From a virus, in IMG/VR virus record IMGVR_UViG_3300025879_000055, positions 1 to 33,533 of that record: a stretch of 33,533 nucleotides of DNA. One strand, written 5' to 3'. The notes under the pieces were generated by a model. The model ran no database searches, was not told where the DNA came from, and saw nothing but the letters and a program-made list of their open reading frames with translations. Made by a program: the position numbers and the translations under genes. This document shows, in pieces, positions 1 through 33,533 of the stretch (position 1 is its first letter; the number at the start of each line of letters is the position of its first letter).

Positions 1-122
1 ATAAGGCTAGTGGCAGCAATTTAATCTTCAAAGGTATCAAGACCAGTTCAGGAAATCAAACGGCATCTCTTAAGTCTTTACAGGGCATTACAACTTGGGT
101 ATTAGATGAAGCAGAAGAGTTG
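1..122 (+). repeat. Left copy of the terminal near-repeat (inside terL)
   Basis: Bases 1-122 align without gaps to 33412-33533 with seven mismatches (positions 29, 35, 56, 71, 83, 101 and 122). All are third codon positions of terL and all are silent. This marks where the circular map closes. Confidence 0.95.
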
Positions 123-983
123 GTAGATGAAGACATCTTTGACAAGATAGATGAGTCAGTAAGAGTCAATAGCGTACAGAACAGAATCATAATAATATTA
201 AACCCCTCCACGAAAGAGCATTGGATTTATAAACGGTTCTTTGAGCAGGCTGGGGTTGAACCTGGCTTCAATGGCAAGAAGGACAATGTAACGTATATCC
301 ATACGACCTACCTAGACAATGCCGACAACCTAAATGATTCAATCATTCATAAGTTTGAAAAGCTCAAATTACAGCAACCCCAAAAGTATGAGCATCGGGT
401 CATGGGTGGTTGGCTTGATAAGATGGAAGGTGTAGTGTTTGAGAACTGGAGATATGGAGAGTTCAGAGATGATCTACCTTATATCTATGGCTTGGACTAT
501 GGTTTTTATCCTGATCCAACGGCATTGGTCAAGGTGGCTATTGATGATAAGCAAAAGAAGCTGTACGTTAAAAGCCTCATCTATAAGCAGAAGCTAACGA
601 CAGAGGATTTAGCAAGGCAGTTACCTAGTAAAAGCGATTTGATTGTTTGTGATAATTCAGAGCCAAGACTGACTAGAGAGCTGACAGTAAAGGGGTTCAA
701 TATGAGACCTGTTACTAAGTTCAATGATAGCATCAAGGCAGGTATTGACTTTATGAGCAATTATGAGATCATCGTAGACAAAGACAGCACAGAGATAGGC
801 AAGGAACTAAACAACTATGTCTGGAATGATAAGAAGGCAAGCGTTCCAATAGATGCCTATAATCACGCTGTTGATAGTATCAGATATAGCTGCATGGAGT
901 ATTTCGGTTTAAAGAACAAAACTAAAGCGGCAACACATAGCGCAAGAAGCAAACGGAAGAAGGACATTAGTAAATTTCTATAA
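1..983 (+). CDS. terL: Terminase large subunit, 3' part (5' part is at 33141)
   Basis: This is the ATPase/nuclease motor subunit that packages DNA into the prohead. The reading frame is open from base 3, so the gene enters the window from the left. The Walker B segment WVLDEAEEL is encoded at about 96-122. The C-terminal RNase H-like nuclease shows the expected acidic stations: GLDYGFYPDP near 490-520, VCDNSEPR near 647-670 and YNHAVDSIRYS near 858-890. Joined to the 131 codons at the right end across their shared 122 bp, the protein is 417 aa, the usual size for the PBSX-like terminase family. The next gene's ATG overlaps the stop (TAATG). A TTG at 120 could start an ORF, but it lies inside the conserved Walker B region and is not the real start. 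Confidence 0.93.
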   Translation, partial: KASGSNLIFKGIKTSSGNQTASLKSLQGITTWVLDEAEELVDEDIFDKIDESVRVNSVQNRIIIILNPSTKEHWIYKRFFEQAGVEPGFNGKKDNVTYIHTTYLDNADNLNDSIIHKFEKLKLQQPQKYEHRVMGGWLDKMEGVVFENWRYGEFRDDLPYIYGLDYGFYPDPTALVKVAIDDKQKKLYVKSLIYKQKLTTEDLARQLPSKSDLIVCDNSEPRLTRELTVKGFNMRPVTKFNDSIKAGIDFMSNYEIIVDKDSTEIGKELNNYVWNDKKASVPIDAYNHAVDSIRYSCMEYFGLKNKTKAATHSARSKRKKDISKFL

Positions 984-1669
984 TGGTAAGGGTAGAGATA
1001 GCAGGCAAGCAATACAGTATTCCTAGCAAAGCATCAGAGGTAAAGGCAAGACAACTGCATAGCATAAGAAGCGATAAGCCAAAGGAGGTAATTAAGGCTT
1101 TGACAGATGTTCCTGATGAGCTGATTAACAGGTTGCAAAGCGAAGCGGTCTTATCTTTATATGAATTACTTTCCTTTGTCTACGAGCCTCCACTTAGCCC
1201 CAAGATGAAAGAGGAAGTCAATGTAGGTTCAGAGGCATGGATAAAACTAGAACTAACTAGACAGGCAATGCAGGTCAATGTTGAGCCTTATATCATTGTG
1301 GAGGTCAGTCGGATATACTTTGGCGATGAGGTTTTTGACTGGTCATGGGAATTACTTTATGGTCAAACATCGCAAATCATTTCTTCAATGTCTGTATTTT
1401 TGGAAAGGTACAAAGAGCTGACAAAGGATGATGAACCTGACCCTGATCAACTAGAGGCAGGAATTAAGGGCTTAGAATCTTTTGGCGTAGGAGCTATAAG
1501 ATACAGTTTGGCTCAAGGCGATGTGACTAAGTATGAACAGATTGAGCAAATGAGTGCTGAATCAATTTACTTCACCTTGCTTTATGAGAAGGCTAAAAAT
1601 GAATATACTGAAAGACTAAAGGAAATATACGATAGACAGAATGGCATCAATACACGAAAGAATAGTTAG
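983..1669 (+). CDS. Unknown protein, possible tail assembly chaperone
   Basis: 228 aa. The first ~40 residues look like a small beta-rich domain (VEIAGKQYSIP), followed by a mainly helical body ending in a charged helix. I recognise no catalytic motif. It overlaps the terL stop by one base and the next gene by 29 bp, so the genes are probably translationally coupled. Size, fold pattern and position ahead of small tail/neck genes fit a tail assembly chaperone (gpG-like). That is inference from context only; chaperones usually sit next to the tape measure, and this one does not. Confidence 0.6.
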   Translation: MVRVEIAGKQYSIPSKASEVKARQLHSIRSDKPKEVIKALTDVPDELINRLQSEAVLSLYELLSFVYEPPLSPKMKEEVNVGSEAWIKLELTRQAMQVNVEPYIIVEVSRIYFGDEVFDWSWELLYGQTSQIISSMSVFLERYKELTKDDEPDPDQLEAGIKGLESFGVGAIRYSLAQGDVTKYEQIEQMSAESIYFTLLYEKAKNEYTERLKEIYDRQNGINTRKNS

Positions 1670-2150
1670 TGTTTTAAGAGATACGGCAACCATTGTCAAT
1701 CCTGAAGGTCGCTTCATATATGGTCGTGAGGTTCACAATACTTTAGACTATCCGAACATGGCTTTGCCTAATGCCGATGCACCTGAAACACTTATAAGCC
1801 TATTGCCCTTTCAGATTTCAAGGACTAACAGCCCTGACAATAATTACGATAGTGCATCTATTAGCATGGTCTTTAGCAGGTCTGCTGACGTGCAAGATAA
1901 TGCAGAGCGTGAGGAGGCTATATTGAACCAGATGGCTGCGGTTGCTGAAAACTATATTGAGTTACTGATTACCGCTAGTAAGCCGATTACATACTCTCTA
2001 AGCGATGTTCAGATGCAAGCCGAGTATCAGGTATGGATGGGAACAGCGAGTGGCTATGTAGTCACTTTTACATTTAGTATTTTAAAAGGATGTGAGTTGC
2101 CGACAATACAAGGTTTGCAGAACGCATTGCAAAGTTTATTACAATCATAG
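1641..2150 (+). CDS. Small virion protein, possible tail terminator or neck protein
   Basis: 169 aa, mixed alpha/beta, beginning MASIHERIVSVLRDTATIVN. Length and the pattern of an N-terminal helix followed by strands and a helix (residues ~95-115) fit tail-completion/terminator proteins of siphophages, but no diagnostic motif is visible. It overlaps the preceding gene by 29 bp and is separated by 3 bp from the next. Assignment as a structural gene rests on its place between terL and the distal tail genes. Confidence 0.55.
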   Translation: MASIHERIVSVLRDTATIVNPEGRFIYGREVHNTLDYPNMALPNADAPETLISLLPFQISRTNSPDNNYDSASISMVFSRSADVQDNAEREEAILNQMAAVAENYIELLITASKPITYSLSDVQMQAEYQVWMGTASGYVVTFTFSILKGCELPTIQGLQNALQSLLQS

Positions 2151-2153
2151 ATT

Positions 2154-2783
2154 ATGGCACAAAGAATTACATTTGATAATAAGGTCGATTTAGTAACGAC
2201 ATCAGCGGACAGGATTAATAAGAGTACGGCTGCTGATTGGAACGATGTTAAAAGCGTTGTAAATAGTCATGCAGATGCGCTAGAGTCAGGAGCTGCTTGG
2301 TCAGGCTGGGGAGCCTATGCTGACACTCAATATCCTAATAGCGGCACAGCCTTTACATTAACAGCAGACACAGACACCATCTTTCCTAACAACGCAGGAA
2401 CTAAAAGGGAGACACAGCTACCAACCGACCTTACTAGCTTTGTTGATGTTATTGACTTAGGCACTTATGAGCATTCACGCATAAGGGGTAATGAAGGAGA
2501 CAGCATTGATACTTTGGTTTACTTCAAAGCTGTGCCAAGTGCTAACGATCAATGGGTAGACGTATGGCTTGATTTAGGTGGCGAGGTCGGTCAGATTTAC
2601 AGGCAGACATTCACCTTTCCAAAAGGAGCAGGAATAGAAAGAAGTGTTGTTTATACTTTAGCTAGTTTGTATCAGTCAGCGACATGGGAAGCTAACGGAG
2701 GAACGCTTTATGTACGTTCTAACAACACCTTACAGATATATGATATTGACATGAACGTAGACAGAACGCATAAAGCTAGATGA
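2154..2783 (+). CDS. Putative virion protein with beta-sandwich body
   Basis: 209 aa. The N-terminus (ITFDNKVDLVTTSADRINKST, then a helix to ~residue 45) looks like an attachment segment. The remainder is beta-rich, with a run at ~95-165 (DVIDLGTYEHSRIRGNEGDSID...WVDVWLDLGG) that resembles a compact jelly-roll or sandwich domain. I read it as a small decoration or fibre-like protein. It ends in an ATGA overlap with the next gene. No specific family is recognised. Confidence 0.55.
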   Translation: MAQRITFDNKVDLVTTSADRINKSTAADWNDVKSVVNSHADALESGAAWSGWGAYADTQYPNSGTAFTLTADTDTIFPNNAGTKRETQLPTDLTSFVDVIDLGTYEHSRIRGNEGDSIDTLVYFKAVPSANDQWVDVWLDLGGEVGQIYRQTFTFPKGAGIERSVVYTLASLYQSATWEANGGTLYVRSNNTLQIYDIDMNVDRTHKAR

Positions 2784-3259
2784 GTTATGTAGATACCATA
2801 GTGAACAATTTTGCTAAAGGCGTTATAGCAGGTATTCAGAATAATATCCGTACTAAGAGGGTTACTTCTTACGGTGCAATGAATACGACAGGTCAGATGG
2901 CTGATTCGCTTGGTTATAAATGGGATGGCTCAACACTTGTAATATATTCAACCGAGAAATATTTTACAGTTCTTGAAACAGGTAGAAAGCCAGGGAAGCA
3001 ACCTCCAACCGATCCGATAAGAAAATGGATACAAGCCAAAGGCATAGCGACAGACATAAGCGAAAATAGTTTAGCTTACCTTATTGCTCGTAAGATAGGC
3101 AAAGAAGGCTCATTGATTTACAGGCAGGGCGGTAAGAGTGGAGTGATAAGCGATTTTATAAATGCTCAATACATAGCTAAGAACCTAAACGAAAAGTTCT
3201 TTTTGGAAACAGTAGAAACGATATTAAATAAATTAACAGATGGCAACGCTAGTAATTAG
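2780..3259 (+). CDS. Putative head-tail joining / tail completion protein (gp10-like)
   Basis: 159 aa. The central segment ETGRKPGKQPPTDPIRKWIQ (residues ~66-88) followed by a short helical pair is typical of HK97-gp10-like neck/tail-completion proteins seen in many phages. The start is set by an ATGA overlap with the preceding stop. The end overlaps the next gene by 20 bp. It probably acts where the tail tube meets the connector. Family assignment is by motif resemblance and context. Confidence 0.55.
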   Translation: MSYVDTIVNNFAKGVIAGIQNNIRTKRVTSYGAMNTTGQMADSLGYKWDGSTLVIYSTEKYFTVLETGRKPGKQPPTDPIRKWIQAKGIATDISENSLAYLIARKIGKEGSLIYRQGGKSGVISDFINAQYIAKNLNEKFFLETVETILNKLTDGNASN

Positions 3260-4706
3260 TTCAGAACCAGCAGAAATCACAAGCGTATTTCAGCCAATAC
3301 AAATTAGCTATGAGTGGCAAAACTCAACCTGTACTGTATTTAATAGCAGTGGTAATTTAGGTATAAGAGTAGACCTTGACTTTAGCGGTTCTGTTGCTAT
3401 TGGTGACTTTGTTCAGATACTTAACGGATCGTATCAAGGCAGCTATAAAGTTACTTTGACTTATACGGACTCAAACTATTTATACATTATAACAGATGGG
3501 GCATTTGTAAGCCTCGACCCATTGTCTAACAAATTCAATTTAGATACTAGACAGGTCTTTGAATTATACGGAGGTTATTTAAGTGGTTCTGGTTCTTCTA
3601 TCAAACCATACCAAAAGATTGCAGATATAAGCGTTGCTATCAATCCGACTAGCAATAAATTTGAGGTTGATTTACAAAGCTATCTAAGAAGTTACTTTTC
3701 TATTGTAGACCCTGAAGTTGGCAAAGACTATGACTTGAGTTTGCAATGGCAGATCAAGCCAGTAAGCGGAACATTAACAGATTTTAAATTTACATTTTAT
3801 TCGGCAGAGACTATTAACGCAGGTATTGTTGGAACAGAAACACCTTTAGGCAATGTGCCTTTGTCTTTCTTGGATGAGAATGACCTAACCAATATACCAA
3901 CTCTTTTAAGTACAATAGAAAGTAGCGAAAAGGTTGTTGAGAATGTTATTACTAGCGATAAGAATATTACTACTACTAACACAAGCATTTCAGTTAATTT
4001 AGTAAGTGGTCAAACATCAACTCTTAATGTAGTTAAAAGCTCTGGAACATGGGGTACAATGACGCTTGACCCTTCTGTAAGCTGGGCAACAATTACAGCA
4101 ACAGTAGGTAATACCGTAACTATTGAGATCAATTCCAATACTTCTGCTCTGGGTGATTATGCTTCGGTGGACTACAATGCTAACGACTACCTTACAACAG
4201 GTATTAACAGCCTTGTAGGTTGCTATGCTTTGGATTTAGTGGAGGATGGATCTAGCGTAGAGGCTACTATTAATGTTTGTATTTATCCAGCCTTACAGAT
4301 TCGCAGGATATGCCCATCTAACAGCCTAAACTTTGCTTTCTTGAACAGGTCGGGGGGTTGGAATAGTATGGCTTTAGAATGTAAGTATCTTAAAGGCGTG
4401 GACATAGGTGGTCAGCAAACTTTCTTAGACTCTGGCAATGTGTTAAGACGTACAGAAATGAAGGGCGTTTACGCTTCTTATCGCTTAACGGCTGACCTAT
4501 TAACAACCTTTGAGCTTGACTTATTATCAAGGTTAAGAACTTCAATACAGGCTTACCTTTACAATGATGAAACAGAAGCCTTTGACATCCCTATAATAGT
4601 AGACCCTAGCTCTTTTGAGACCTATGGCAATAGACAAAGACAACCTGATAGGTCAGCAAGTTTTAGTTTTAGAGTAGCTACTAAGGAGGTAGTTCAAACG
4701 CAATAA
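3240..4706 (+). CDS. Large tail/baseplate protein, unknown family
   Basis: 488 aa, strongly beta-rich. Residues ~1-110 form a domain with many aromatic and Ser/Asn residues; ~235-305 is an Ig/BACON-like Ser/Thr-rich stretch (SGTWGTMTLDPSVSWATITA) plausible as a carbohydrate-binding or spacer domain. The C-terminal ~180 residues contain three cysteines (VGCYALDL, INVCIYP, IRRICPS). It overlaps the preceding gene by 20 bp, and its last base is shared with the next ATG. Position two genes before the tape measure suggests a distal tail or baseplate component. No enzymatic motif is seen. Confidence 0.6.
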   Translation: MATLVISSEPAEITSVFQPIQISYEWQNSTCTVFNSSGNLGIRVDLDFSGSVAIGDFVQILNGSYQGSYKVTLTYTDSNYLYIITDGAFVSLDPLSNKFNLDTRQVFELYGGYLSGSGSSIKPYQKIADISVAINPTSNKFEVDLQSYLRSYFSIVDPEVGKDYDLSLQWQIKPVSGTLTDFKFTFYSAETINAGIVGTETPLGNVPLSFLDENDLTNIPTLLSTIESSEKVVENVITSDKNITTTNTSISVNLVSGQTSTLNVVKSSGTWGTMTLDPSVSWATITATVGNTVTIEINSNTSALGDYASVDYNANDYLTTGINSLVGCYALDLVEDGSSVEATINVCIYPALQIRRICPSNSLNFAFLNRSGGWNSMALECKYLKGVDIGGQQTFLDSGNVLRRTEMKGVYASYRLTADLLTTFELDLLSRLRTSIQAYLYNDETEAFDIPIIVDPSSFETYGNRQRQPDRSASFSFRVATKEVVQTQ

Positions 4707-6832
4707 TGAAGACAGAGTTATTCATAAATGGTTCATTGGTAGATTTAGAGAAGCAAGAAACTATTGCCTTGTCTAAGTCTTTATTTGATGTAAACAGGCT
4801 CAATGTTAGGACTTCTGAATTTAGCAATGTTTTTGATGTGCCTAAAACCCAAAACAATAGGCTTATATTTAAGAGTGCTGGCATAGTTAATAGCTTTAAT
4901 GAAGAACCTTATGATCAGCTAACAGTATCTATTAAGGTTGATGGCGTGGAGGTGTCAAACGGAGTTGCTGAACTTGTATCTGCTGACGATGACTATTACT
5001 CTATTTCTGTTCAAGCTGGCAACGGTTCGTTCTTTAAGCAAATCAAATCATTATCATTAACCGACCTAGAGGCTTATCTTACTCCTTTAGATCATTTATA
5101 CAATGCTGCTCAAGTAAGCGCAAGACGTGACTTATTAAATTATGATCCATTTACTCCAACAGGTTTGATCTACCCTAATGTGGACTATGGATGGTTTGAA
5201 AGGGCGGTAGCAGGTGACCAGCCTTACAATTATTTTTACCCTGCTTTATTTATTCACTACATTATTGATAGCGCAATAGACAGCTTGAATTATAAGCGAG
5301 TAGGTTCTTTCTGGGATCAAGACAACTATAAGTCATTGGCTATTATGGCGAAGGGTATTGTAAGCGATGCAGATAATTATTTTGTGGCTTATTCGATTGA
5401 AAGCGGAAGCAACTTCTTTGTTACTGAAGGAGATGAAACCCTCCCTGATTCTTATGCAGTCTTTTCACCTTTAAACTTTCCTAATGAAGAGGAGGACAAT
5501 GATGATCTTTATGTAGACACGAATTTAGGATTAGGTTATACAACTTTTGGATATAACTTTCCTATAAACTTTACAGCCTCCACAACGTGGACAATCAACT
5601 TAAACGGAACGGCTACTATCAATGACATTCGAACAGAGTTTAGAGACAACTACATTACTAATGCTAGTCTAAGGTTTCGTTTAGAGATATGGAATAAAGA
5701 TACTGATACTTATGTAGCTGATGCTTTAGAGGTTGAGTACCCATTCTATTCAGCACAATACCAAGATATTGGAGGCACTACAACGCTGCTTCCTGCAACT
5801 GAATCTTTTACTGCTAACTTATCTATTAATGACGTTATAAACGACCCTTCTAATTTAAACAGCATAGGAGCAACGGCAACTGATCATGCATTAGTTTGGT
5901 TTGTGGAGGTATTGACTACAACCTCTGTATTAGAGCCTGTCAGCACTTATGACTCACTAAGCGAGATAGCGGTTGAGCTAGAGTTTGACTTAGAGCAAGC
6001 CTCTGGAGGAGATCCTAGCGAAGTAAAGGTTGTTAATAGCTTTGATGACATCAATATAGGTTCATTGTTCTTATATCTTAACAATGTATTAGGCGTTTTT
6101 CCTGTAGTCGATGAAGGTCTAAAGACTATTGAGATGGTAAGCTTTGATGCTATTAGGAGAAACAAAATCAATGCTGTTGATTGGTCTAAGAAGATTGACT
6201 TATCTGATGAGCCAAAGGTATCGTTTAAGCTTGATTACGGCAAGAATAATATCTTTGAATACAGTAACGACAATAAGGACATTTACTTAAACAGGCTGAC
6301 CAATTACGGTAGAGGAACGCTGATAGTTGATAATGAGAATATGCAGTTTGAAAAGGTGAAGTATCGTGCTCCTTTTAGTCTTTGTGCTATTGCACCAACC
6401 TTTGATAATACTAGGTCAATGGGCAAGATATTTACAGGGGATAAATACACCTTTGATGGAGTAAACTATAACCTTGATCCCGAAGCAGAGGTAGAGGGGT
6501 TTGATACTAGGGTTGTAAACTTGTCAAGATCAACTAGCAACCCTATACAGATAACAGGTGGGTCTTCAGTTGTAGCAAACTATGAGGTCAATAATACACC
6601 AATACTTTTTGACTATGTTTTAAGAAATCGTTTCTCGCTTATTAGCGATATGCTTATTAAGACAAAGGTAGTGGAAGCTCTTTTCAATTTAACGCAAGTA
6701 GATTTTAGAAATTTTGACTTTCGTAAGCCTGTTTTTGTTGATTACTTAAATGACTATTTTATAGTGAATGACATTAAGCAGTTCAAGGCAAACGAAGTAG
6801 ATAGTACAAATGTTACCCTAATTAGATTATAA
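4706..6832 (+). CDS. Large distal tail protein (hub-like)
   Basis: 708 aa. The N-terminus (MKTELFINGSLVDLEKQETIALSKSLFDVNRLNVRTSEFSN, given here as two adjoining pieces MKTELFINGSLVDLEKQE and TIALSKSLFDVNRL) resembles a Dit/hub-type beta domain that docks on the tail tube. The body is beta-rich with acidic patches (EEEDNDDL at ~255), and the last ~250 residues look like a second folded domain. An AAGGAGGT Shine-Dalgarno-like run lies about 18 bp upstream. It overlaps the tape-measure gene by one base. Assignment is from size, composition and position. Confidence 0.6.
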   Translation: MKTELFINGSLVDLEKQETIALSKSLFDVNRLNVRTSEFSNVFDVPKTQNNRLIFKSAGIVNSFNEEPYDQLTVSIKVDGVEVSNGVAELVSADDDYYSISVQAGNGSFFKQIKSLSLTDLEAYLTPLDHLYNAAQVSARRDLLNYDPFTPTGLIYPNVDYGWFERAVAGDQPYNYFYPALFIHYIIDSAIDSLNYKRVGSFWDQDNYKSLAIMAKGIVSDADNYFVAYSIESGSNFFVTEGDETLPDSYAVFSPLNFPNEEEDNDDLYVDTNLGLGYTTFGYNFPINFTASTTWTINLNGTATINDIRTEFRDNYITNASLRFRLEIWNKDTDTYVADALEVEYPFYSAQYQDIGGTTTLLPATESFTANLSINDVINDPSNLNSIGATATDHALVWFVEVLTTTSVLEPVSTYDSLSEIAVELEFDLEQASGGDPSEVKVVNSFDDINIGSLFLYLNNVLGVFPVVDEGLKTIEMVSFDAIRRNKINAVDWSKKIDLSDEPKVSFKLDYGKNNIFEYSNDNKDIYLNRLTNYGRGTLIVDNENMQFEKVKYRAPFSLCAIAPTFDNTRSMGKIFTGDKYTFDGVNYNLDPEAEVEGFDTRVVNLSRSTSNPIQITGGSSVVANYEVNNTPILFDYVLRNRFSLISDMLIKTKVVEALFNLTQVDFRNFDFRKPVFVDYLNDYFIVNDIKQFKANEVDSTNVTLIRL

Positions 6833-9132
6833 TGGAGAATCAATTATTAAATATCAAGATAAACCAAGACGACATTGAGAAGGCTATCTCTAATGCTGCG
6901 AAGGCTAGAACTGAACTAGACAAACTAAAGGCATCTAATAAAGAATTAGAGAAGCAAAAGAAAGAATTGATGAAGGCTGATGGTGATCAGTCTGCTGCTA
7001 TTGAAAGCCTGAACAAACAGATAGCAAAAAATAGCACACAAATTAAAGCATCTTCGGCAGTAGTACGTGAAAACGAAAAGATAGTCACTACAAATACGCA
7101 AGCTCAAAAGGCTAATGAGGGCAGCATTACACAACTAAGGAAGCAACTTGCCATTGTATCTAAGCAATGGGCAGAGCTTAGTGAAGAGGAAAGAGAGAAT
7201 GAAGAAATAGGCGGTAAGCTTGCAAAGCAGAAATTAGACCTTACTGAAAAGCTAAAGGCAGAAGAAAAAGCGACAGGCGATACTAGGCGAAATGTGGGTA
7301 ACTATTCCGAAAGCGTACAAGAAGCCATAGAAAGTTCTGGTCTTTTTGGTAGGCAGTTAGGTCAGTTAAAACAAGCACAACAAGCCTATCGGGCAGCTAG
7401 TGCAGCGGCAACTAAAGGCACAAAAGCATTTAGACTTGCTTTGATATCTACTGGTATCGGTGCTATTGTTGTAGCTGTTGGTGCTTTAGTTGCTGCATTT
7501 GCATCTACTCAAGAAGGAATAGACAAAGTAACAAGCGTTACTAGACCTTTAGCAGCGGTATTTCAAAGGCTTAAAGGATTAGCACAGGACTTAGCGACTA
7601 ACGTATTTGGAGGCTTATCAAAGATTCTTAGAGGTGATATTCGTGAAGGCTTGGCAGACTTAAAGAATGGTTTTACAGATGCAGTTGGTGGCATTGGTGA
7701 TGCGATAAAAGAAGGGGTTGAGGCTGGTACTGAACTAGACAAACTACAAAAGCAAATCGAGCAAACAGAAATCGACCTAACAAAAAGACGTGCAGAATTA
7801 AATGTTCAGTATGAAAGGTCTAGGGAAATATCAGAGGATGAAAGCAAATCCGAAGAAGAAAGAAGAAAGGCAGCTATTGCAGCACTAGAAGCGCAGGATG
7901 AACTCTTAAAAAGGAATCAAGAATTTCTAGATTTGCAAATTGAAAAAAAGAAAATAGAATTAAGCCTAAATGATTCAGATAGAGAAGCTAAAAAAGAATT
8001 AGCGGAACTAGAAGCACAAAGGACACAGTTTGAGGCGGAGGCTGCTGCTAAAAGAACATCGGCAAGAAACTTTTTAGAAAGCCTTGACAAAGAAATACAG
8101 GCTAATGAATTGGCTCGAATTAAGGAAATAGAAGATGCAGAACAAGAAGCTACTGACAAAGCCATAGCACTAAAGCAAAAAGAAGAAGAAGAAAAGGCGA
8201 GGATTGAACAGGAGTTTGCCGAACTGGTTACACAGCGTGAAGACCAAAGAAGAGAAGAAGAAAAGGTAAAGCTTGCAGAACAACGTGCAGAAGGCTTAAT
8301 CACTAGGGAAGAGTATGAGCAACAATTATTGCAAATAGAACTTAACACCTTAGAAGCTGCAAAGATAGCAGCGGAGGAAGCTAAGCAAGCAGCCATAAAC
8401 AATACTGAGCTAACTGAATTAGAGCGACAAAGAATCATTCTTGAAAGCGAAGCCATCATTTTACAGGCTAGAAAAAGAACTGCCGACCTAAGTATACAAG
8501 CAGAACAAAAGCTTGCCAAGGCTACTGAAACTCTTGAAGATGAAAAGGTAGAGCAGTCTAAAGTATCATCAGCGGATATTATTTCTGGAACGCAAAACGT
8601 AGCTAAGGAGGGTTCATTAGCTTCAAAAGCCGCAGGCGTGGCTCAATCTACCATCAGCACATATACGGCAGCTGCGAAAGCATTAGAGGCAGGTGGCATA
8701 CTTGGCCCTATATTAGCTGCTCTAGTTACAGCCAAAGGGTTGTTAAATGTGAAAAAAATAGTATCAATACCTACTCCAAGTTTTGCAGACGGTGGGTTTA
8801 CAGGAAGCGGTTACGGATCACCTGACTCATCGGGATACAAGCCAGCCGGCATCGTACACGAAGGCGAATACGTCATCAAAAAGTCAATGGTTGATAACCC
8901 TGCCTTTAGTGGAATCATAAACACTTTAGAAAACTCAAGGCTCAAAGGCTATGCAGATGGTGGAATGGTAGGCAGGACAGCGAGCATACCTGCACAGGAG
9001 GGCGCACAGGCTTCGCAGTTGCAAAACACAATATCTATGCTTAGTCAGATTAGACCAATAGTCAAAGTGACTGACATCAACAGAGTAAGCGGTCAAGCAC
9101 AAATGGTAAAAGTAAGTGGTGAGCTATCCTAA
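6832..9132 (+). CDS. Tail tape measure protein
   Basis: 766 aa. It sets tail length and is ejected through the tube. Long Glu/Lys/Ala/Gln-rich coiled coils occupy ~residues 10-160 and ~290-590. A hydrophobic segment at ~204-225 (ISTGIGAIVVAVGALVAAF) is the membrane-insertion stretch commonly seen in tape measures. Glycine-rich FADGG motifs near the C-terminus (FADGGFTGSG, YADGGMVG) are also typical of the family. It is the longest protein of the tail module. The start shares a base with the preceding stop codon. The large open frame on the minus strand inside this gene is a codon-bias shadow of the coiled coil. Confidence 0.85.
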   Translation: MENQLLNIKINQDDIEKAISNAAKARTELDKLKASNKELEKQKKELMKADGDQSAAIESLNKQIAKNSTQIKASSAVVRENEKIVTTNTQAQKANEGSITQLRKQLAIVSKQWAELSEEERENEEIGGKLAKQKLDLTEKLKAEEKATGDTRRNVGNYSESVQEAIESSGLFGRQLGQLKQAQQAYRAASAAATKGTKAFRLALISTGIGAIVVAVGALVAAFASTQEGIDKVTSVTRPLAAVFQRLKGLAQDLATNVFGGLSKILRGDIREGLADLKNGFTDAVGGIGDAIKEGVEAGTELDKLQKQIEQTEIDLTKRRAELNVQYERSREISEDESKSEEERRKAAIAALEAQDELLKRNQEFLDLQIEKKKIELSLNDSDREAKKELAELEAQRTQFEAEAAAKRTSARNFLESLDKEIQANELARIKEIEDAEQEATDKAIALKQKEEEEKARIEQEFAELVTQREDQRREEEKVKLAEQRAEGLITREEYEQQLLQIELNTLEAAKIAAEEAKQAAINNTELTELERQRIILESEAIILQARKRTADLSIQAEQKLAKATETLEDEKVEQSKVSSADIISGTQNVAKEGSLASKAAGVAQSTISTYTAAAKALEAGGILGPILAALVTAKGLLNVKKIVSIPTPSFADGGFTGSGYGSPDSSGYKPAGIVHEGEYVIKKSMVDNPAFSGIINTLENSRLKGYADGGMVGRTASIPAQEGAQASQLQNTISMLSQIRPIVKVTDINRVSGQAQMVKVSGELS

Positions 9133-9133
9133 A

Positions 9134-9292
9134 TCACTTGTCATGAACAAAGGCATGAATCGCTTTTCTGATCACATCGCTTTTGTAGACTCCAAGCTTT
9201 TTGGCTTTGGCTGAAAACTTTTTCTTTAAGTCGGCAGGTATGTTTGCTTTTTCATAAGCATAAACATAATCCTTTTGTTTTTTTATGGTCAT
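9134..9292 (-). CDS. Small ribbon-helix-helix protein, only minus-strand gene
   Basis: 52 aa. The start is the ATG at 9292-9290 and the stop TGA at 9136-9134. The sequence begins MTIKKQKDYVYAYEKANIPAD, then a basic helix (LKKKFSAKAKKLG) and a second helix ending SDVIRKAIHAFV. This strand-helix-helix layout and size match the ribbon-helix-helix (CopG/Arc/MetJ) fold; members are dimeric DNA-binding repressors. It stands alone, converging on the end of the tape measure gene and diverging from the protease gene. The 51-bp gap at 9293-9343 would hold promoters or operators for both. The family is inferred from pattern; target unknown. Confidence 0.7.
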   Translation of the reverse strand: MTIKKQKDYVYAYEKANIPADLKKKFSAKAKKLGVYKSDVIRKAIHAFVHDK

Positions 9293-9343
9293 CTGTATTA
9301 ATAGGTTTGAAAGCTTGTCATAAATTTAAGCAATTATTTTGAA

Positions 9344-10564
9344 ATGAAAGAAATTTACATCAACGGAATCATAACGGCTTCAGAATATCAGAATGAATTT
9401 GACCAAGAGCAAGGCTATTCATTTGAAGATTTGAAGCGTGAAATCGGTGATGAGGTTGAGGTGACAGTCTATATTGATTCACCTGGAGGGATGGTTGAAG
9501 AGGGTTTAAAGATTTATGACTTTCTAAAGCAACGTACAGTTACTACCATCGCTCTGAACGCTTCATCTATTGCCTCAATTATATTCTTAGCAGGCAAGAA
9601 AAGAATGATTAGTTCTAATGCTCAAATGATCATTCACAACGCTTGGCTTAGGGGTAATGAAATTGACGATGACATGATTGTCAATGCTAACAACCTAGAG
9701 GAGTTAAGACAAGAGTTTGAAAAGATAGATGCTGAACTTGTATCAATTTACAAGGAAGTAACAGGCATGAGAGAAACAAAGCTGTTAGCTCTTATGGCAG
9801 AAGATACTGACATCGCACAAAATGCTATTGAGTACGGCTTTGCTACTGGCGTATATCAAGAGGAAGAAAGAGCAAAAGCTGTTGCTAACTGTGTAATGTT
9901 CAATGCGCACTATATGGCAATGAATAAAGTTAAACCAAATTTAAATAATGATAATATGGCTAATGAAGCAACTAACGAAAAGTTGAACGCTATCGAAAAA
10001 GCACTAAAGGGTCTGTCTAACATGATCTTCGGAAATGCTAAGAACATGGCGGTTGAACTTGAAGATGGAACTCAAATCTTTGTCTTTTCAGAAGATGGAG
10101 AATTTGAAGGTAAACGAGCTGTCATTGCTGACGAAGAAGGTAGACCAACTGAAGAGAATGCTCCAGCAGGAACGCATACTTTGAGAGATGGTAGACAAAT
10201 CGTAGTTGGTGAAGGCGGTATCATCGAAGCTGTCCAAGAAGCTCCTGATGCAGAAGCAATGGAGAAAGAGATGGAAGCAATGGAAGATGAAAAGAAAAAG
10301 CTTATGGAGGAGAAAGAAGCTCTACAAGCTAAAGTCGAAGCGATCACAGCTGAAATGGATGAAAAAGAGAAGTCTTACAAAGACCAATTCAACGCTCTAT
10401 CTGAAGAAATCAAAGCCTTGAAAGAGGAAGTGATTGGTGAGACAAACGAAATCGAAAACAAAACTAAAGCCATCGTTGAAGAAAACGAAGACTGGTCTAA
10501 GCTATCAGTATCTGAAAAGTTCAGAAGACGTATGGTTGCAAAAGCTCAAAACGAAAACCTTTAA
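9344..10564 (+). CDS. ClpP-type prohead protease fused to scaffold
   Basis: 406 aa. Residues 1-~185 are a ClpP/S14 serine protease: YIDSPGGMVEEGLKIYD (43-59), Ser75 in NASSIASIIFLAG as the likely nucleophile, His98 in MIIHNAW as the general base, and an acid in the EDTDIAQNAIEYGFATG segment. A linker rich in Asn/Lys (~190-204) leads to a beta-rich piece (~235-295) and then a Glu/Lys coiled coil (~300-385), the usual look of a capsid scaffold. The protein directly precedes the capsid gene (5-bp gap), so it matures and templates the prohead. An in-frame ATG at 9956 (residue 205) could produce scaffold alone. Confidence 0.88.
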   Translation: MKEIYINGIITASEYQNEFDQEQGYSFEDLKREIGDEVEVTVYIDSPGGMVEEGLKIYDFLKQRTVTTIALNASSIASIIFLAGKKRMISSNAQMIIHNAWLRGNEIDDDMIVNANNLEELRQEFEKIDAELVSIYKEVTGMRETKLLALMAEDTDIAQNAIEYGFATGVYQEEERAKAVANCVMFNAHYMAMNKVKPNLNNDNMANEATNEKLNAIEKALKGLSNMIFGNAKNMAVELEDGTQIFVFSEDGEFEGKRAVIADEEGRPTEENAPAGTHTLRDGRQIVVGEGGIIEAVQEAPDAEAMEKEMEAMEDEKKKLMEEKEALQAKVEAITAEMDEKEKSYKDQFNALSEEIKALKEEVIGETNEIENKTKAIVEENEDWSKLSVSEKFRRRMVAKAQNENL

Positions 10565-10569
10565 ATAAA

Positions 10570-11820
10570 ATGGCTAATAATTTTAAAAACACAGCGGTGA
10601 CTATCTCACCGAACACTTATGCAGGTCAAAGATACGCTGAATATCTAACCCCTGCTTTGCTTGCTCCAAAAGGACTAGCAGACAGAAATCTTGTAACAGT
10701 AATTGATGGCGTTAAGGATAGCGTTAAAATGCTAGGGGTTGATCAACCTTTAGAATTTCAAGATCCTTCTGCTTCTTTCTCTGCTCAATCAGGTGCTATC
10801 ACTAGAGATGAGAAAGCGATTGACCTTGTGAAATACGAGGTAATGGTTCAGACTGACTTTGATAACCTTAGAACTTCTTGGGAGGCTCAAAGCCTAAGAC
10901 CAGGTTCTATGAATGACTATTTAGGAACGACTGAACTTTCTGACTTCTTATTGAACAGCATTTATGTTCCAAGATTGGGAATGATGAATGAAGAGCTTTA
11001 CATCAAAGGAAAAGCTGGTGTATCTGTTGGAGGTGGTTCTGCTACTTTCTCTGCTAACTACGCTGGTCTATTGGCTAAGTTTGAAGCTGGTTCAGATGTA
11101 AATAAATTCAGAATAGGTGATGTTGCTTCTGCTGTTCAAGCTGGTGCTACTTCATTGATTACTGCGGGTGCTGCTGGTGCTGCTACTATCGAGGTGGCTG
11201 ATGCTACTAACATCTCTGTAGGTGATGAGCTTACTGTTGTAGGTGCTGATGGTGATGAGCAAATCGGGGGAACTTCTATCAACGGTCAAACTGTTACAGT
11301 CCTTTCTAAGGCAGGTGCGGTTCTTACTGTTGCTGAAGCTATCACCTCTGCTGGTTCTGCTTCAACTGAATTCCAAGTACAGTATGTAAATGCTGCTAAC
11401 GTCATTGACGTATTAACAGCTGTTTACAACTCTATCCCTAGAGTGATCAGAACTAAGCCTGATACTGTTATCGGTATCTCAAGACAAATTGAGAAGGCTT
11501 ACAGACAAGCTAACGCTAATGTGGCTGATGGTGCTGGTTTATACTTGAGAAGTGATTACTTCGGTCAGGATTCAATTCCTTTCTTAGATGTACGTTTAGA
11601 GTCTATGCCTTATTGGAATGAGAATGAGGTTGCCGTTTGGAATCCTTCTAACGTATTCTTAGCAGTTGATTTGCTATCTGATGAAGTATCTGCTGAAATC
11701 ATCTACTTAGGTTCTTATACTTTGGATCAAGTATTCAGAATGAAGAACTCGATGAAGTCAGGTATCGACTTTAAGTATGGTTCAGAGGTAGCTTACTGGA
11801 GACCAGTATCTACTCTATAA
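10570..11820 (+). CDS. Major capsid protein
   Basis: 416 aa, located immediately after the protease/scaffold, as expected for the shell protein. N-terminal ~180 residues and C-terminal ~140 residues are mixed alpha/beta and fit a HK97-type core. Between them (~185-272) is an Ala/Gly/Thr/Val-rich beta segment (AGAAGAATIEVADATNISVGD...ITSAGSASTEFQVQ) that looks like an inserted surface domain. Codon use here is biased to GCT/GGT/TCT/AAC, stronger than in neighbours, consistent with very high expression. A hairpin with U-rich tail follows the stop. The HK97 fold is inferred, not visible as a motif. Confidence 0.82.
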   Translation: MANNFKNTAVTISPNTYAGQRYAEYLTPALLAPKGLADRNLVTVIDGVKDSVKMLGVDQPLEFQDPSASFSAQSGAITRDEKAIDLVKYEVMVQTDFDNLRTSWEAQSLRPGSMNDYLGTTELSDFLLNSIYVPRLGMMNEELYIKGKAGVSVGGGSATFSANYAGLLAKFEAGSDVNKFRIGDVASAVQAGATSLITAGAAGAATIEVADATNISVGDELTVVGADGDEQIGGTSINGQTVTVLSKAGAVLTVAEAITSAGSASTEFQVQYVNAANVIDVLTAVYNSIPRVIRTKPDTVIGISRQIEKAYRQANANVADGAGLYLRSDYFGQDSIPFLDVRLESMPYWNENEVAVWNPSNVFLAVDLLSDEVSAEIIYLGSYTLDQVFRMKNSMKSGIDFKYGSEVAYWRPVSTL

Positions 11821-11826
11821 TTTATA

Positions 11827-11856
11827 AGGGGAGGCGTGAAAACCTCCTCTATTTTC
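11827..11856 (+). terminator. Hairpin/terminator after the capsid gene
   Basis: AGGGGAGG (11827-11834) pairs with CCTCCTCT (11843-11850), eight base pairs with one G-U, around an 8-nt loop, followed by ATTTTC. It is a weak intrinsic terminator or mRNA-stabilising hairpin that would set apart the capsid transcript. Confidence 0.65.
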
Positions 11857-11877
11857 TAACCTATTAAATAGATAAAA

Positions 11878-12465
11878 ATGGCTTGTGATGCTTTAACTAA
11901 TAATTTATCCCCTTCATGCGAGGCTATTAAGAAGCCTGGAGGATTGGATAAGCGAGTATGGATAGGTTTAGTAGAAGATTTAGCTTCAATTACTTTTGGC
12001 ACAGGAAATCAGGTAACTGGTTTCACATTTGCCGATACAAAAGGCTTTATCACAGCGACTGGCAAAATGGAGAAAAACAACTCTACTGTTGCCTTGAACG
12101 CTGGCGAAAACTACAACCTTAGAACGCAATCATTCAACTTTGTATCTTACTATCTAACGGCTGATGATCTTGATGACATTGATGCGCTTATTGATCAAGA
12201 ACAACTTTTTGTGTGTGCGGAAACTAATTCAGGAACTATCGAAGTGTATGGTATCAACAAATCTGATTCCTTCGATAATTTCGGTTTACAATGTACTGCT
12301 ATTGAAGGTGGTTCGGGAACTGCGAAACTAGATGCTTCGCAAATTGCCCTAACCTTTAGCGGTGACTTTGAGAACTTACAATTAAGATTTGAAGATACAG
12401 CTGCTGGGTCTCCTGGACTAGCTGCTGATATTGCCTACCTTAATTTCCTGGTAACTGGCTCGTAA
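11878..12465 (+). CDS. Probable major tail tube protein
   Basis: 195 aa, beta-rich, with few charges and many Thr/Ser/Asn. It has three Cys residues besides Cys3 (SPSCEA, FVCAE, LQCTAIE). Size and composition fit a tail tube or other abundant virion protein. It lies between hairpins at 11827-11850 and 12495-12520, so it appears to be its own high-level transcription unit next to the capsid gene. A decoration protein is an equally possible reading; the tube assignment is inference. Confidence 0.55.
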   Translation: MACDALTNNLSPSCEAIKKPGGLDKRVWIGLVEDLASITFGTGNQVTGFTFADTKGFITATGKMEKNNSTVALNAGENYNLRTQSFNFVSYYLTADDLDDIDALIDQEQLFVCAETNSGTIEVYGINKSDSFDNFGLQCTAIEGGSGTAKLDASQIALTFSGDFENLQLRFEDTAAGSPGLAADIAYLNFLVTGS

Positions 12466-12494
12466 TTTACTTGTTTGTTTGTTTTTTGATGACG

Positions 12495-12524
12495 AAAGGT
12501 TGGCTGAAAGGCTGACCTTTTTTT
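12495..12524 (+). terminator. Intrinsic terminator before the 12525 gene
   Basis: AAAGGTTGGC (12495-12504) pairs with GCTGACCTTT (12511-12520), ten base pairs with two G-U wobbles, loop TGAAAG, followed by TTTT. The U tract runs directly into the ATG at 12525. Confidence 0.8.
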
Positions 12525-12944
12525 ATGGTCAAAGAAAAAGATAAGCAAGACCGAATCTGCTATATTGGCATAAAATACAGCGATATGAAAAAGTATAAGT
12601 TTGTAGACAAATTCAACACGGCAATCATCACGATTCCGCTATTGAGAAAGACAATCACACAACACGATGCCACAGATGAAGATATTGAGTTCTTGTTAAA
12701 AAAGTTTCCAGGCAAGTTTGATCACAACTTTGAGTTGGTTAGCGAATATCAAGCAGAGGCAGAGCCTATTGAAGAGGTTGTAGAAGAAGAAAGAGCCTAT
12801 CCAAAAGGTAAACCATGTATGTGCAAGGAGTGGAGCGTGGAGCATTTAAAAGCGTATGCAAAAGATCATGGTATCAATATCGGTGCATCGCAGAAAAAGG
12901 CTACTATTTTTAAGAAGATAAAAGAGGCAAATGAAGCGCAATAA
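12525..12944 (+). CDS. Small protein with C-terminal LEM/HeH-like (SAP-like) domain
   Basis: 139 aa. A globular N-terminal part (to ~75), an acidic linker (EPIEEVVEEERAYP) and a C-terminal helix-extended-loop-helix (~92-135: WSVEHLKAYAKDHGINIGASQKKATIFKKIKEA, seen as WSVEHLKAYAKDHG then KKATIFKKIKEA). That C-terminal fold is common in small phage head/connector proteins. The ATG sits right after a terminator U tract with no ribosome site, so the in-frame ATG at 12585 (MKKYKFVDKF) is a credible alternative start. It overlaps the portal gene start by 14 bp. Confidence 0.6.
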   Translation: MVKEKDKQDRICYIGIKYSDMKKYKFVDKFNTAIITIPLLRKTITQHDATDEDIEFLLKKFPGKFDHNFELVSEYQAEAEPIEEVVEEERAYPKGKPCMCKEWSVEHLKAYAKDHGINIGASQKKATIFKKIKEANEAQ

Positions 12945-14541
12945 CTTTAAGAATCAATGGTCATCTGTCATTGGTAAGGTGCGAACTTTTGCCAAGAATA
13001 GAATAGCATACATCAATCAGTTAAGTGCTAAGGGATGGTGGTATTTTGGTGAAACAGATGACTTGCCTAATATCATTATTGAAGGCATCAACAATAGCGG
13101 AACAGCTATGCAAGCGATTAAGCGCAAAAAGCAATTCATTCAAGCTGAAGGCTTCAAGTGTGAAATAACGGCTAATGTGCCTGTTGATAAGAAAGGCAAT
13201 ACATTTAACGGCTTACTAGAAGACATCGTAGAGAATACGGTAAAGATGGAAGGCTTTGCATTAAACCTATTCTTCAATAGCGAAGGCAAAATTGCAAGTA
13301 TTAAAAGTGTGCCCATACCATGGATTAGGCGTAAAGATGATGAACATTTTGTCATCAACAGGTTAATGGGTGAGCAGAACTATCGTAAGACTCAAGACAT
13401 TGTGATTCGTGAGTTTGACCCTAGAGAAGATTATGCGGTAAGAGCTGCAAGAATAAAGGCAGAAACTAAGAAGAATAAAGGAAAACAAATAGGGGAGTTG
13501 TTCTACTGCTTTCAACCCAAGCTTGGGAGGAATTATGATATTTACCCTGTGCCTAGTTATTATTCTGCCTTTGATGACATTGTAAGCGATGGCAAGATAA
13601 GCACACTAGAGATGCGGAACATCGTTCAAGGATGGCGTGCGCCTATTGTAATTACTACTGGTCAGATTGATGACATTAACCTAGATGAAAACGATCAGTC
13701 AGACCTTGACAAGTTTAATGAAAGCATAGAAGAGTTTTTAGGCGAGGAGGCTAGTCCTGTGATGCACTTAATGGGCAGAACACCTGAAGAAACGCCACAA
13801 GTCAAAACCATCGACATGAAGGAGATTGTAGACATGACGGAAAAGGCTACGCTTAGAGTGGGTGAAAAGGTCTGTCGATTGATTGGCGTACCTCCTGTCC
13901 TTGTCGGCTTTGCTAAGGCTGGTCAGTTAGGCAACGTGCAAGAGATTAAGAACATGATGACTTTGTTCTATTTGTCTATTAAAGAATGGCAAGAATGGAT
14001 CACTAGAAAGTTAGAGATTATTCAGCCTTGCATGGTAAACGGAGAGATGTACGACTTTGAAATAACCAGGCTGAATCCCTTTGATTTCTTGCCTGACAAA
14101 GTGATTGACAGACTAAGCGATGCCGAGTTAAGAGAATATTTTGAGTTGCCTGAATTAGAAGTTGAAGAAGAACAGCGAACTGCAATAGAAGAGGATATTG
14201 TAGAGCCAATAGAACAGGCAGAGGCGGTTTTAAATCAGTCTTATACTGATTACCCTAAGGCAGCGACAGAAAACGCTAAGATAGCCCTTAGATGGGCTGA
14301 GGAGAATGGCTGGGGTTCATGTGGCACAGCGGTTGGTAAACAAAGAGCAAATCAACTTGCTAAAGGCGAACCAATAAGCGAAGACACTATTGCAAGAATG
14401 GCAGCCTTTGAAAGACATCGTCAGAACAGCGATAAAGAACTAGGCGATGGATGTGGTAGACTCATGTGGTTAGCGTGGGGTGGTGACGAAGGCGTTGAGT
14501 GGGCGCAAAGAAAGTTAGAACAGATTAGAGAAGATAAATAA
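12931..14541 (+). CDS. Portal protein with XkdF-like C-terminal domain
   Basis: 536 aa. Residues ~1-415 have the layout of phage portals: an N-terminal clip/wing region, a segment NIVQGWRAPIVITTGQ, an acidic segment (EEFLGEEASPVMHLMG) and the long helix with RVGEKVCRLIGVPPVLVGFAKAGQLGN before the crown. Residues ~440-530 form a separate small domain (YPKAATENAKIALRWAEENG, WGSCGTAVGKQRANQLAKGE, IARMAAFERHRQN, CGRLMWLAWGGDEGVEWA). This domain is familiar from phage prohead proteins such as XkdF and their relatives. The portal forms the ring through which DNA enters. The next gene follows within 2 bp. Confidence 0.8.
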   Translation: MKRNNFKNQWSSVIGKVRTFAKNRIAYINQLSAKGWWYFGETDDLPNIIIEGINNSGTAMQAIKRKKQFIQAEGFKCEITANVPVDKKGNTFNGLLEDIVENTVKMEGFALNLFFNSEGKIASIKSVPIPWIRRKDDEHFVINRLMGEQNYRKTQDIVIREFDPREDYAVRAARIKAETKKNKGKQIGELFYCFQPKLGRNYDIYPVPSYYSAFDDIVSDGKISTLEMRNIVQGWRAPIVITTGQIDDINLDENDQSDLDKFNESIEEFLGEEASPVMHLMGRTPEETPQVKTIDMKEIVDMTEKATLRVGEKVCRLIGVPPVLVGFAKAGQLGNVQEIKNMMTLFYLSIKEWQEWITRKLEIIQPCMVNGEMYDFEITRLNPFDFLPDKVIDRLSDAELREYFELPELEVEEEQRTAIEEDIVEPIEQAEAVLNQSYTDYPKAATENAKIALRWAEENGWGSCGTAVGKQRANQLAKGEPISEDTIARMAAFERHRQNSDKELGDGCGRLMWLAWGGDEGVEWAQRKLEQIREDK

Positions 14542-14542
14542 G

Positions 14543-15109
14543 ATGGCAGCAACAATAACACTAGCAGAGATAGGAGTATATGCACAAATTGCACCTAATG
14601 TAGAAGGTAGACTGATTAATCCGCACATTAAGGCAGCAAGGGATTTAAACCTTGAGCCATCTCTAGGTACTGACTTGATGACTGCCATCGACCTCTCTAT
14701 TGATGATCAGGCTGGCTTTCCTGATACCTATAATTTCTTTGAGACATACGTTAAGCCTTATTGGTGCTTATCTGCTTATGTTAGATTTTTGGGCGTTCAT
14801 GGTACTAACATTACTCAATTCGGAGTAACTACACCTGTAGATCCTAGAGGCACTTTTAATCAAGCCACAGACCAGCAAAGAGCTAATATGCTTAGACAGG
14901 CAGAAGATGACAGGAAAGTATATAAACAACGTATGGTCGATTATCTTGAGGTGAATGACTTTACCCTTGACTCGGTTAATTATGACGAAGAGGATAGCTT
15001 AGAAAGAACTAATACCTATGTTAATCCAATAAGAAGAAAAGAACGCAGACCATTCGGAGGAAGGTTTAATAGAGTAGGCAATTTAAACGACATTATCAAT
15101 AAGCTATGA
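14543..15109 (+). CDS. Head-tail connector / head completion protein
   Basis: 188 aa, mainly helical, beginning MAATITLAEIGVYAQIAPNV. It contains an aromatic helix (FFETYVKPYWCLSAYVRFLG, ~66-85) and a basic C-terminus (RRKERRPFGGRFNR). Directly downstream of the portal, it fits the gp6-like adaptor that extends the portal ring; several Bacteroidetes phages carry similar proteins in this spot (DUF6712-like, from memory). It overlaps the fibre gene by 4 bp (ATGA). Confidence 0.6.
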   Translation: MAATITLAEIGVYAQIAPNVEGRLINPHIKAARDLNLEPSLGTDLMTAIDLSIDDQAGFPDTYNFFETYVKPYWCLSAYVRFLGVHGTNITQFGVTTPVDPRGTFNQATDQQRANMLRQAEDDRKVYKQRMVDYLEVNDFTLDSVNYDEEDSLERTNTYVNPIRRKERRPFGGRFNRVGNLNDIINKL

Positions 15110-18100
15110 GTACAGAAGCACAATTAAAAGCATTAAGTAATAGCGAATTAGCAAGCGGAACGCAAATACCTGCATTAAAGCACAGGACTGTAAACAACGC
15201 TATCATTGAGGAGATGTATGATTCTCAAAGTAGAGGCGATGTTTTGTCAGGCGTTCAATCTGCTTTGTCTTTGGCTTCAGGGGATCAAGTCTTAGTAATT
15301 AGGTCTGGGGCTGCTTTCTTATTAGATGCCACAGAGTTTGGCTTTGTAGATACTTTAGCTGACTTAACAGATGTTAGCATTCCTTCACCTTCTAACGATC
15401 AAATACTAGCCTATAATTCGGGAACGTCTAAATGGGTTGCTAAGGATGTTAATGACTTAACAAGTGTAGTAAGCATTACAGGGGCAGCTACTACAAATCA
15501 AATGGTTAAGTTTACTGGGGCAAACAGCATAGGAGATTCTATTGTAAGTGATGATGGTACAACGGTCAATGTAGGTGGAAATCTAAGCGTAGACAACAAC
15601 CTAACAGTAGGCACTATTAATAGCGGTACATCATCTGACTTTGTTAAGGGCGATGGTTCTTTGGATTCTACTGACTATCAAGGTCAAATTGACACAGAAG
15701 AGGCTGCAAGAATATCTGCTGATACTACTTTACAATCTAACATAGATAGTGAAGAGAGTTCTAGGATAGCTGCTGATGCTGTATTACAAGGAGGTATAGA
15801 TGCTGAGGGATTAACAAGACAAGCTGCTGATGCTGATTTGCAGTCTCAAATAGATTCTAACGATACAGATATTTCTAACTTACAAAGCAGTAAGCAAGAC
15901 ACTAGCGAGAAAGGTCAAGCGAATGGCTATGCTCCTCTAGATAGCGGTGCAAAGGTCGCTGAGGCTTACTTGCCTGATTCAATACTAGGTCAGGTCAGCT
16001 ATCAGGGAACATGGGATGCCTCTACCAATACACCTACTTTGGCTAACCCTCCTGCATCAACTACAAAGGGCGAATACTACGTTACAAGCGTAGCAGGGAC
16101 TCAATTCAGTATTGACTTTCAAGTCGGTGATTGGATTATAAGCAATGGCACTTCATGGGAGAAAGTAGATAATACAGACGCCGTTACTTCGGTCTTTGGA
16201 AGGCTAGGTAATATAGTGGCGAATGAAAGCGATTATGCTTCTTTCTATGTTGACTTTGACAGCGACCAAAGCATAACGGGGCAAAAGACCTTTGGCTCAG
16301 GAGATTTGCGTATAGTTTCAGGAGGCTCAGGAAATCTACCGACTATCTTCATAAATAGTTCTGTTGGAAGCAGCACGGAGTCAGGCTTTAACAGTCTAGG
16401 ATTTAACGGCAGTAACGACTTTTACTTTACAAAAGGAGTAGGTGCATCATTTAACGGAGCGATATTTTCTTATGATAATGCAGCTATAAGAACTTACACT
16501 TTACAAGATGCTAGTGGTACTTTAGCCTTGACATCCGACCTAAACACCCTCAACGCTTCCAACATCACCACAGGCACACTATCAGACTCAAGGTTGTCTA
16601 GCAATGTTGCGTTGAAGAATATTAACAATAATTTCTCCACAAATCAAACGATAGTAAAATCGTCAAGTGGCAATACAGGTGTTGGAGAAACATTTACACC
16701 TTTAACTATTGATAGCAATGAAATATCAAGCTACATTCAGTTTTTAGGCAATGGATCACAGATACAAGGCGTATTGTTTGGCGATAGCGATGCTAATGTT
16801 GGAGGTATAACATATTCACACTCTACTAATTCAATATCTTTCAGAACTAGCGACATTGCTGACAGACTAGTAATCGACTCGAGCGGTAACGTAGGGATAG
16901 GAACGAGTAGTCCTAGTGCAAAACTAGATGTTGTTGGTACAACAGAGTTGAACGGTAACACCCAAATAAACGGCAACTTAACTATACCTGAATACATTCA
17001 TCACGATGGAGATAATAGTTATTTTGGTTTTCAGTCAAATGATAATTTTTGGATAGGTCTTGCGGGAAGTGCGTTTTATACATTTTCAACTAATCAATTT
17101 AGGTCTTACGCTCCTGTGAAATTTGATTCTACTCTACAAGTTGATGGAAGCCTTACAGCAAACAGCAACCTAGCAGTCGATACCGACACCTTATTTGTAG
17201 ACTCTGTTAATGACAGGGTGGGGATTGGAACGAGTAGTCCTAGTGCTAAGTTGCACGTCAAAGGAGCTTCAAATTATGATGGGATAATAATAGCCGATAA
17301 TAGCACAACTACTGGAGGTGGGATATTTCAAGTTAGACAAAATGGAGCAACGTCTGGAAATTTAACCGTACAGGGAAGTATACAAGGAAACAGCAACACT
17401 AATCTAGCTCTAGCTGCTGAAATAGGTAATGGAATTAGCTTTTTTACTGATGGTTCAACTACCGAAGACATGACCATCACCTCTTTGGGTAACGTAGGGA
17501 TAGGAGCGACTAATCCTAGTACTAAGTTAGATGTTAATGGTAGTTTTTCGGTGGAGACAGATACTATTTACGCTGCTAGTGGGAACGTCGGAATTGGAGT
17601 TGTGCCTACTGCTCGATTAGATGTTAATGGAACATCAAGATTTAGAAATAATGTTGGTATTAACCAATCGCCAGGCATAGACGCTTTAGGCGTTGGTGGG
17701 AATGTTGTAATATCAGGCTCATTATCTAAAGGTTCAGGATCATTCAAGATAGACCATCCATTGCCTGAAAAGAAAGATACTCATCACTTAGTTCATTCAT
17801 TTGTTGAAGCACCACAAGCCGATAACATTTACAGAGGCAAGATTGACCTAGCAGATGGCAAGGCAACAGTGAATTTAGATGAAGCAGGGCGAATGACAGA
17901 AGGTACGTTTGTATTGCTAAACGGAAACATTCAATGCTTTACATCTAACGAAAGCGGATGGACTGCAATAAGAGGTATGGTAGAAGGTAATACATTAACC
18001 ATAGAGGCGCAAGATGCTGAATGTACTGACACTATATCTTGGTTGGTGATCGGTGAGCGTATTGACCAACACATGATAGATACAGAATGGACAGACGAGA

Positions 18101-18168
18101 ACGGTAGAGTAATAACAGAACCATTAAAAGAAGTTGAACCAACTCCTAGTGAGGAGATAACAGAGTAA
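15106..18168 (+). CDS. Tail fibre / receptor-binding protein with GNVGIGT repeats
   Basis: 1020 aa. The N-terminus (~1-110) is an attachment region. Residues ~185-265 carry short coiled-coil heptads (EEAARISADTTLQSN, EESSRIAADAVLQGG), then a beta domain at ~295-400. Four copies of a G-N-V-G-I-G-x-S-x-P-x-A-K-L-D-V repeat lie at about 592, 706, 800 and 827, typical of trimeric beta-helical fibre shafts. The C-terminal ~145 residues (from SFKIDHPLPEKK) form a head domain ending in an acidic tail. Function is host recognition. The ORF overlaps the connector gene by 4 bp. Confidence 0.85.
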   Translation: MSTEAQLKALSNSELASGTQIPALKHRTVNNAIIEEMYDSQSRGDVLSGVQSALSLASGDQVLVIRSGAAFLLDATEFGFVDTLADLTDVSIPSPSNDQILAYNSGTSKWVAKDVNDLTSVVSITGAATTNQMVKFTGANSIGDSIVSDDGTTVNVGGNLSVDNNLTVGTINSGTSSDFVKGDGSLDSTDYQGQIDTEEAARISADTTLQSNIDSEESSRIAADAVLQGGIDAEGLTRQAADADLQSQIDSNDTDISNLQSSKQDTSEKGQANGYAPLDSGAKVAEAYLPDSILGQVSYQGTWDASTNTPTLANPPASTTKGEYYVTSVAGTQFSIDFQVGDWIISNGTSWEKVDNTDAVTSVFGRLGNIVANESDYASFYVDFDSDQSITGQKTFGSGDLRIVSGGSGNLPTIFINSSVGSSTESGFNSLGFNGSNDFYFTKGVGASFNGAIFSYDNAAIRTYTLQDASGTLALTSDLNTLNASNITTGTLSDSRLSSNVALKNINNNFSTNQTIVKSSSGNTGVGETFTPLTIDSNEISSYIQFLGNGSQIQGVLFGDSDANVGGITYSHSTNSISFRTSDIADRLVIDSSGNVGIGTSSPSAKLDVVGTTELNGNTQINGNLTIPEYIHHDGDNSYFGFQSNDNFWIGLAGSAFYTFSTNQFRSYAPVKFDSTLQVDGSLTANSNLAVDTDTLFVDSVNDRVGIGTSSPSAKLHVKGASNYDGIIIADNSTTTGGGIFQVRQNGATSGNLTVQGSIQGNSNTNLALAAEIGNGISFFTDGSTTEDMTITSLGNVGIGATNPSTKLDVNGSFSVETDTIYAASGNVGIGVVPTARLDVNGTSRFRNNVGINQSPGIDALGVGGNVVISGSLSKGSGSFKIDHPLPEKKDTHHLVHSFVEAPQADNIYRGKIDLADGKATVNLDEAGRMTEGTFVLLNGNIQCFTSNESGWTAIRGMVEGNTLTIEAQDAECTDTISWLVIGERIDQHMIDTEWTDENGRVITEPLKEVEPTPSEEITE
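16885..17640 (+). repeat. DNA repeats coding the fibre shaft
   Basis: The fibre repeats are visible in DNA: 20 identical bases lie at 16900-16919 and 17227-17246, and looser copies lie near 17496 and 17588. All are in frame. Such repeats allow recombination and changes in fibre length. Confidence 0.8.
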
Positions 18169-18173
18169 CAGTA

Positions 18174-18263
18174 ATGCAAGTAGATGATAGAATATCGTTC
18201 GTAACAGGGTTTATTCATTTTGTAAAAAGAAAAGTAAAAGGGAAAGATGAGACTAACAACTAA
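18174..18263 (+). CDS. Possible 29-aa ORF between fibre and lysin
   Basis: ATG at 18174 gives MQVDDRISFVTGFIHFVKRK plus nine residues, ending at 18263 and overlapping the lysin start by 17 bp. It is amphipathic and basic. It fills the only gap between the fibre and lysin genes; coding status is uncertain. Confidence 0.3.
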   Translation: MQVDDRISFVTGFIHFVKRKVKGKDETNN

Positions 18264-18720
18264 CCTATCTTTGCATGAGATGACTAAGTCTAATACTGCT
18301 ATTAGATTAGGCATAGACAACAATCCATGTGATGATCATCTTGGTAACTTAATCATGTGGGCAGAGAATATCTTTCAGCCTATCAGAAATCACTTTCAAG
18401 AGCCTATCTTTATCTCTAGTGGGTATCGCTCACCTGAACTGAATAAAGCGATTGGAGGGGCTGCAAACAGCCAACACAGCGTTGGTCAGGCTGGGGACAT
18501 TGATATGGACAACAGAGGGAGCGTCGTTACTAATAGAGACATCTTTGATTTCATACTTGATCACCTAGACTTTGACCAGCTTATCTTAGAATTTCCTGAT
18601 GAAGAAGAAAATCCGGCTTGGGTTCATGTCAGCTATATTAGTGAGAAATATAATAGAGGCGATGTTCTTGTAGCTGTTAAAGAGCAAGGCGTTACAAAGT
18701 ATTATCCATATTTGTTATGA
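18247..18720 (+). CDS. Endolysin, peptidase M15 (D,D-/L,D-carboxypeptidase type)
   Basis: 157 aa. Zinc peptidase of the M15A type that cleaves peptidoglycan cross-bridges for release of phage. Motifs: SSGYRSPELNKAIGG (57-71), zinc ligands His77 and Asp84 in SQHSVGQAGDID, and the third ligand His127 in AWVHVS. Length is that of a single catalytic domain with no wall-binding module and no signal peptide, so it needs a holin for export. It overlaps the next gene by 4 bp (ATGA), followed by two membrane proteins that complete a lysis cassette. Confidence 0.88.
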   Translation: MRLTTNLSLHEMTKSNTAIRLGIDNNPCDDHLGNLIMWAENIFQPIRNHFQEPIFISSGYRSPELNKAIGGAANSQHSVGQAGDIDMDNRGSVVTNRDIFDFILDHLDFDQLILEFPDEEENPAWVHVSYISEKYNRGDVLVAVKEQGVTKYYPYLL

Positions 18721-19334
18721 TAAAGGGATTAGAAAGATTATTAGAATTGGCAGGTAAGACTAAGTGGTATGCACTGGCTTTTGTAGCTCTATTGTTTATA
18801 AGCTTTACGTTTAGAGAAGAAATAAAGGAGCATGTGTTTCCAGCAATTTCAGCTACATACAGGGTTGAGGAAGGCGTTACAAATGCTGTCAATATACAAC
18901 TGTCATTGCGTGGATTGATGGAGAAGTATGATGCTGATCGGGCTTACATCTTTCTATTTCATAATGGCGTAAAGTATTACAACGGAAGTCACAAGCTAAA
19001 AATATCGTGTGACTATGAGGTGACACAGCCTGGCATAAGCAGAGAAGCCGAGAAGCTGCAAGACTTACCTGTTGGCTTGTTTAGCATATGGATCAATCAA
19101 GTGATTCAAAATCGAATGTACGTTGATGACATAAATAAAATAGGTGAATTGAACGTAAGAGTTACCCTACAAGAACAAGGTGTTACGGGTCTGGCAGTTA
19201 TACCCTATTACCAAGATGGGAAACTTATAGCAGTGATTGGCGTGGATTATGTGCTAAGGGATTACGCAGTATTTAACAAAGAGCGATTCAAATACGATGC
19301 TCAACAAGTGGGCTTATTACTAGACAACTTTTAA
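18717..19334 (+). CDS. Membrane-anchored GAF-like protein in the lysis cassette
   Basis: 205 aa. One membrane segment at ~16-33 (KWYALAFVALLFISFTF) is followed by a short linker and a domain at ~55-195 with the feel of a GAF fold: ADRAYIFLFHNGVKYYNG, then LNVRVTLQEQGVTGLAVIPYYQDGKLIAVIGVDYV (as LNVRVTLQEQGVTGLAV and IPYYQDGKLIAVIGVDYV). GAF domains bind small ligands or act as dimerisation sensors. Placement between endolysin and holin-like genes suggests a role in lysis timing or membrane disruption; a spanin role is possible but has no motif support. Confidence 0.6.
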   Translation: MIKGLERLLELAGKTKWYALAFVALLFISFTFREEIKEHVFPAISATYRVEEGVTNAVNIQLSLRGLMEKYDADRAYIFLFHNGVKYYNGSHKLKISCDYEVTQPGISREAEKLQDLPVGLFSIWINQVIQNRMYVDDINKIGELNVRVTLQEQGVTGLAVIPYYQDGKLIAVIGVDYVLRDYAVFNKERFKYDAQQVGLLLDNF

Positions 19335-19337
19335 AAG

Positions 19338-19766
19338 ATGGCAGGAATAAAAGACTTAACTAAGATAATTGGTCTAGGTAGCAGTACACTAGACAATTTA
19401 AATTATTCGGGCGAAGAAAGAGCTAAGATATTAAATGAACGTCATGCGAATGACATGGCTAGTGATAGTTGGCTAAGTCAAAACATTAGACCTATGACAC
19501 TTATATTCTTGCTGCTATGTCAAGGTGCTTTGATCGTGGCTATGTTCTTAGGCGTAGACCTAGATGTAGGATTAACAAGTCAGGTCGGTGCATTATTGTT
19601 CGGTGCATTTGCCTTCTACTTCAATAGCAAGAAGGGTGAGCGTATTGCTGAACACAATGCCAAAGCGAACATTGAGATAACAAAGATGGAGATGAAAGCA
19701 CAAGAGAAGAAAGACAGAGCAGCGAGAAGGTTAGAAAGGATTAAGGCTAGAAATTCCAAAAATTAA
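19338..19766 (+). CDS. Holin-like membrane protein
   Basis: 142 aa. Two hydrophobic segments at ~50-73 (RPMTLIFLLLCQGALIVAMF) and ~82-98 (VGALLFGAFAFYFN), then a strongly charged coiled-coil tail (~100-142, Lys/Arg/Glu/Ala). The NIRP motif before the first segment and the charged tail recall 3TM-type holins. It lies next to the endolysin and GAF-like membrane gene, so a holin role is likely. Its stop is followed at once by a TATATTTG promoter box. Confidence 0.65.
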   Translation: MAGIKDLTKIIGLGSSTLDNLNYSGEERAKILNERHANDMASDSWLSQNIRPMTLIFLLLCQGALIVAMFLGVDLDVGLTSQVGALLFGAFAFYFNSKKGERIAEHNAKANIEITKMEMKAQEKKDRAARRLERIKARNSKN

Positions 19767-19767
19767 T

Positions 19768-19775
19768 TATATTTG
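19768..19775 (+). promoter_or_regulatory. Bacteroidetes -7 box (TATATTTG) before the early genes
   Basis: Exact TAnnTTTG consensus located 26 bp before the ATG at 19801. No clear -33 TTTG at the usual distance, so activity may be weak or factor-dependent. Confidence 0.5.
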
Positions 19776-19800
19776 TAAAAATTAAACGATAAAAAACATC

Positions 19801-20043
19801 ATGGCAAATGCAACAAAATTAACAGAAGAGGAGTTAAAAGAACTACAAGAAATGAATGCAAGCTTTAATAAATTTAAGGCTGCATTAGGGGAATTAGAAA
19901 TGCAAAAACACAATATTTTGCACCAAGTAGACTCGATCAATAAAGACTTTGCAGAAGTTGAGAAAAAGCTTGTTGAAAAATACGGAACAGACGTAACGAT
20001 TGACATAGCTACTGGAGAGATCAAAGAAAAAGAAGAGGCTTAA
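19801..20043 (+). CDS. Small coiled-coil protein, unknown
   Basis: 80 aa, Glu/Lys-rich with heptad-like spacing throughout (LTEEELKELQEMNASFNKFK, VEKKLVEKYG). The last 20 residues form a short beta-like tail (DVTIDIATGEIKEKEEA). It has its own promoter box 26 bp upstream and a strong terminator 30 bp downstream, so it is a one-gene transcription unit. No family recognised. Confidence 0.65.
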   Translation: MANATKLTEEELKELQEMNASFNKFKAALGELEMQKHNILHQVDSINKDFAEVEKKLVEKYGTDVTIDIATGEIKEKEEA

Positions 20044-20072
20044 TACTCCCTATTTTTAGTTTCAACCCCGTT

Positions 20073-20103
20073 AAGACTTGCCTATATGGTGAGTCTTTTT
20101 TTT
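20073..20103 (+). terminator. Strong intrinsic terminator
   Basis: AAGACTTGCC (20073-20082) pairs with GGTGAGTCTT (20088-20097), ten base pairs with two wobbles, loop TATAT, then a run of T to 20103. Confidence 0.9.
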
Positions 20104-20112
20104 GTCTAAACG

Positions 20113-20136
20113 AAACTTTTTTACTTTAAATCCGTA
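20113..20136 (+). promoter_or_regulatory. Copy 1 of the AAAC(C)TTTT-CGTA motif
   Basis: AAACTTTTTT starts at 20113 and CGTA at 20133, 20 bp from start to start. The ATG of the next gene is 14 bp beyond. The same arrangement occurs at 23141, 24923 and 28866. Confidence 0.55.
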
Positions 20137-20146
20137 ACAACTAATT

Positions 20147-20332
20147 ATGAAACAAATTATCAGAAAATGCGATGGATATCAAATCATTTTAGATGGTGAG
20201 GATTTTCATGTAATTAAAAAAGGGGAGTTGTTGCTAACAACAATCTCATTTGACAAGGCTGACAACTATTTTTATGACTGCCTAAGTTTAGAAAAGTTAA
20301 TTAATCGTAAAAAATTAAAATATGAAGATTGA
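20147..20332 (+). CDS. Unknown small early protein
   Basis: 61 aa: beta-hairpin-like N-terminus (QIIRKCDGYQIILDGEDFHV) then a helix with a basic end. First gene of a compact group of small early genes; overlaps the next gene by 11 bp. No motif recognised. Confidence 0.6.
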   Translation: MKQIIRKCDGYQIILDGEDFHVIKKGELLLTTISFDKADNYFYDCLSLEKLINRKKLKYED

Positions 20333-20519
20333 GCAAATTGACAAAGACCTTTACACTTGCAACCTTAGCGATGAAAAAGAATTGCAAGGAATGAAGATAA
20401 GCTATTCTGTAGATACCTTTGGAACAAGTAAAGACATAACAGAGGAAAGGATATTAATAGCAATGATAGAGCTATTGCTTACTGTTGAGGATGTTATCGA
20501 AAGGCTAGAGCATGAGTAA
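20322..20519 (+). CDS. Unknown small early protein
   Basis: 65 aa. A short beta region (DLYTCNLSDEKELQGMKISY) and a C-terminal leucine-rich helix (ERILIAMIELLLTVEDVIER). It overlaps both neighbours (11 bp upstream, 8 bp downstream), the usual sign of an intact polycistron. No family recognised. Confidence 0.6.
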   Translation: MKIEQIDKDLYTCNLSDEKELQGMKISYSVDTFGTSKDITEERILIAMIELLLTVEDVIERLEHE

Positions 20520-20712
20520 GATTGACAACGAAATTATCAAAAGCTTTCAGGGTTTAGACCAAGTTAAGGTCTTAGAGATTAAACAGGTTGTCAAGGGTAT
20601 TTTATACGATACTCTCAACCATGCATCTAAGAAAGTTTTTGACTCTGGTGCTGATCGTGAATTACTTATAAAAGTTTACAATGAGATGTTAAACGAGTTT
20701 AAGAAAAGTTAG
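20512..20712 (+). CDS. Unknown small helical early protein
   Basis: 66 aa, predicted mostly helical (QVKVLEIKQVVKGILYDTLN, DRELLIKVYNEMLNEFKKS). Overlaps the previous gene by 8 bp. Its stop codon abuts a TATATTTG promoter box (20713). No family recognised. Confidence 0.6.
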   Translation: MSKIDNEIIKSFQGLDQVKVLEIKQVVKGILYDTLNHASKKVFDSGADRELLIKVYNEMLNEFKKS

Positions 20713-20720
20713 TATATTTG
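20713..20720 (+). promoter_or_regulatory. Bacteroidetes -7 box (TATATTTG) for the 20727 RNA
   Basis: Exact TAnnTTTG match starting one base after the 20512 gene's stop. Transcription would begin about 7 nt downstream, near 20727. Confidence 0.55.
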
Positions 20721-20726
20721 TTTATT

Positions 20727-20820
20727 GTTCCGCTCTCACATTATAGGAACTAAAGAAACAGTTTTTAACCGTTATGTGAGTAGGAGAGGTGAGAGCCTTC
20801 GAAAGCATAGCGGTTTTTTT
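20727..20820 (+). ncRNA. Candidate small structured RNA or leader with terminator
   Basis: About 94 nt between a -7 box and a T7 tract (20814-20820). CCGCT (20730-20734) pairs with AGCGG (20809-20813), so the 5' end closes against the base just before the U run. Inside, CTCACAT (20735-20741) can pair with ATGTGAG (20774-20780); alternatively GCTCTCAC (20732-20739) pairs perfectly with GTGAGAGC (20789-20796). GTTCC/GGAAC (20727-20731 / 20746-20750) is a third option. It could be a stand-alone sRNA or an attenuator for the gene at 20837. Not a recognised family. Confidence 0.55.
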
Positions 20821-20836
20821 ATTTAACACAAAAAAA

Positions 20837-21133
20837 ATGATTAGAGAATTAGAAAAAGAGTTTATCGGAAAAGGTGAAGTAAAGGGGTTCAAATTCACCC
20901 AGATAAAAAAGAATGATTATGCTTACTTGTATGAAGTGTCTCACCCTACGTTTTTTGCGAGACATTATGAGGTTTTTAAGAAGAAAATCAATTTTAGGTA
21001 TGGATGTATCACTTACCCGAAAAGTAAGTCTTTTGGCGTTTTTGCATGGTCAATAAAAACTTATGATAAGGCGTTAGAGAAATTTGAAGAAATAACCATA
21101 CATGAGATGACAAAGGAGGCGCAAAATGGATAG
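20837..21133 (+). CDS. Unknown early protein
   Basis: 98 aa from the ATG at 20837 (MIRELEKEFIGKGEVKGFKF). A GTG at 20789 would add 16 residues but lies inside the hairpin and U tract of the upstream RNA, so I reject it. The protein is small, basic and aromatic-rich (NDYAYLYEVSHPTFFARHYE, KINFRYGCITYPKSK), with a C-terminal helix. It overlaps the initiator gene by 8 bp. Function unknown; position suggests a replication-linked role. Confidence 0.6.
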   Translation: MIRELEKEFIGKGEVKGFKFTQIKKNDYAYLYEVSHPTFFARHYEVFKKKINFRYGCITYPKSKSFGVFAWSIKTYDKALEKFEEITIHEMTKEAQNG

Positions 21134-21794
21134 GATTTTTAAAAGCAAGACTGATGTACCTTACACGATTTTATCAAATGAAGTCTTAAAGGACAACACA
21201 TTAAGCATGCAGGCTAAGGGTCTGTTTGCCTACCTTCAAAGTTTGCCTCCTGACTGGGTGATTAATAAGAACGAATTAATACGCAACCATACAAACGGCA
21301 AGCACTCTACGATCAATGCGTTTAAAGAATTAGAGGATAAAGGGCTTGTCATTAAGGTTGAGCAAATACGGAAGAATGGTATGTTTAGCCACAACGAATA
21401 TTGCGTTTACCCTAATTACAGCCATTTGACCGATGACCGAAAAACCGATAACGGTGAACCGATGAACGGTAAACCGACAACGGTAAATCAGCCACTACTA
21501 ATTAAAGATAATACTAACTATAGATTAACTAATAAAAGAAATATACAAAGGGCGCACGCTATTCCTGAATTTGAAGAGTTCAAAGAATATGCTTTAAAGA
21601 AAAAACCTAATGCAGATGCGGAGGCTTTGAGGTTAAAGTATGAGTCTTGGTTAGAGAATGATTGGATGACTGGAGGTGATAAGCCTAGAAAGATTAAGAA
21701 CTGGAAGACAACCTTATCAAATACCTTACCGTATATAAAAGAGGTAAAAGAGCAATTAAGCGAATACGAAAAGTTAATCAAGGGATGGAGATAA
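21126..21794 (+). CDS. Replication initiator with winged-helix domain
   Basis: 222 aa. Residues ~10-95 form a winged helix of the phage replication-initiator type (YTILSNEVLKDNTLSMQAKG, LFAYLQSLPPDWVINKNEL, HSTINAFKELEDKGLV). A linker (~100-125) is coded by repetitive DNA (see iterons). The C-terminal helical part (~145-222) contains KKKPNADAEALRLKYESWLE and WKTTLSNTLPYIKE, resembling the DnaD/phage replisome organiser region. It lies just upstream of the DnaB helicase with a 10-bp overlap and has a clear AAAGGAGG ribosome site 9 bp before its ATG. It should open the origin and recruit helicase. Confidence 0.8.
   Translation: MDRIFKSKTDVPYTILSNEVLKDNTLSMQAKGLFAYLQSLPPDWVINKNELIRNHTNGKHSTINAFKELEDKGLVIKVEQIRKNGMFSHNEYCVYPNYSHLTDDRKTDNGEPMNGKPTTVNQPLLIKDNTNYRLTNKRNIQRAHAIPEFEEFKEYALKKKPNADAEALRLKYESWLENDWMTGGDKPRKIKNWKTTLSNTLPYIKEVKEQLSEYEKLIKGWR
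21429..21484 (+). repeat. Iterons inside the initiator gene: putative origin
   Basis: Five ACCGA boxes (21429, 21436, 21444, 21458, 21473). The last three each continue to AACGGT, giving palindromic units ACCGATAACGGT (21444-21455), ACCGATGAACGGT (21458-21470) and ACCGACAACGGT (21473-21484) at 14-15 bp spacing. A ~60-bp A/T-rich stretch follows (21485-21548), suitable as an unwinding element. Confidence 0.75.
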
Positions 21795-23110
21795 AGCAAA
21801 TAGAACAAAAGTTAGCAGGCGGTTTAGTAGAATGTTCTAAAATAGTTGATCAGGTAATTGACAGCTTAAATGCAGAAATGCTAACAGACTTTAAAAGTCG
21901 ATGCGTAGTAGAGGCAGTTTATGAATTGTATAAGCAAGGCAAAAGCATTGACAGCGTAACAACCTTTAATCAGATAGCAAAACTAGGATATGCAAATGAA
22001 GTGAGTGCTTATGACCTTGAAAAGATGTTAGGTTATATTTCAACTGACTTAGCTTTGGAATATGTAGACATCATAAGGGCAAGTTATATCAAGCGAAAGC
22101 TATCAACTTATGCAGATGAATTAAAGGGCAAGAGCACACATGAATCAAACGATGCGTATGAGGTGCTTGACAGCCTGTATAAGCAAGCCGATTCCCTTTA
22201 TGCAGGTGTAAGTAAGGGTGAATCATTTGAGTCCTTTACAAGCCAATTAAATGAGGCAAAAGAAGAGCTAAGCAAACCAGCTGAAAATATGAGTGGCATC
22301 CCTTCAGGACTTGCGGACTTAGATGCGATGACAAATGGCTTTCAACCGACAGACCTTGTAATTCTGGCTGCGAGACCTGCGATGGGGAAGTCAGCACTAA
22401 TGACAACGATGATTACTAACGCAGCGGCAAAGGATTATTCGGTAGGTGTCTTTTCGCTTGAGATGAGCAAGAGGCAGATAATATGCAGGATGATCAGCGA
22501 GGCGGTTAATATACCAGCCAATGATTTGACTAAGAATAAGCTAACCGACTATCAGCGTTCTCTTTTTAAAAGCCAGGTAGATGAAATTAGACCTTACAAG
22601 GTATTTATTAATGATAATACAGAACTAAATATCACAACCTTAAAGGCAGAGTTAAAGAAGATGAAGCATAAGCATGACATTGACATTGCTTATGTGGACT
22701 ACTTGCAGTTGATGAGTGGTGATGCTAAGGCAGGCAATAGAGAGCAAGAGATCTCAAATATATCAAGAGGCTTAAAGACATTAGCAAAAGAGCTTAAAAT
22801 ACCAATAGTGGCTTTATCACAGCTATCTAGAAAGGTAGATGATAGAGAGAACAAAAGACCCTACTTGTCTGATCTTCGTGAATCTGGAGCGATTGAGCAA
22901 GACGCTGATATGGTGCTATTTTTATATAGACCTTACTATTACATTCAGCAGAAGGGGGAAACGGTTGAAGATCCTAGCATTGAGAAAGAGGCTAATCTAT
23001 CTATTGCCAAGCACAGGAATGGAGAGCTTGCCAACATCCAGCTAGTCTTTGAGGGTAAGTGGTCTAAGTTTTATGATAAACAATTTATAAGCCGTTCGAC
23101 ACTAATATAA
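21785..23110 (+). CDS. dnaB: Replicative DNA helicase, DnaB family
   Basis: 441 aa, usual length for phage DnaB. The N-terminal helical domain (~1-150) is followed by the RecA-like motor. Walker A AARPAMGKSALM lies at ~195-206, the motif FSLEMSKRQIICRM just after, Walker B IAYVDYLQLMSG at ~298-309, then ALSQLSRKVDDRENKRPYLS at ~340-360 and DLRESGAIEQDADMVLFLYR at ~360-380 (motif H4 region). It is a hexameric 5'-3' helicase that unwinds the phage fork. The start overlaps the initiator gene. Confidence 0.95.
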   Translation: MEIKQIEQKLAGGLVECSKIVDQVIDSLNAEMLTDFKSRCVVEAVYELYKQGKSIDSVTTFNQIAKLGYANEVSAYDLEKMLGYISTDLALEYVDIIRASYIKRKLSTYADELKGKSTHESNDAYEVLDSLYKQADSLYAGVSKGESFESFTSQLNEAKEELSKPAENMSGIPSGLADLDAMTNGFQPTDLVILAARPAMGKSALMTTMITNAAAKDYSVGVFSLEMSKRQIICRMISEAVNIPANDLTKNKLTDYQRSLFKSQVDEIRPYKVFINDNTELNITTLKAELKKMKHKHDIDIAYVDYLQLMSGDAKAGNREQEISNISRGLKTLAKELKIPIVALSQLSRKVDDRENKRPYLSDLRESGAIEQDADMVLFLYRPYYYIQQKGETVEDPSIEKEANLSIAKHRNGELANIQLVFEGKWSKFYDKQFISRSTLI

Positions 23111-23140
23111 GCCATTCACAAAAATACAGTTTCAGAAACA

Positions 23141-23172
23141 AAACCTTTTTAAGACATTAGCGTAAACATTAA
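23141..23172 (+). promoter_or_regulatory. Copy 2 of the AAACC-TTTT-CGTA motif
   Basis: AAACCTTTTT starts at 23141 and CGTA at 23161. It matches 28866-28897 in 30 of 32 bases, including 21 identical bases (23152-23172). The next ATG (23189) is 28 bp after CGTA. Confidence 0.65.
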
Positions 23173-23188
23173 CAAACAGGAATTAAAA

Positions 23189-23380
23189 ATGGAACAAACA
23201 TTAGAGTTTATTGAAAAGCAGGTCGAAGAAACATACGAAGGTATTGATACCTTGATGAACCTGATTACTTCTGCTGATTGTAGCTATGATGATTTGCTAA
23301 AACATGGCAAGGCATTGAGCAAGGAGCATGGAAAGATCTACGCATATTTAGAGATTAAAAAACAGTTATTAAAATCATGA
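23189..23380 (+). CDS. Unknown small helical protein
   Basis: 63 aa, acidic and helical (EFIEKQVEETYEGIDTLMNL, LSKEHGKIYAYLEIKKQLL). It starts a new operon behind the repeated promoter-like motif and overlaps the ERF gene by 4 bp (ATGA), so it probably works with recombination. No family recognised. Confidence 0.6.
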   Translation: MEQTLEFIEKQVEETYEGIDTLMNLITSADCSYDDLLKHGKALSKEHGKIYAYLEIKKQLLKS

Positions 23381-23931
23381 GCATTTACGAAAAACTGCTA
23401 AAGATTCAGGTAGAATTTAAAGCACCAAAAGACAAGTACAATAAATTCGGTAAGTACAACTACCGAAGTGCTGAAGGTATATTAGAAGCAATCAAGCCAT
23501 TGCTAGAGAAGCATAAGGCTACAATCAGAATAGTTGAAGAGTTGCAAGAGATCAATGGGTCAGCAGTTATTAAGAGCGTGGCACATCTTGACGATACAGA
23601 AAAGAACGAGGGCATAAGTGCGGTAGCGTTTGCAGGCGTTGAGAAGGCTGGAGGTATGGCATTGCCACAAGCTTATGGTAGTGCTTCAAGTTATGCAAAG
23701 AAGTATGCATTAGGCAATCTATTATTGATAGACGATACTCAAGATGATGATGCAACAAATGATTATAAGCCAAAAGCAAAGCAGAGCAAGCCAGTATTAG
23801 CGCAAGGCACAGACACTTGGAAAAAGGCTGTTAAGTATTTACAGAACGGAGGTGCTATTGAGGACATCACTAGCAAATACCAAATGACTCAAGAGCGTAT
23901 TGATATTTTAGTTGCGGAGGCGTTAAAGTAA
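23377..23931 (+). CDS. erf: ERF-family single-strand annealing protein
   Basis: 184 aa. Recombinase that anneals complementary single strands, used in phage recombination and genome circularisation. The signature runs through residues ~8-120: KIQVEFKAPKDKYNKFGKYN, YRSAEGILEAIKPLLEKHKA, then PQAYGSASSYAKKYALGNLL, the conserved ERF core. A flexible acidic linker (DDTQDDDATN) precedes a short C-terminal helical domain. It ends at the A of the next gene's ATG. The pairing with a YqaJ-type exonuclease is the classical two-component recombination system. Confidence 0.9.
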   Translation: MSIYEKLLKIQVEFKAPKDKYNKFGKYNYRSAEGILEAIKPLLEKHKATIRIVEELQEINGSAVIKSVAHLDDTEKNEGISAVAFAGVEKAGGMALPQAYGSASSYAKKYALGNLLLIDDTQDDDATNDYKPKAKQSKPVLAQGTDTWKKAVKYLQNGGAIEDITSKYQMTQERIDILVAEALK

Positions 23932-24563
23932 TGGGGGAGTTTAAGATTAGGGCAAGTGCAGCAGGCAAGATAATGACCAACTCAAGGTCAAAGTCTGCTG
24001 TGCTTTCAAAGACAACAGAAAGCTATTTGCAAGAGTGGCTCAAGGAGCAAATCTATGGGGTGCGCAATCAGGTAGAGAGCAAGTATTTACGCAAGGGCAT
24101 AGAGTGCGAAAATGACAGCATAGAGGTCTACGCATTGGCAACAGATCTAGATTTTGCTGTGAAGAATAGCAAGAGGTTCAGCAATGAATATACAACTGGT
24201 GAGCCTGATATAATTTTAGACGATAAGGTGGTGGACATTAAGACTTCGTGGGACTGCTTTACTTTCCCGCTGTTTGAAGAGGAGATACCAAACAAGGACT
24301 ATTATTGGCAGCTCCAAGTATATATGGACTTGCTGGGTTTAGACAAGGCAGAACTAGCTTATGTGTTGGTCAATACACCAGAAGAGATGCAGTACAGCGT
24401 TGCCGATATAACTGACTACACTTCTTTAGATCTAAAGTATAGGGTCAAGACCTTTGAAATAGACAGAAGCCAGGAGGATATTGATAAGCTTTATCAAAGA
24501 GTAGAGGAGTGCAGGGAATACATAAAAGCGATAAAAACTAATATTATACCCAATGAGGTATAA
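23931..24563 (+). CDS. YqaJ/RecB-type PD-(D/E)xK exonuclease
   Basis: 210 aa. Resects double-strand ends to feed the ERF annealing protein. The nuclease core shows GEPDIILDDKVVDIKTSWDC (~84-103), with Asp and VDIKTS giving the D...(D/E)xK triad, and YYWQLQVYMDLLGLDKAELAYVL (~121-143, as YYWQLQVYMDLLGL and DKAELAYVL), the QxxxYM helix typical of the YqaJ/lambda-exo group. An upstream Glu in RKGIECENDSIEVY (~62-75) fits the conserved acidic helix. It shares a base with the ERF stop. Confidence 0.87.
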   Translation: MGEFKIRASAAGKIMTNSRSKSAVLSKTTESYLQEWLKEQIYGVRNQVESKYLRKGIECENDSIEVYALATDLDFAVKNSKRFSNEYTTGEPDIILDDKVVDIKTSWDCFTFPLFEEEIPNKDYYWQLQVYMDLLGLDKAELAYVLVNTPEEMQYSVADITDYTSLDLKYRVKTFEIDRSQEDIDKLYQRVEECREYIKAIKTNIIPNEV

Positions 24564-24632
24564 TAACGATTTGGCTATGGTGTCGTGGCTACCAATAAAT
24601 GCCACTAATTCAATAAAAATGGCAAAATCAAT
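24564..24632 (+). other. Short spacer with hairpin before the 24633 gene
   Basis: GTGGC (24585-24589) and GCCAC (24601-24605) form a five-base stem with an 11-nt loop. Together with 24834-24900 it flanks a single small gene. Confidence 0.35.
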
Positions 24633-24833
24633 ATGGAAGCATACAACGCAAAATATGGGGCAAGGGTGGTAATAACCGATGAAAATGTAAAGACTCCCCC
24701 AGATTCAATGCTAGTTAATAAAGGTGATGAAATTACTATACACAGACTTGATGGAATGTATGTAAACGCAACCGATCAGAATGGTAATAGGATCTACATC
24801 GCTGCTTGGACTGAAGTTGAGCCTTGCATATAA
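24633..24833 (+). CDS. Unknown small beta-rich protein (cassette-like)
   Basis: 66 aa, apparently a small beta barrel, SH3-like: RVVITDENVKTPPDS, LVNKGDEITIHRLDGMYVNA and NRIYIAAWTEVEPCI. It stands apart from neighbours, with 69 bp before and 122 bp after in a genome where genes normally overlap. The flanks hold hairpins. This looks like a later gene insertion. No function can be assigned. Confidence 0.55.
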   Translation: MEAYNAKYGARVVITDENVKTPPDSMLVNKGDEITIHRLDGMYVNATDQNGNRIYIAAWTEVEPCI

Positions 24834-24922
24834 CACAAAGCAAACGGGCGTGAGGTACGAATGCACTTTTGCGACTGTTAAGTTGCGTTTTAATGCTTAT
24901 ATAATTTTTTTTTACAAAATCG
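24834..24922 (+). other. Noncoding stretch with hairpin and T tract
   Basis: TGCGAC (24870-24875) can pair with GTTGCG (24882-24887) including wobbles, framed by GCA/TGC, and a T9 run follows at 24905-24913 after a short AT-rich gap. It may terminate the 24633 transcript. CGGGCGTGAGG at 24845-24855 vaguely resembles an integron attC end. Confidence 0.35.
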
Positions 24923-24946
24923 AAACCTTTTAAAACAAACCTCGTA
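24923..24946 (+). promoter_or_regulatory. Copy 3 of the AAACC-TTTT-CGTA motif
   Basis: AAACCTTTT starts at 24923 and CGTA at 24943, again exactly 20 bp apart. The next ATG (24956) is 13 bp after CGTA. Confidence 0.55.
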
Positions 24947-24955
24947 TAAGCACTT

Positions 24956-25033
24956 ATGAAAAGATCAACTATAATTTTCGGAATTTGTATTGCAGTTATC
25001 TGCATTTGTGAAATCATAAAAACAATAGGATGA
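24956..25033 (+). CDS. Tiny membrane peptide, 25 aa
   Basis: ATG at 24956 gives MKRSTIIFGICIAVICICEI then IKTIG. Nearly all of it is one hydrophobic segment with three cysteines behind a basic N-terminus, a single-pass membrane peptide or lipoprotein-like leader. It sits directly behind the repeated promoter-like motif and overlaps the next small ORF by ATGA, which supports translation. Confidence 0.5.
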   Translation: MKRSTIIFGICIAVICICEIIKTIG

Positions 25034-25170
25034 GTATTTTAAAAACATTATTTGCCACAATAGGATGTGCTTTTATTATTTATCAACTAGCAAAGCCTTA
25101 TTTTTACAAAGAAGATCCAAGGCTGAAAGATTGGAATGACAATCGAAAGAAGAACAGAAGAAAAAGATGA
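25030..25170 (+). CDS. Small membrane protein, 46 aa
   Basis: The ATG at 25030 overlaps the preceding stop, and the TGA at 25168 overlaps the RusA ATG (25167), so it is a coupled link between them. Residues 3-20 form a membrane segment (ILKTLFATIGCAFIIYQL). The C-terminus is very basic (NRKKNRRKR). No known family; a membrane-anchored nucleic-acid-binding tail is a fair description. Confidence 0.55.
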   Translation: MSILKTLFATIGCAFIIYQLAKPYFYKEDPRLKDWNDNRKKNRRKR

Positions 25171-25520
25171 TTAAGTTGATGATAAAGCCAATGTCGGTTA
25201 ATAAGGCATGGCAAGGCAAGCGGTTTAAGACACCAGCGTATAAGCAATATGAGAAGGCTCTAAGCTATCTTCTTCCTGCTTCCTTGCCCAACCTATCAGC
25301 AAAAGAGATAAGCGAATGTAAGAGCTTAAAAGTAGAGATAGAGTATGGCTTTAGTTCACCGTTGGCAGACATCGACAATCCAACCAAGCTGGTCGTTGAC
25401 ATCATGCAGAAAAAGTGGAAATTCAACGATCGTTATATTTACGATATGCACTTACGCAAAGTGGATGTCAAAAAAGGAGAAGAATATATTAAATTTAAAA
25501 TCAATAAAATAGAAAAATGA
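25167..25520 (+). CDS. rusA: RusA-family Holliday junction resolvase
   Basis: 117 aa, normal for RusA. This dimeric Mg-dependent nuclease resolves four-way junctions. The key acidic cluster is LADIDNPTKLVVDIMQK (~71-87) with three aspartates, followed by FNDRYIYDMHLRKVDVKKGE (~92-111), carrying the second Asp pair and basic residues. N-terminal MIKPMSVNKAWQGKRFKTPA is also typical (SVN...W.G..). It sits between recombination genes, overlaps the next by 4 bp (ATGA), and fits branch resolution before packaging. Confidence 0.92.
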   Translation: MIKLMIKPMSVNKAWQGKRFKTPAYKQYEKALSYLLPASLPNLSAKEISECKSLKVEIEYGFSSPLADIDNPTKLVVDIMQKKWKFNDRYIYDMHLRKVDVKKGEEYIKFKINKIEK

Positions 25521-25852
25521 AAGTAAGCGGTAAGATTATCAAGTTTGATGAGCGTCAGACAGGCACAAGTAAAGCGGGTAAAGAATGGGTCAAACAGACC
25601 TTTGTAATTGACACAGGAGAAGAGTATAACAACATTCTAGCCTTTGAGGTATTTGGACAGGAGAAGGTCGATAACCTTAATAAGTATAATAAGGTGGATG
25701 ATCAGGTAAGCGTTGAGTTTAACGTGCAATGTAATGAGTGGAAAGGCAGGTACTTCACATCTCTTCAGGCGTGGAGAATAGAAAAAGCAGAGGAAACAAA
25801 ATCCGAGGAGTTGGAATATGAAGCACATGGAGGAACAGGATTACCGTTCTAA
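25517..25852 (+). CDS. OB-fold protein, DUF3127-like, probable ssDNA-binding protein
   Basis: 111 aa. OB-fold strands are recognisable: KVSGKIIKFDERQTGTS, KEWVKQTFVIDTGEEYNNIL, VDDQVSVEFNVQCNEWKGRY and YFTSLQAWRIEKAEE. The C-terminal tail is acidic and ends in GLPF, like the acidic tips of SSB proteins that recruit partners. DUF3127 proteins are known mainly from Bacteroidetes. It overlaps RusA by ATGA and is next to the recombination set, so it likely coats single strands during replication. Confidence 0.75.
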   Translation: MKVSGKIIKFDERQTGTSKAGKEWVKQTFVIDTGEEYNNILAFEVFGQEKVDNLNKYNKVDDQVSVEFNVQCNEWKGRYFTSLQAWRIEKAEETKSEELEYEAHGGTGLPF

Positions 25853-25859
25853 ATCGAAA

Positions 25860-26066
25860 ATGAATATTAAACATAATCTAAGGGTAAGCAGCAACGATAA
25901 GACCTTTACTATTATTCACCAGGAAGGTTATATACAAGGCTCACATTTCTTCATCATCTCATTAGAAGATGATGGAGGAATAGTAGCTAAGTCTTTAAAT
26001 TTAGAGGAGGCAAAAGAAGTTGTTGCTTACCTGAATTCTCACATAATTTTAGCGGAAAATGAATAA
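25860..26066 (+). CDS. Unknown small protein
   Basis: 68 aa from the ATG at 25860 (MNIKHNLRVSSNDKTFTIIH). An ATG at 25818 would extend it by 14 residues into the previous gene; the later start, 8 bp after that gene's stop, is preferred. Beta-rich N-terminal half (QGSHFFIISLEDDGGIVAKS) and a C-terminal helix (LEEAKEVVAYLNSHIIL). It overlaps the next gene by 8 bp. No known family. Confidence 0.55.
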   Translation: MNIKHNLRVSSNDKTFTIIHQEGYIQGSHFFIISLEDDGGIVAKSLNLEEAKEVVAYLNSHIILAENE

Positions 26067-26235
26067 GAAAATCAGTAATACATTGACTAGCTTGTTAGAT
26101 GATTATCAGAGACATTTAAAAGAGCCACTAAGACCTGTTGAAAGAGATCGGGTAAAAGATATAATAGAGGCTTTAGTATACGCCCTAAGAGTTATTAATA
26201 AAAGGAAGGAAGACAACCAAGAAAAACTATTCTGA
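26059..26235 (+). CDS. Unknown 58-aa helical protein
   Basis: The ATG at 26059 overlaps the previous gene by 8 bp and the TGA (26233-26235) shares its A with the next ATG (26235). Begins MNKKISNTLTSLLDDYQRHL; the rest is helical and basic (VERDRVKDIIEALVYALRVI, NKRKEDNQEKLF). Without it the genome would have a 170-bp gap. Function unknown. Confidence 0.65.
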   Translation: MNKKISNTLTSLLDDYQRHLKEPLRPVERDRVKDIIEALVYALRVINKRKEDNQEKLF

Positions 26236-26483
26236 TGGATGAAATCATAATACACGACTGCCCAATATGCGGTAAACCTGCAAAGGTAATTGACAACAGG
26301 CAAGAAGCTGAAGCCAACGATATAGTTAAATGCGATGGCAACGAATACTACACTTGTTATAAATCAAAAGAAAATGCTGAATGGCGTTATATTGCTCGCA
26401 GGTCTAAGATTATTGAAACTAATTTCCCTGCAGAAAAACCAGACCTAAATTTAGGCTATCACAAAAATGCCTTCAAATTATGA
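26235..26483 (+). CDS. Zinc-ribbon-like small protein
   Basis: 82 aa. CPIC (Cys9, Cys12) followed by KCDGNEYYTC (Cys33 and Cys41) gives four cysteines in two pairs, which fits a zinc ribbon. The segment SKENAEWRYIARR after the second pair resembles the end of Lar-type restriction-alleviation proteins, but the spacing differs and the C..C second pair is unusual. It may be a DNA- or protein-binding ribbon; the Lar link is only a suggestion. Confidence 0.55.
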   Translation: MDEIIIHDCPICGKPAKVIDNRQEAEANDIVKCDGNEYYTCYKSKENAEWRYIARRSKIIETNFPAEKPDLNLGYHKNAFKL

Positions 26484-26671
26484 TAGATAGTTTAGCGGTA
26501 TTGCAGTCGGTAGTCAAAGACATCGATAAGACATTTGATAAAGACCCATTGATTCGCAGAGTTTGCAAGATGGTTCTTGAAGAGTACAAAGTGGCTTTGA
26601 ATAAGGCTGAAAAGAAAAGAATACAAGAGCTTATTAAAAATAATGAGCCTTCACATAAATGGGATCTATGA
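26480..26671 (+). CDS. Unknown small helical protein
   Basis: 63 aa, charged and helical (DSLAVLQSVVKDIDKTFDKD, VLEEYKVALNKAEKKRIQEL). Overlaps the ribbon gene by 4 bp, and its stop overlaps the ATG of the phosphoesterase (ATGA at 26668). No family recognised. Confidence 0.55.
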   Translation: MIDSLAVLQSVVKDIDKTFDKDPLIRRVCKMVLEEYKVALNKAEKKRIQELIKNNEPSHKWDL

Positions 26672-27810
26672 GCAAGTATGCACCTTACAGAGAAGAAATA
26701 CAGAGCCTTAGGGCTAGTGGCAAAACGAGTCATCAAATAGCGGTTGAGCTATCAGGCAGGTATGGAATCAGCCTTAATGCTCGGTCTATCCGAGAGAATC
26801 TACAAAACTGGAGTAGTGAAAATTCAGAGGTATCAAGAATACTAACAGACAAAGGGCACGATCCTAGTAATTGGTCTCATGCTTGGGTAAAAAGCAAAGA
26901 GGGTACGGTCTTTATAAAGAATACAACAGGTCTAGTCACTCATGAAGACTTTAGAAACGACCTTTTAGAATCGCTTAAAAGTTACTCGCCATCCTTTAAA
27001 AAGATTAAGAGGGAAAAGATTACTGATCCTCATTGCTTAGTGATTGACATCGCTGATCTTCATATAGGTAAACTAGCATCTGCCCTAGAAACAGGTGAGG
27101 AATATAATGTTAGCAAGGCAATTGAACTAGCATCTCAAGGAGTGGCTGGTATCTTGCAGAAGGCAGAAGGATTCAAGATTGATCAGATAGTCTTTGTGAT
27201 AGGCAACGATGTGCTTCATGTAGATACACCAGGAGGAACAACAACAAGCGGAACTAATCAAGATACTGATGGCACTTGGTATGATAACTTCATGGCAGCG
27301 AAAGACCTTTATATTAACGTAATTGAAAAGCTAGTCCAGGAGGCAAATGTTCACATAGTTCACAACCCTTCTAATCACGATTACATGACTGGCTTCATGT
27401 TGGCTGATACAGTCTACTCATGGTTCAGGAAGCATCCGAACATCACCTTTGATGTTAGCATGGCTCATCGTAAGTATTATGCCTATGGTGCAAACTTGAT
27501 AAGCACGTCTCATGGAGATGGGGCAAAGATGCCTGATATGCCTTTGCTGATGGCTAATGAGAGTGGTAAGGCTTGGGCGTCTACAAAGTTCAGGTACATC
27601 TACCTACACCATATTCATCACATGAAAAAGATAAACTTCTTGAGCGGTCAAGACTATCATGGTGCAACGGTTGAGTATTTAAGATCTGTTAGCTATACGG
27701 ACTCGTATCATCATCGTAACGGATACCAACATGTACCAAAGTGCGTAACAGCTTTTGTTCATCATAAAGACTTCGGACAAGTCGCTAGATTAACCCATCT
27801 CTTTAATTAG
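26668..27810 (+). CDS. DNA-binding metallophosphoesterase (calcineurin-like)
   Basis: 380 aa from 26668; ATGA overlap favours this start over the ATG at 26659. Residues ~5-55 form a helix-turn-helix (EIQSLRASGKTSHQIAVELS). The rest is a two-metal phosphoesterase: D130-x-H132 (IADLHIG), G-N-D at 179-181 (VIGNDVLH), N-H-D at 236-238 (NPSNHDYM), His282 (TSHGDG) and H-H-x-H at 314-317 (YLHHIHH). Such phage enzymes may process nucleic acid ends. The last 29 residues and stop (27721-27810) are duplicated, with recoding, just after the HNH gene, so the present 3' end was probably supplied with that insertion. Confidence 0.88.
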   Translation: MSKYAPYREEIQSLRASGKTSHQIAVELSGRYGISLNARSIRENLQNWSSENSEVSRILTDKGHDPSNWSHAWVKSKEGTVFIKNTTGLVTHEDFRNDLLESLKSYSPSFKKIKREKITDPHCLVIDIADLHIGKLASALETGEEYNVSKAIELASQGVAGILQKAEGFKIDQIVFVIGNDVLHVDTPGGTTTSGTNQDTDGTWYDNFMAAKDLYINVIEKLVQEANVHIVHNPSNHDYMTGFMLADTVYSWFRKHPNITFDVSMAHRKYYAYGANLISTSHGDGAKMPDMPLLMANESGKAWASTKFRYIYLHHIHHMKKINFLSGQDYHGATVEYLRSVSYTDSYHHRNGYQHVPKCVTAFVHHKDFGQVARLTHLFN

Positions 27811-27854
27811 GGATAATTGGCTTGTCTTTAAGGATATTTTTTTTAACTTTGTTT

Positions 27855-28409
27855 ATGAGTAAATTTTATACAATTCCAAACACTAACGGTCTTTATGAAA
27901 TCAATGAAGGCTCAGAGATAAGAAGAATAAAGCATAGGGTTAAAAACAACATCAACGGAGGAACTAGGTCGGTTGGTGGTAAGATTCTATCTCAAAAAAC
28001 AAAAAGCAACGGATATAAAGAAGTTGCCCTTTATATTGAGCCACAAAAAGGAGTTATGAGGTATGTTCATAGACTTATGTATCAAACCTTTGTTGGCGAA
28101 ATACCCAGTGGTTATGAGATAAATCATATTAATGGTGATAAATCAGATAATAAAATAACTAATCTTGAGCTTGTCACACCTAGCCAAAACAGACTACATT
28201 CATGGCATGTATTAGGAAATAAAAACCTAAAAGCCATGAAGGGAGAGAATCATCCTAGGGCGATTGTTAGCGAAGACTTTGTAAGAAAAGCAAAAGATCA
28301 ATATAAAAACGGTATAAGCGTAAGAGATATTTACGACAACTGTAAAGAGAAAATTACACTATCTTCATTGAGAAAGATTTGCTATGGGCAAACATGGAGG
28401 CATATATAA
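27855..28409 (+). CDS. HNH homing endonuclease, NUMOD4-like, inserted at a gene 3' end
   Basis: 184 aa from the ATG at 27855; a TTG at 27822 would add only hydrophobic non-conserved residues. The N-terminus FYTIPNTNGLYEINEGSEIRR resembles the NUMOD4 repeat. The HNH core is YVHRLMYQTFVGEIPSGYEI then NHINGDKSDNKITNLELVT, with His72, Asn90-His91, Asn99 and Asn103. The C-terminal helix-turn-helix ends in LRKICYGQTWRHI. It cuts DNA at a target site to spread its own gene. It ends exactly where a second copy of the phosphoesterase 3' end begins. Confidence 0.9.
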   Translation: MSKFYTIPNTNGLYEINEGSEIRRIKHRVKNNINGGTRSVGGKILSQKTKSNGYKEVALYIEPQKGVMRYVHRLMYQTFVGEIPSGYEINHINGDKSDNKITNLELVTPSQNRLHSWHVLGNKNLKAMKGENHPRAIVSEDFVRKAKDQYKNGISVRDIYDNCKEKITLSSLRKICYGQTWRHI

Positions 28410-28504
28410 GACAAGGCTACCAGCACGTTCCTAAATGCGTAACAGGTTTCCTTCACCACAAAGAGTTCGGTCAGGTCGCAAGGCTAACCCATCTCTTTAA
28501 ATAA
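28409..28504 (+). pseudogene. Displaced 3' end of the metallophosphoesterase gene
   Basis: In frame, 28415-28504 reads GYQHVPKCVTGFLHHKEFG then QVARLTHLFK and a stop. It matches residues encoded at 27721-27810 at 25 of 29 positions (71 of 90 bases). There is no start codon. The HNH stop codon (28407-28409) touches it. This is most simply the original gene tail, pushed downstream when the HNH gene arrived together with a donor version of the same tail. Confidence 0.85.
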
Positions 28505-28515
28505 AAAATAGAAAA

Positions 28516-28716
28516 ATGAAAATAACAGTAAAATATTACGACACGACTATCACAATAGAAAAAGAAGAAGATCCAACCCTCTATGAGATGCTAGATACTT
28601 TTAGATCGTTAGCACTAGCTATGACCTTTGAATCTTCCTCTTGGGATGAGGCTATACTAGAAATGGCAGATGAAATAGCGTTAGATAAAAAACTAAACAA
28701 TGGAGATAGAGTTTAA
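28516..28716 (+). CDS. Unknown small acidic protein
   Basis: 66 aa: an N-terminal beta hairpin (KITVKYYDTTITIEKEEDPT) and two acidic helices (LYEMLDTFRSLALAMTFESS, WDEAILEMADEIALDKKL). It resembles small phage proteins of unknown function in early regions. Overlaps the 28700 ORF by 17 bp. Confidence 0.55.
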   Translation: MKITVKYYDTTITIEKEEDPTLYEMLDTFRSLALAMTFESSSWDEAILEMADEIALDKKLNNGDRV

Positions 28717-28768
28717 GTGCGATTGCGATTGCTGGCTAAAAGTAGGCAAGTGCAAATGCTACACTTAA
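28700..28768 (+). CDS. Possible 22-aa cysteine-rich peptide
   Basis: The ATG at 28700 gives MEIEFKCDCDCWLKVGKCKC then YT. Five cysteines in 14 residues (CDCDC...CKC) look like a metal-binding knuckle. It overlaps the end of the previous gene by 17 bp, as do other genes here. Translation unproven. Confidence 0.35.
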   Translation: MEIEFKCDCDCWLKVGKCKCYT

Positions 28769-28780
28769 AAATCAAACAAC

Positions 28781-28861
28781 ATGAAAAAGGCAATAATATT
28801 ACTATCACTTTTAGTAGCCTACCAAAAGTATATAGCGCAGAAGCAGAATACTTTCACATAA
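28781..28861 (+). CDS. Possible 26-aa secreted or membrane peptide
   Basis: The ATG at 28781 gives MKKAIILLSLLVAYQKYIAQ then KQNTFT. Lys-Lys followed by a 12-residue hydrophobic stretch resembles a signal peptide, with no mature protein behind it. It fills most of the gap before the promoter-like motif at 28866. Confidence 0.35.
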   Translation: MKKAIILLSLLVAYQKYIAQKQNTFT

Positions 28862-28865
28862 ACGC

Positions 28866-28897
28866 AACCCTTTTTTAGACATTAGCGTAAACATTAA
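28866..28897 (+). promoter_or_regulatory. Copy 4 of the AAACC-TTTT-CGTA motif
   Basis: AACCCTTTTTT starts at 28866 and CGTA at 28886, 20 bp apart. Bases 28877-28897 are identical to 23152-23172. It is 37 bp (CGTA to ATG) before the accessory operon at 28923. Confidence 0.65.
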
Positions 28898-28922
28898 TAA
28901 TAACAGAAAAACATAACAAAAA

Positions 28923-30239
28923 ATGGAAAGAGTATACAATAAGCAGGTCAATGTCTATGATGCTTCCATAAGTCGAATTGATTATATCTTTAAAAACTTT
29001 GAGAGAATATATTTAAGCTTTAGTGGAGGTAAGGACTCTGGCGTTATGCTTAATCTTGTTGTGCAATACATGAAGCGAAACAATATAAAAGACAAGATTG
29101 GTGTAATGGTCATGGATAATGAAGCTAATTACACTTATAGCACTGATTTTATGCTAGAAATATTGGATCAGCACAAAGATTATTTAGACATATATTGGTG
29201 CTGCCTTCCTATTACATTACCATGTACTGTAAGCTCTTACGCAACTGAATGGCAGTGCTGGGGCAATGAAGATCGCTCTTTGTGGATTCAAGATAGACCT
29301 GACAGAGACTATGTTGTTACGTGGGAAAATCACATAGCAAAATATAATATGGACTTCTTCCAAGAGAACATGGACTATTCCGTTTTTTGGGACAAGTTTG
29401 GAGATTGGTATGCTCAAGGGAAGAGTTGTGCTTGTCTAATAGGGATTCGTACTGACGAATCATTAAATAGATTTAGGGCTATAATGAATGATCGAAAGCA
29501 AATGAAGGATGGGCATCAATGGACAAAAAAGAATACAGAATACGTTTACAATTGTTACCCAATATACGACTGGAGGACAGATGACGTGTGGGTTGCCAAC
29601 GGTAAGTTTGATTGGAGGTACAATAAACTGTATGATATATTTTATAAATCTGGTATGTCAATCTATCAAATGAGAGTGGCATCTCCTTTCATGTCAGAGA
29701 GTAAATCAAGTCTTAATATGTATCGAGTTATAGATGGTCAGATATGGAGTCGATTATGTGCAAGAGTTTCAGGAGCAAACTTTATTGCAACCTATGGCAA
29801 GCAATTAACGTATCATTCTTTTAAGCTGCCAGAAGGGCATACATGGAAATCCTTTACAAAGTTTTTACTAGATACCTTGCCAAAAGAGGTTGCTGAAAAT
29901 TTTAAAAACCGATTTATTCAGTCTATAAAATATTGGTGGAGAGTAGGTCGGGGGTTAGATGATTCCACCATAAATGAACTGAAAGAAAATAAAATTGACT
30001 TTAAACTAGGGGAATTAACAAGGCATGGAAACAAAAATAAAAGATGTGTTAGAATGCTGCCTCCAGATCATTTAGACCAATTAAAAAGGCATCCTAGTGA
30101 AGTTACTAGCTGGAAAAGATTTGCAATCACAATACTTAAAAATGATCACACTTGTAAATACATGGGGTTAGCTCCAACTATAGAGCAGGCAAAAAGACAA
30201 AGAGAAATAGCAAACAAATATAAAAACGTAGGAAAATGA
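28923..30239 (+). CDS. ibrA: IbrA-like PAPS-reductase/PP-loop protein (DUF3440)
   Basis: 438 aa. The PP-loop SFSGGKDSG (residues 32-40) binds ATP in adenylylating enzymes of the PAPS reductase/ThiI/DndC group. The conserved GIRTDESLNRFRAI and YPIYDWRTDDVW segments (middle), YKSGMSIYQMRVASPF and the late SWKRFAITILKNDHTCKYMGLA are the DUF3440 signature. Family members occur next to ParB-like IbrB in E. coli and many phages; the substrate is not settled. First gene of a coupled operon (4-bp overlap downstream), preceded by a promoter-like motif. Confidence 0.88.
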   Translation: MERVYNKQVNVYDASISRIDYIFKNFERIYLSFSGGKDSGVMLNLVVQYMKRNNIKDKIGVMVMDNEANYTYSTDFMLEILDQHKDYLDIYWCCLPITLPCTVSSYATEWQCWGNEDRSLWIQDRPDRDYVVTWENHIAKYNMDFFQENMDYSVFWDKFGDWYAQGKSCACLIGIRTDESLNRFRAIMNDRKQMKDGHQWTKKNTEYVYNCYPIYDWRTDDVWVANGKFDWRYNKLYDIFYKSGMSIYQMRVASPFMSESKSSLNMYRVIDGQIWSRLCARVSGANFIATYGKQLTYHSFKLPEGHTWKSFTKFLLDTLPKEVAENFKNRFIQSIKYWWRVGRGLDDSTINELKENKIDFKLGELTRHGNKNKRCVRMLPPDHLDQLKRHPSEVTSWKRFAITILKNDHTCKYMGLAPTIEQAKRQREIANKYKNVGK

Positions 30240-30628
30240 AAGTAAGAACAATTGAGCAAACTAAGGACACAGAAAGAGAGGTTAAGTTTACAGGAGGAAC
30301 AAGCTTTAGACCTGTATTAGCTAAAGATGGACTAGGGTTTTCAGTACACAAAACAGTGGTCGATAAAGGTAGGTGGCATTGGCACTATAAAAATCATTTA
30401 GAAAGCTGTTACTGCATAGAAGGGAAAGGCTTATTACATAACCTAGAAACAGGACAGAGCTTTGAAATAAACCCAGACACAGTATACATGTTAGACAATC
30501 ATGATGATCATGAGTTTGAGGCATTTGAAGAGACTATTTTAATTAGCGTATTTAATCCTCCTATTGTAGGAGATGAATCGCATGACAAAAACGGAAATTA
30601 CAAACTAAAAGAAATAAACAAAAAATGA
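30236..30628 (+). CDS. ectC: Ectoine-synthase-like (EctC) cupin
   Basis: 130 aa, EctC length. The sequence follows EctC: FRPVLAKDGLGFSVHKT, HWHYKNHLESCYCIEGKG, INPDTVYMLDNHDDHEF and ISVFNPPIVGDESHDKNG. Glu56, Tyr84 and His92 correspond, one residue off, to the iron ligands I recall for the Paenibacillus lautus enzyme (Glu57, Tyr85, His93). Thr40, Phe106, Glu114 and His116 also match recalled active-site residues, but the recalled Cys105 is Ser104 and Trp21 is not conserved. EctC cyclises N-acetyl-diaminobutyrate to ectoine. EctA and EctB are absent. It overlaps both neighbours by 4 bp, between IbrA and IbrB. Confidence 0.85.
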   Translation: MKVRTIEQTKDTEREVKFTGGTSFRPVLAKDGLGFSVHKTVVDKGRWHWHYKNHLESCYCIEGKGLLHNLETGQSFEINPDTVYMLDNHDDHEFEAFEETILISVFNPPIVGDESHDKNGNYKLKEINKK

Positions 30629-31152
30629 ACAAGTATCAATCACCTGTATATAATGTAATCGCTGTACCTATAGACAAGGTTCAAGCAAATGACTATAATC
30701 CAAACAGTGTTGCGCCTCCAGAAATGGAGTTATTAGAAACATCTATCTGGGAGGATGGGTATACAATGCCTGTGGTTTGTTTTTATGACGACAAAAACGA
30801 TAAATATATTGTTGTAGATGGGTTTCACAGATATACAGTATTAAAAAACAGCCAAAGGATTTTTGAAAGAGAAAACGGAATGCTTCCAGTTTCTGTGATA
30901 GATAAAGATATATCAGACAGAATGGCTTCTACAATTAGACACAATAGGGCTAGAGGGTCTCATAATATAGAGTTGATGAGTACTATAGTGTCAGAGCTAG
31001 TTGAAATGGGCAAGGGAGATGCTTGGATCTGTAAGCATATCGGAATGAGCAAAGATGAGCTATTAAGAATGAAGCAAATTACAGGCTTGGCAAGCTTGTT
31101 TGCTAATAAGGATTTCTCTGATTCATGGGAGGCAGAGTCCGAACTAGTATGA
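30625..31152 (+). CDS. ibrB: IbrB-like ParB/sulfiredoxin-fold protein
   Basis: 175 aa. The ParB N-terminal fold is visible: VIAVPIDKVQANDYNPNSVA (~11-30), EMELLETSIWEDGYTMPVVC (~33-52), the box DKYIVVDGFHRYTVLK (~58-73, with GFHR) and ISDRMASTIRHNRARGSH (~94-111). A helix-turn-helix follows (VEMGKGDAWICKHIGMSKDE). Such proteins bind DNA and hydrolyse nucleotides or transfer phosphate; IbrB partners IbrA. It overlaps the EctC-like gene by 4 bp and the next by 4 bp (ATGA). Confidence 0.87.
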   Translation: MNKYQSPVYNVIAVPIDKVQANDYNPNSVAPPEMELLETSIWEDGYTMPVVCFYDDKNDKYIVVDGFHRYTVLKNSQRIFERENGMLPVSVIDKDISDRMASTIRHNRARGSHNIELMSTIVSELVEMGKGDAWICKHIGMSKDELLRMKQITGLASLFANKDFSDSWEAESELV

Positions 31153-31586
31153 TCACTCAAGAATATAAGCCGTATTGGGATTGGGAATGCTTTAATAATG
31201 GCATGTGGGAAAACTCTTCTGCAGATAAAACAACCCTACTCAATACGGCTATTGATTTTACATCAAACGCTGATCTTTATGGCGACTACATGGATATAGT
31301 TGTCTTTCAATGGAGAAATACAATGATACATCATTTAACAAATCCTTCAATTAACAAAAAAGCTTTTATAGGTCATTGTGCCTGTTCCTATGCTAGAAAT
31401 TTACCAGAAAGCATCGTAAGAAAGGCATGGAAATATTTAAGCAATAATCAGCAAGACAAAGCAAATGACAGGGCAAATAAAGCATATTTAAAATGGTTGA
31501 GCAATTACAAGAAAGAATTAAAGACTATACAAGCAAATGGGAATCAAGGTGTTATCCAGGAGGAATACCAGATGAAGTTCCTTTAA
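31149..31586 (+). CDS. Unknown protein of the Ibr operon
   Basis: 145 aa from the ATG at 31149, set by ATGA overlap; an ATG at 31125 lies inside ibrB and is less likely. Recognisable blocks are YKPYWDWECFNNGMWE (~7-22), FQWRNTMIHHLTNPSINKKA and GHCACSYARNLPESIVRKAW, then a helical C-terminus. Trp/Cys/His content is high. I recall similar genes beside IbrA/IbrB in other phages, but know no function. It overlaps the following gene by 94 bp. Confidence 0.65.
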   Translation: MITQEYKPYWDWECFNNGMWENSSADKTTLLNTAIDFTSNADLYGDYMDIVVFQWRNTMIHHLTNPSINKKAFIGHCACSYARNLPESIVRKAWKYLSNNQQDKANDRANKAYLKWLSNYKKELKTIQANGNQGVIQEEYQMKFL

Positions 31587-31774
31587 GTATTATTGACAAG
31601 GCTCCATCTTGGAAAAAGATATGTATCTGCATATTAAAAAATGATATGTATTTAACAGGCTTAGGGTATAGCGGATTCACTTCAAAATATTATCATGAAT
31701 TAAAAAGAATAGAGTTGCTCGCTAGAGAATCATCAGGAGGGCAAATAAAAATCCCTTTTGATAGGTGTATATAA
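31493..31774 (+). CDS. Stand-alone copy of the IbrA C-terminal motif
   Basis: 93 aa. Residues ~15-60 contain WESRCYPGGIPDEVPL and APSWKKICICILKNDMYLTG LGYSG, close to SWKRFAITILKNDHTCKYMGLA at the end of the IbrA-like protein of the same operon, and to the (Y)xxGIPDE...SW+R.....LKNDY stretch of full-length IbrA. It may be a split or duplicated terminal domain. The start at 31493 gives a 94-bp overlap with the previous gene; no later ATG would keep the motif. Last gene of the operon. Confidence 0.65.
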   Translation: MVEQLQERIKDYTSKWESRCYPGGIPDEVPLSIIDKAPSWKKICICILKNDMYLTGLGYSGFTSKYYHELKRIELLARESSGGQIKIPFDRCI

Positions 31775-31787
31775 CTTAAACAAACGG

Positions 31788-31852
31788 CTTCTAAGCTATT
31801 GTAACTTAAAATGATATACTAAGCCTATTTAAAAAAGATAGTCGCTTAGAAG
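31788..31852 (+). promoter_or_regulatory. Long inverted repeat before terS
   Basis: CTTCTAAGC (31788-31796) and GCTTAGAAG (31844-31852) are a perfect nine-base inverted repeat 47 bp apart. It could be the end hairpin of the Ibr operon or a paired operator. No U tract follows. Confidence 0.5.
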
Positions 31853-31875
31853 GAAATTAAATAAGCGATAAGGGT

Positions 31876-31905
31876 TTTGTAGTTTAAAACTGTTTGTTAT
31901 ATTTG
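31876..31905 (+). promoter_or_regulatory. Bacteroidetes promoter for terS
   Basis: TTTG (31876-31879) and TATATTTG (31898-31905) with an 18-bp spacer match the Bacteroidetes -33/-7 promoter. terS begins 20 bp after. Confidence 0.75.
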
Positions 31906-31924
31906 AATATCCAATACAAAATCA

Positions 31925-32185
31925 ATGGCAGGAAGGGGTGGTGCAAGACCTGGAGCAGGTCGTAAAAGCAAGACAGACGAGCAAAGGATTAGAGACTTAA
32001 CCAGTCCTTATGTCGATGGGGCTATTCAGAAGGTTGTTGATATAATGACAAACGCTGATAAGTCTAGCGATCAACTTGCAGCTGCTAAGTTATTGCTTGA
32101 ATATCATTTTGGTAAGCCTAAGCAAAGCACTGACATTACAAGTGGAGGTGAAAAGATAAGCGTTCCTGTTTCGGAATGGATTTAG
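31925..32185 (+). CDS. terS: Terminase small subunit
   Basis: 86 aa, short for the family. The basic Gly/Arg N-terminus MAGRGGARPGAGRKSKTDEQ is a hallmark of phage small terminases; helices follow (IRDLTSPYVDGAIQKVVDIM, QLAAAKLLLEYHFGKPKQS). It recognises the packaging site and loads the large subunit. A clear promoter lies directly upstream. It is separated from terL by 955 bp containing an RNA region and an HNH gene, instead of the usual close pairing. Confidence 0.8.
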   Translation: MAGRGGARPGAGRKSKTDEQRIRDLTSPYVDGAIQKVVDIMTNADKSSDQLAAAKLLLEYHFGKPKQSTDITSGGEKISVPVSEWI

Positions 32186-32198
32186 TTTAGTATATTTG
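32169..32198 (+). promoter_or_regulatory. Promoter at the end of terS, driving the noncoding RNA
   Basis: TTTC (32169-32172, one base off TTTG) and TATATTTG (32191-32198) with an 18-bp spacer, the same geometry as the terS promoter. Transcription should begin near 32205, just inside the first helix. Confidence 0.6.
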
Positions 32199-32201
32199 CA
32201 T

Positions 32202-32462
32202 CAGTCTGTGAATCGGGGAAACTACGGGGCGACAGATTGATTAGCACAAGCCTGATAGCATGGTGCAACAGCAACTAAAGGAGTACGCTGGCTAGGGTCG
32301 CAACAGTCGATGAGCGACAAGAATTGAGGGTGATTCCTCTAAGAACTCCAAGCATTATCAATTTGACTGTGTTTTGATAATGTACCCTATGTGAACTCAC
32401 CGACAGCGACAAGCATATTTGGGTTAAGTTTGGTCTATCACTAGGCTAAACTATACCCTTTT
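32202..32462 (+). ncRNA. Candidate structured noncoding RNA between terS and terL
   Basis: About 260 nt without a credible ORF but with many helices: CAGTCTGT/ACAGATTG (32202-32209/32232-32239), GTCGC/GCGAC (32297-32301/32314-32318), GAGG/CCTC (32326-32329/32336-32339), CATTATCAA/TTGATAATG (32353-32361/32374-32382) and AGTTTGGTCTA/TAGGCTAAACT (32427-32437/32442-32452, 11 bp). Its G+C is higher than that of the surrounding gaps. It has a promoter before and terminators after. It lacks the tRNA-like T arm of tmRNA. Not identified with any family I know. Confidence 0.65.
32421..32462 (+). terminator. Terminator of the noncoding RNA
   Basis: GGGT (32421-32424) pairs with ACCC (32455-32458), then a 2x2 internal loop and the 11-bp stem with loop TCAC (32438-32441), followed by TTTT (32459-32462). 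Confidence 0.65.
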
Positions 32463-32613
32463 AAATCTACCTCTAGCTCTAAGCATATTATATTACTAGA
32501 ATATTATAAACAACTTATCGTTCATACAATCAATTCAAGAGGCGGTCAGAAATGGTTGCCTTTTTTTATACCTATGTGTGTGCTGATTAGCTAAAACATT
32601 AGTATATTGAGGT
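32463..32613 (+). other. AT-rich gap between the RNA and the HNH gene
   Basis: No ORF. Contains the second terminator (32541-32567) and a TATATTG sequence (32603-32609) that could be a weak -7 box just ahead of the HNH ATG. Confidence 0.4.
32541..32567 (+). terminator. Second intrinsic terminator before the HNH gene
   Basis: GGCGGTC (32541-32547) pairs with GGTTGCC (32554-32560) including G-U pairs, loop AGAAAT, followed by T7. Confidence 0.8.
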
Positions 32614-33156
32614 ATGAAAGAAATATGGAAAGACATAATAGAATTTAACTCTGAGTATCAAATATCTAATTTTGGTAGAATCAGAAGTAAGGAAGCAGTT
32701 ATTATCAGATCAAATGGCAGACCACACAAAAGAATTAGTAAAATCCTTAAGACAGCTGTAAGTAAAAAGTATAAATACCCACGTGGTGCGGTTTGTGTTA
32801 ATAAGAAAATGAAACCTTACAAGATACACAGGCTTGTAGCTAGATACTTTGTTGCAAACCCTTATGGAAAGCCTGAGGTTAATCACATAGATGGAAACCC
32901 ACAAAACAATCATTACACAAATTTAGAATGGGTTACTAGGCAAGAAAACATAAAACATTGCATTGACAACAACCTTCAAACTGCTTTTAAGGGTGAGGAG
33001 GTTGGAACGTCTATTTTAAAGGAAGATCAAGTAAAGCAAATAAGAAAAGAGTTTAAACCAAGAATTGTAACAAGGTCATTTTTAGCACAAAAATACAATG
33101 TGTCAGAAGCGACAATAAAAGATATTATATACAGAAGGACATGGAGGCACGTGTAA
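32614..33156 (+). CDS. HNH homing endonuclease with NUMOD4, between terS and terL
   Basis: 180 aa. NUMOD4 at residues 3-28 (EIWKDIIEFNSEYQISNFGR). HNH core: YKIHRLVARYFVANPYGKPE (69-88) then VNHIDGNPQNNHYTNLEWVT, with His72, Asn90-His91, Asn99 and Asn103. A C-terminal helix-turn-helix (LKEDQVKQIRKEFKPR, RSFLAQKYNVSEATIKDIIY) ends in RRTWRHV, like the other HNH protein here (GQTWRHI). The last 16 bp overlap the terL start. Known terminase-linked HNH proteins of HK97 type are different; NUMOD domains point to a mobile homing gene. Confidence 0.9.
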   Translation: MKEIWKDIIEFNSEYQISNFGRIRSKEAVIIRSNGRPHKRISKILKTAVSKKYKYPRGAVCVNKKMKPYKIHRLVARYFVANPYGKPEVNHIDGNPQNNHYTNLEWVTRQENIKHCIDNNLQTAFKGEEVGTSILKEDQVKQIRKEFKPRIVTRSFLAQKYNVSEATIKDIIYRRTWRHV

Positions 33157-33533
33157 AATTAATTTCTAAATTTAAGCCTTTATATCAAGACGATAGTAGG
33201 TACTTTGTGCTTACGGGGGGTCGAGGAGCAAGCAAAAGTTTTCATGTTGCTGACTTCCTTTTAAAGCTATCTTATGAGTCTGGTCATAACATACTGTTTA
33301 CCAGGTACACAATGATCAGTGCAGGTATATCAGTTATTCCTGAGTTCACAGACAAAATAGACAGATATGATCTAGAAGGTGTCTTTGCTGTCAATCAAAG
33401 CGAGATAGTTAATAAGGCTAGTGGCAGCAATTTAATCTTTAAAGGAATCAAGACCAGTTCAGGAAACCAAACGGCATCTCTCAAGTCTTTACAAGGCATT
33501 ACAACTTGGGTCTTAGATGAAGCAGAAGAGTTA
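33141..33533 (+). CDS. terL: Terminase large subunit, 5' part (continues at position 1)
   Basis: 131 codons, open to the end of the window. Starts MEARVKLISKFKPLYQDDSR; Walker A is LTGGRGASKSFH (~24-35), with Ser in place of the last Gly of the P-loop, a common phage variant; Walker B is WVLDEAEEL at the end (123-131). The ATG lies inside the last codons of the upstream HNH gene (HNH Thr-Trp-Arg). The frame continues into position 123 after removal of the 122-bp overlap. Confidence 0.93.
   Translation, partial: MEARVKLISKFKPLYQDDSRYFVLTGGRGASKSFHVADFLLKLSYESGHNILFTRYTMISAGISVIPEFTDKIDRYDLEGVFAVNQSEIVNKASGSNLIFKGIKTSSGNQTASLKSLQGITTWVLDEAEEL
33412..33533 (+). repeat. Right copy of the terminal near-repeat
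   Basis: Same terL segment as 1-122, 115 of 122 identical, all differences silent. Confidence 0.95.

Follow-up and report, generated by a model that had tools for sequence, protein, structure and literature searches.

How can a gene for a homing-type endonuclease come to stand directly behind a phage repair gene, with the end of that repair gene present both in front of it and behind it? This question is raised by a virus record of 33,533 bases, which we refer to over its whole length as the window. All parts of the locus lie on the plus strand. The target gene codes for a phage DNA-repair exonuclease/metallophosphoesterase (26668 to 27810; PHROG 704 'DNA repair exonuclease', E 3e-70), and a NUMOD4 + HNH_3 gene of homing-endonuclease type with 184 aa (27855 to 28409; Pfam HNH_3 2.7e-18, NUMOD4 2.3e-5) starts 44 nt past its stop. 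The front tail (27721 to 27810) closes the exonuclease gene in frame and is the functional copy, and a rear tail lies flush with the HNH stop (28409 to 28504, with 28415 to 28504 as the 90-base counterpart of the front tail). The next gene (28516 to 28716) begins 11 nt 3' of the rear stop.

Since no Rfam match was found in the window and the target ORF is uninterrupted, the HNH gene is, as judged from the sequence, free-standing and outside any intron or intein. A promoter-like site of the Bacteroidota type (TTG-N19-TAACTTTG, 27822 to 27851) precedes it; here we applied what we take to be the Bacteroidota promoter consensus, whose loose form occurs nine times in the window when both strands are counted. 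A like-spaced promoter-like site also precedes the HNH gene of another phage, L007.

Comparison of the two tails

Just as the original prediction had described, the tail occurs twice, before and right after the HNH gene, with identity at 71 of the 90 bases and 25 of the 29 residues and mostly silent changes, and the front copy keeps the exonuclease whole by supplying the in-frame end of an uninterrupted 383-aa ORF. Between the tails 19 codons differ, 15 of them silently, and 16 of the 19 base changes fall on the third position. A tblastn search of the window with the rear peptide matched the front copy at E 3e-15, which excludes a chance likeness. The true start of the similarity is 28409 (R, Q), the last base of the HNH stop codon, and the longest exact string common to both tails has only 16 nt, so that a confusion of the tails by the assembler is unlikely. 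Two further statements of the prediction stood in part. The rear copy, described as lacking a start, indeed cannot encode the enzyme, but an ATG in its frame lies within the 3' end of the HNH gene (28394 to 28396) and gives a possible 36-residue ORF. Silent changes also dominate in the tail that had been called recoded, but a donor tail that has diverged in the ordinary way is the better description of it.

When 19 random changes were put into either tail in a simulation of 4000 draws, they produced about 13 non-silent codons on average, and four or fewer were reached in 0 of 4000 draws with either copy. This contradicts drift without function and indicates that both tails diverged as working genes. 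Purifying selection has acted in both tails, and the pattern of changes suggests that they most likely diverged in two phages and then came together.

In a structure model of the exonuclease (mean pLDDT 85.7), built from 46 sequences after an earlier 3-sequence model had been poor, the front tail makes up the final pair of beta strands (359-366 and 370-378), both predicted with confidence, and G370, Q371, R374 and F379 are invariant across eight diverse homologues. Both observations indicate that the tail matters to the exonuclease. A search by sequence with the exonuclease against solved structures gave nothing convincing, and a fold search with the model gave weak matches only, metallophosphoesterases among them.

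Origin of the tails and link to the HNH gene

The exonuclease gene is probably a hybrid whose 3' end has been replaced, and the rear tail is probably what remains of the gene end that the recipient itself had. The HNH gene is lacking from the close relatives L004/L006, two contigs whose tails are the same, and L005, which share 84% protein identity with the exonuclease. Over 31 residues the rear tail has 2 differences to L006 and 5 to L005, and the front tail has 6 to each, so the relatives do not match the front copy; a match to the front copy had been named as speaking against the prediction. The expectation that they resemble the rear tail was borne out at the protein level and in the spacing to the next gene, with 6-7 nt from stop to next ATG in L004/L006 and L005 and 11 nt behind the rear stop. 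DNA identity and phylogeny give no decision between the copies: synonymous identity to L006 and L005 is about equal, with 13/29 and 12/26 for the rear and 11/25 and 12/25 for the front tail, and a tree of 91 tails groups the rear tail with L005/L006 at a support of only 73, which is not significant, and does not reject the reverse (p 0.50).

Besides, the front copy carries Y347, three codons before the junction, where W is conserved in 97% of 105 relatives; codon 347 is TGG in 117 of 122 loci. Because a motif from the extreme end of the tail served to collect these relatives, conservation at the tail end is built in; position 347 lies outside this motif. The G+C content, calculated over 90 bases only for each tail, is 47% in the rear and 39% in the front copy, with 38% in the window. 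When the front gene is compared with L006, synonymous identity decreases from 80/141 to 35/85 over the final 106 codons (p 0.03); the same drop against L005 is not significant (p 0.42), and the L006-L005 pair stays level. A foreign 3' part that begins upstream of the tail would fit the drop against L006. On the sequence data as a whole, a foreign front and a native rear tail appear to be the better, although not proven, reading. A donor of the front tail together with the HNH gene was not found.

How closely the second tail is tied to the HNH gene can be judged from a scan with the tail motif, which returned at least 120 stretches; 124 loci were read and 121 had a tail of sufficient length, not all of them independent (L121 is the L004 contig). 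A duplication without the HNH gene, which the prediction had regarded as a counter-argument, was found at none of these 121 loci among the matches listed, and the window alone has a second copy. The HNH gene is absent at the same site in L004/L006 and L005, where the tail runs into the next ATG within the 6-7 nt given above, and an HNH match was likewise lacking from the fragmentary records to which L003, L004, L005 and L006 belong. In L007/L008, an exonuclease of 49% identity is directly followed by an HNH gene of 52% identity. This HNH lineage therefore accompanies the exonuclease target in two distant phages, that of the window and that of L007/L008. L007 has no second copy of the tail, which indicates that such elements can lack the remnant; the L008 sequence breaks off within the HNH gene. 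The ten residues of the exonuclease at the junction (345-354) rank 57th of 374 such stretches in conservation, and those just behind them are ordinary.

A second contig of the same phage, L003 (IMGVR_UViG_3300003427_000048), is 100% identical in the two parts compared and ends at window position 27839, just 5' of the HNH start. This end perhaps reflects a mixed population in which some members carry the HNH gene and others do not.

Other parts of the window deserve mention in their own right. A second NUMOD4/HNH_3 gene (32614-33156) lies directly before the terminase large subunit, whose start at 33141 falls in its last codons; a terminase stub before this HNH gene was not found. The intergenic stretch from the presumed small-terminase gene to the second HNH gene (32186-32500) folds better than its shuffles (z -2.86) and has no Rfam match. 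The contig ends (1-122 and 33412-33533) share a 122-nt overlap located in the terminase, in which 7 third-position differences occur, every one of them silent, and because of these differences the ends represent two variants of one phage population, or the genome is not a simple circle. Further upstream, a phage-borne ectoine synthase (30236-30628; Pfam PF06339, E 9.7e-42) adjoins a PAPS-reductase/DUF3440 gene (28923-30239).

Recurrence of the layout at other loci

Two scans of viral contigs and one genome scan provided at least 344 HNH genes that were read, 305 of them with flanks, and in these we looked for a peptide encoded in the 450 nt 5' of the gene that recurs within 200 nt 3' of it. 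When a score of at least 55 was required, with the copy starting no more than six residues from the stop, a flush second copy was present, among the matches listed, at 10 of 305 HNH genes versus 8 of 3181 control ORFs taken from these loci (Fisher p 5e-7). L202, the control with the best score, turned out to be a NUMOD4/HNH_3 gene as well, and the other controls are mostly low-complexity in look. One of the ten, L258 (score 55), looks like a repeated non-coding, intron-like stretch and is discounted, and two loci below the cut-off, L370 (44) and L445 (43), were added by eye. Several candidates were set aside: L165 consists of two consecutive HNH frames, no shared gene end was seen in L141 and L145, L380 (46) and L409 (43) have the look of chance, and the skunavirus loci L540, L541, L547 and L550 score 45-53, are not flush and were not counted. 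For these skunavirus loci, the two neighbour genes, identified by position only, adjoin in LP9207 without an HNH gene.

The 3'-end form consists of a complete gene upstream, the HNH gene, and behind it a second, truncated 3' end. This form has six cases including the window; the targets of the others are a DNA methyltransferase (L287, by Pfam), an exonuclease of the PD-(D/E)XK kind (L179, named after its matches), a tyrosine recombinase (L381, named by eye from the sequence) and a small cysteine-rich protein (L382), and one locus has no assigned target (L226). In each of the six, the start of the second copy falls no further than 5 nt before or 7 nt after the first base of the HNH stop. The 5'-end form has a short stub of a gene start, then the HNH gene and then the full gene with its own start. 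Here the targets were read from the sequence as terminase-like (L199, L339), ParB-like (L333, L370) and helicase-like (L481, L202), and one is annotated as an AAA ATPase (L445). The start codon of the downstream gene lies within the HNH 3' end in L199, L339 and L370; in the window, the ATG at 28394 (rear frame) and the terminase start at 33141 are likewise placed inside HNH 3' ends.

Several breakpoints fall on what we take to be active-site motifs, namely phosphate-binding loops, the glycine motif of the methyltransferase and the tyrosine of the recombinase. This agrees with the taste of homing endonucleases for conserved sites, as described in the available part of PMC2988022. Behind the HNH gene of L199 and L339, the terminase frame stops a few codons past GGTS, and we suspect a group I intron in the phosphate-binding loop and collaborative homing at these two loci. 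Close HNH-free relatives were found neither for L382 among 397 family genomes (13 matched including its own, the others being 33-41% identical) nor for L287 and L179, whose best phage protein matches reach 46% and 31%.

Named relatives are at hand for L445, which is filed under a Staphylococcus caeli genome and is in fact a Lactococcus skunavirus nearly identical to phage 63302. Among 26 HNH_3 matches in 16 named phage records, 63302 was the only one with a flush second copy. Its 34-nt stub 5' of the HNH gene matches the beginning of the AAA ATPase allele carried by sk1 and fd13 with 97% and 91% identity, and the full gene behind the HNH gene represents the other allele, with 96% and 95% identity to LP9207 and CB14. 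Because the stub is of the sk1/fd13 type and the downstream gene of the LP9207/CB14 type, the stub represents a remnant of the ousted allele. A promoter segment of these phages also matches elsewhere in fd13, sk1 and CB14; such repeated segments may have taken part in the exchange, so that cutting by the HNH enzyme is only a putative cause of it.

Proposed homing with replacement of the target end

Taken together, we regard the exonuclease/HNH locus as a phage variant of homing with end replacement, and we consider it rather likely that the HNH gene came by homing with a donor tail (front, foreign), while the recipient's tail was left behind (rear) and the target survived. In such an event, the HNH enzyme would cut the exonuclease gene of a co-infecting relative, presumably near codon 349/350. 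The left break end would be repaired off the donor, so that the exonuclease end, the promoter-like site and the HNH gene are copied, and the result would be a complete enzyme with a final part taken from the donor, in which most of the differences are silent. At the right end, a one-sided repair would have joined the severed tail of the recipient directly to the HNH stop, where it would persist as an untranslated or peptide-only remnant. The donor spelling would presumably remove the cut site and confer probable immunity; a putative self-immunity through altered codons is plausible.

Other histories can be weighed against homing with end replacement. The reverse direction would leave the front gene wholly native and place the HNH gene, together with a captured foreign 3' tail, behind its stop codon. 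DNA distances and G+C content give no preference to the rear tail as the native one and so leave room for this history, but we consider it unlikely, because the rear tail is closer in protein to the two HNH-free relatives and keeps a native-like spacing to the next gene, the rare Y347 stands in the front copy, and the stub is the ousted allele in one case with named relatives, the 5'-end case of 63302. Somewhat less credible still is a two-sided homing from a donor that already had the order front tail, HNH gene and rear tail, with the rear tail acting as right homology arm. A second copy within a few nt of the HNH stop in all six 3'-end cases looks like such a conserved unit, but L007, the sole other phage found with this HNH lineage and target, is without it.

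A tandem duplication of the tail in place, followed by drift and a later HNH insertion, has very little probability and nothing specific in its favour: neutral drift would lead to about 13 non-silent codons where 4 are seen, a duplicated tail without HNH gene is missing among the 121 loci (matches listed), and the second copy directly abuts the HNH stop, just as in unrelated loci. On the silent pattern, the 121 loci and the flush junction, a simple tandem duplication was rejected. The smallest chance falls to an assembly artefact that joined two strains, even though the record shows strain variation in its ends (122 nt of overlap with 7 silent differences) and the second contig of the same phage stops at 27839, 5' of the HNH start. 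The copies have no exact string longer than 16 nt in common, the junction lies exactly at the HNH stop and the layout recurs in other records, and an assembly error was rejected on these grounds.

Homing with end replacement has a counterpart in fungal mitochondria, where, according to the available text of PMC3630166, a mobile endonuclease ORF carries a foreign C-terminus and the native one lies downstream (Allomyces atp6; Glomus atp6, atp9, cox2 and nad3), and the native copies keep the protein of relatives almost unchanged; a further fungal case is given in the part available of PMC4019555. As in these elements, the endonuclease ORF of the window lies between two copies of a C-terminus, of which the upstream one completes the gene in frame. 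In contrast, the fungal enzymes described there are LAGLIDADG or GIY-YIG proteins of mtDNA and ours is a NUMOD4/HNH_3 protein of a phage, and a near-identical relative exists for the fungal native copy, unlike at the phage locus. A remnant flush with the HNH stop and the mirrored 5'-end form at other loci belong, as far as those texts go, to the phage layout only. The layout thus works like the fungal element, but in phages and with another nuclease family.

Parker et al. are said to have observed one-sided (illegitimate) homing of the T4 td intron in laboratory intron crosses. The repair proposed here resembles it in using homology on one side only, with the other end attached in its absence, and is deduced from a natural locus. 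For the td intron, the accessible part of PMC2988022 describes one-sided repair with joining at short matches. The same source, in that part, also allows a comparison with the intronless homing of T4 seg and mob genes, in which, as here, the endonuclease gene lies beside a replication or repair gene and flanking donor sequence is co-converted; however, seg and mob sit between conserved genes, have distant cut sites and are described there without a left-over target end (PMC2988022). With free-standing enzymes, it is assumed that the recipient no longer has the cut site once it has acquired the donor allele, as stated in the available portion of PMC12724721, a skunavirus HNH study. That portion makes no mention of left-over target ends, and neither does the corresponding part of PMC10448857 on nucleases at phage exchange boundaries. 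Among the titles and abstracts listed in searches of the open-licence literature, which mostly leaves subscription papers outside, we found no phage case of the layout. In its working logic, and in this respect only, the locus resembles the HomeR drive, as outlined in the available text of PMC7968924: a nuclease-linked element with a re-coded 3' end of an essential target, which is, unlike the window, an engineered Cas9 drive in flies.

An insertion at conserved codons would kill the gene, and this locus and about a dozen others suggest that replacement of the severed end lets phage HNH genes live there. Tentatively, and with more doubt than confidence, we suggest that phage HNH endonucleases may have, besides introns and inteins, a general third route into conserved coding sites, in which they carry a protein-preserving, cut-resistant replacement of the 3' or 5' end; they would then be natural 'home-and-rescue' drives, with the left-over end as a fossil of the invasion. 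The remnant shows where the invasion took place, and changes that confer immunity should reside in the donor end, so that pairs of sequences allow cut site, immunity and transfer direction to be tested. End replacement would thereby give a natural counterpart of recoded-rescue gene drives.

Follow-up and report, generated by a model that had tools for sequence, protein, structure and literature searches.

A cupin-bearing variant of the IbrA/IbrB system in phage genomes

IbrA and IbrB form a long-unexplained gene pair (E. coli IbrAB and YbdN/YbdM; PHROGs 2302 and 2159), in which an IbrA with a PP-loop and a DUF3440 domain is encoded beside a ParB-like IbrB. DndC and DndB likewise pair a PAPS-reductase-like PP-loop enzyme with a ParB-superfamily protein, and such proteins stand beside DNA-modifying enzymes in several systems: DndB with DndC (PMC11662687), DpdB with DpdA (PMC12839542), and a phage ParBc with CmoX and the PP-loop-type ligase CmoY, which adds glycine to carboxymethylcytosine (PMC12783734). 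Here we describe a phage locus in which IbrA and IbrB belong to the same families by HMM (31-43% identity for phage IbrA). It differs from the known pair by a separate clade, a cupin resembling ectoine synthase (EctC), a stand-alone G5 tail and the additional protein G4. We found no published work on this joint system in a literature search, nor any description of G4, G5 and the wider family.

The locus and its gene order

The analysed stretch of DNA (the window; 33,533 nucleotides of IMG/VR record IMGVR_UViG_3300025879_000055) is a 33.5-kb tailed-phage fragment. Its terminase fragment shares 61% identity with that of Nonlabens phages, and a Flavobacteriia-type host is therefore likely. Five genes follow one another on the + strand between positions 28923 and 31774:

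IbrA, 28923-30239, + strand: PP-loop (SGGKDS) PAPS-reductase-like domain plus DUF3440, 438 aa, 'type C' clade
Cupin, 30236-30628, + strand: EctC-like Fe-cupin, 130 aa; iron-ligand positions E57/Y84/H92 present, Trp-21 absent
IbrB, 30625-31152, + strand: 175 aa, ParB/Srx superfamily, with a DGFHR motif and a C-terminal region resembling an HTH
G4, 31149-31586, + strand: predicted all-helical protein, 145 aa, no known family
G5, 31493-31774, + strand: 93 aa; putative free-standing version of the GIPDE...SWK...ILKND tail with which canonical IbrA ends

This agrees with the initial annotation, including the chain of overlaps, which measure 4 bp (ATGA) at 30236, 30625 and 31149 and 94 bp at 31493-31586 (G4/G5). 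The most likely start of G4 is the ATG at 31149, which we prefer over the mechanical ORF start at 31125. The promoter-like motif once placed ahead of the cluster was discarded as a signal, since 13 sites were counted versus 13.4 +/- 4.2 in shuffled sequence, which is chance level.

Recurrence and mobility of the gene set

It had been proposed that the five genes work jointly, an idea that would fail if the cupin stood beside IbrA/IbrB in this phage only. This is not so: at least 165 viral contigs encode the cupin (80 of which were kept for follow-up), and it occurs in Pseudoalteromonas phage XCL1123 and in the Mycobacterium phages Gaia and Nebkiss as well. Gaia (gp104), XCL1123 and about 100 fetched contigs share this gene set with the window. 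The genes co-occur, with their order mostly kept, in about 110 cupin-bearing loci, a number that exceeds the about 100 distinct contigs because a few contigs entered the fetched set in duplicate. Since the contigs are mostly fragments, such counts are lower bounds, and absence from one record is weak evidence. The arrangement IbrA, cupin fused to IbrB, G4, G5 was present in 39 fetched loci and the unfused order of the window in 24, while further loci represent reordered forms. Overall, the cupin was fused to IbrB in about 45 of the about 100 fetched contigs. This natural fusion joins a cyclase derived from ectoine synthase with a ParB-like protein; annotators had already noticed the same unit, which the records of Gaia and XCL1123 list as 'ectoine synthase/ParB multidomain protein'. 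The recurrence of the set together with the cupin-IbrB fusions rules out a chance gene cluster, and the five genes very probably constitute one functional module, in which G4 and G5 would be the third and fourth partners of the IbrA/IbrB system.

In a quickly built tree of 128 IbrAs, which contains long branches, the 90 cupin-linked rows all grouped together (SH-aLRT 100, stem 0.94), and the clade that they form contained no other rows. IbrAs like those of Streptococcus and Fusobacterium phages made up another group, and the GIPDE-tailed IbrAs, with that of E. coli phage PhiR5_2 among them, a third. The IbrB tree displayed the same three-type split with a few cupin-type rows in between. Consequently, while the position of the cupin between IbrA and IbrB stands as first described, it is no chance insertion: it goes with a single IbrA clade, and many copies are fused to IbrB. 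Cupin-free cassettes exist as well, with the order IbrB-G4-IbrA in 30 fetched viral loci, and G4 relatives were found in 187 viral contigs.

Pairwise distances of IbrA correlated with those of the cupin (0.78; null maximum 0.10) and of G5 (0.73), whereas three neighbouring replication-gene families reached 0.41-0.52. Across phages, the mean identity was 70% for IbrA and 73% for IbrB versus 21-26% for the replication-gene neighbours. With the cassette far better conserved than its surroundings, we conclude that it moves as a unit between unrelated phages. Among bacterial genomes, the phage-type cupin was encoded by a single contig from a Saprospiraceae metagenome assembly, and DUF3440 scored above the cut-off in 3 of 296 sampled Bacteroidota genomes. 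We judge the module to be a cupin-bearing ('type C'), putatively DNA-modifying variant of the IbrA/IbrB system. Since the cultured phages Gaia and XCL1123 carry it, they offer a direct route to the function of the IbrA/IbrB pair.

Protein families of the module

The cupin of the window matched Pfam PF06339 (Ectoine_synth, 9.7e-42), NCBIfam PRK13290 (ectoine synthase, 148 bits, above the cut-off of 128) and PDB entry 5ono (2e-25). A fold search with a cupin-IbrB model, which returned cupins as matches, placed the predicted fold nearest to EctC crystal structures (Z 18-19 versus about 13 for other cupins), and model comparison gave 35-40% identity to EctC. Compared with EctC (5onm/5ono, 5bxx), fold, iron ligands and most substrate residues are shared: E57, Y84 and H92 occur in 98/98 distinct phage cupins, as do S23, R25, T40 and Y52, and F106 occurs in 97/98. 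In the window cupin, E57 of EctC corresponds to E56. However, none of the 98 has Trp at position 21, where most carry Phe or a gap. This residue is conserved in all 437 EctCs from ect clusters and, somewhat shifted in position, in 145 orphan EctCs, and the W21A variant of EctC retains 9.7% activity (PMC6344544). Furthermore, Cys-59 is present in 98/98 phage cupins, where all nine EctCs compared have Val; His-51 is near-invariant and the Asn/His-38 position is relaxed. The phage cupins form a clade apart from the nine EctCs (support 100/100), are linked to IbrA, and EctA and EctB gave no blastp match in any fetched cupin locus. An ectoine operon was rejected on the loss of Trp-21 and the lack of EctA/EctB in these loci. 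Judged by its residues, then, the cupin is something other than an ordinary ectoine synthase and has probably kept EctC-type chemistry on an alpha-amino-acid-like substrate, with the substrate changed. One apparent phage EctC (MT835761, L004) proved to come from an ectoine operon of a bacterium and was used as a control.

IbrA matched Pfam PF11922 (DUF3440; E 8.5e-58, 195.5 bits versus a cut-off of 25), PF01507 (PAPS_reduct, 4e-10) and PHROG 2302 (6e-105). Its PP-loop contains K37. The PP-loop motif was present in 127 of the 128 IbrAs, but the C-terminal catalytic motif of CysH, ECGxH, in none of them, and an assignment as CysH PAPS reductase was rejected on this ground. IbrA-type phage genes are as a rule listed under sulfur metabolism as 'PAPS reductase', a reading that fails for the viral IbrAs examined here. 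The automatic annotations (PAPS reductase for PHROG 2302, ectoine synthase) imply that IbrA reduces PAPS and that the cupin supplies the host with ectoine; with ECGxH in 0/128, EctA/EctB in no locus and Trp-21 in 0/98, such an auxiliary metabolism is extremely improbable.

The likeness of the IbrA PP-loop domain to DndC, pointed out in the initial annotation, holds in part of the protein: IbrA partially matched DndC models (PADLOC DndC, 34 bits), but its 22.5 bits against the DndC family TIGR03183 are far below the cut-off of 290. For other IbrAs, the nearest defence-library matches were DndC and BrxP, far below full-length family scores. Sulfur transfer by IbrA to DNA in a DndC-like manner, as phosphorothioate or thio-base, would draw on this similarity to DndC and PAPS reductase and on the invariant Cys 93, 94, 101, 112 and 279 specific to the cupin clade, which would carry the sulfur or an Fe-S cluster. 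In E. coli, moreover, ybdN (log2 5.5) and the cys regulon (cysH 3.2) both go up when citR is deleted, and among the regulated genes CitR bound only citR-ybdNM (PMC9068703). This is a correlative hint at a sulfur link, and the cys response could stem from other changes in the citR mutant. Against DndC-like chemistry, no Fe-S cysteine set common to all IbrA types was found among the 128, and no IscS/DndD/DndE-like partners were among the recurrent neighbours of the cassette. The missing set, together with a CxxC in 1/128 IbrAs, also counts against DNA modification by the module. The module likewise departs from DndC/DndB by giving no DndB hit and by having the EctC-like cupin in place of DndD/DndE. 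We consider DndC-like sulfur transfer quite unlikely; because cupin-clade IbrAs carry their extra invariant cysteines, some sulfur chemistry is possible in this clade, but it is not required.

IbrB, encoded two genes 3' of IbrA, had been called ParB-like. This family assignment stands (PHROG 2159, 1e-82; Pfam ParB_N, 0.004; weak SbnI/ParB matches in PDB, with SbnI the best of them), but the nucleotide motif is not that of a ParB CTPase: DGFHR is present in 144/148 IbrBs and GERR/GERA in 1/148. By this motif, DG[F]HR, IbrB is assigned to the kinase/NTPase branch of the ParB/Srx superfamily and not to the GERR-type CTPases.

G4 had no Pfam or PHROG family match, and its model leads us to label it a new all-helical protein family. 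In G5, Pfam detected DUF3440 at positions 138-174 (2.8e-7). The family HMM of G5 hits canonical IbrAs at their C-terminal ends (Amjad_SA 2e-33, CV-1-33 2e-27, PhiR5_2 3e-26), while cupin-type IbrAs have a longer tail unlike the canonical one; G5 is therefore best read as a detached tail of canonical IbrA. In two contigs (L047, L053) G4 and G5 are fused into one protein, the model of which is all-helical (mean pLDDT 90.5). A fold search of G4/G5 against the PDB gave no match at E <= 0.001, and its list of weak matches is no evidence of a new fold.

Genomic setting and candidate functions

The cassette is set among replication and recombination genes, with DnaB, Erf, YqaJ, RusA, SSB and SF2 helicase genes as neighbours; cupin-free IbrA/IbrB pairs adjoin SNF2 or DEAD helicases. 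Because of this setting, and because ParB-superfamily proteins recur beside ATP-dependent DNA-modifying enzymes, we tentatively favour the view that the five genes are a horizontally mobile type C IbrA/IbrB module modifying DNA during infection. In our ranking, DNA modification is followed by small-molecule or RNA anti-defence, then by regulation, and then by DndC-like sulfur transfer. The module itself is firm; we infer its DNA target, its reaction and its benefit, which would be evasion of host restriction.

In such a mechanism, IbrB, with its predicted ParB/Srx fold and HTH, would bind DNA, and its DGFHR nucleotide site would load or license the complex. For IbrA, a putative PP-loop ATP pyrophosphatase, the task would be the ATP-dependent activation of a group, be it a carbonyl, a phosphate or a small molecule. 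Fusion or translational coupling would keep the EctC-like Fe-cupin at IbrB, and the cupin may perform a water-eliminating cyclisation or a related step on an alpha-amino-acid-like group, while G4 and G5 could serve as scaffold or DNA-docking subunits.

Early phage regions, however, also carry many anti-defence genes that leave DNA unmodified, and the mobile cassette lies in such regions of unrelated phages. IbrA/IbrB and the cupin might instead modify a small molecule, a nucleotide signal, a tRNA or a host protein, in order to block host defence or re-programme the host. The retained alpha-amino-acid-binding residues of the cupin are consistent with this, as is the IbrB motif, which is common to free-serine kinases such as the weak PDB match SbnI. 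On the other hand, the HTH-like C-terminus of IbrB and the helicase and replication linkage favour a nucleic-acid target, and no metabolite partner enzymes are recurrent near the cassette. We regard a non-DNA target as possible, but on the unlikely side.

The in vivo literature calls IbrA/IbrB co-activators of prophage gene expression, which also speaks against DNA modification, and the database annotation of the same wording extends to phage records. In E. coli, ybdNM is among many genes whose expression rises after citR is deleted (PMC9068703). The pair could accordingly switch on phage or prophage genes, with the cupin, G4 and G5 tuning the regulator. Yet effects in E. coli can be indirect, and the PP-loop of nearly all IbrAs together with the full set of retained cupin active-site residues points to catalysis, so that a purely regulatory role is doubtful.

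By analogy, DNA modification by the module resembles the phage CmoX-CmoY-ParBc pathway to 5-glycyl-carboxymethylcytosine, which combines a PP-loop-type ATP enzyme, ParBc and alpha-amino acid chemistry. But the IbrA of the module is not AsnB-like, and a CmoA-like protein was encoded in only 1 of the 29 cupin-bearing records, the L066 contig; thymidylate synthase/hydroxymethylase was also found in 1/29. Both counts weigh against DNA modification, and a dependence on CmoX/CmoA or on hydroxymethylase/thymidylate synthase was rejected as a general rule. A C5-MTase is encoded in 10/29 of these records; the window encodes neither it nor CmoA. With CmoA and thymidylate synthase/hydroxymethylase so rare, the base handle for DNA modification would have to be canonical. 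A specific form of the favoured reading, rather unlikely in this detail, is a new DNA hypermodification: guided by IbrB and using ATP, IbrA would couple an alpha-amino-acid-like group to one of the canonical bases, and the cupin would cyclise it to an amidine with loss of water, so that an ectoine-like base would shield the phage DNA.

Genes flanking the cassette

Beside the five-gene cassette, a small winged-HTH (HTH_39) gene was found in 17 loci (for example L127:6070-6261), in 11 of them within 150 bp. The 5-kb contig L005 (IMGVR_UViG_3300003427_000730) has the same cassette, its proteins identical to those of the window, and the analysis did not count it. The cassette of the window is flanked by two genes of the homing-endonuclease kind:

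Window 27822-28409: NUMOD4 + HNH_3 gene
Window 32614-33156: second NUMOD4 + HNH_3 gene

In the Mycobacterium phage Gaia, a GIY-YIG-like gene (named after the Nebkiss annotation) sits between IbrB and gene 4. The flanking NUMOD4 + HNH_3 genes and this insertion might aid mobility of the cassette.

Base-modification-type genes in one phage contig

L066:710-2385 and L066:7513-8367: CmoA-like, C5-methyltransferase and thymidylate synthase-type genes

Upstream of the cassette, at a distance of ~2.3 kb, lie the CmoA-like gene and an SPPC C5-methyltransferase resembling CmoX of the phage 5-glycyl-carboxymethylcytosine pathway. The gene immediately downstream of the cassette is of the thymidylate synthase/hydroxymethylase type.

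Cassette components and an orphan ectC in other settings

In L061:4074-5336, gene 5, the free-standing IbrA tail, forms an in-frame fusion with a region of ~310 aa; this partner had no Pfam match and, judged by eye, recalls a sliding clamp. An orphan ectC was seen on a Marinobacter plasmid (L164:2501-2896), with no ectA or ectB in the annotated 5-kb stretch around it. IbrA/IbrB pairs also occur without the cupin:

L157:2403-4011: Streptococcus phage
L161:5801-7358: Fusobacterium phage
L162:1920-3451: Flavobacterium phage

Each adjoins an SNF2/SF2-type helicase and a small protein of 107-128 aa, and together these possibly constitute a further IbrA/IbrB module. The small proteins of L157 and L161 look alike by eye.

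Follow-up and report, generated by a model that had tools for sequence, protein, structure and literature searches.

The DNA analysed here (hereafter the window) is the whole 33,533-nucleotide stretch of the IMG/VR virus record IMGVR_UViG_3300025879_000055, in which five overlapping genes form a compact run (Table 1). The second of them encodes a protein of the ectoine synthase (EctC) family; it is preceded by an IbrA-like gene and followed by an IbrB-like gene and by two further genes, named X and Y. A preliminary description had delimited the EctC-like open reading frame exactly and assigned it to the right family, well beyond what chance would produce, but had presented it as a stand-alone gene, which it is not: the EctC gene overlaps both IbrA and IbrB by four bases (ATGA), a third ATGA overlap joins the stop of IbrB to the start ATG of X at 31149 (a longer X open reading frame begins at 31125), and Y overlaps X. 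The absence of EctA and EctB claimed in the same description was borne out, as no such gene was found in the window with profiles built from five ectABC loci.

Table 1. Genes of the five-gene cassette of the window, with the basis of their assignment.
Feature	Positions	Strand	Length (aa)	Basis
IbrA-like PP-loop protein (PAPS_reduct + DUF3440)	28923..30239	+	438	Pfam, PHROG 2302
EctC-family cupin	30236..30628	+	130	Pfam, NCBIfam and PDB matches, predicted fold
IbrB-like ParB/sulfiredoxin-superfamily protein	30625..31152	+	175	PHROG 2159 ParB-like
Protein X, all-helical, no named family	31149..31586	+	145	Conserved in EctC loci
Protein Y, resembles the C-terminal part of DUF3440	31493..31774	+	93	Pfam PF11922 positions 138-174, E 2.8e-07

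The IbrA-like protein matches both PF11922 (E 8.5e-58, 195 bits) and PF01507 (E 4e-10, 40 bits) above their cut-offs, as well as PHROG 2302 (E 6e-105). It carries an SGGKDS motif and is 63% identical to the homologues that adjoin EctC in phages XCL1123 and Gaia. The IbrB-like protein is recognised by PHROG 2159 (E 1e-82), its Pfam ParB_N match (0.004) lies below the cut-off for that family, and its matches in the PDB, to SbnI and ParB, are weak. A free-serine-kinase activity (SbnI/SerK) was considered for IbrB and rejected, the E-values reaching only 0.002 to 0.02 and the region of the SerK catalytic glutamate looking ParB-like (NDYNPN). The structure model of X (pLDDT 92) has no match in the PDB (best Z 3.8). 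Regarding the surroundings, two HNH homing-endonuclease-like genes (NUMOD4 + HNH_3; 27852-28409 and 32614-33156) flank the cassette on either side, and a small protein encoded directly past it (31925-32185) has a weak terminase small subunit match (PHROG 2538, E 2e-4). Elsewhere in the window, a portal-like protein (12931-14541) shares 59-61% identity over its last 100 residues with proteins from tailed viruses of haloarchaea (HGTV-1, HRTV-4); for the remainder, the resemblance is to Bacteroides phage portals and reaches just about 21%.

The product of the second gene belongs to the EctC family by all tests of sequence and fold. It matches Pfam PF06339 (Ectoine_synth) with an E-value of 9.7e-42 (142.7 bits, cut-off 27) and NCBIfam PRK13290 with 148 bits (cut-off 128). 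It also matches the EctC structures determined for P. lautus and S. alaskensis, with E-values of 2e-25 to 4e-24, and in a profile-profile comparison the viral EctCs align with bacterial EctCs at a probability of 100 (E 4e-55). A structure model computed from 66 viral sequences (mean pLDDT 93) has EctC entries as its best structural matches (Z 18.4-19.8), the closest being 5BXX from S. alaskensis (Z 19.8, rmsd 0.9 A over 112 residues), while the best non-EctC cupin reaches a Z of 13.3 only. A place among generic cupins, which the preliminary description had named as the outcome that would speak against its assignment, is thus excluded by both the family scores and the fold.

The active site can be read against that of the P. 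lautus enzyme, in which Glu57, Tyr84 and His92 bind the iron, the substrate is contacted by Trp21, Arg25, Asn38, Thr40, Tyr52 and Glu57, and the product by Ser23, Asn38, Tyr52, Glu57 and Phe106 (PMC6344544). In our alignment, the equivalents in the window protein are Glu56, Tyr84 and His92 for the metal, then Ser23, Arg25, His38, Thr40, Tyr51 and Phe106, with Glu114, His116 and His54 (P. lautus Glu114, His116 and His55) also kept, so that the residues listed earlier for iron and substrate binding (Glu56, Tyr84, His92, Thr40, Phe106, Glu114, His116) all match their P. lautus counterparts. Position 38 is His in eight of the nine canonical EctCs that we aligned, as it is in the window. Across the 81 aligned proteins from related cassettes (see below), all three iron ligands are present without exception, as are Ser23, Arg25, Thr40, Tyr52, His55, Glu114 and His116. 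Purifying selection on these proteins is strong (dN/dS 0.03-0.25, median 0.067 over 63 close pairs). The two differences reported from the sequence, at the tryptophan and at a cysteine (position 104), are real: these residues are Gly and Ser, respectively, in the window, where a Phe18 occupies the place at which some solitary EctCs carry a shifted Trp. No Trp occurs within the eight residues preceding Ser23 in 77 of 78 cassette EctCs, which have Phe or Tyr there. By contrast, Trp21 is present in all nine canonical EctCs, and the six sequences initially taken as solitary EctCs carry a Trp either at 21 or three residues before it. Trp-21 is found without exception in 437 EctCs from ect clusters and is needed for activity, the W21A mutant retaining 9.7% (PMC6344544).

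To the preliminary description, a phage copy of such a gene was unusual; we found some 100 different viral loci. Scanning IMG/VR with a profile returned 165 relatives, of which 80 were kept. A second scan, made with a bacterial-EctC profile and thus without bias towards the cassette, yielded 80 loci, almost all from the same family as the cassette EctC. After removal of duplicates, 106 distinct EctC-positive loci were available, comprising the window, phage records, viral contigs and one MAG contig. IbrB accompanies the EctC gene in 105 of them and Y does so in 104, while IbrA and X are each found in 101. The order IbrA-EctC-IbrB-X-Y is observed in 75, with other orders in most of the others. 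Loci with an incomplete set mostly lie at contig ends; L055/L214 (a single contig) has no IbrA in the 5-6 kb upstream, and in L250 no IbrA was seen. EctC and IbrB share one open reading frame in 40 loci and are separate genes in the other 66. With 106 loci, a neighbourhood of EctC with IbrA and IbrB due to chance is ruled out, and the fact that the order is shuffled but the content kept argues for a joint function. EctA and EctB were absent from all 106 loci when searched with the same five-locus profiles.

Among phage records, relatives in which EctC adjoins IbrA are found in Pseudoalteromonas phage XCL1123 and in Mycobacterium phages Gaia and Nebkiss, that is, in phages of hosts as unlike as Pseudoalteromonas and Mycobacterium smegmatis. 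Some phage records annotate the protein as "ectoine synthase/ParB multidomain protein"; in Gaia and XCL1123, this label designates the same cassette, with a single 299-aa EctC-IbrB protein in Gaia and separate genes in the window, and the GenBank records of these two phages propose no function for it. Two records with ectB turned out to be bacterial ectB-ectC pieces and were set aside, namely MT835761.1, which was the first match in the phage collection, and IMGVR_UViG_2900685891_000001, the only locus of the viral collection with ectB; both, filed as phage or virus, are likely misassigned bacterial DNA.

Farther out, the neighbours in the 106 loci serve mainly in replication and recombination (DEAD/ResIII helicase, YqaJ, SSB, primase), and no single one is a constant companion. 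Likewise, no DNA-modification gene is consistently linked to the cassette, a C5-cytosine methylase lying nearby in only five of the 106 loci. In these five (e.g., L022:7671-8747), the methylase has an SPPC motif, which has been mentioned for the cytosine carboxymethyltransferase CmoX (PMC12783734). Outside viruses, a scan of 84,980 species genomes with a strict degenerate pattern recovered one locus, a complete cassette on a 6.7-kb Saprospiraceae MAG contig, and 395 genomes of the phylum of this MAG yielded only the same locus and weak cupins. Within the reach of these searches, the cassette is thus chiefly a viral one. Direct derivation from a host ectC was also considered and rejected, no close bacterial source having been seen in the strict pattern scan of the 84,980 genomes.

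In the EctC tree, which is unrooted and includes a small bacterial sample (15 rows, mostly plasmid-borne), a branch with maximal support (100/100) separates the 69 rows of cassette EctCs from the bacterial EctCs, canonical and solitary alike. The phage copies thus have a clade of their own, a possibility that the preliminary description had proposed to examine, and they do not group with the EctCs of ectABC clusters. One sequence first labelled solitary (L105) carries ectAB; the cassette clade holds regardless of it. With no Trp21, no linkage to ectAB and a phylogenetic place apart from ectABC clusters, the cassette EctC should, judging from these features, not be filed as an ectoine synthase.

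The linkage does not hold in the opposite direction. Although 215 phage records have IbrA-like matches, EctC occurs in only four of them, and it was absent from all 80 further viral IbrA loci retrieved by a mixed profile, which show the IbrA-IbrB pattern, mostly with X (about 60 of 80). The EctC-bearing IbrAs form one clade of the IbrA tree (SH-aLRT 100). Taken with the EctC-less loci, this ties EctC to a single IbrA lineage, together with Y. Four cysteines (window IbrA residues 93, 94, 101 and 112) are conserved in this clade, and the first and third of them are mostly missing from the sampled EctC-less IbrAs. In eight of the 80 EctC-less loci (L116-L195), IbrB and X share one open reading frame, which suggests that the two act together.

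Compared with known systems, the cassette EctC resembles the L-ectoine synthases of P. lautus and S. alaskensis in its fold, its Glu/Tyr/His iron ligands and the residues Ser23, Arg25, Thr40, Tyr52, Phe106, Glu114 and His116, but differs from them by the missing Trp-21, the frequent Ser in place of Cys104, the absence of ectAB, the linkage or fusion to IbrA/IbrB and the separate clade. With the solitary EctCs of bacteria (P. syringae, rhizobia, cyanobacteria), the function of which has been called unresolved (PMC5924519), it shares the lack of ectAB, as well as a Cys at position 59, found in four of the six that we sampled; these, however, have Trp at 21 or shifted by three residues towards the N-terminus, varied neighbours without IbrA/IbrB and a position outside the cassette clade. 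On a plasmid of Streptomyces sp. NBC_00523 (L108), a solitary EctC sits in what looks like a biosynthetic gene cluster (AMP-binding enzyme, carrier protein, tryptophan-synthase-like genes) and may be another EctC acting outside osmolyte synthesis.

As for its partners, the cassette has in common with the IbrA/IbrB modules of E. coli (YbdN/YbdM), Listeria (lmo1310/1309) and streptococcal phages (IbrAB) an IbrA made of PAPS_reduct and DUF3440, a ParB-like IbrB and the adjacency of the two genes, whereas the modules found elsewhere have no EctC, which is present with a separate Y in one IbrA clade only. The only role given for IbrA/IbrB in the annotated records and the literature found is co-activation of prophage genes; the literature on EctC with ParB, DUF3440 or IbrAB gives no function for the cassette. 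A further parallel is provided by DNA modification systems, in which a PP-loop or base-exchange enzyme likewise stands beside a ParB-superfamily protein, i.e., DndB with DndC, and DpdB, a ParB-like ATPase (PMC10853773, PMC12839542). No EctC is reported in those systems, however, and since the window IbrA scores 22.5 bits against the DndC model (cut-off 290.4), the Dnd comparison holds at the superfamily level only.

Altogether, these features suggest that the cassette EctC is probably an iron-dependent enzyme of the EctC type that acts on a new substrate, working in a phage variant of the IbrA-IbrB module and not in osmoprotection. In EctC, the amide oxygen of the substrate binds Fe(II), the amine attacks the amide carbon and water is lost (PMC6344544). 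The cassette protein keeps the parts for this chemistry while the aromatic residue packing against the diaminobutyrate chain is changed, from which we infer the same chemistry on another acyl-amine substrate; the earlier suggestion that the protein may cyclise a related substrate is still the best guess. In the EctC-like step, an amide or acyl group would be activated by a Lewis acid and attacked by a nearby amine, with the release of water. PP-loop ATP-pyrophosphatases with an SGGKDS-type motif adenylate their substrates, as established for the superfamily. IbrA, a PP-loop protein of the ATP-pyrophosphatase/PAPS-reductase superfamily, could be the natural provider of an activated intermediate for EctC, the ParB-like IbrB may deliver the reaction to its target or supply NTP-driven control, and the EctC-IbrB fusion would tie the cupin to this partner. 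Because ParB proteins accompany PP-loop enzymes in DNA modification and because EctC is found fused to IbrB, a nucleic acid or nucleotide comes as the first guess for the target; by analogy, it may be the likeliest case, but we propose it tentatively. More doubtful still is a fully specified system, dominated by viruses, in which IbrA, the EctC-type cupin, IbrB, X and Y would perform a so far undescribed ATP-driven modification, EctC closing a ring or dehydrating an acyl-amine bound to a nucleobase or nucleotide.

The main rival to this enzymatic reading is that the EctC-type cupin is a sensor, binding a small ligand and a metal to regulate the ParB-like IbrB, with IbrA and IbrB switching phage or prophage genes. 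Cupins do serve as ligand-binding parts of regulators, EctC and IbrB are fused in 40 of the 106 loci, and annotated records name IbrA/IbrB as co-activators of prophage gene expression. Yet, the iron ligands, Thr40, Tyr52, Glu114 and His116 are invariant in all 81 sequences, beyond the expected need of ligand binding, and EctC is a separate gene in 66 loci, which makes us regard a sensor as rather unlikely. Less likely again is a defence or counter-defence device, directed, for example, at host nucleotides or modified DNA, in which EctC would tailor a small molecule instead of DNA. Proteins of the ParB/Srx superfamily in conflict systems have been suggested to be nucleases or nucleotide-degrading effectors (PMC10853773) and our searches found the cassette almost exclusively in viruses, but no PADLOC family matches it beyond weak DndC and ParB-like hits.

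A further alternative is an auxiliary metabolic gene, the phage enzyme converting N-gamma-acetyl-diaminobutyrate from the host or the environment into ectoine and thereby protecting the infected cell against salt stress. The protein does belong to the EctC family and retains every metal ligand and the majority of the substrate contacts, an H. elongata ectC mutant produced ectoine with the solitary EctC of P. syringae (PMC5924519), and an estuarine study has read viral ectoine synthase in this way (PMC13079714). Osmoprotection is nonetheless unlikely, and synthesis of ectoine from a host intermediate, as the preliminary description had also envisaged, is a reading to which we give very little credence: the gene is locked to IbrA/IbrB in almost every viral locus, up to fusion with IbrB, and no EctA or EctB was found in any of the 106 loci; the Trp-21 on which the activity of ectoine synthase so largely depends is missing; the clade is separate; and the phages that carry the cassette have diverse hosts, including Mycobacterium smegmatis. 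Some ectoine might nevertheless arise from a side activity.

The linkage of viral ectC to IbrA/IbrB means that claims of osmoprotection, such as that of the 2026 study which lists viral ectoine synthase among genes for salinity stress (PMC13079714), need checking, and that the gene neighbourhood should be examined. Beyond this, the cassette gives a handle on two questions at once, the role of solitary EctCs and the role of IbrA/IbrB, and direct tests are possible, as culturable phages carry it (Gaia, Nebkiss and XCL1123). If the five-gene modification system proved true, the EctC family would have a role outside osmolyte synthesis.

Follow-up and report, generated by a model that had tools for sequence, protein, structure and literature searches.

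Tailed-phage morons are autonomous promoter-gene-terminator units that sit between genes which are adjacent in relatives. The unit described here was found in a 33,533-nt virus record of Bacteroidota phage type (the window, i.e., the whole stretch of DNA that was analysed), and it resembles morons in having its own promoter and terminator and in being inserted between genes that adjoin each other in relatives, in this case terS and terL. But while morons carry a protein as cargo, the cargo here would be a noncoding RNA, and an HNH gene shares the inserted block. Similarities also exist with the free-standing homing endonuclease genes of T4-like phages, in that an HNH gene lies at an essential-gene junction with structured RNA and terminators nearby; the signals described for T4, however, occupy the ribosome site or the gene itself, whereas the unit here is 260 nt long, has a promoter of its own and precedes the gene (PMC2988022). 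Homing genes near terminase genes are known, and, like here, an HNH_3-type gene adjoins terL in those systems, but no noncoding RNA unit was found for them in the accessible text of that paper, in which the term "non-coding" has 0 matches (PMC10448857). Finally, the intergenic sRNAs of Bacteroides share the TAnnTTTG promoter box, the size class and the intrinsic terminator (PMC7366714), but they are chromosomal and measured, whereas the RNA here is phage-borne, known from its sequence, and without similarity in the 397 + 395 genomes searched. We favor the reading that the locus is an "RNA moron", a self-contained transcription unit for a noncoding RNA, with a free-standing homing endonuclease gene as its neighbour, and judge the case for it to be about evenly balanced.

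The features of the locus are collected in Table 1. ORF calls leave the 428 nt between the terS-like gene and the HNH gene (32186-32613) noncoding: this gap contains no + strand ORF of at least 20 aa, and all five overlapping ORFs of at least 20 aa are on the minus strand. The 3' end of the HNH gene overlaps the terL start (33141). The RNA unit and the HNH gene together make up an inserted block of about 955 nt (32186-33140), located exactly at the terS/terL junction. Because the two ends of the record overlap (window 1-121 against 33412-33532, 121 nt at 95%, the differences being apparently between strains), terL spans the record ends.

Table 1. Coordinates of signals, genes and predicted RNA parts at the terS/terL junction of the window
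Feature	Position	Strand	Basis and remarks
terS-like gene, 86 aa	31925..32185	+	ORF; weak match to PHROG phrog_2538 (terminase small subunit), E 2e-4; precedes terL; left border of the insertion
-33 box TTTC, imperfect, within terS	32169..32172	+	Scan; 1 mismatch to TTTG, spacer 18
-7 box TATATTTG of the RNA unit	32191..32198	+	Agrees with TAnnTTTG, the sigma-A box of Bacteroidota
Putative noncoding RNA, about 260 nt (263 nt)	32203..32465	+	No + strand ORF of at least 20 aa; fold against shuffles; ensemble diversity
5' part: one hairpin whose loop is G-rich, plus two small ones	32203..32290	+	Predicted; energy 119/400 shuffles, no excess
Central domain: long imperfect stem closing two hairpins	32291..32414	+	Predicted; most pairs at a probability of 0.87-0.98, 0.64 for one inner helix
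Terminator 1, -18.8 kcal/mol, tail TTTT	32421..32462	+	Terminator scan
Terminator 2, -9.7 kcal/mol, GAAA loop, tail of seven T	32540..32567	+	Terminator scan
Possible HNH-gene promoter box TATATTGA, one T short of consensus	32603..32610	+	By eye, against TATATTTG in L102
NUMOD4 + HNH_3 endonuclease gene, 180 aa	32614..33156	+	Pfam NUMOD4 1.8e-9, HNH_3 7.9e-11; PHROG 59, 4e-48
terL, 5' part	33141..33533	+	Terminase_3 8e-13; resumes at window position 1, remainder at 120-983

With the placement of the sigma-A box at -12 to -5 described for F. psychrophilum (PMC9723704), we infer A32203 as the transcription start of the RNA unit, a position within the 5' arm of the first hairpin; the promoter box of Bacteroides is likewise TAnnTTTG (PMC7366714). 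The -7 box by itself is weak evidence, because the window has 18 such boxes accompanied by a -33 element with at most one mismatch (10 and 8 on the two strands, against 5.25 per strand in shuffles). The promoter reading is strengthened by the 12-mer TTAGTATATTTG, which has only two occurrences in the window (20709 and 32187), each heading a stretch that is closed by a strong terminator, and these are the only two + strand terminators in the window at -15 kcal/mol or better (20814 and 32459). Shuffled windows contained on average 0.5 sites at -15 kcal/mol or better and 0.05 at -18 kcal/mol or better (40 shuffles), and because the strength of terminator 1 is rare among them, the predicted ends of the RNA unit are well supported. 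A separate sigma-70/terminator scan, which is geared to another kind of promoter and counts the stem into the T run, called neither the promoter nor the terminators. Overall, the preliminary description of a noncoding locus between terS and terL with a promoter and two terminators was borne out, with the qualification that the -33 box is imperfect.

The predicted fold of the RNA region (32203-32465) had a z-score of -2.18, with 4/200 shuffles as stable (15/400 in a second run), and its ensemble diversity was as low in only 3/400 shuffles, i.e., the fold is well defined. Extending the region slightly (32200-32470) gave a z-score of -2.63 (2/200 shuffles), compared to -1.13 for the minus strand, and extending it further (32200-32580) gave -1.62 (8/100 shuffles as stable). 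Without terminator 1 (32203-32417), however, the z-score was -0.52, with 62/200 shuffles as stable and 117/400 in a second run; since this body is ordinary, the excess of structure over chance is mostly due to the terminator. The "at least five good helices" reported before are therefore present as predictions (a 10-bp hairpin at 32352-32383, an 11-bp helix inside terminator 1 and several shorter ones), but their stability above chance derives largely from terminator 1, and caution is advisable where a structured RNA is called from helices alone, as such a call may rest chiefly on a terminator. The central domain (32291-32414) is predicted to be moderately unusual in its fold compared to shuffles, with 16/400 as low in energy and 11/400 in ensemble diversity. 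In a scan of 1666 windows along the record, the RNA region ranked ninth and eleventh among the best folds, behind coding stretches. The best fold of all was at 25841-26100 on the + strand (z -4.76, 0/200 shuffles), mostly within the coding ORF 25818-26066.

The ordinary stability of the RNA body bears on a first alternative, namely that the promoter and the terminators are genuine while the intervening RNA is inert, a non-functional spacer left as insertion debris that merely insulates the HNH gene. We regard this as a minor but serious possibility. It accords with a body no more stable than shuffles, with conservation being detected nowhere, and with the fact that HNH insertions leave junk elsewhere (the 89-nt partial copy after the second HNH gene, see below). 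It does not sit well with the GC content, which is 47% at 32203-32410 (99th percentile of the window) in an AT-rich genome, nor with a promoter and two terminators in order around a well-defined ensemble (3/400); besides, 260 dead nt would be expected to vanish fast from a compact phage.

A second alternative, which we consider unlikely, is that the RNA and the two terminators form the 5' region of an HNH-terL transcript, a leader or attenuator setting the level of terL relative to that of terS. With two terminators between terS and terL, terL needs either read-through or a new promoter, and homing endonuclease genes of T4 are known to be controlled by terminators and RNA hairpins of their own (PMC2988022). 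But the hairpin of terminator 1 forms with a pair probability of about 0.98 in the predicted ensemble and no rival pairing is above 0.15, so that no antiterminator is visible. Because nothing competes with the terminator hairpin, a control leader becomes less likely, and the earlier suggestion of a regulator acting on terL by attenuation finds no support in the fold. The HNH gene additionally seems to have its own promoter box at the start codon (in L102, TATATTTG is immediately 5' of the HNH start codon), which also speaks against a leader; because of this apparent box, terL might be transcribed from there despite the two terminators.

Relatives of terL were taken from viral contigs, named phages and genomes, and 91 loci were examined. 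Eleven of them were set aside because they had <500 nt upstream, and of the 80 left, L003 is the same phage. In 79/79 other loci, which are not independent cases as many contigs are near-duplicates, the spacing between the upstream ORF and terL was estimated at -29 to +25 nt. We identified this ORF as terS from its position, with a check by eye in L002, L004, L005 and L016 and a check of the annotation in L189, and in the annotated Nonlabens and Leeuwenhoekiella phages terS and terL likewise follow each other without a gap. The collection of homologous terS-terL gaps proposed in the preliminary description thus yielded gapless junctions throughout, and on this ground the RNA and the HNH gene are an insertion at the terL start codon. 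A cousin of the HNH gene is found at the same junction in L099/L100 (2302-4949), where a NUMOD4/HNH_3 gene lies between the Terminase_2 and Terminase_3 genes with its end over the terL start codon; its leader is about 100 nt long, and an RNA like that of the window is absent. This leader holds TTTGATTACAT, which is repeated early in terL and is perhaps the remnant of an older terL start. In two other loci (L016 4550-4620 and L005 3010-3080), tRNA-like sequences with acceptor and T arms recognized by eye are present just 5' of terS, for which ARAGORN made no call.

The same comparison speaks against a role in packaging, either as an RNA similar to the phi29 pRNA or as a cos/pac DNA element beside the terminase genes, for which the position between terS and terL is the only favorable point. 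Since 0/79 other loci have room for it between terL and the preceding ORF, the RNA does not belong to this group's packaging module, and the packaging-site RNA suggested earlier is very unlikely because the relatives lack it. pRNA is a long known family, and the RNA here is without an Rfam match; furthermore, its signals are oriented for transcription.

By its sequence, the HNH gene is of the free-standing homing endonuclease type, with an HNH domain and a DNA-binding NUMOD and a junction that is closed in relatives, its cleavage activity being putative; homing genes in the vicinity of terminase genes have been described (PMC10448857). A link between the RNA and the HNH gene, as envisaged in the preliminary description, is possible to the extent that both are in one inserted block, but HNH relatives elsewhere are found without the RNA, and for this reason their joint arrival is a guess. 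The idea that a leader is a regular component of HNH loci was rejected: among the 31 loci examined of the 79 other HNH loci fetched, 4 have a gap of >200 nt before the HNH gene, and one of these (L103) is a tRNA array. That the RNA is a diverged group I intron or another ribozyme accompanied by its HNH gene is highly improbable: NUMOD4/HNH genes are often intron-borne, and ICP1 has a split terL with a homing gene nearby (PMC10448857), but there was no Intron_gpI match up to E 10 in either 31760-32640 or 32100-33350, and an internal promoter and terminators do not fit. Because terS is complete, terL is complete with its own start and stop, and no intron model matches, we discount this explanation. 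Equally hard to credit is a short peptide (MVQQQLKEYAG, 32259-32294), for although there is an ATG with an 11-codon frame inside the RNA, eleven codons are under the 20-aa limit and the frame sits in predicted helices.

Other HNH genes were observed in related settings. The window contains a second NUMOD4/HNH_3 gene (27822-28503), located 3' of the complete gene 26659-27810. It is followed by an 89-nt, 80% copy of the 3' end of that gene, whose reading frame is open from an ATG within the HNH tail, and we read this partial copy as the mark of homing by partial gene replacement. In L101 (2850-2960), an arrangement like that of the second promoter-terminator unit of the window (20713-20820, see below) precedes another NUMOD4/HNH gene, with TATATTTGC and then a stretch of about 100 nt, in which CCACTAC is complementary to GTAGTGG within the terminator hairpin.

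Group I introns, tmRNA, pRNA, HEARO, 6S, ROOL and GOLLD are Rfam families. A search of Rfam 15 at the gathering score produced 0 matches in the whole window, and a search up to E 10 produced 0 matches in 31760-32640, while 32100-33350 gave a single match, attributed to chance, which is within the HNH gene on the minus strand. This agrees with the initial impression that the RNA matches no familiar family. ARAGORN found 0 tRNA or tmRNA genes in the window. The only other copy of the RNA is from the same phage (L003/L097/L179, one metagenome), which is 99.97% identical over 2.8 kb, the one indel in 2848 nt being a base inserted in the loop of terminator 1. Beyond the same phage, blastn and nhmmer detected no relatives of the RNA in all fetched loci. 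At the DNA level there were none in phages (5 AT-rich chance matches), in plasmids (one chance match), in 27 genomes or records, or in 6 further records; the 397 + 395 genomes gave one match each, of 24 and 31-32 nt, with the rest of the RNA absent. It should be noted that near relatives of the window are possibly missing from the set that was searched.

Searches of viral_contigs with the patterns CGGGGAAACTACGGGG, GGTGCAACAGCAACTAAAG and GGGGAAACTACGGG and with a gapped helix pattern likewise returned no relative except the same phage (nhmmer). The matches to GGTGCAACAGCAACTAAAG were coding or unrelated sequence by eye, and the 22 other matches to the gapped helix pattern were GC-rich and within long open frames. 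A G-rich hairpin loop in L177 was dropped as a relative, because at the sites examined the motif showed no particular link with hairpins. The structure models R1 and R2 were built from two identical rows and are effectively single-sequence, hence weak; R1 found 0/149 genomes, 0/79 HNH loci and only the window itself in 91 sources (90 terL loci and the window), while R2 found, in the 90 terL loci and the window, the window itself and one chance match at E 4.5. As for antisense targets in the phage's own genome, the longest match was 12 nt, a length that was reached by 35/100 shuffles and is not striking. A literature search found no publication on this RNA. The orphan status of such an RNA may reflect youth, fast evolution or undersampling.

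Returning to the RNA as a self-contained transcription unit, the insertion, the lack of an ORF, the promoter box, the strong terminator and the absence of relatives can be read from the DNA itself. As expected of an autonomous unit, it is absent between the same genes in relatives (79/79) and has its own promoter and terminator as sequence signals. We counted in its favor that position +1 lies in the 5' arm of the first helix, that TTAGTATATTTG is shared with a second unit at 20713-20820, that the GC content is high and the fold well defined, and that the + strand, relative to its shuffles, folds better than the minus strand; against it we counted the ordinary stability of the body without the terminator, the lack of a homologue, the lack of a striking antisense target and the HNH relatives that do not carry the RNA. 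Under this reading, transcription by host sigma-A would begin near 32203 and yield an RNA of about 260 nt, which the intrinsic terminator would end near 32462. The RNA unit would thereby be transcribed on its own, and the RNA would act in trans, on the host or a rival phage and not on neighbour genes, and may have arrived together with the HNH gene. Although it is not in Rfam 15 and no match was found, the RNA is of a known kind, as there are precedents both for noncoding RNA units carried by phages and for insertions of homing genes. A bolder reading, which we find distinctly improbable, is that it represents a new phage RNA class that accompanies a homing endonuclease at the terminase junction or is exploited by it, e.g., blocking rivals or tuning the terS:terL ratio, and that with 20713-20820 the phage has two independent noncoding RNA units under one promoter type. 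If transcribed, the unit would exemplify a cargo made of RNA alone, inserted in a terminase operon beside a homing gene, and it could serve to test how a phage keeps terL expressed behind two terminators.

The second promoter-terminator unit, at 20713-20820 on the + strand, is headed by TTAGTATATTTG, comprises about 90 nt and has a terminator hairpin of -18.9 kcal/mol. It has a sub-threshold Rfam match to TEG147 (24.3 bits against a cut-off of 56.1, E 0.006), and the only diverged relative of the gene that follows (L320) lacks it upstream. Within it, CGCTCTCAC can pair with GTGAGAG inside the terminator hairpin, and a small RNA with a pseudoknot is possible from this modelled pairing. Elsewhere in the window, a 35-nt repeat (23141-23175 and 28866-28900, 91% identical) lies near gene starts and is maybe a regulatory site.
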